Made by a program: the position numbers and the translations under genes | Shown here: positions 1 to 26,341 of the stretch, piece by piece | Layout of the letters: every line of letters begins with the position of its first letter | Position numbering within the stretch: position 1 is the stretch's first letter | Notes under the pieces: generated by a model | The model's database searches: none | What the model was told of the DNA's origin: nothing | The model's input: only the letters and a program-made list of their open reading frames with translations | From: a bacterium | Lineage (GTDB): Bacteria; JAJVIF01; JAGGVT01 | Direction of reading: 5' to 3' | Assembly: GCA_021157815.1 (NCBI GenBank) | Contig: JAGGVT010000080.1 | Span: 1 to 26,341, forward strand | Length of the DNA stretch: 26,341 nt

Positions 1-128
1 CGGGGTAATGCGCAAATTCACTCATTTCCACTGGTTAATGAAGTATGATGAAACTCTCATGGTATTTTACAGTCCTAATGCTTATAATTACATTTAACCG
101 AAAATCAGAACAGATTATGAGGTCTGCG

Positions 129-980
129 ATGCGTAATCCAACATTGATAATAGTCCTTATGCTTTCATTGTTCAGTATGATGCCGTCGTGTTCAAATTCC
201 ACAAAAGCCTATAAGGTATCCAAGTTAACAATAAAAGCTAGAGACGCATGTGAAGATGGGCGATATGATGAATCCATTGCTCTCTGCAAAGAGGCGCTTA
301 GTCTCGATCCGGATAACGCACTAGCATGGTACACACAAGGGACCGCGCACAGAGAAACAGATGAATTTGATAAAGCAATGTCTGATTTTACTAAAGCTAT
401 TGAGGTCGATCCAGATTTGTCATATCCCTACTTTGAACGGGCAACTCTTTATATATCAACTAACAAATTAAAAAAAGCTCTTGAAGATTTGAACAAATCA
501 ATTGAGATTGATCCTAACGTTCCTTATGCCTATTTTAATCGAGCGCTTTGTTTTGAACACGAAAAGGATTTTGATAAAGCGCAATTGGATTTGACCAAGG
601 CGATTGAACTTGATCCCTCTTATGCAAATGCATATTACCATCTTGGTCGTGTGTATTATGAAAAAGAGGATTTCCTTAATGCAATTGATAATTACTCAAA
701 GGCCATTGAACTTGATCCTGAACAGATGGGGGCGTATTACTTGCGCGGTTATACTTATTTACATAAGGGTAATTATGAACTGGCAATTGTTGATTTCGAC
801 AAAGCAATTGAGATTGATTCCAATTATGTTTATTCCTATTTGTATCGTGGGTGTGCATATTTTGAAATAGGAGATTACGACAAGGGAGTTTCTAATTTCA
901 ATCAGGCGATTGCATTAAATCCTGACAATGATGAAATCCGCAAATGGTGTGAGAAAGGACTGGAGAATTATCAGAAATAA
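129..980 (+). CDS. TPR-repeat lipoprotein
   Basis: Predicted outer-surface or periplasmic lipoprotein of 283 aa that is almost entirely tetratricopeptide repeats, a protein-protein interaction scaffold. Residues 1-20 form a signal peptide (MRNPT, then a hydrophobic stretch) ending in a lipobox-like MPSC with the lipidated Cys at residue 21. About seven 34-residue TPRs follow from residue ~37 to ~274, each with the pattern A..Y..G....A..D..KAIE.DP. The open frame runs back to ATG 45, but GAGG at 119-122 lies six bases before ATG 129, and that start puts the signal peptide at the N terminus; ATG 117 is the alternative. Nothing recognisable lies in the ~120 bases upstream. The partner and exact role are unknown; the fold and lipoprotein calls are firm. 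Confidence 0.85.
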   Translation: MRNPTLIIVLMLSLFSMMPSCSNSTKAYKVSKLTIKARDACEDGRYDESIALCKEALSLDPDNALAWYTQGTAHRETDEFDKAMSDFTKAIEVDPDLSYPYFERATLYISTNKLKKALEDLNKSIEIDPNVPYAYFNRALCFEHEKDFDKAQLDLTKAIELDPSYANAYYHLGRVYYEKEDFLNAIDNYSKAIELDPEQMGAYYLRGYTYLHKGNYELAIVDFDKAIEIDSNYVYSYLYRGCAYFEIGDYDKGVSNFNQAIALNPDNDEIRKWCEKGLENYQK

Positions 981-983
981 AAT

Positions 984-1060
984 GTAGCCCGGCTTCTCAT
1001 TAGCCGGGAAAACATGGTGAATTGCCACGCGTTACCCCGGTTAATGAGAAACCTGGCTAC
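984..1060. repeat. Inverted-repeat element, GTARCCCGG family, copy 1
   Basis: Two 25-base arms, 984-1008 and 1036-1060, are inverted copies matching at 22 of 25 positions by eye, around a 27-base centre. The element begins three bases after the TPR gene stop and would form a long hairpin in RNA, so it may also end that transcript. A diverged relative sits at 21044-21158 and shares the GTAGCCCGG/GTAACCCGG ends. It has no coding capacity and resembles a REP or miniature inverted-repeat element. Confidence 0.75.
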
Positions 1061-1117
1061 GTCCTTTGCCTATTATTGTGCGGGGACTTGGAAATGAAAA
1101 AAGCATTATCAAAAGAA

Positions 1118-1141
1118 AACCCGGCGATGTATCGCCGGGTT
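1118..1141 (-). terminator. Intrinsic terminator of the PKD lipoprotein gene
   Basis: A perfect 10-bp stem (AACCCGGCGA at 1118-1127, complement at 1132-1141) encloses a 4-base loop. Read on the minus strand it is followed at once by TTTTCTTTT. It lies 38 bases past the stop of the minus-strand gene ending at 1179. The plus-strand flank is less T-rich, so it mainly serves the minus strand. Confidence 0.85.
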
Positions 1142-1178
1142 AGATGTTTAATTCCATTGGAATTATATTGAAATACGT

Positions 1179-4100
1179 TTACGGAAGCGGATCAGGACCA
1201 CCGTAGCAACCCATGTCATAGCCGCCCAAGCCTGTGCCTTCACATGGTGATCCCGGTATCAGATGATAATCATACATTAATGGAACATACATGGGATCAA
1301 CATCCAGGCCATTAGCGCCTTCCGTTGCATTATAGTACCGCTCCACAGGATCGCCCCTTAAACTCCACACGCAGCAATAATCGACATCAGGCGGGCTTGT
1401 GGATTGCTCGTTTCCTATTCCGTAACAAGCTGCTCCGCTTGTAATGTTTGTAATTATGTTGTTGTAGATATCAATTGTAGTCACATCGGAAAGCGCTATG
1501 CCTATAGCCATATTGTTAATCTGGCGGTTTCCCAAAGTGTCCACCGTGTTATTGTAAATTTCACAATTCTCACTCAAACTTGCAGAAATACCAAAAACAG
1601 ATTGTTGTCCAACACCGGGTTGAGCATCGAAAGTTATGTTAAACATCAAATTATTCCGAATAACACCATTGTTTGAACCTTCGCATACATCAATTCCCCA
1701 AAACTCATTTGTACCAGTGTTTGCTTCAAATGTGCAGTTTCCTATGACGTTCTTTGATATCGTGAAGTTATCGCTATTTTCCCAACAGATAACACCATTA
1801 TCTCCCTCAATCGGGGTAGGCACATTTTGAGTTATGCCTATGATAGTATTTAATGTCACAACCGATCCACCATCACATTCCACAAAATGCATAATTTTTG
1901 AATCCCCATCAAAATCGAATACAACATTAAACAGGTTGTTATTCTCAACCAGGACATTGGTACATGTATTTAATGAGACAAATCCCTTGAAGCCTGGTGT
2001 ATCAGGTACAATTGAGCAGTTGCGAATTGTTATACCATTGATTCCGTTAACCTTGACTGCATAATCATAGCTGCTTGATGGAGAGAACATAATGCCATCA
2101 ATTACTAAATTATCGTTGTCCTCATTGTACAATCCCGGGATATTCCCAACACCTGTATATTCATGAAGTGCAACAATGGGATAGCCTTCACCGAATAAGG
2201 TTAAATTATTACGGCCAAAGCCAATGTTAATTGTGGCATCTGAAGACGTTGGTGCGCCACCCGGATCTTCGAGGTACATCCCCGGCATTATCCAGACCGT
2301 GTAGTTAGCGCCTGGAACCGCGTCAACTCCATCCTGTATATACTGGTATGGATTATCAAATGATCCATCCCACGGGCCCGCAGTGTTGTCATCATCAACG
2401 AAAATCACATCGCGTGCGGTTACTTCGATATCGACAGAATCATAATCCACCGCGCCATTATTGTCAGTGATCCTGACGCCAATTGTGAAAGTGCCGGCAT
2501 TTAACAGCCTGAGATCATAGAATCCTGACATATTTGATGCGTCCACTGTGAAATTCCCGGGTACGCCATCCCAGTCAAAATCGAAATCAAAGTTTACGAT
2601 AATGCCGTCTGAGTCAGACGATCCAGTCGCATCCAGATTTAGAATTGCCGCTTGTGGAAGGCTTGCGACATCAGGAACTTTAACAAGGTCAGCAATCGGC
2701 GGGAAATTAACATGAAGAGGAACTGCTGTATAACCGGTGAATGTGTCATCGTCAGTAACTCTCAAGCCGATTTGATAATCGCCTGAGGTTGCATATGAAC
2801 CGGTTGTTGCGAGTCCTGTGATGTTTGATTCGTCAACAGTGAAATTACCCTCAACACCGTCCCAGTCGAAATCAAACTCATAGAGCGTGATTGAACCGTC
2901 AGTGTCATACGATGATGTTGCGTCAAGGTCAACTGATCCATTCAGATTTATCACTGCGGGATCGGGATCTGGTGTCAGGTGTGCAACTGGTGGCTGCATT
3001 GATTCGCCAACATAAACCGAGAATACCTGGTAGGTGGAAAATCCATCCATCGCAAAAAGTCCTTCAAGCGGACCTGTTCCCGGAGGAACTCTCCTACCGC
3101 CGTCGTTGTCGCCAATGAACGGATGCGTGTTCTGTCCAGGCTGGTAGGAATCCAACACCTTCACAAGCCCCATATATGTACCCTCTACGGCTCCGGCTGT
3201 GTTGGTAAGCAAAGCCTGATACAGAAGCGGTTCGGACGGATTATGTCCCGTACCGGATATGGAGTCAGCGCCATCAATCTCAAACACATCTGTCATCACG
3301 TCGGGTATTTCGACTGTAATTAATTCGACAGATGAATCAGCGAGCATCTGGTCAAGATTTGTTCCAACAGCAACGCCGTGATTGATATCCAGGATTTCAA
3401 TTTGAATCTGTGCGGTGGAATCCGTATCTTCAGCGGCAAAGTTATTGTCGTGAATCGATACCGAAACCTTACTCGCCGCTTTTTTATTGTGCTGCGGCAC
3501 TCGATATTCAGGCGTGAATCTGTCCTCGTACGTTTCAGTTGTAACGGCATACGTACACCCGACTGCAAAGATGAAATTCATCTGTGTACCGCTGAGTTCG
3601 AATATGTAATCCTCGTAATCGTAGCCTGACCCCATCGGCATCACAAGATTTCCACTTGGTGGAGGGGATGTCACGCTTGCGAATCCCATAGGATTTGATG
3701 CATCGAAATTACCCTGGGAGTAAACGTCGAAATGTGTAATATATGGATGTATCGTGGGCAATGTCAGATAGAATGAATCAATCGATTCATCGAGATATCC
3801 GGTGTAGCCGTCCGCGTTAAGCAGCCTGAATCCGGGAATTAATTCATCCAGGGTGTCGAAAAACGTCCCCGGTACATCTGAAATAACGATACCCTCAACG
3901 TTGAATACGTGCAGGTCAGCACGGTTTTTTCCGCTGATAGGATCCGCTGGATTTCCTGCCGGAAACGGATGTTTTATCCCGATTGTCAGGATTACATTGT
4001 TATTGGCATCAAATCCGATTCCTTTCAAGCTGACACAATCAACACAGGGAAACAGTGTCATGAAGTTCGTTATATCGATGACTTCAAGAACATCCGTTAA

Positions 4101-4361
4101 AGTTCCACTTCTCAAGGAAGTAATGTCCGCTTTCTCTTTTTCGGAGTCAATACTGATTTCGAATAATCCAAGCACTCCCATTCCAGCGTAGGGAGAACCA
4201 TCCGAATAACTGTCGCTTACCCACAGGGGAAGCGAATCGACATTGTCGATTTCAAGGGATGTGTCCAGATTGCTGACCGGCGAGTTAGAACCGGAGGAAC
4301 ATCCAAGCATGAATAATGAAACTAAAAATGTAATAAATAGGAATTGAGTGAGTTTAATCAT
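1179..4361 (-). CDS. Large surface lipoprotein with two PKD domains and a right-handed beta-helix
   Basis: A 1060-aa secreted lipoprotein. The signal peptide ends in lipobox MLGC with Cys21. Residues ~30-450 form a beta-rich N-terminal region I do not recognise, with a Cys pair in FPCVDC. Two PKD-like domains follow at about 456-545 and 553-645; both carry an almost identical DFDWDG-x2-GNFTVD segment that may bind calcium. Residues ~650-1050 look like a right-handed parallel beta-helix, opening with VDDDNTAGPWDGS and a P.YIQDGVDA.P segment, with many N-rich turns such as IRNC, VENNN and IYNN. This fits adhesion to, or breakdown of, extracellular polymer; no catalytic residues can be assigned. 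A weak GGTGA-type ribosome-binding site precedes ATG 4361. It is monocistronic, with its own terminator at 1118-1141 and a candidate -10 box at 4429-4434. Confidence 0.88.
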   Translation of the reverse strand: MIKLTQFLFITFLVSLFMLGCSSGSNSPVSNLDTSLEIDNVDSLPLWVSDSYSDGSPYAGMGVLGLFEISIDSEKEKADITSLRSGTLTDVLEVIDITNFMTLFPCVDCVSLKGIGFDANNNVILTIGIKHPFPAGNPADPISGKNRADLHVFNVEGIVISDVPGTFFDTLDELIPGFRLLNADGYTGYLDESIDSFYLTLPTIHPYITHFDVYSQGNFDASNPMGFASVTSPPPSGNLVMPMGSGYDYEDYIFELSGTQMNFIFAVGCTYAVTTETYEDRFTPEYRVPQHNKKAASKVSVSIHDNNFAAEDTDSTAQIQIEILDINHGVAVGTNLDQMLADSSVELITVEIPDVMTDVFEIDGADSISGTGHNPSEPLLYQALLTNTAGAVEGTYMGLVKVLDSYQPGQNTHPFIGDNDGGRRVPPGTGPLEGLFAMDGFSTYQVFSVYVGESMQPPVAHLTPDPDPAVINLNGSVDLDATSSYDTDGSITLYEFDFDWDGVEGNFTVDESNITGLATTGSYATSGDYQIGLRVTDDDTFTGYTAVPLHVNFPPIADLVKVPDVASLPQAAILNLDATGSSDSDGIIVNFDFDFDWDGVPGNFTVDASNMSGFYDLRLLNAGTFTIGVRITDNNGAVDYDSVDIEVTARDVIFVDDDNTAGPWDGSFDNPYQYIQDGVDAVPGANYTVWIMPGMYLEDPGGAPTSSDATINIGFGRNNLTLFGEGYPIVALHEYTGVGNIPGLYNEDNDNLVIDGIMFSPSSSYDYAVKVNGINGITIRNCSIVPDTPGFKGFVSLNTCTNVLVENNNLFNVVFDFDGDSKIMHFVECDGGSVVTLNTIIGITQNVPTPIEGDNGVICWENSDNFTISKNVIGNCTFEANTGTNEFWGIDVCEGSNNGVIRNNLMFNITFDAQPGVGQQSVFGISASLSENCEIYNNTVDTLGNRQINNMAIGIALSDVTTIDIYNNIITNITSGAACYGIGNEQSTSPPDVDYCCVWSLRGDPVERYYNATEGANGLDVDPMYVPLMYDYHLIPGSPCEGTGLGGYDMGCYGGPDPLP

Positions 4362-4428
4362 ATCGTCACCACTATTTAAGTATTTGGTAGCTACCTACCT
4401 AAAAAAGTAATCATCAAAACAGGTTGGT

Positions 4429-4434
4429 ATTATA
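4429..4434 (-). promoter_or_regulatory. Candidate -10 box for the PKD lipoprotein gene
   Basis: The minus strand reads TATAAT here, preceded by GGGT, 68 bases before ATG 4361 and just past the end of the redox operon. No good -35 hexamer is seen at 16-18 bases. A 10-bp palindrome, GGTAGCTACC at 4386-4395, lies between it and the gene and would fall in the leader. Confidence 0.35.
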
Positions 4435-4485
4435 ACCCATGAATGATATGAAATCCTGCTCATTGTAAGCTGCTCTGGGACAGAA

Positions 4486-5790
4486 TTACTTTTTGTCTGT
4501 GTTGTATTCATCCTGCAATTCCTTAAGACGTTCAGCTGAGAGTAGCACGCAATCCTCGACTTTGGCTTTGCCGTTGGAGACATCCCCGGCAAACGCACTG
4601 CAGGTTGGAGCGCCGCACAAGCCGCAGTCGATTCCGGGAAGTTTTCTGACAAGATTTTCCCTAATCTTCATCTTGATAATCTGCTCTTCAATGCTCACAA
4701 GAACATCCGGATTCTTTCTAGGTTCCAGTTGCTGCGAAATGTAATAATCACCCTTCTTATATTTACGCCTGGCGTCCTCCAGCACTTTCTCGCCCTCATC
4801 CTCCATTGACGCAATCAGGTTTTGAATTTTACTCCTTGCGACAAAAGTATCCTCTACTGTAAGAGAGCCGCCAACACATCCACCAAGGCAGGCGTAACAT
4901 TCAAGAAATTCAATATCCCTGATTTTGCCTTTCTCGATATCATCAAATATTCGAATAATATTCGGCATCTGCGCCACGGTGAGGAATCTGCTTGGTTTAA
5001 TCGAAACGCTCTGCCCTCCGGTAAGCGCCCAGCTCAAACTAGTTCTGCTCTGGTGAAGGGATCCCTGTTTATTAACCTTATTATTATTTTGTTTTCCTTT
5101 TGTAATTGCAGAAAAGAGAGGGTTATATATTTCAGAAATGCCTATCGCAAGGTCAAGATGGCTTTTCACGTCCTCTGCAGGTTGTTTTATCGCAATCATT
5201 TTTGACGGGCATGGTGTGAGATAAATCACTCCGATATCGCTTTCCTTAAGGCCTGTTTCTTTGGCATAGTGCTTTTTCACTTCCCTCGCTGCGATTTCGC
5301 GAGGCGGTTGAATTGGGATAATCTGTTTGACCATATTTGGATATGCAACTTGGATAAGCCTGATAACCACCGGACATGCTGATGAAATAAGGGGCAATGG
5401 GCCTTTGTATTCATCCAGGTAATCACGAATTGCCATATTTATTAATTCGCTTTCAACGGATATTTCGTGGACTGCGTCAAATCCAATGGTAATCAATCCC
5501 TCAACAATATCATTCGGCTTGATATCCATTTGAAATTGCCCGAATAGAGTTGGGGAAGGAATCGCGACATTGAACTTGAATTTATCAAGGTCGCGCATGG
5601 AATCAGTGATTGACTTAATCGCCTGCTGCGGACAAGCGAGAATGCAATCACCGCAATCGATGCAAAGGACAGGGTCAATGACGGCTTTACCGTTTTTAAC
5701 GCGAATCGCATGTGTCGGACACACTCTCATGCAGTGCAGTTTTCCGCAGCATTTATCCTGGTCTATTTCCAAAGAGTGTATAAAATCCAT
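4486..5790 (-). CDS. Fe-S protein with [FeFe]-hydrogenase H-cluster-like domain
   Basis: A 434-aa cytoplasmic Fe-S protein of the type annotated as [Fe] hydrogenase large-subunit C-terminal domain protein. Residues 10-60 hold two 4Fe-4S motifs: an unusual first one (C14, C15, C20, C24, with Lys17 at the normal second-Cys position) and a normal one (C43, C46, C49, C53). Residues ~70-330 match the H-cluster domain: SSACP (C139), TPCPSK (C194, K197) and ECYACLGGC (C301, C305). The four cluster Cys equivalents remain, but the proton-relay Cys of catalytic enzymes is Ala138, the second-motif Glu is Ala200, and the third-motif Met is Tyr299. A C-terminal Fe-S domain has C389, C392, C397 and C414. 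Relatives lie beside bifurcating hydrogenase genes in Thermotoga and Clostridium. Catalysis is unlikely; redox sensing or cofactor handling is inferred. It is the last gene of the operon and its ATG overlaps the previous stop (TAATG). Confidence 0.85.
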   Translation of the reverse strand: MDFIHSLEIDQDKCCGKLHCMRVCPTHAIRVKNGKAVIDPVLCIDCGDCILACPQQAIKSITDSMRDLDKFKFNVAIPSPTLFGQFQMDIKPNDIVEGLITIGFDAVHEISVESELINMAIRDYLDEYKGPLPLISSACPVVIRLIQVAYPNMVKQIIPIQPPREIAAREVKKHYAKETGLKESDIGVIYLTPCPSKMIAIKQPAEDVKSHLDLAIGISEIYNPLFSAITKGKQNNNKVNKQGSLHQSRTSLSWALTGGQSVSIKPSRFLTVAQMPNIIRIFDDIEKGKIRDIEFLECYACLGGCVGGSLTVEDTFVARSKIQNLIASMEDEGEKVLEDARRKYKKGDYYISQQLEPRKNPDVLVSIEEQIIKMKIRENLVRKLPGIDCGLCGAPTCSAFAGDVSNGKAKVEDCVLLSAERLKELQDEYNTDKK

Positions 5791-6227
5791 TATGCCTTCT
5801 TGTGGCGGATTGTGATTTTAAGCAGTGTGCCGACACCGACTTCTGATGTCAGTTCGAAACCATCCGCGTTCTTTTTTATATTTGGCAAGCCCATACCGGC
5901 ACCGAATCCCATTTCACGCATTTCCTCCGTCGCGGTTGAATATCCCTCCTTCATCGCCAGTTCAATATCCTCTATTCCTTTTCCCTTGTCCTTTACTGTA
6001 ATCCGTATTTCAACAGGGGTCAGGATGAATTTAAGATCACCTTCATTAGCGTGAATAACCACATTCATTTCCGCTTCGAAGGTGGCTATCGCCACTTTTC
6101 GCACAATATCACTGTTTATTCCTACGCTTTTCAGAATAGATTTTATCTCGGTTGATACTTCGCCAGCCTTATCAAAATCTCCCCCCTTGATAAAAAACTC
6201 CTTCTGATAAAGCTCAGTTCCCGGCAT
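5790..6227 (-). CDS. RsbW-like HATPase (anti-sigma/serine kinase family)
   Basis: A 145-aa GHKL ATP-binding protein of the RsbW/SpoIIAB anti-sigma kinase type. Visible motifs are the N-box E51-x3-N55-x3-HA, the G1 box DKGKG (80-84) and the G2 region GFGAGMGLPNIKK (~107-119). There is no sensor or membrane segment. The open frame extends to 6389, but its first 54 residues are the antisense-like overlap of the preceding DRTGG gene. ATG 6227 lies one base after that gene's stop and behind a GGGGG stretch, so I start it there. The stop overlaps the next gene's ATG. Homologues sit beside bifurcating hydrogenase genes in clostridia. Known RsbW partners are a sigma factor and a STAS antagonist; the only STAS protein here is at 20064-20882. 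Confidence 0.85.
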   Translation of the reverse strand: MPGTELYQKEFFIKGGDFDKAGEVSTEIKSILKSVGINSDIVRKVAIATFEAEMNVVIHANEGDLKFILTPVEIRITVKDKGKGIEDIELAMKEGYSTATEEMREMGFGAGMGLPNIKKNADGFELTSEVGVGTLLKITIRHKKA

Positions 6228-6228
6228 A

Positions 6229-6600
6229 TTAACATACCCCCCTGAGTCCCTTTGCATAAAGAACCCCACAGACATCGAACATCCCCATTTTTGTTGACAG
6301 TATTGGAATCTTGAGTTCTTCCGCCAGTTGAATTGTCTTTTCTTCAGGGATTTTACCCCGGAGGTAAAGCACCGCCGCGGCATCCGCAAAATCCGCTGTC
6401 CTGACTGATTGTGAGTTTGTCAGGCCGGTAATCATCAACGCGCCCGGTTGTGCAAACGCAAGAACATCGCTCATCATGCCAGAACTTAAAACCAGAGCGA
6501 TTTCAACATCCAGAGAATCAAGGCCAAGCACAATTTCGCAATCGAGAATTTCACTTATCTCTGATAATGTTAGTTTTTTTATTTCATTACGTTCAGCCAC
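6229..6600 (-). CDS. DRTGG-domain-like protein (second copy in operon)
   Basis: A small soluble protein of 123 aa resembling the stand-alone DRTGG domains found beside NuoE/HydB-type genes. Visible are an N-terminal TLSEISEILDCEIV segment, a central SSGMMSDVLAFAQPGALMITGLTNSQSVRTADFAD-type core (given here by position, ~42-76) and a C-terminal PEEKTIQLAEELKIPILST segment. It is a distant paralogue of the 14162-14491 protein: both have the SDMVSD/MMSDVL motif and an A..AD..I...S ending. Start choice: AAGGTGA lies five bases before GTG 6600, whereas the longer GTG 6609 sits inside that ribosome-binding site. It follows nfnB by 18 bases and is followed after one base by the HATPase. Function is unknown; regulation by a bound nucleotide is a guess from the domain family. 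Confidence 0.75.
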   Translation of the reverse strand: MAERNEIKKLTLSEISEILDCEIVLGLDSLDVEIALVLSSGMMSDVLAFAQPGALMITGLTNSQSVRTADFADAAAVLYLRGKIPEEKTIQLAEELKIPILSTKMGMFDVCGVLYAKGLRGVC

Positions 6601-6618
6601 TAAATTCACCTTATAGAT

Positions 6619-8061
6619 TTATTGTTTAACATAGATATCATTTTCCTGCTCCCCACCTGACAGGTATTCATGCATGGAACGCGCGGCTACTCTCCCCGCT
6701 CCCATTGCCATTATAACAGTCGCCGTGCCTGTCGCAACATCCCCGCCAGCCCAAATTCTCTCCATCGATGTTTTCCCTGTTTCAGGTTCTATTTCTATAT
6801 TTCCCTTCCTTCCAATTTTAAGCCCGGGAGTGGTTCGTGGAATCAACGGATTCGGGCTGTTTCCAATCGCGCATACTGCAGCGTCAGCCTCCATGAAAAA
6901 CTCCGAACCTTCGATTGGTACTGGCCGGCGCCTTCCTGACGCGTCCGGCTCGCCAAGTTCCATCTTCAAACATTCAGCGCCTTTGAGCCATCCATTTTCA
7001 TCGCCAACGAGTTTAATTGGATTTGTAAGGAAATCGAAAATCACTCCCTCTTCCTCTGCGTTTTCTACCTCCTCTCCTCTTGCCGGCAATTCCTTTTTAG
7101 ATCTGCGATATACAATATGCGATTCATCCGAACCAAGCCTTAGAGCTGTTCTGGCGCAATCCATCGCGACATTCCCGCCGCCGAATGTCAACACCCTGCG
7201 CGGTCTCTTGATCGGCGTGTTGTAATCGGGAAACAGGTAGCCCTTCATCAGGTTTACACGCGTTAGATATTCGTTCGCTGAAAATACGCCGTTAAGATTT
7301 TCACCCGGTATATCCAGAAACCACGGAAGTCCCGCGCCTGTTCCGATGAATATCACATCGTATTCCTCAAGCAGACTTGCGATAGTTCTTGTCTTGCCCA
7401 CCACGAAATCATATTTAACTTTTACTCCGAGTTTCTGAACGTAATCCATCTCACGTTTGACAATAGCTTTTGGCAGCCTGAACTCCGGAATGCCGTAGAT
7501 AAGAACTCCGCCGGGTTCGTGAAGCGCCTCGAAAATGGTTATATCGTGCCCCTTCACAACCAGGTCAGCGGCAACAGTAAGCCCCGCCGGACCCGCTCCC
7601 ACAATCGCCACTTTTTTTTCTGTTGATTCTGCAATCTTTGGATATTCCAATGTGTCCTGTGATGCTTCCCAGTCAGCAATAAATCTCTCAAGACGCCCAA
7701 TAGAAACAGGTTCATGCTTGACTCCGACAATGCACAATTTTTCACACTGCTCCTCCTGAGGGCAAACACGGCCACAAACTGCGGGAAGAGCATTTTTATC
7801 CTTCATTACTTTTGCCGCTTCCTTGAAATTCCCATCAGCAATAAGACCGATAAATTCAGGAATCCTTACCTCAACAGGACAGCCTTCCCTGCATTTTGGC
7901 TTTTTGCATTGAAGACATCTGCTTGCTTCCTCCATGGCAAGTTTCTCAGTGAAGCCCAGAGCCACCTCATCGAAATTACGGACACGCTCCTCGGGTGTCT
8001 GCTTGGGCATATTTACCCTGTTTGGTTTTATCTTCGATTTCTTTTTCTTCTCTTCAGCCAT
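6619..8061 (-). CDS. nfnB: NfnB-like NADPH/ferredoxin flavoprotein (glutamate synthase small-subunit family)
   Basis: A 480-aa flavoprotein of the GltD/NfnB family. A Lys-rich N-terminus leads to two 4Fe-4S sites: C49, C52, C57, C61 and C96, C100, C106, C110. The FAD-binding VAIVGAGPAGL motif is near residues 150-160, the NADP-binding FGGGNVAMDCARTALRLG motif lies mid-protein, and a C-terminal FAD segment reads WAGGDVATGTATVIMAMGAG. In NfnAB this subunit carries the bifurcating FAD and the ferredoxin/NADPH sites. Length and motif order are typical. It lies downstream of nfnA, but 206 bases separate them, mostly a repeat element (8121-8243), instead of the usual tight coupling. The ribosome-binding site is weak (AGAGG ~13 bases upstream). 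A GltD-like role is possible, but no glutamate synthase large subunit is present and nfnA is adjacent. Confidence 0.9.
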   Translation of the reverse strand: MAEEKKKKSKIKPNRVNMPKQTPEERVRNFDEVALGFTEKLAMEEASRCLQCKKPKCREGCPVEVRIPEFIGLIADGNFKEAAKVMKDKNALPAVCGRVCPQEEQCEKLCIVGVKHEPVSIGRLERFIADWEASQDTLEYPKIAESTEKKVAIVGAGPAGLTVAADLVVKGHDITIFEALHEPGGVLIYGIPEFRLPKAIVKREMDYVQKLGVKVKYDFVVGKTRTIASLLEEYDVIFIGTGAGLPWFLDIPGENLNGVFSANEYLTRVNLMKGYLFPDYNTPIKRPRRVLTFGGGNVAMDCARTALRLGSDESHIVYRRSKKELPARGEEVENAEEEGVIFDFLTNPIKLVGDENGWLKGAECLKMELGEPDASGRRRPVPIEGSEFFMEADAAVCAIGNSPNPLIPRTTPGLKIGRKGNIEIEPETGKTSMERIWAGGDVATGTATVIMAMGAGRVAARSMHEYLSGGEQENDIYVKQ

Positions 8062-8120
8062 ATTGTGGATTTAACCTCTGGTTATTTTGCACTTATAGAC
8101 TTTTGTTTTATTGCCTCTTA

Positions 8121-8243
8121 CTTCCCCCCCTTAATCCCCCCGCGAGCGTGGGGAAACAACTGACTCCCTCCCCGCCCGCGATGAGGGCAGGGATTGGGAC
8201 ATCTTGCTCCCTCCCCGCTCGCGGGGAGGGCTGGGGTGGGGGC
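8121..8243. repeat. C/G-rich palindromic repeat, copy 1 (between nfnA and nfnB)
   Basis: The 5' part has CCCCCCGCGAGCGTGGGG and the 3' part has CCCCGCTCGCGGGGAGGG followed by CTGGGGTGGGGGCAT. A second copy at 24544-24669 has the same two ends around a different centre. The translated form (PARGEGWGGG) matches a type of intergenic repeat I recognise from many bacterial genomes. Here it lies inside an operon and would form strong RNA hairpins between two genes whose products normally act one-to-one. Confidence 0.75.
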
Positions 8244-8267
8244 ATCATTCTTTCAAGAACAATTAAA

Positions 8268-9122
8268 TCACCTGATAAGTTTGCAATGATACTCTGTTCC
8301 TGTTCCGCTTTTTCTCAACGGCGCTGTTTCCTCGTCGTAATATGTCAGGCGCCTTTGCCTGAATTCATCCCAGTCCACAAGGTGGCCATCAAAATCCGGC
8401 CCGTCAACACACGCGAATTTCGTTTCACCATCGACTGTAAGGCGGCACACCCCGCACATGCCTGTGCCGTCAATCATGATTGGATTCATGTTTACGATTG
8501 TTTTTACACCACTCGCTCTTGTAACATCAGATGTTCTATTCAGAAGGAAAGTGCATCCATTAACAATGAATCTGTCCGGCTTGATATTTTTCTCTTTCAG
8601 AATGTCAGGCAGAAGAGAAATATGCCCTGGATACCCCATGGTGCCATCGCGAGTGATTGTAAAAACACTATCGACCAGCTCCTCATACCTTTCCTTCCAG
8701 TAGATAAGATATTGCGACCGCGCCTCAAGAAGCACATGAACCGTATTGCCTGCTTCTTTCAACGCCCTTGCGATGGGATAAATACTGCCAATTCCGAAAC
8801 ATCCACCGACACAAACAACGGTTCCAAAATTCTCAATATCGGTTGGGAGTCCGAGAGGACCCACGAAAGTCGGAATTGTATCGCCGGGTTTTAACAGCGC
8901 AAGAAGCGATGTTGACTCCCCTACTTCAATGAAGAAAGCTGTTACAGTTCCTAATTCGGGATTGTAATCCGAAACGGACAGAGGAATTCGCTCTCCCTTG
9001 TCATCAGGGCGTAGAATTATGAATTGCCCCGGCTGGACTGATTTCGCGACATCCTCAGCCTCAACAACAAGTTCGTGAATATTAGGCACAATCATTCTTC
9101 TTTCGATTATTTTATACTCCAA
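8268..9122 (-). CDS. nfnA: NfnA-like ferredoxin-NADP reductase subunit alpha
   Basis: A 284-aa flavoprotein of the PyrK/NfnA (sulfide dehydrogenase beta) family. The N-terminal beta-barrel has the FAD motif RIPLSVSD (~46-53), the NAD-binding motif is VGGCFGIGSIYPIARAL (~104-120), and the C-terminal 2Fe-2S site is GMCGVCR plus a later Cys in FACVDGPDFDGH. In NfnAB this subunit carries the NAD(H)-reactive FAD and a 2Fe-2S cluster. The start is TTG 9122: GGAGGTGA lies seven bases before it, and it overlaps the end of the NuoG-like gene by 11 bases, indicating translational coupling. ATG 9095 is possible but would lose the first beta strand. The coupling ties this protein more closely to the NuoG-like subunit than to NfnB. 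Confidence 0.9.
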   Translation of the reverse strand: MEYKIIERRMIVPNIHELVVEAEDVAKSVQPGQFIILRPDDKGERIPLSVSDYNPELGTVTAFFIEVGESTSLLALLKPGDTIPTFVGPLGLPTDIENFGTVVCVGGCFGIGSIYPIARALKEAGNTVHVLLEARSQYLIYWKERYEELVDSVFTITRDGTMGYPGHISLLPDILKEKNIKPDRFIVNGCTFLLNRTSDVTRASGVKTIVNMNPIMIDGTGMCGVCRLTVDGETKFACVDGPDFDGHLVDWDEFRQRRLTYYDEETAPLRKSGTGTEYHCKLIR

Positions 9123-11673
9123 CCTTTTTCACCTCCACCGGGCATGGGTTGGTTTCCAATCTGAATAGCTGCTCGAGGTCACATCTATCTTTCAATCCGC
9201 CGAATGCAAGTGGTTTGAACAGATAAATCGCGCCTTTTGGAATTTCATCCTCGATTCGCGCGCACGCAGTGCCGCTTTTATCCCCAGCTGTAACAATGAG
9301 CTTCTCGCCCTCTGTGATTCCAAGTTCCTTCGCATCCTCGGAATTCAGATGAAACCCCTCCTCAGGATTCAGTATCTGCAAGCCTTCAACCTTCGACGTT
9401 ATATCAACGCCCCGATATGAATAACCGCCGGGCTGCATGACCAGAAGGAATCCGCTTTTTTTACGCGGTTTTGCCGACACCGGCACTGTTTCAGGAAGCA
9501 CTGTCTCGACTCTTAAAGTGTCCATTTTGCGATGAATCCTTCCTGATTTTGGAAAGCCATCGGCAAGGTCGGATATTTCATCGAGTACGTTATCCGAACT
9601 TTCATAGTCAAATCCAGCGACATCAAGTTGCTTTGCTATTTGGGAAAGTATCCACCAGTCGGGACGAGCTCTGCCGTACATAACACTATCAGGCAATTTC
9701 TCGACACCCGGCGCGTCCTGAACACGACCCTCCATGTTGACCAGTGTTCCTGATGATTCGAGAAAACTTGTCGCTGGCAAATAGAGATCAACATCAAAAT
9801 CAGGCTCGTAAATATCCTGTACTATTAAATAATCGCAATCCGGCCTTTGCGCAAATGGCACCGCACCGACCAGATAAAGAACTTTGGGACGGCATTCTCC
9901 CGCTTGTATTTTATCAATCGTGATTCCATCATCTTTGGGAAATTTAACTTTCCATGCGGATTCCAGTTTCTTGGTAGTTTTCTCGTCGCCTTTGAAAACC
10001 GCTCCGGGAAGGATTTCAGGAAATGCGCCAAGGTCAATGGCGCCTCGAGTATTAGTGCCGTAGTAAAGGGGAATTATGGATACATTATCCTTTTTGGATA
10101 GTTCAGTGATACTGCTTATCAAATCAGCGTTGTCAGTATAGCTGAAAATTCTCGGACCGACAATGACCATCAGGTCATCCTGGCCTTTTAAAAGCTCAAG
10201 CGCATCCGCGAGTTTTTCCTTTTTAACACCGCTTAACTTCAATTCCTTTTTCAAATCTGTCGCGTTGTTAAAAAGGCTTTTCACAAGGGCATCAAGCATG
10301 ATTCCCTCAGTCGCGGGTTCGACTTGAAGCCAGCAGTGGGAATATTGCGCGAGGTTGGAGCGTCTTGAGTTTATGGTAACCAGCCTTGCTCCCGCTTTGA
10401 TTGCCTTTCTAATTTCAACGCCGATTATTGAAAAATTGAATCTCGTATCAAGCCCTATCGCAAGTATGGTTTTCGCTTTCTTTATTTCCTGAATTTTAAT
10501 CGGTTTCTGGAACATCCTTTCCCAGAACGGCAAACCACCGCCCAGTGATGATCTTGCGGTTGAGTCTATTGAATTTGATTGCATGACAGTACGGACAAAT
10601 TTCTGCGCCGTGAATAAACTTTCGTTCGTGCAGTCAGGCGAGATAAGCATCGCGAATTCATCCGGTTTCAAATCCTTTAGTTTTTCCGCCGCTTTTTCAA
10701 TTGCTTCATCCCATAACTGCTCTTTCCAGTAACCATCGATTCGAGCCATTGGCTTACGAGCTCGTTCGAAATGATGTGAAACCTCACCCATACAGAACCT
10801 GCCTTTCAGGCAAGCCTGTCCATCGTTGACTTCTGAATCATGTACAGGAACCGCTTTCGAGAACCATCCATCCTTGTGAAACAGTTCTAGCTGGCATCCT
10901 ATTGCGCAGTACGGGCAGGTTGCAATTACACTGCCATCCGGGATGCCATCCCATTTACTGGCTTTCTCTGCAAGCGCGCCTGTCGGGCAGACATTGATGC
11001 ATGCGCCGCAGAATTCACAACCCGCCTCGATGTGATTCCTTCCAAACGCAGTACCCACTCTCGTTTTGTTTCCCCTGAAGTTAAAAGCCAACACCGATGT
11101 TCCTCGCACCTCCTGGCACATTCGAATGCATCGTCCGCAAAGTATGCACAGGTTGTAATCCCTGTCGAAAAACGGATCCATCCTTTCAGGTTCATGCTCC
11201 TTGTAAATCACAGGATAGCTTAGTTCAGTGATTCCAAGATAGTTGACAACGTCCTGTAATTCGCACTGTCCATCGTTGGGACAGTAGCGGCATCCGGTTG
11301 TTACTCCCGATTTTCTAACCGTTTTCGTGAACGGTTTGCATTCATCTGCTTCTTTACATATCAGGCAGCTTGATGGGTGTTCGCTTAAAATCAGTTGGAC
11401 AAGTTCTGTTCTGATTTCCCTTATTGCTTCCGTCTCTGTCAATACCACCATTCCATCATCCGCGATTGTGCTGCATGAAAGCGGATATCCGCGCATGCCC
11501 TCTATTTCAACAATACATAACCGGCATCCGCCAAATGGTGAAAGGTCCTTGTGTGAACACAAAGTTGGAATGTAGATGTCATTCAGTTCCGCTGCACGAA
11601 GGACTGTAACTCCCTCAGGCGCTTCGACTTCCCGTGTGTTGAATGTCAGTTTTATCTTTGAGTTATTAGCCAT
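9112..11673 (-). CDS. NuoG/formate-dehydrogenase-like molybdopterin-oxidoreductase family subunit
   Basis: An 853-aa multi-cluster Fe-S protein. In order: 2Fe-2S domain (C39, C50, C53, C67); His-ligated 4Fe-4S site (H99, C103, C106, C112); an extra CxxC...C group (C128, C131, C137); two ferredoxin-type 4Fe-4S sites (C176, C179, C182, C186; C219, C222, C225, C229); the molybdopterin-oxidoreductase 4Fe-4S site (C253, C256, C260, C288); then molybdopterin-binding-fold domains with the C-terminal dinucleotide-binding-like domain at ~730-850. Where formate dehydrogenases carry the Cys/Sec metal ligand, this protein reads STARSSLGGG (371-380), so Ser replaces it. It may be an electron-wiring NuoG-type subunit or an enzyme with unknown substrate. 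AAGGA precedes ATG 11673. It follows the NuoF-like gene by 29 bases and overlaps nfnA. Confidence 0.87.
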   Translation of the reverse strand: MANNSKIKLTFNTREVEAPEGVTVLRAAELNDIYIPTLCSHKDLSPFGGCRLCIVEIEGMRGYPLSCSTIADDGMVVLTETEAIREIRTELVQLILSEHPSSCLICKEADECKPFTKTVRKSGVTTGCRYCPNDGQCELQDVVNYLGITELSYPVIYKEHEPERMDPFFDRDYNLCILCGRCIRMCQEVRGTSVLAFNFRGNKTRVGTAFGRNHIEAGCEFCGACINVCPTGALAEKASKWDGIPDGSVIATCPYCAIGCQLELFHKDGWFSKAVPVHDSEVNDGQACLKGRFCMGEVSHHFERARKPMARIDGYWKEQLWDEAIEKAAEKLKDLKPDEFAMLISPDCTNESLFTAQKFVRTVMQSNSIDSTARSSLGGGLPFWERMFQKPIKIQEIKKAKTILAIGLDTRFNFSIIGVEIRKAIKAGARLVTINSRRSNLAQYSHCWLQVEPATEGIMLDALVKSLFNNATDLKKELKLSGVKKEKLADALELLKGQDDLMVIVGPRIFSYTDNADLISSITELSKKDNVSIIPLYYGTNTRGAIDLGAFPEILPGAVFKGDEKTTKKLESAWKVKFPKDDGITIDKIQAGECRPKVLYLVGAVPFAQRPDCDYLIVQDIYEPDFDVDLYLPATSFLESSGTLVNMEGRVQDAPGVEKLPDSVMYGRARPDWWILSQIAKQLDVAGFDYESSDNVLDEISDLADGFPKSGRIHRKMDTLRVETVLPETVPVSAKPRKKSGFLLVMQPGGYSYRGVDITSKVEGLQILNPEEGFHLNSEDAKELGITEGEKLIVTAGDKSGTACARIEDEIPKGAIYLFKPLAFGGLKDRCDLEQLFRLETNPCPVEVKKVGV

Positions 11674-11702
11674 GATTCCTTCGCTGAAAAAGAAATATGT
11701 TA

Positions 11703-13595
11703 TTAAGATTTATCCTCGCCTGACACAATCTCGATAGCGTCACCCGCGATAGCGTCAAATCGGCATACCTCGTAACAGGCACGGCATTTTATGCACTTAC
11801 TCTCATCCAGATTATGCGGTTCAGATCGGGGACCGGTAATCGCGCCTGTCGGGCAAACTTTCACACAGGCCTGACAACCCGTGCATTTTTCTGGAATAAT
11901 TCTGAAAACGACAAGGTCGCGGCAAACCGCTGCCGGACATCTTTTATCAATAATATGAGCAAGATATTCATCACGGAAATATTTTAATGTTGAAAGGACC
12001 GGATTTGGTGCAGTTTGCCCAAGACCGCAAAGCGCCGAGCGTTTGATTGATTCACCAAGTTTCTCAAGTTTTTCCAAATCAGAAAGTTCGCCTTCACCCT
12101 TTGTGATTTTCTCAAGTATATTCACCAAATGACGGGTTCCCACGCGGCACGGAACACATTTGCCACATGATTCCTGCTGTGTAAATTTGAGAAAGTACTT
12201 CGCCAGATCAACTACGCATGTATCCTTGTCCAGAACGATAATCCCACCAGATCCCATAATTGATCCGACTTTCGCGAGGTTTTCATAATCAACGGGCATG
12301 TCAAGGAATTCCTCGGAGAGGCATCCGCCGGATGGGCCTCCTGTCTGCACCGCTTTGAATGGTTTAAACAGTCCGCCGCCAATATCGAAAATAATCTTCC
12401 TTAGTGTTGTTCCCATCGGGACTTCAATCAGTCCGGTACGGCGAACTCGCCCTACAAGAGAAAACGTTTTTGTACCCTTGCAGGCTTCAGTTCCAAAATC
12501 TGTGTACCAGTCAGCGCCACGGCGTATGATATTTGCAATCGTTCCAAGAGTTTCGACATTGTTGATAATTGTAGGCTTGCCCCATAATCCGGCAACAGCA
12601 GGAAATGGAGGGCGAGTACGCGGCATTCCCCTATTGCCCTCAATAGAGGCTATCAGCGCTGTTTCCTCGCCGCAGACAAAAGCGCCTGCCCCTTCTTTTA
12701 TTTTAATTTCGAGATTGAATCCTGAACCAAGAATATTCTCCCCTATCAGCCCAAGTTCCTCCATTTGGGAAATCGCTTTTTCGAGACGGCTAATAGCCAG
12801 CGGATATTCAGCGCGGATATAGATGTACGCTTTCGATGCGCCAATTGTATATGCGGCAATAACCAGCCCTTCCAAAACCGCGTGAGGGTCTCCCTCAATT
12901 AAGGAGCGATTCATAAACGCGCCTGGGTCGCCCTCATCGGCGTTGCATATCATGTATTTTTGGTCAGATTCAACATCACGGCAGAATTTCCATTTTTTCC
13001 ATGTAGGGAATCCCGCTCCGCCTCTACCTCTCAATCCTGACTGCTTGATTAAATCAAGCGTTTCCTCCCACGGTTTCGACAGTACGCTTTCAAGAGCGAC
13101 ATACCCGTCACGAGCAAGATAATGGTCAATCTCGGACGGGTCTATAATTCCGCAATTACGAAGAACAATCCGAACCTGCGGTTTAATCATCGGGTGGTCA
13201 TAAAAGCGCGGAATATCATCACCGTAATCTCCATTGTCGCCGAAATGCCCTACAAGCCCGAGTTTTGGTATTTCATCTTTTAAGAAAAATCGCTTTATAA
13301 TTTTCTCAGCTTTCTCTTCATTTACATTGGAGAAACAAATTCTTGGCTTGCCCGGCGGTTTGATATCCATCAGAGGTTCAAGATAACAAGGACCAATACA
13401 TCCAACCTCGATAATATCAGCGTCAACGCCAATCTCTTTGAGAGTCTTCTTCGCAGCTTTTATTGTTTCCTGTGCACCCGCCGCATTTCCGCAGGTAGCG
13501 GCCCCGAAAAACAATATTGGTTTTTTATTTTCTTCAAGAGATTTCCACTTTATTTCAGCGGTTTTTCTTCTCTTATTTAACGCGGTTTTACTCAT
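11703..13595 (-). CDS. NuoF/HydB-like NADH-binding flavoprotein
   Basis: A 630-aa subunit of the NuoF/HydB/HndC family. Residues ~25-105 are a thioredoxin-like 2Fe-2S domain (C35, C66 and C70 seen; the fourth ligand is unclear). The FMN/NADH core follows, with GLRGRGGAGFPTWKKW and NADEGDPGAFMNRSLIEGDP, then an SLBB domain and a 4Fe-4S site in ESCGKCVPCRVGT plus a distal Cys. The C-terminus carries a two-cluster ferredoxin domain (CTGCQACVKVCP and CIKCRACYEVC). The fusion of N-terminal 2Fe-2S and C-terminal ferredoxin domains is the layout of bifurcating HydB/HndC rather than complex I NuoF. It would oxidise or reduce NAD(P)(H) at FMN. The ATG overlaps the NuoE-like stop by eight bases. Confidence in the family is high; the actual partner is inferred from order. 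Confidence 0.92.
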   Translation of the reverse strand: MSKTALNKRRKTAEIKWKSLEENKKPILFFGAATCGNAAGAQETIKAAKKTLKEIGVDADIIEVGCIGPCYLEPLMDIKPPGKPRICFSNVNEEKAEKIIKRFFLKDEIPKLGLVGHFGDNGDYGDDIPRFYDHPMIKPQVRIVLRNCGIIDPSEIDHYLARDGYVALESVLSKPWEETLDLIKQSGLRGRGGAGFPTWKKWKFCRDVESDQKYMICNADEGDPGAFMNRSLIEGDPHAVLEGLVIAAYTIGASKAYIYIRAEYPLAISRLEKAISQMEELGLIGENILGSGFNLEIKIKEGAGAFVCGEETALIASIEGNRGMPRTRPPFPAVAGLWGKPTIINNVETLGTIANIIRRGADWYTDFGTEACKGTKTFSLVGRVRRTGLIEVPMGTTLRKIIFDIGGGLFKPFKAVQTGGPSGGCLSEEFLDMPVDYENLAKVGSIMGSGGIIVLDKDTCVVDLAKYFLKFTQQESCGKCVPCRVGTRHLVNILEKITKGEGELSDLEKLEKLGESIKRSALCGLGQTAPNPVLSTLKYFRDEYLAHIIDKRCPAAVCRDLVVFRIIPEKCTGCQACVKVCPTGAITGPRSEPHNLDESKCIKCRACYEVCRFDAIAGDAIEIVSGEDKS

Positions 13596-14064
13596 CAGTT
13601 ACCTCAACGCTTTGAGTGTATTTCTCAAGCACATCCATGAGCTTGAGCACAGACATCTGGCTGTATATTTTGTCATCGATTTTTATAACCGGTGCAAGCG
13701 CGCAGCATCCAAGACATGCTACACGATTCAAATCAAACCTGCCGTCCTCGGTTGTCTGGCCTTCCTTGATGCCAAGTTCATATTCAAGCATATTAAGAAT
13801 CTGCTGCCCTCCTTTTACATGGCACGCTGTCCCCATACAAACATAAATTGAATGTTCACCCGGTGGAGTAAATCTGAATTGTGCATAGAAAGTTGAGACG
13901 CCATAAATTTCATTTTCAGAAATTCTAAGCTTGTCTGAAATTAGTTTGATTGATTCAGGAGATATAAATCCTTCAACCTCCTGAACCTTCTGGAGCATAG
14001 GTATAAGATTCTCCCGTCTTGTGGAGAATTTTTCCAAAACAGAAGCCGCGGTTTTTACAACCAT
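13588..14064 (-). CDS. NuoE/HydC-like 2Fe-2S subunit
   Basis: A 158-aa thioredoxin-like ferredoxin of the NuoE/HydC/HndA family. Cluster ligands are C76, C81, C117 and C121, in VCMGTACH and ACLGCC; the N-terminal helical bundle and the GVSTFYAQFRF motif are typical. It normally pairs with the NuoF-like subunit, which follows with an eight-base overlap. The open frame begins at 14082, but GGAGG at 14071-14075 sits six bases before ATG 14064, so that start is used. Length is normal for the family. Confidence 0.92.
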   Translation of the reverse strand: MVVKTAASVLEKFSTRRENLIPMLQKVQEVEGFISPESIKLISDKLRISENEIYGVSTFYAQFRFTPPGEHSIYVCMGTACHVKGGQQILNMLEYELGIKEGQTTEDGRFDLNRVACLGCCALAPVIKIDDKIYSQMSVLKLMDVLEKYTQSVEVTDE

Positions 14065-14161
14065 TACTTCCCTCCGTCTCACAGTATTCCAAAGGAAAAT
14101 AAAAAGGGAAACACACCAGCGTCCCTCAACGCCATGTTACCCTCATTGCAAGCATGAATAA

Positions 14162-14491
14162 CTACTCTATTCCAAGTTCGTGCAGTTTAATCGCCAGTTT
14201 CCATGTGTCCAGATCTGATGAAAACAGCGTTATTCCCGCCTTGTCAGCAAGTGCAATGACATCATCAAGCGGTTTCTTGGCACGAACAAAGATAATTGCT
14301 GAAATATCAACAAGGTTTGCGGTTGCAATCAAGTTCTTGTGCATTTGTATAGTCATCAGCAAATTGCCGGCTTGAGCTCCGGAAACGATGTCGCTGACCA
14401 TGTCTGAGATAAAAACACCATCGATATCCTTGTCATAGATAGCGTTAAGCGGTGTCATGCCAATTTTTTCTGCCAGTTCTGATACTTTCAT
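14162..14491 (-). CDS. DRTGG-domain-like protein (first gene of redox operon)
   Basis: A 109-aa soluble protein made of one DRTGG-like domain: MKVSELAEKIGMTPLNA at the start, the SDMVSDIVSGAQAGNLLMTIQMHKN core (positions ~29-53), and a C-terminal ADKAGITLFSSDLDTWKLA segment. Such single-domain genes sit directly before NuoE/HydC-type genes in anaerobes. GAGG lies ten bases before ATG 14491. The NuoE-like gene starts 97 bases downstream. A distant second copy sits at 6229-6600 in the same operon. Biochemical role is unknown; regulation of the complex is inferred from conserved neighbourhood only. Confidence 0.8.
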   Translation of the reverse strand: MKVSELAEKIGMTPLNAIYDKDIDGVFISDMVSDIVSGAQAGNLLMTIQMHKNLIATANLVDISAIIFVRAKKPLDDVIALADKAGITLFSSDLDTWKLAIKLHELGIE

Positions 14492-14578
14492 TTTTATATC
14501 CTCATAAGTTGTTACAGGGAAATAACCAAGTTTATAATTTTAGCGCTTCAATAAATTGTATGGGTTATTTGCACCCCC

Positions 14579-14714
14579 GTAAAAAAAGGGGCATTCCCTA
14601 ATTATAGGGTACGTCCACACAAGGCTTCAAATCTGATGTCATCAATATACTATTCTGTAACCCCTTATTTATACTGTGTTTATTCACTTGGTTGGGACAG
14701 TCCCCTTTTTTTAC
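14579..14714. repeat. Miniature inverted-repeat element, GTAAAAAGGGGACAGTCC family, copy 1
   Basis: Ends are GTAAAAAAAGGGG and GGACAGTCCCC-T8-AC in inverted orientation, 136 bases overall. The second copy at 24351-24464 (114 bases) shares the ends and the core AAGGCTTCAAATCTGA. Copy 1 carries about 22 extra bases near its left end containing the near-palindrome CCCTAATTATAGGG. It fills most of the space upstream of the redox operon. No open frame is inside, and no transposase is in the window. Confidence 0.8.
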
Positions 14715-14758
14715 TCAATCTAAACTCGACCCACACGATTTATTGAAGAGCCATGATT

Positions 14759-15286
14759 TTAATATATTTCGGTCATTCCCATATCGGCGATTATCTCACC
14801 TTTGCAGGTGTCAAAATTCTTTATAAAACTGTCAGGCACGAACAGAATTTTCTTTCCGGGTGTTTTAATCCTGCTGTTGAAATACTCTGTAAGGGCACGT
14901 GTTTCCTCCTGGGTTACAGCTTTTGACATTCCACTTGGATCCTCGGAAAGCGCGACATAAACCCACGTTTTGTTTTCGCCCACGATATTGGCAAGTTGCG
15001 CCGCGTTGCAGGTTGGGTCACATTCGGTGCAAAGCATCAACCCGACTACGTTGTCCAGTTTAACTATTTTTTTGTGTTTCGCGCATTCAAGATCAAATTT
15101 CACAGCCTGAGCGCTGCCGAGATATTTCCAAGTGAATTCACCATCAGTATAGTTGTCTATTGGTGGAGTATCCTCAAGTGAGAAAAAAGACTGCCTTGCC
15201 CCTGTTTCGACACATCGTTCGGTAACAAGATAGCCGTTTCGAATGTTTATAATCCGCCATTCATGCTGGCTTTCTGTTTCAGTCAT
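14759..15286 (-). CDS. Uncharacterised Cys-rich protein
   Basis: A 175-aa soluble protein that I do not recognise. There is no signal peptide or membrane segment. Six cysteines are present; the notable group is C68-x2-H71 followed by C86-x2-C89-x3-C93 (CAKH and CTECDPTC), which could hold zinc or an Fe-S cluster. The C-terminal half (KTWVYVALSEDPSGMS, KKILFVPDSFIKNF) looks alpha/beta. GGAG lies five bases before ATG 15286, so the start is sound. It lies upstream of the redox operon on the same strand but a 136-base repeat element separates them; it is divergent from apbE across 176 bases. Confidence 0.7.
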   Translation of the reverse strand: MTETESQHEWRIINIRNGYLVTERCVETGARQSFFSLEDTPPIDNYTDGEFTWKYLGSAQAVKFDLECAKHKKIVKLDNVVGLMLCTECDPTCNAAQLANIVGENKTWVYVALSEDPSGMSKAVTQEETRALTEYFNSRIKTPGKKILFVPDSFIKNFDTCKGEIIADMGMTEIY

Positions 15287-15462
15287 GCTTGCTCCGTGTT
15301 TAAGCTTTGAATTATTAACTTACACTCGCTTGCAGGATTGCTTATTTCAGTTTTTATCAAAAAAAATAGCCCCCATTTTGATCAGCATTATAGCACCCTG
15401 CTAATGAAAGTTAAATAGTCGCCTGCGGAAAAAATGCATGGACTTATTATGGTAAAATCCTG

Positions 15463-16545
15463 ATGATGACTTCAAGTGAAAAGAAATATAATATCATTGG
15501 ATATGAGTTGGTTCTCCTCATCGCGATTCTCACAGGAATCGGACTATGGCAGACGAGAAATTCAACACCGCAATTGATTGCGCATGAACGTAATCCCGTC
15601 GGAATCATGGGAACAAGCTGCAGGATTATCGCTGTCGATGATGGCTCTTCCCGCATTGATGTTGAAAATGTTCTAATTAAGGCAGAGAAAAAGATTCGGA
15701 ACATTGAGGCTTTGATGAGCGTTCACCTTGATAATTCCGAGGTTTCAATTTTCAATCGTTCTGAATCCGGCTCAATTCCATTAAGTTTGGACACGCGGCA
15801 GGTCTTATTTCATTCACTCATGATGCATCGTTCTTCAGAAGGCGCTTTTGATATAACCTGCAGACCAATTATCGAGCTTTGGAAGAAAGCCTCAAAACAG
15901 GGACGCATTCCTCATGAATCAGAAATTCAATTAGCCAAAGAAAGCAGCAATTGGAGTATGATTGAAATTATCAATGCAAATAGTAATGTAAAAAAACTGT
16001 CCGATATTGTTGAAATCGACCTTGGAGGAATCGCAAAGGGACACGCTATTGACAAAGCTTTGAATACTATCTGGAACGCAGGATTAAAAGGCGGACTTGT
16101 CGATGTTGGAGGTGACATCAGATGTTGGGGTGAATCACCCGATGGCTTATGGAAAGTTGATATCCGCAATCCTTTCGATAATGGAGTTTGCGCGCAACTT
16201 GAATTAACAGATTTGGCAGTCTGCACAAGCGGGAATTATAACAGGTATTTTGAAATCGACGGGGTTCGATACAGCCACATAATCGACCCCCGAACCGGAA
16301 TGCCTGCTGACTCTGTGCCATCCGTAACTGTGATAGGCCAAATTACGGCCTTTGCCGATGCATGGGCGACAGCATTAAGTGTGCTTGGAAAAGACGGATT
16401 ATCACTGGAGCCTTTTGGAAATTACGAAGCGATTATTATCACCGGCTCGGCTGATAACTGCAAAGTTTATATGACAGAGAAATGCAGTGATTATTTGGTT
16501 AGTGATTTTCCTGACGGATGGGAAGTTACAATCATTCATAGATAA
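15463..16545 (+). CDS. apbE: ApbE-type FAD:protein FMN transferase, membrane-anchored
   Basis: A 360-aa flavin transferase that attaches FMN covalently to Thr/Ser of target proteins such as RnfG/NqrC-type subunits. An N-terminal hydrophobic segment (~14-29) anchors it outside the cytoplasm; it has no lipobox. Family motifs are all present: EIDLGGIAKGHAID (184-197), VDVGGD (213-218), SHIIDPRTGMP (271-281) and the metal-binding TAFADAWATAL (295-305, with D299 and T303). ATG 15463 and 15466 are both possible. I see no good ribosome-binding site; a TAAAAT hexamer at 15453-15458 is so close that a leaderless transcript is possible. No target flavoprotein (Rnf/Nqr) is in the window. The interrupted GT39-like gene begins 24 bases downstream. 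Confidence 0.9.
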   Translation: MMTSSEKKYNIIGYELVLLIAILTGIGLWQTRNSTPQLIAHERNPVGIMGTSCRIIAVDDGSSRIDVENVLIKAEKKIRNIEALMSVHLDNSEVSIFNRSESGSIPLSLDTRQVLFHSLMMHRSSEGAFDITCRPIIELWKKASKQGRIPHESEIQLAKESSNWSMIEIINANSNVKKLSDIVEIDLGGIAKGHAIDKALNTIWNAGLKGGLVDVGGDIRCWGESPDGLWKVDIRNPFDNGVCAQLELTDLAVCTSGNYNRYFEIDGVRYSHIIDPRTGMPADSVPSVTVIGQITAFADAWATALSVLGKDGLSLEPFGNYEAIIITGSADNCKVYMTEKCSDYLVSDFPDGWEVTIIHR

Positions 16546-16568
16546 CCCCTTTGGAGTAATTCAATTCC

Positions 16569-18416
16569 GTGGAATTAATACCCGGATACCTGTACTCGGT
16601 TTTCACCAGCGCTCTTTGGGCAATATCATGCGTTGGATTGGGCTCACTTGTTACCGCGAGGTAAAAAAACCTGACGCGGCTTGAATCATTCATTTTCAGT
16701 TTCATAACCGGATGCGCAATCTGGATAATAACCGGTTTGGTTTTACTCGCGTTTGGTCTATTCAAACCCATCATCCTGAATATCCTTGTGTATTTGGCAG
16801 GTGCCAGCTCACTTGTTCTTCACGGTGGAAAGTGGCTGGCAGATATCCGAAACGGATTCAAGCCCGACATTCCAATTTTATGTTTAATAATTGCAATTGG
16901 CGCACAAATTCTGTATGCATTCCTGCCGATTACCGCATTTGACGCTCTTCTTTATCACCTTCCACTGGCAAGTCGGATGCTTGAAACCGGCGCTGTTTCA
17001 TGGACACCGTGGATAATTAACGCGACACTGCCGCAAAATTATGAGCTTCTTCAGGCAATAGGTCTGGCGTCAGGAGGAGATGTCGGAGCAAATCTTGTCA
17101 GCTGGTGGTTCGAGCTTGCTACTGTGGTTACGCTTATCGCAATGGGAGGACGTCTGGGAAACTGGAGAATCGGGTTATGGGCGGCGATTGCGTTGAGCAT
17201 TACTCCAATATGGTTCTGGCTTTGCCATGTTGCTTACATCGAAAGCTTCCTTGCATTTGGATTCTGTTTCTTCGCTCTTTGCATGATGACAAAACCTCCC
17301 GGATGGATAATCGGCATTGCTGTCGGATTCCTTGCCGGAACGAAATACTGGGGAATTGAAATCGCCACAATAGGATTTCTAATATGGCTTATCCAATGCC
17401 GTCCGGGCTTGAAAAGCGTTGCATCAGCGATTTCCGTGGCTTGCGCACTCGCGTTATTCTGGTATGCAAGAAATATCTGCCTGTTTGCAAATCCTTTCTT
17501 CCCATATTACAACGAGTATTTCGCTTTCCTTGGCAATCCGAAACTTGAAGACGCAATTGAAACAGCAATGAAATACCCACGAGTCAAGGCAAGTCCGCAG
17601 ACATTCATCGGGTGGATTCAATTACCGATTAAACTCATTACCAATCCGGTCCCTGAATACTCCGATGATGCAGCTCTTTCATGGAAACATATTGGATGGA
17701 TTTCGATTTTCTGGTCACCAGCAATATTTGTCATATTAAAAAAGAACCGCGATGCTCTGGCAGTTTATGCATTCGCATTTTTCGCATTGTTCTCATGGCT
17801 GGTGATTCACCAAATCGCATACTTGAGATATCTCACCCCAATCCTGCCGATAATGTACCTTATGGCTGTTTTATTAATTTCACATATTCTGTCCTGGATT
17901 CGATTAAATCAAAAATCACAAAAAATCGTCGCAAGCCTTGCGTCTTTACTTGTGATTCTCCATCTAATCGGACCAACCACAGATCGAGGTTTGATTCAAA
18001 TTCCGTTTACATCAGAAGAGCGTAATATCTTTCTCGAAGTTAACATTGACGGCTTCTCGGCAATAAATGCCCTTAACCAGATTGATCCGCCACCACAAGT
18101 TTATTTTTTATACGGAAAAGGAGTACGGCATTATTGCAAATTCCCTCTTTATGCCGGATGGAATGATCCTTGCGGTTATTATAAATTCCTCAATCATGCA
18201 TCTTCCGGAGAGGAACTTGCCGACTGGCTGTGTGAGATTGGCGTTGATGTCCTTCTTGTCAACGAAAGGCGAGTAAGGCAAATCGAAAGCGACCCCATGA
18301 GGTTAAAGGAGATTTTGCAGGATGACGAATTTACATCAGTCTTTTCCCCTCGTTATCTCCATTACAAGCCAACGCCTGATTCCATAAGTGAAGTATCGAT
18401 GTATGCAAAAAAATAA
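16569..18416 (+). pseudogene. GT39/PMT-like multi-membrane protein gene with in-frame stop near the N terminus
   Basis: A polytopic membrane protein of the dolichyl-phosphate-mannose-type glycosyltransferase (GT39/ArnT) fold, with about 10-12 hydrophobic segments and the family-like ITAFDALLYHLPLASRML motif after the first helices; the last ~120 residues are soluble. The long uninterrupted frame opens with TTG 16737. The same frame continues upstream with sensible protein: from GTG 16569 it encodes a hydrophobic helix ending in GLGSLVTAR, then a TAA at 16662-16664, then KNLTRLESFIFSF, leading into the known part. A helix plus N-L-T-x-LE-x-F-x-F-S is the usual beginning for such proteins. A GGAG lies 12 bases before GTG 16569, which is 24 bases after apbE. 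Either this is a recent nonsense mutation, a base error, or translation restarts downstream (CTG 16671 or TTG 16737). Confidence 0.65.
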
Positions 18417-18421
18417 ATACT

Positions 18422-18446
18422 GCGAGCCATCAAAAAGATGATATCG
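18422..18446. terminator. Weak hairpin between convergent genes
   Basis: GCGAGCCATC, an AAAAA loop and GATGATATCGC form an imperfect stem between two convergent genes that end at 18416 and 18449. A short T-run (ATTTTT) follows some 13 bases later on the plus strand. It could serve as a shared terminator, but the stem is imperfect. Confidence 0.3.
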
Positions 18447-18448
18447 CT

Positions 18449-19570
18449 CTAAGCGTATTTTTCAGCTGAAGTGGATTTAATGCCCTCATCGTTGATTACA
18501 TTTGAAATTCCCTCGGATGCCATTTTAATCGCGACACTCTCAACCAGTTCCCTGCCTGGCTTTGTGCGATTTATCTCCGCGACTTCAATAATCAATTTCA
18601 TATAGTCGATTGAATAATTCTCTGCAACCTCTTTAACCATCGGAACAAACGAAGAATGGAATCGCGCGATACCAAGCACAAAATCGATTGCCTCAAATCC
18701 ACCGGATGAAACCAGATGCGGCCTTATCAGGCGTTCACCGGAACTCATCAGTTTGTAAACATCAAGTCCCGTTTCAAATCCGGATTTTTCAAGAATCATC
18801 GCGAGGGATTCAGTAATGGCGTTACCCGCGCTTCTGCCGATTCCCTGCAGGGTGGAGTCAACAATTGTCGCTCCTTCCTCAACAGCTGCCAGCACATTCG
18901 CGTTTGCGAGCCCGAGATTGTCATGTCCATGAAATCCCAGATTCACATCCGATACCGCACGAGCCGCGCGGATATATTGCCGTACCTCCCGTGGAATCAT
19001 TCCACCGGCTGAATCGACAAGAACAGCGACATCCGCGCCCATTTCCCCTACATGCTTTGCACATTTGGCAAATTCATCCGGGCTTACAACGTACGATTTA
19101 AGAAGATTTGAGGAAACTGTAAAGCCAAGATTTTTAGCGATGGTTATATAATCTTCCTGCTCGGTGTACTGAGTGATATTGTTTCCGATTCGAACGAAAT
19201 CCATTCCAAGGTCGCGCGCCATAATTAAATCGCCGGCTCTGGCAACACCGGGGATGAAAAAGCAACCGAATTTCGCTTTTTTTAAAACCTCACGCGCCAC
19301 TTGAATATATTCCCTGTCCGTATGCGCCGCCTTGCCCAGACCCGCGGATTCAGCGTTCAAGCCCCATCCATGCCCAATCTCAATCTGCCTTACACCAGCA
19401 GATTCAAGTTCCGATGCTATACGCCGCGTGTCATCAAGAGAAAATTGGAAGTCTATTGCGTAACTGCCATCTCGAAGTGTTGTGTCCAAAATCGTAATTT
19501 CACGATTCTTAACCCGTGCTGGGATCGTTATAGGTTTCTCGATTTTATCCGTTCTGTTATTTCCAGTCAT
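18449..19570 (-). CDS. 4-hydroxy-2-oxovalerate aldolase-like (DmpG/MhpE, HMGL-like family)
   Basis: A 373-aa HMGL-like TIM-barrel aldolase. ILDTTLRDGSYA gives the metal-binding Asp and the RDG motif, and GFHGHDNLGLANAN gives the two His metal ligands. The C-terminal part (SSFVPMVKEVAENYSIDYMKLIIEV) resembles the DmpG communication domain. Known members cleave 4-hydroxy-2-oxoacids to pyruvate plus an aldehyde, which passes to an acylating aldehyde dehydrogenase. No such dehydrogenase gene is nearby, so the substrate is open. The open frame begins at TTG 19594, but AGAGG lies five bases before ATG 19570, which is used. It is monocistronic in this window. An isopropylmalate-synthase-like function is less likely given the motif DTTLRDGSYA and the length. 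Confidence 0.8.
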   Translation of the reverse strand: MTGNNRTDKIEKPITIPARVKNREITILDTTLRDGSYAIDFQFSLDDTRRIASELESAGVRQIEIGHGWGLNAESAGLGKAAHTDREYIQVAREVLKKAKFGCFFIPGVARAGDLIMARDLGMDFVRIGNNITQYTEQEDYITIAKNLGFTVSSNLLKSYVVSPDEFAKCAKHVGEMGADVAVLVDSAGGMIPREVRQYIRAARAVSDVNLGFHGHDNLGLANANVLAAVEEGATIVDSTLQGIGRSAGNAITESLAMILEKSGFETGLDVYKLMSSGERLIRPHLVSSGGFEAIDFVLGIARFHSSFVPMVKEVAENYSIDYMKLIIEVAEINRTKPGRELVESVAIKMASEGISNVINDEGIKSTSAEKYA

Positions 19571-19708
19571 GGTAACCTCTTTTCTGGCGTACAAAACCTG
19601 ATTTACCTCGTTGATATTCTGATTTCTATATCGACTGGAATTAAATTGGATTAAGTGGATTGTAATTCTGAACTTGATTCAGAATCCATGCTTTTTCGCT
19701 GGAAGTGG

Positions 19709-19729
19709 ATTCCGGGTCAAGCCCGGAAT
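19709..19729. repeat. Short palindrome of the CCGGGTCAAGCCCGG type
   Basis: A perfect 8-bp stem (ATTCCGGG / CCCGGAAT) encloses a 5-base loop and is flanked by TGG and GAC. This is a short palindromic element type that I recognise from many bacterial genomes. It lies in the 493-base space 19571-20063, which otherwise holds AT-rich sequence and the 19797-19974 element. Confidence 0.65.
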
Positions 19730-19796
19730 GACATTAAATAAATATTTAATAAATACTCAAAACCTGGTGATTTTTTAGTATCGGTAAAAAGCTCAA

Positions 19797-19974
19797 CCTG
19801 GGAGCGCTGGTCTCTGACCGGCATTTTAGCAAGGTTAATTGAAATCATAGAGCTTGTCTAACAGATGGCATAACTAAAGACAATGATAGAGTTTATCAAC
19901 CATACTTGTAAGATTCAGTTTTACTATTTCCAGTTAGCCCAACCAGGTGCCGGTCAGAGACCAGCACTCCCAGG
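19797..19974. repeat. Miniature inverted-repeat element with 27-bp ends
   Basis: The terminal arms 19797-19823 and 19948-19974 are inverted copies with a single mismatch (CCTGGGAGCGCTGG... against CCTGGGAGTGCTGG...). The 124-base centre is AT-rich and non-coding. Total length is 178 bases. No clear target-site duplication is seen. The high arm identity suggests recent spread or selection on the hairpin. Confidence 0.85.
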
Positions 19975-20063
19975 AAAAAATATATTTGTAAAACACAACA
20001 ACTTAGAACATAGTTTTTCAGCAACGACTAATTATATGATTCTCAATCATTGATTTTAAGGCG

Positions 20064-20882
20064 CTACCTCCCTCTGCGAGACCTCGACAATCGCAATCCT
20101 GACATATGTGATTCGCTTGAACCTGATTTTGATATGTAATACAGTTCAAGCAGGTTTCGAATGCGTGTGGGAGTCTCGAATTCATCAAAGGGATGGGGCA
20201 GGTAATCGTTTACGCCGTCGAGGATAAACTCAAACGCTCGTTCGTATCGTGATTTTGGCGATGCCACGAGAATTGGAATCATGCTGTGCCGGGGACTCAT
20301 CGACAAACCGGCCACAAAATCTTCAACATCCTTAGGCTCATAATTAACCTCGATGATAACAAGTTGCCCGTCGTTTTCATTGAGATACTCAAGCGCATCA
20401 TTAAGGTCGGTTTTTGTTACGAAGTCGTAATTCTGTGACTGGTGCGCTTCGTGAAGAACCGCTTCCAAATCTACTGTTAGCGGGATATTCCTTTGGACTA
20501 TGATTATCGTTTCCCTCGATTTTGACTGTATAGCCGTGCCGGATGAATACTGAATCTCCTTAAGCGCGGTTTTGACATCATCGAAAATCGGAATAAACAG
20601 ATTTGCCCTTGCCACTCGAATGATCTTCATGACATCCGGCTTGACCCCTGTCATGACCATGTGGACGTTTGTCTTGTGGCAATATCTGTGCGTGTTAATT
20701 ATGCTGGACAAACCCTGAGAATTTATGTAACTGACACTGGATGCATCAAGGATGATTTTAGTATAACCGCTTTGAATAAGCTCCTTGAAACCGGGCATTG
20801 GCGCCTGCATCAATGTTGTAATGGAACCTGAATATTTAATTACAGGAATTCCCTGCTCAAATGTGGATGTAAATTCCGCCAT
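20064..20882 (-). CDS. STAS anti-sigma-antagonist domain fused to a degenerate receiver domain
   Basis: A 272-aa cytoplasmic regulator. Residues ~1-110 are a STAS domain (SpoIIAA/RsbV type) with ILDASSVSYINSQGL; Ser55 is at the position phosphorylated by RsbW-type kinases. Residues ~124-250 have the alpha/beta layout of a response-regulator receiver, but key residues are changed: the N-terminal acidic pair is absent (IIIVQRN), the phospho-Asp is Glu178 (LVIIEVN), and the conserved Lys is His230 (YLPHPF). The C-terminus is a basic Ser/Arg tail. The start ATG 20882 has GGAGG six bases upstream. It stands alone in its transcript. A natural partner would be the RsbW-like protein at 5790-6227, but that link is inferred from family knowledge only. 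Confidence 0.82.
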   Translation of the reverse strand: MAEFTSTFEQGIPVIKYSGSITTLMQAPMPGFKELIQSGYTKIILDASSVSYINSQGLSSIINTHRYCHKTNVHMVMTGVKPDVMKIIRVARANLFIPIFDDVKTALKEIQYSSGTAIQSKSRETIIIVQRNIPLTVDLEAVLHEAHQSQNYDFVTKTDLNDALEYLNENDGQLVIIEVNYEPKDVEDFVAGLSMSPRHSMIPILVASPKSRYERAFEFILDGVNDYLPHPFDEFETPTRIRNLLELYYISKSGSSESHMSGLRLSRSRRGR

Positions 20883-21043
20883 GCCATTCCTCCAGATATA
20901 CTAAATGAAGCGATTACTATTTATTGCAGCAAGTTCAAATTGTTTTCAGCGGTTCATTTAGATTCTAATGGGAAAAACGGTTATTCGCAAGTGGGGAAAT
21001 TATTTACATCAGAAGACCTTTAAAAAAGGCAAATTCACATTGT

Positions 21044-21158
21044 AATTGTAACCCGGCGTCCCCTCGCCGGGGTTTTCCTGCCATACCCCGGGAAAGGGAT
21101 CCCGGATTGCGTGGTAGGCAAGCAAGTTTCCCGGGAAATGGATTCCCGGGCTGCAATT
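21044..21158. repeat. Inverted-repeat element, GTARCCCGG family, copy 2
   Basis: The ends AATTGTAACCCGG (21044-21056) and CCCGGGCTGCAATT (21145-21158) are inverted to each other, with two further CCCGG/CCGGG stems inside. It is related to 984-1060. It lies 48 bases past the biotin carrier gene stop and may end that transcript. The remainder of the 324-base space 20883-21206 shows nothing I can assign. Confidence 0.7.
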
Positions 21159-21206
21159 TGTGCTTGACTTGGAAGAGAGAATCTACAGATTAATCCCAAT
21201 TCTATC

Positions 21207-21752
21207 TCAAAAGAACATTTCATCCTCTTCATCGAACACAATAAGCACATCATCGATTTCAACAAGGTCGCCTTCCTTGACGTTTAACTTCCTTACAATG
21301 CCTGATCTCTGCGCTTCAAGTTCGTTTTCCATTTTCATCGCTTCAAGAATTATGCACAAATCGCCCTTTTCCACTTTTTGGTTCTCTCTAACCGCTAGTT
21401 TAATAATCTTACCCGGCATTGGGCTGATGATAGCATTGCCGTGCGATTCAGCGACCAAACCTCCTCTGGTTTTGGATAACTTCGATTTACCCAGGAAATC
21501 AATCTCCACATCAGCGGGTTTGCCATCCAGCAGTATGTATTTCGGAAAACCATCCTCCCCATATTCGAATTCAGCTTCATGCGATATATTCTGAATAATG
21601 ATCTGTCTGGGAAATTCCTTGTTACATTCCTCGATCAGCTGAATGGGATACACTCTGCCATTAATCTTAACCCTCGATGGAACAGTCTCATGCCTCTCGC
21701 AAGAGACCTCAATCTCAAAAGGTTTATCGTTTATGTTAACTGAGAATTTCAT
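21207..21752 (-). CDS. Biotin carboxyl carrier protein of an acyl-CoA carboxylase
   Basis: A 181-aa biotin carrier. The C-terminal ~75 residues are a biotinyl domain with EAMKMEN; the biotinylated Lys is residue 140. The N-terminal ~90 residues (MKFSVNINDKPFEIEV...) resemble the domain before the biotinyl domain in propionyl-CoA and pyruvate carboxylase alpha chains. It lies 29 bases downstream of the biotin carboxylase gene. The open frame begins with TTG 21773; ATG 21752 starts the conserved sequence and is used, although no strong ribosome-binding site is seen. The carboxyltransferase subunit is not in the window. Confidence 0.9.
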   Translation of the reverse strand: MKFSVNINDKPFEIEVSCERHETVPSRVKINGRVYPIQLIEECNKEFPRQIIIQNISHEAEFEYGEDGFPKYILLDGKPADVEIDFLGKSKLSKTRGGLVAESHGNAIISPMPGKIIKLAVRENQKVEKGDLCIILEAMKMENELEAQRSGIVRKLNVKEGDLVEIDDVLIVFDEEDEMFF

Positions 21753-21781
21753 AGTGTTTGCATACTGGCGCAATTAAAGAT

Positions 21782-23347
21782 TTATCTGTTTCTTATATCA
21801 AATCGCCTGCTTAACCTCCATGCGCTTCTAACATTCTGCCTATTGACACCGTTTCTATCATGATGTTTCATTGTCATTCGCCGCGTATAGAGGAAAACGT
21901 CCACCGCAGTCGCGATTGCCGCCGCTCCCTCATCAATCGACAGTTCAGATTTCAACCTTTTGATGTTCTTTTCAATGAAAGATGTGTCATATTGCGAATT
22001 CCTGAAATCGCGATTTTTCATCAGAGCGAGATGAAATTCCTTTGTTGTTCTGATACCCAGAATTTTCATCTCAGTTAGGGCATACTCCATGCGATTAATC
22101 GCGGATCGCCTGTTTGCCGCATGTACAATGACCTTGGCAATCAGTGAATCATACTGCCTTGGGATTTCATAACCGTTAAACACCGCTGTATCAACGCGAA
22201 TACCCGGTCCCATCGGGAATCTGACCGATTCAATCATGCCGGGATTCGGTATGAAATCCGCAAACGGATCCTCCGCGTTAATACGGCACTCAATCGACCA
22301 GCCGTTTACTTTTATATCTTTCTGTTTGTATCGTAATTTCTCGCCCTGCGCGATTCTAATCTGTTCCTTGATTAAATCAATGCCGGTTACCATTTCGGTT
22401 ACCGGATGCTCAACGCCGGTAACCATCTCAGTTACCGGATGCTCAACCTGGATTCTGGTGTTCATCTCCATGAAATAGAAATTGTCATCAGCGTCAATAA
22501 GGAATTCAATTGTCCCGGCCGACTGGTAGTCTGCCGCTTTGGCGGCAGTAACGGCGATTTGCCCCATCTTTTCACGTTTCTCGCTGTTTAAAAAAGGGCT
22601 TGGCGCTTCCTCCAGAAGTTTCTGGTTTCGTCTCTGAAGAGTGCAGTCCCTTTCGCCCAGATGCACTACGTTTCCGTATTTATCCGCGAGAATCTGGAAT
22701 TCAATATGACGGGGATTGACAATGTACTTTTCCATGAAAACTGATTCCGAGCCGAAAGCGGCAAGAGCCTCTGATTTCGCTGACCAGAACGCAAGATCCA
22801 TCCCGCGAGGCTCATGGACAATTCTCATTCCCCTGCCACCGCCGCCCATAGACGCTTTCAATATTACCGGATACCCCAGTTCCTCAGCGATTGCTCTCGC
22901 TTCCTCAACATCCAGAATCGACCTGTCAGCACCGGGAATCGTGGGGATACCGGCGCCAATCATCGTTTTTTTCGCGATTGTCTTTTCACCCATCGACAAA
23001 ATCACATCAGGATCAGGCCCTATGAAAACGATGTCATTCTCGATGCAGCCTTTTGCAAGTCCAGGATTCTCAGCAAGGAATCCATAACCCGGATGAACGG
23101 CATCCGCTCCGGTTTTCAGCGCGGCATCGATTATTTTATCAATCCTGAGATACGATTCATTTGCCGGCGATGGTCCAATGTGGCAAACCTCATCCGCAAG
23201 CCTGACATGAAGCGAGCAGATATCGATATCCGAATACACCGCGACTGTCTTAATCCCCATTTCACGGCATGCGCGAATGATTCGCACCGCTATTTCACCG
23301 CGATTCGCTATCAGGATTTTCCTTATTTGAACCCTTTGGGGCATCAT
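21782..23347 (-). CDS. accC: Biotin carboxylase subunit (acyl-CoA carboxylase alpha), with internal 11-aa duplication
   Basis: A 521-aa ATP-grasp enzyme that carboxylates biotin using ATP and bicarbonate. It begins with RKILIANRGEIAVRIIRACRE; the glycine-rich ATP loop is KASMGGGGRGMR and the catalytic segment is EMNTRIQVEHPVTEM. The core is normal, but VEHPVTEMVTG occurs twice in tandem immediately after RIQ, an 11-residue insertion next to the active site. The protein is longer than stand-alone AccC (~450 aa) because of a C-terminal tail ending in RSAWRLSRRFDIRNR, as in propionyl-CoA carboxylase alpha chains. The frame opens at TTG 23368; ATG 23347 (or 23344) is preferred. It forms an operon with the biotin carrier gene. 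The substrate acyl-CoA cannot be told without the carboxyltransferase. Confidence 0.9.
   Translation of the reverse strand: MMPQRVQIRKILIANRGEIAVRIIRACREMGIKTVAVYSDIDICSLHVRLADEVCHIGPSPANESYLRIDKIIDAALKTGADAVHPGYGFLAENPGLAKGCIENDIVFIGPDPDVILSMGEKTIAKKTMIGAGIPTIPGADRSILDVEEARAIAEELGYPVILKASMGGGGRGMRIVHEPRGMDLAFWSAKSEALAAFGSESVFMEKYIVNPRHIEFQILADKYGNVVHLGERDCTLQRRNQKLLEEAPSPFLNSEKREKMGQIAVTAAKAADYQSAGTIEFLIDADDNFYFMEMNTRIQVEHPVTEMVTGVEHPVTEMVTGIDLIKEQIRIAQGEKLRYKQKDIKVNGWSIECRINAEDPFADFIPNPGMIESVRFPMGPGIRVDTAVFNGYEIPRQYDSLIAKVIVHAANRRSAINRMEYALTEMKILGIRTTKEFHLALMKNRDFRNSQYDTSFIEKNIKRLKSELSIDEGAAAIATAVDVFLYTRRMTMKHHDRNGVNRQNVRSAWRLSRRFDIRNR
22382..22447. repeat. 33-bp tandem duplication inside accC
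   Basis: Units 22382-22414 and 22415-22447 each encode VEHPVTEMVTG. They differ at three bases, all third codon positions and all synonymous, so the reading frame and residues are kept in both copies. Confidence 0.95.
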
Positions 23348-23529
23348 ATTTCTAATCGCCAGATTCAACGACTATATAAATTATCGACTGGTCTATGTTC
23401 AATCCTAATTAAGTTTGATTAAGAAAAGAGCATAAATCATATTCGAACCATCCTCAAACCGCAAGTTGAAGGCGTTTAATTATCCGGGAAGCCTTGGTCT
23501 CTGGGGGCTGTTGAAAAAGATGCATTTTT

Positions 23530-23713
23530 ACCGGTGTCTGACACCTTGATAATGATATTGTCAAGGGGTCTGACACCGGTATCCCAAGTAAATTTCAAAT
23601 GCCATATATGGTAAAGTTTATCTACCGGTCTGTTCATGCCTCACAGTAAAATTGTGCAAATAATATGAAGGAGTCCGACACCCTACATTAGGACACTCAA
23701 GGGCTCTGACACC
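23530..23713. repeat. REP-like hairpins, GGTGTCTGACACC type
   Basis: 23530-23580 holds ACCGGTGTCTGACACCTTGA and its imperfect inverted copy around an 8-base loop. 23668-23713 holds a second, poorer pair built from GAGTCCGACACCC and GGGCTCTGACACC. Such GGTGTCTGACACC palindromes are often linked to RAYT (IS200-like) transposases elsewhere; none is present here. The remainder of the 526-base space 23348-23873 has nothing I can assign. Confidence 0.7.
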
Positions 23714-23873
23714 AACTTTTCTTTAAAAATTCACCATCGGATTTTACTGAGATTTACGGCAAAAATGGATTCAAATCAAACATAATATGAACCCATTTCT
23801 AAAATCCTAATTTGGAATATGGCGGTCTCTATCAAATATATCCTGTGCACGAAAGGCTACCCTATCACTAACC

Positions 23874-24236
23874 TCATCCGTCATAGTATGAATAACCATC
23901 GTAGTAATAACCGCACGGCCACTTCTTCCACAGTTTATCGTTATCCAAATTCAGCGATGAAAAATCTGTCAATTCGTAATCGCCAATCCATTCCAACGGT
24001 TCCATATCCTGTGTTATCGCGAATGTCCTTAGATTCTCATTTCCCTCGTTTGGAACAGCCAGAATAGTAATCGTGGATTCCTTAATCACCTTGTCGCCTT
24101 CAATTACCGCCGGTTTGATATCAAAAAGCACTATTTTGTATCCGGGAACGAAATCCTCAAGCTTGCGCTCTTTCGATGCCATATACGCATTGGTAATATC
24201 ATCCCAACTTCCAAATGTCTTGTCATTTCGTTTCAC
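23874..24236 (-). CDS. Hypothetical protein, possibly a gene remnant
   Basis: A 120-aa open frame starting with GTG 24236 and ending in a Tyr/Gly-rich tail (CGYYYDGYSYYDG). I recognise no family. The middle part, KIVLFDIKPAVIEGDKVIKESTITILAVPNEG, looks like beta strands of a real protein. There is no signal peptide and no convincing ribosome-binding site, and the frame is closed by TAA 18 bases upstream. It stands alone between repeat-filled spaces. It could be a true small gene or the tail of a larger broken one. Confidence 0.45.
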   Translation of the reverse strand: MKRNDKTFGSWDDITNAYMASKERKLEDFVPGYKIVLFDIKPAVIEGDKVIKESTITILAVPNEGNENLRTFAITQDMEPLEWIGDYELTDFSSLNLDNDKLWKKWPCGYYYDGYSYYDG

Positions 24237-24350
24237 TACTGTCCGGTTAAGTTATTGACCAATTGCCGGATTGATGATTAATAAAGAACATACCGGCTTA
24301 TTGGTATTTATCAGACATGAACCGAAAGTGAATACCGAATCGTTCTATCC

Positions 24351-24464
24351 GTAAAAAGGGGACAGTCCACATAAGGCTTCAAATCTGACGTTATCAATGA
24401 ACTACACCGCGAACCCGCATTTATACTGAGTTTATTCGCTTTGTTGGGACAGTCCCCTTTTTAC
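24351..24464. repeat. Miniature inverted-repeat element, GTAAAAAGGGGACAGTCC family, copy 2
   Basis: The left end GTAAAAAGGGGACAGTCC and the inverted right end ending GTCCCCTTTTTAC differ by one base in the inner part. It shares its ends and most of its core with 14579-14714. It lies in the 803-base space 24237-25039 before the hbd gene. Confidence 0.8.
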
Positions 24465-24543
24465 TACCGTCGTGGAATATTCTAAAAGGTCAAGTTCTTC
24501 GAGTTGCCCTTGTGCAGTGGATTTGTCGCATAATTGAAGAATC

Positions 24544-24669
24544 AATCCCCCCGCGAGCGGGGGGAAATGTTTTTCGCATTAGTAAACAATATATCCTGTC
24601 TATATACTTGCGAAGGGGAGAGACAACATTCTACATCCCCGCTCGCAGGGAGGGCTGGGGTAGGGGCAT
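24544..24669. repeat. C/G-rich palindromic repeat, copy 2
   Basis: It begins with AATCCCCCCGCGAGCGGGGG and ends with CCCCGCTCGCAGGGAGGG then CTGGGGTAGGGGCAT, as in the copy at 8121-8243. The centre (about 60 bases, AT-rich) differs from copy 1, so the ends are better conserved than the middle. Confidence 0.75.
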
Positions 24670-24687
24670 TTTTTTTGCGATACCTTT

Positions 24688-24750
24688 CCCGACATGCTCG
24701 TTAGTGAGAGGCGAGTGGGTATTCGACGATACCCCTCACTAACATTCGGG
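24688..24750. repeat. Palindromic repeat with CGTTAGTGAG arms
   Basis: CGTTAGTGAG at 24699-24708 pairs with CTCACTAAC at 24735-24743, and CCCGA/TCGGG pairs at the base. GTATTCG/CGATAC near the tip adds a short inner stem. It lies 18 bases after the C/G-rich repeat, so three different elements stand in a row from 24351. Confidence 0.6.
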
Positions 24751-24876
24751 GCTCGGTTTATAAAAACTGTCTTTAAACAGGTAACATGCCTTTTCACCAT
24801 TTCAAGCTAATCTATTCTTTACATAAGCAAGTTGATTTGATAATATTTGTGCCTTGTTCAGTGAGCAGGTTTTGTT

Positions 24877-24908
24877 CATTGTGAACTAGTGAAGTAATTC
24901 ACACAATG
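24877..24908. promoter_or_regulatory. Imperfect inverted repeat upstream of hbd, possible operator
   Basis: CATTGTGAA (24877-24885) and TTCACACAATG (24898-24908) face each other across 12 bases, about 130 bases before the hbd start. The spacing and length suit a dimeric repressor site, but I cannot assign a regulator and no -10/-35 pair is clear nearby. Confidence 0.25.
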
Positions 24909-25039
24909 TGGTTGCGTGAGTTTTTAGGCTTATATCCATGATATTCGAATTTGCTGGAGACATACCGGCTTGATGATGACCCGTCACGGGGAATGGCGGG
25001 TTATAACATTTTTACAAGTATTTTATTGGAGATGCGGTA

Positions 25040-25891
25040 ATGGAAATTAAAAAAGTACTGGTAATTGGAGCAGGCCAGATGGGCGCTGGAATTGCCCAAG
25101 TTGCCGCAACTAACGGATTCGAGGTTATCCTTCAGGATATAATTCCCGAACAGATTGAAAAGGGAATGTCGGTTATCAACAAATCAATTTCTAAATTTGT
25201 CGCAAAGGAAAAAATCACGCAGGATGAAGCGGATGCGATTCTTGCCCGTATCAAGGCTACGGCTGAACTTGATTACAATGTGGATATTGTAATCGAGGCG
25301 ATTATCGAAAACGAGGATATCAAGAGGAAGGTTTTCGCTGACCTTGATGATCATTGTCCTGATCACACGATTCTGGCATCAAACACATCATCAATTCCAA
25401 TCACAAAACTCGCAAGCGCGACAAAACGGTCCGGAAAGGTAATCGGAATGCATTTCATGAATCCGGTCCCTATCATGAAACTGGTCGAGCTCATTCGCGG
25501 TGAGGATACCGATGATTCCACATACGCCGATGTCAAAACGATGTCCGAGAAGATGGGCAAGACATTCACAGTGTCGAGTGATTATCCGGGATTCATAGCG
25601 AATCGAATTCTCCTGCCGTTTATCAATGAAGCGGCTTTCACCCTGATGGAGGGAGTCGGAACCGCGGAGGATATCGACACGACAGCGAAACTCGGATTCA
25701 ACCATCCGATTGGACCTTTAGCGTTAGCGGATTTAATCGGGCTTGACACATGCCTTGCGATTCTAAATGTTCTTCATGATGGATTGGGTGATCCGAAATA
25801 TCGCCCATGTCCGCTTTTAAAACGCCTTGTAAACGCCGGCCATCTTGGACGGAAGGCAGGCAGAGGTTTTTATGATTACAGCAAGCAGTAA
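25040..25891 (+). CDS. hbd: 3-hydroxybutyryl-CoA dehydrogenase
   Basis: A 283-aa NAD(P)-dependent 3-hydroxyacyl-CoA dehydrogenase that interconverts acetoacetyl-CoA and 3-hydroxybutyryl-CoA. The Rossmann motif is [13 protein letters not shown] (G10, G12, G15). The catalytic region has SNTSS (114-118) and [14 protein letters not shown] (137-150) with His138 and Asn141. The C-terminal helical dimer domain ends with [10 protein letters not shown], typical of the family. Length is normal. GGAG lies nine bases before ATG 25040. The KorD-like ferredoxin follows after 15 bases, so the two share a transcript. It links to the acyl-CoA carboxylase genes in CoA-ester metabolism, in butyrate or fatty-acid-type steps; direction is unknown. 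Confidence 0.93.
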
Positions 25892-25906
25892 ATTCAGGAG
25901 ATAATT

Positions 25907-26155
25907 ATGGCGGGAACAATAATTGTAAATGATGATCGATGCAAGGGCTGCGGAATTTGTGTTGAGTTCTGCCCTAAAAAAGTGCTTCAGCTTTCTGAGC
26001 GAATCAATATCATGGGTTATCACCCGGTTGAGTTGATATCAGAAGATGCTGACTGCACCGGATGTGGTATATGCGCACTGATGTGCCCCGATTGGGTTAT
26101 CACTGTGTTCAGAGAAACAAAAAAGAAAAAGGAAGAGGTAGCGGGAAAAAGTTAG
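25907..26155 (+). CDS. KorD/VorD-like 2x[4Fe-4S] ferredoxin
   Basis: An 82-aa ferredoxin with two 4Fe-4S sites (C12, C15, C18, C22 and C50, C53, C56, C60) separated by a loop, the layout of the delta subunit of 2-oxoacid:ferredoxin oxidoreductases (KorD/VorD). The segment PKKVLQLSERINIMGYHPVEL between the sites is typical. AGGAG lies about six bases before ATG 25907. The alpha and beta subunits would be expected downstream, beyond the tandem array and the end of the window. Its last Ser codon and stop lie in the first unit of the 8-bp array. Confidence 0.9.
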   Translation: MAGTIIVNDDRCKGCGICVEFCPKKVLQLSERINIMGYHPVELISEDADCTGCGICALMCPDWVITVFRETKKKKEEVAGKS

Positions 26156-26294
26156 TAAGTTAGCAGGTTAGCAAGTTAGCAGGTTAGCAAGTTAGCAGGT
26201 TAGCAGGTTAGTAAGTTAGCAGGTTAGCAGGTTAGTAAGTTAGCAGGTTAGTAGGTTAGTAGGTTAGTAGGTTAGTAAGTTAGCAGGTTAGTAA
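26151..26294. repeat. Tandem array of 18 units of 8 bp, GTTAG(C/T)A(A/G)
   Basis: Eighteen consecutive 8-base units, with variation only at positions 6 and 8 and no gaps. The first unit supplies the ferredoxin's last Ser codon and TAG stop. Since 8 is not a multiple of 3, TAG falls in all three plus-strand frames every 24 bases. After the array, CACCA...TGGTG forms a small hairpin at 26306-26325. Confidence 0.95.
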
Positions 26295-26341
26295 GTTTTA
26301 GGAAGCACCAAGCTAAAGCATGGTGTTATAAATAGAAATAG

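Follow-up and report, generated by a model that had tools for sequence, protein, structure and literature searches.

A widespread five-protein redox operon apparently joining two known electron-splitting enzymes

Do genes of two different electron-bifurcating enzymes that lie side by side in one operon encode a single assembly, and by which path would its electrons flow? This question was raised by a bacterial contig of 26,341 nucleotides, the whole of which is referred to here as the window. A preliminary description of the window had proposed a nine-gene redox operon without a hydrogenase, and we compared this locus with its relatives in other genomes.

Organization and recurrence of the operon

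The ORF check and domain matches bore out the nine ORFs, all on the minus strand, and their families: NuoE/HydC (E), NuoF/HydB (F), the NuoG/formate dehydrogenase (FDH)-like G, NfnA and NfnB, together with DRTGG, HATPase and H-cluster-like genes of the kinds that accompany HydABC operons. A tenth gene heads the operon; its protein has several conserved Cys residues, and a homolog lies upstream of the first DRTGG gene in 17 of 55 related loci examined. The features are as follows.

14759..15286, minus strand: conserved first gene of the operon, 175 aa; no Pfam/NCBIfam match
14162..14491, minus strand: DRTGG domain protein 1, 109 aa; PF07085, slightly under the cut-off; conserved neighbor
13588..14082, minus strand: E, NuoE/HydC/BfuC, thioredoxin-like [2Fe-2S] protein, 164 aa; PF01257
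11703..13595, minus strand: F, HydB/StnB/BfuB, 630 aa; PF01512, PF10531, PF10589, Fer4
9112..11673, minus strand: G, NuoG/BfuA-like Fe-S subunit with degenerate molybdopterin (FDH) domain, 853 aa; Pfam domains
10543..10548, minus strand: G codons 376-377, Ser-Leu replacing the catalytic Cys/Sec-His; alignment with CARLCH of FDH homologs
8268..9122, minus strand: NfnA*, NfnA-like flavoprotein with rebuilt NAD(H) site, 284 aa; matches 5jca_S and 4ylf_A
8799..8801, minus strand: NfnA* Cys108 codon (third Gly of the canonical GGGxG loop); family comparison
8724..8726, minus strand: NfnA* Glu133 codon (canonical Gly); family comparison
8553..8555, minus strand: NfnA* Cys190 codon (Pro of the canonical GP motif); family comparison
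6619..8061, minus strand: NfnB, GltD-like NADP(H)/FAD subunit with two [4Fe-4S] sites, 480 aa; conserved residues
6229..6609, minus strand: DRTGG domain protein 2; PF07085
5790..6389, minus strand: HATPase (anti-sigma-like); PF13581
4486..5790, minus strand: H-cluster-like protein with Fe_hyd_lg_C and FeS domains, 434 aa; PF02906, PF04060

DRTGG protein 2 and the HATPase are one fused protein in many relatives. The HATPase ORF as called has a TTG start and 199 aa, whereas relatives start near residue 54 and align from about residue 60; the called ORF begins too early, and its true start is probably near codon 54.

Translational coupling had been proposed for two gene pairs, and the overlaps between NuoE and NuoF (8 bp) and between G and NfnA (11 bp) are real. 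F and G are separated by 29 bp, and coupling does not extend to NfnA and NfnB, which lie 206 bp apart in the window genome. Genes abut or overlap in most related loci. When other genomes were searched for the same arrangement, the order E-F-G-NfnA-NfnB was found in all 42 loci having the complete set, a recurrence beyond chance. Some 18 phylum labels are represented among the relatives, and two of these labels are archaeal; the carriers are mostly uncultured anaerobes, and Leptolinea tardivitalis is a cultured carrier.

Natural fusions were detected in two loci, one (L225) having both an E-F (807 aa) and a G-NfnA* (848 aa) protein and the other (L224) a G-NfnA* protein (830 aa), suggesting that the proteins assemble together and that G is in contact with NfnA. 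Distances between subunits were most strongly correlated for G and NfnA (r=0.88), followed by E and F (0.83), and those of F correlated less with G and NfnA (0.60-0.64). Separation of nfnAB from nuoEFG, named beforehand as evidence against a joint complex, was seen only partially: three relatives (L089, L116 and L118) have G-NfnA-NfnB with no adjoining E-F, indicating that these three genes form the tightest unit. The conserved order across phyla, the overlaps, the distance correlations and the fusions thus support the proposal of a single E-F-G-NfnA-NfnB assembly without a hydrogenase. HydA, described as missing, is indeed absent from the operon, but the genome has a separate HydABC on another contig (C136), with HydE- and HydF-like maturases.

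A complete bifurcating-type core and a G subunit with a degenerate FDH site

The label NuoF gave the correct family but understated the protein. F aligns end to end with the bifurcating HydB/StnB chains 7t2r_B, 9n5u_B, 9bov_B and 8oh5_B and contains an N-terminal Cys region, an FMN/NADH domain, SLBB, a NuoF-type 4Fe-4S site and a C-terminal 2x[4Fe-4S] part; by sequence, it is a complete, full-length HydB/BfuB of the bifurcating type. The domains that define the Bfu family (PMC9304861), namely BfuB with FMN, SLBB, NuoF 4Fe-4S and C-terminal ferredoxin domains, a thioredoxin-like BfuC, and BfuA with 2Fe-2S and 4Fe-4S sites, were all found in the operon. The [FeFe] bifurcating hydrogenase HydABC, of the same family, shares the full HydB- and HydC-type core. 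However, the BfuA-type G of the operon has a dead pterin domain and no H-cluster domain: it contains molybdopterin-type domains and lacks Fe_hyd_lg_C, the mark of the hydrogenase HydABC.

The nearest folds of the predicted G structure (pLDDT 87.9) were FDH alpha and NuoG, and its cluster cysteines are invariant. Ser376 and Leu377 occupy the positions of the catalytic Cys/Sec and His of FDHs. This pair is lost across most of the G family and kept by eight linked relatives. The description of G as NuoG/FdhA-like is therefore right as to family, but the window protein is not a working FDH, and formate was ruled out as its substrate because the catalytic pair is lost. A CxxCx5C triad in G (C128, C131 and C137) was considered as a mark of linkage to NfnA and rejected, as it is also present in G homologs without NfnAB.

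A canonical NfnB and a rebuilt NAD(H) site in NfnA*

NfnB was judged by two [4Fe-4S] sites with a Glu ligand and by an Arg at FAD N5. Glu125, Arg195 and all cluster Cys residues are as in canonical NfnB, and a comparison of 46 family with 36 canonical sequences showed that every tested bifurcating determinant is kept, with one family-specific change.

NfnA is different. In canonical NfnA, NADH binds at the a-FAD (PMC6405883). NfnA* (model pLDDT 88.9) retains the FAD motif and the Asp-Cys3 [2Fe-2S] motif, but the NAD(H) site motifs, the GGGxG loop and GP, are absent and replaced by GGC and GC. Family-specific changes are C108, G112, E133 and C190, where the canonical residues are G, A, G and P, and W251; position 133 is Glu in 98% of the family and Gly in 100% of the canonical set. 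Thus, both Nfn subunits are present, as had been noted, but NfnA is not an ordinary one, its NAD(H) site being rebuilt around two Cys residues that had escaped the earlier reading. In the predicted model, C108 comes just after strand 101-106 and C190 just after strand 184-188. We take these strands to be beta1 and beta4, which are neighbors in the FNR fold; the placement of the two residues is based on this strand topology.

Both C108 and C190 occurred in 63 of 66 G-linked NfnA proteins and in none of 48 unlinked ones. A profile search of 385 genomes retrieved 30 loci, among which all 14 two-cysteine NfnA genes adjoined G; these came from 14 of the 385 sampled genomes. The pair has a single origin in the tree, so its association with G represents one evolutionary event followed by conservation rather than many independent events. 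Four G-linked NfnA proteins (L096, L097, L113 and L203) retain the canonical site. A rule that NfnA stays canonical if the locus has another GltD module was rejected: it holds for three of these four exceptions (L097, L113 and L203/L226), but L224 and L133 contradict it. The window genome also encodes, on two contigs, another NfnA and NfnB that are of the ordinary type.

Proposed electron path and alternative explanations

The favored explanation, which we consider fairly probable, is a single soluble, Stn-like complex of E, F, G, NfnA* and NfnB that couples NAD(H) and ferredoxin with NADP(H), the FAD of NfnA* exchanging electrons with G. We infer the physical complex, the path and the reaction from the observed gene content, order, fusions, residue changes and loss of the FDH site. 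E-F would be the Bfu (HydBC) core and the place of reaction for NAD(H) and ferredoxin, and G, with its formate site dead, would serve as an iron-sulphur wire. Since a Cys108/Cys190/Glu133 site appears to replace the NAD(H) pocket of NfnA*, the electron partner of its FAD would be G and no longer NAD(H), by way of a thiol pair, a metal or small cluster, or contact; the two Cys residues may, however, have a ligand of quite another kind. As NfnB keeps its bifurcating determinants, two bifurcations in series are possible; that two different centers (Bfu FMN-FeS and NfnB b-FAD) are so arranged and linked through NfnA with a two-Cys redox link is a tentative suggestion. Running as NADH + 6 Fd(red) -> 4 NADPH, such a complex would have donors with a mean potential of about -445 mV, versus about -390 mV for Stn or Nfn.

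A less likely explanation is that all subunits assemble and only the E-F core bifurcates, with NfnA*-NfnB as a non-bifurcating NADPH input like StnC. Stn (Sporomusa-type Nfn; StnABC; Nfn-Bfu type 1) is the closest characterized analog: it has HydC- and HydB-like subunits, NfnB-like and NuoG-like parts and an inactive FDH domain (in StnC, as in G), and it couples NADPH, NADH and ferredoxin, as is predicted for the operon. Its NfnB-like domain lost bifurcation; StnC is non-bifurcating and has a Lys at the Glu position of the proximal cluster ligand (PMC10482914). However, a single Stn chain, StnC, contains both the NfnB-like part and the NuoG-like part, and Stn has no NfnA homolog (PMC10482914), whereas the operon has separate G and NfnB genes, the Glu125 ligand and NfnA*, and so does not belong to the Stn type. 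Here NfnB retains what marks a bifurcating NfnB, namely the Glu ligand, the Arg and the motifs of both clusters, and, unlike in Stn, an NfnA with an intact [2Fe-2S] motif is kept.

It is rather improbable that NfnA* uses the two Cys residues, as a catalytic dithiol or a metal site, to oxidize or reduce an external substrate of a new kind, such as a disulfide, with G-F-E using NAD(H) and ferredoxin. The invariance of both Cys residues fits chemistry better than mere blocking of NAD, and the model strands and knowledge of the FNR fold place them where nicotinamide would meet flavin. However, all instances of the pair that were found go together with G, and two loci encode G and NfnA* as a fused protein, both of which indicate that the partner is G; among the genes tested in related loci, no conserved substrate gene adjoins the operon beyond the DRTGG/HATPase subset.

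It is very improbable that a Bfu-type NADH:ferredoxin complex and NfnAB are distinct enzymes that merely share a transcript. NfnAB lies beside hydrogenase genes without known association in C. autoethanogenum (PMC6405883), and 206 bp separate NfnA and NfnB in the window, but the G-NfnA* fusions, the NfnA changes exclusive to G-linked copies, the G-NfnA distance correlation (the strongest) and the second, ordinary NfnA/NfnB of the same genome argue against it. An FDH or a detachable NADH module of complex I is extremely improbable: although G is similar to FdhA and NuoG, an active FDH site persists in some relatives and the genome has nuoABCD, the window G has Ser and Leu for the catalytic pair, nuoABCD lies on another contig with nothing connecting it to the operon, and F carries the ferredoxin-interacting C-terminus typical of bifurcating enzymes.

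Other known systems resemble parts of the favored five-subunit complex. Nfn has an NfnB from which that of the operon is nearly indistinguishable, and NfnA* keeps the FAD and Asp-Cys3 [2Fe-2S] motifs; however, the NAD(H) site of NfnA* is rebuilt (C108, E133 and C190), and Nfn has no HydBC homolog (PMC10482914). P. furiosus NfnII (Xfn) is an NfnAB paralog with an altered NfnA NAD site and an unknown high-potential partner (PMC8097209), but there a loop blocks the site, Tyr and Pro instead of two Cys residues occupy the two positions, and no Bfu subunits are known. In the main text of PMC9304861, Bam-Bfu (benzoyl-CoA reductase class II) is proposed to join a Bfu core to a second bifurcating module within one complex and so offers a precedent, although that module is HdrA and not NfnAB; an NfnAB-type third module on a Bfu core is absent from that text.

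The operon thus apparently represents a widespread five-protein redox system, joining two known electron-splitting enzymes, that has no earlier description. If the change in NfnA is read correctly, an NADH site was turned into a wire that connects two bifurcating modules internally, and both the stacking of bifurcation and the way in which anaerobes set their NADPH potential become directly testable. If the two-centered arrangement is true, the Bfu and Nfn mechanisms would for the first time be seen directly fused, and the complex could set the NADPH/NADP+ couple at a potential beyond the reach of both Nfn and Stn.

Operon layout and host genome

ORF reading, with Pfam and NCBIfam matches, bears out the nine-gene operon of the preliminary description, including its NuoE-NuoF (8 bp) and NuoG-NfnA (11 bp) overlaps; intergenic gaps are 29 bp between F and G and 206 bp between NfnA and NfnB.

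4486-14491, minus strand: nine adjacent genes for DRTGG, NuoE/HydC (E), NuoF/HydB (F), NuoG/FdhA-like (G), NfnA, NfnB, DRTGG, HATPase and H-cluster-like proteins
4486-5790, minus strand: the H-cluster-like protein
11263-11379, minus strand: G residues 99-137, with the extra CxxCx5C triad
14759-15286: tenth operon gene, with a homologue at the operon head in 17 of 55 related loci
15463-16545, divergent from the operon: ApbE family flavin transferase gene

The product of the tenth gene, an uncharacterised 175-aa protein with conserved cysteines that occupies the operon-head position in several phyla, had no match in Pfam or NCBIfam. The H-cluster-like protein retains four cysteines in SSACP, TPCPSK and CYACLGGC, which we take to be the expected [4Fe-4S] positions of the H-cluster, and has Ala at what is presumably the proton-relay Cys position, as in sensory [FeFe] hydrogenases.

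The host genome is a draft of 3.2 Mb that is 91% complete; its close relatives are few. HydA, reported missing, is indeed absent from the operon, but HydABC occurs elsewhere in the genome with HydE- and HydF-like maturases. Its HydB (contig C136, 7379-8641; locus L048 of host genome G000) has 420 aa and lacks the C-terminal ferredoxin domain, which suggests that this HydABC is a non-bifurcating NADH hydrogenase. Also outside the operon are nuoABCD, another NfnA and another NfnB, both of the ordinary type and spread over two contigs, and an enzyme of the aldehyde-oxidoreductase type that has a NuoF-like protein as its partner. At locus L050 (contig C18 of G000, 6375-9881), a 499-aa NuoF-like protein adjoins a protein in which domains 2 and 3 of aldehyde ferredoxin oxidoreductase are fused with a BfuA-like Fe-S domain.

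A conserved five-gene unit

Scanning bacterial and archaeal genomes with the G alignment yielded 80 loci. The same gene order recurred: E-F-G-NfnA-NfnB was present in all 42 loci that have all five genes, and each adjacent pair, taken singly, lay ≤30 bp apart in 30 to 34 of 36 complete loci. Loci whose NfnA carries two particular cysteines, C108 and C190 (n=55), span 18 phylum labels, two of them archaeal, although labels derived from MAGs may hold errors. These phyla include Chloroflexota (with the cultured Leptolinea tardivitalis), Zixibacteria, Planctomycetota, Bacteroidota, Thermodesulfobacteriota and Acidobacteriota. Since the H-cluster-like gene and its DRTGG/HATPase neighbours occurred in 18 of the 55, they are accessory.

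Natural fusions link parts of the unit, suggesting that the five subunits form one complex. In L225, E-F and G-NfnA are each a single protein; L224 has a second G-NfnA fusion; and F-type (HydB-like) proteins of ~1010-1050 aa in L047, L113 and L224 carry an additional C-terminal NfnB-like (GltD) domain. Pairwise distance matrices correlated for every subunit pair, most strongly for G-NfnA (r=0.88), and none of 500 permutations matched any observed value, with shared descent contributing to the signal. The proposal of a single NuoEFG-NfnAB assembly thus gains from fusions and conserved order, but L089, L116 and L118 have G-NfnA-NfnB without adjoining E-F (F homologues lie elsewhere in those genomes), which makes G-NfnA-NfnB the tightest unit.

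The G subunit and the rebuilt NfnA

The G model (pLDDT 87.9) most resembled FDH alpha subunits and NuoG. A formate dehydrogenase role was rejected for the window, where Ser376 and Leu377 replace the catalytic Cys/Sec and His; Cys-His is kept in 8 of 58 aligned G proteins (window included) and lost in the others. The standard cluster cysteines are invariant or almost so in the family alignment. Judged by these residues, G is probably a wire rather than a formate dehydrogenase. After the usual HxxxCxxCx5C, the extra CxxCx5C triad (residues 99-137 region) is invariant in the family, is shared by some G homologues that lack NfnAB, and could hold an additional cluster.

The active Cys-His motif was found together with two-cysteine NfnA in L087, L089, L090, L116, L118 and L133; L089 (an Ammonifex MAG) and L116/L118 (Methanothrix) have locally just G-NfnA-NfnB. 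Such relatives resemble a formate dehydrogenase coupled to NfnAB and may represent the ancestral arrangement.

From sequence comparison, NfnB appears ordinary and the operon's NfnA (NfnA*) does not. Cluster cysteines, Glu ligand and FAD-site Arg of NfnB are the same in 46 family and 36 canonical members, with one clear family-specific position. NfnA* retains the ERxPL FAD motif and Asp-Cys3 [2Fe-2S] ligands and has family-specific C108, G112, E133 and C190 (canonical Gly, Ala, Gly, Pro), plus W251. The first four fall in the GGGxG loop, strand 2 end and GP motif, which in the FNR fold make up the NAD(H) site. In the NfnA* model (pLDDT 88.9), C108 comes just after strand 101-106 and C190 just after strand 184-188, two strands that are neighbours in this fold. 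In canonical NfnA, a-FAD is where NADH binds (PMC6405883).

Both cysteines were present in 63 of 66 G-linked NfnA versus 0 of 48 unlinked ones, all 48 having Pro at the second position. When 385 genomes were searched with a profile, 30 loci came up: 14 with two-cysteine NfnA, each beside G; 15 with canonical NfnA, none beside G; and one further canonical NfnA beside a G-NfnB fusion. Pooled, with new loci counted once, the figures are 69/73 versus 0/59 (Fisher p 3e-33, not an independent-event test). Because all two-cysteine NfnA lie on one side of a single branch of the NfnA tree, the change probably arose once and was held ever since. They share a clade (SH-aLRT 96) with three of four canonical-site exceptions; the fourth, L203, came to light only after the tree had been built.

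Proposed electron route and known systems

F can be aligned from end to end with the HydB of the Acetomicrobium NiFe enzyme and with Sporomusa StnB. It has the C-terminal Cys motif and two [4Fe-4S] motifs, features missing from non-bifurcating homologues (PMC9304861); by sequence, F-E is a bifurcating-type core. The operon agrees with the sequence definition of the HydABC-type bifurcating (Bfu) family; from NfnAB, defined in the same way, it differs in the NAD site. Searches of open-licence literature found neither the five-gene complex nor the cysteine pair described, which is weak evidence of absence. In Seep-SRB1g, fdhF2 adjoins nfnB (PMC10553843), possibly a member of the same system.

The main rival is a version like Sporomusa-type Nfn (Stn) with a single bifurcation. 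StnC has an inactive FDH domain required for assembly (PMC10482914), and the FDH site of the window G is likewise inactive. However, StnC has Lys at the Glu ligand position, with no bifurcation there (PMC10482914), and Stn lacks NfnA, whereas the operon has the Glu ligand, includes NfnA and arranges its chains otherwise, outside the Stn sequence definition.

Our best reading of the sequences is a route in which E-F would host the NAD(H) and ferredoxin reactions and G would carry electrons between E-F and NfnA*, whose flavin would trade electrons with G, not NAD(H); candidate ligands of C108/C190 are a thiol pair, metal or cluster. NfnB would bring in NADP(H), plus ferredoxin if still bifurcating. 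With potentials of -280 (NADH), -380 (NADPH) and -500 mV (ferredoxin) (PMC9304861), our arithmetic for serial confurcation would be NADH + 6 Fd(red) -> 4 NADPH, with a mean donor potential of -445 mV. As the opposite direction would be uphill, the working sense is likely NADPH formation.
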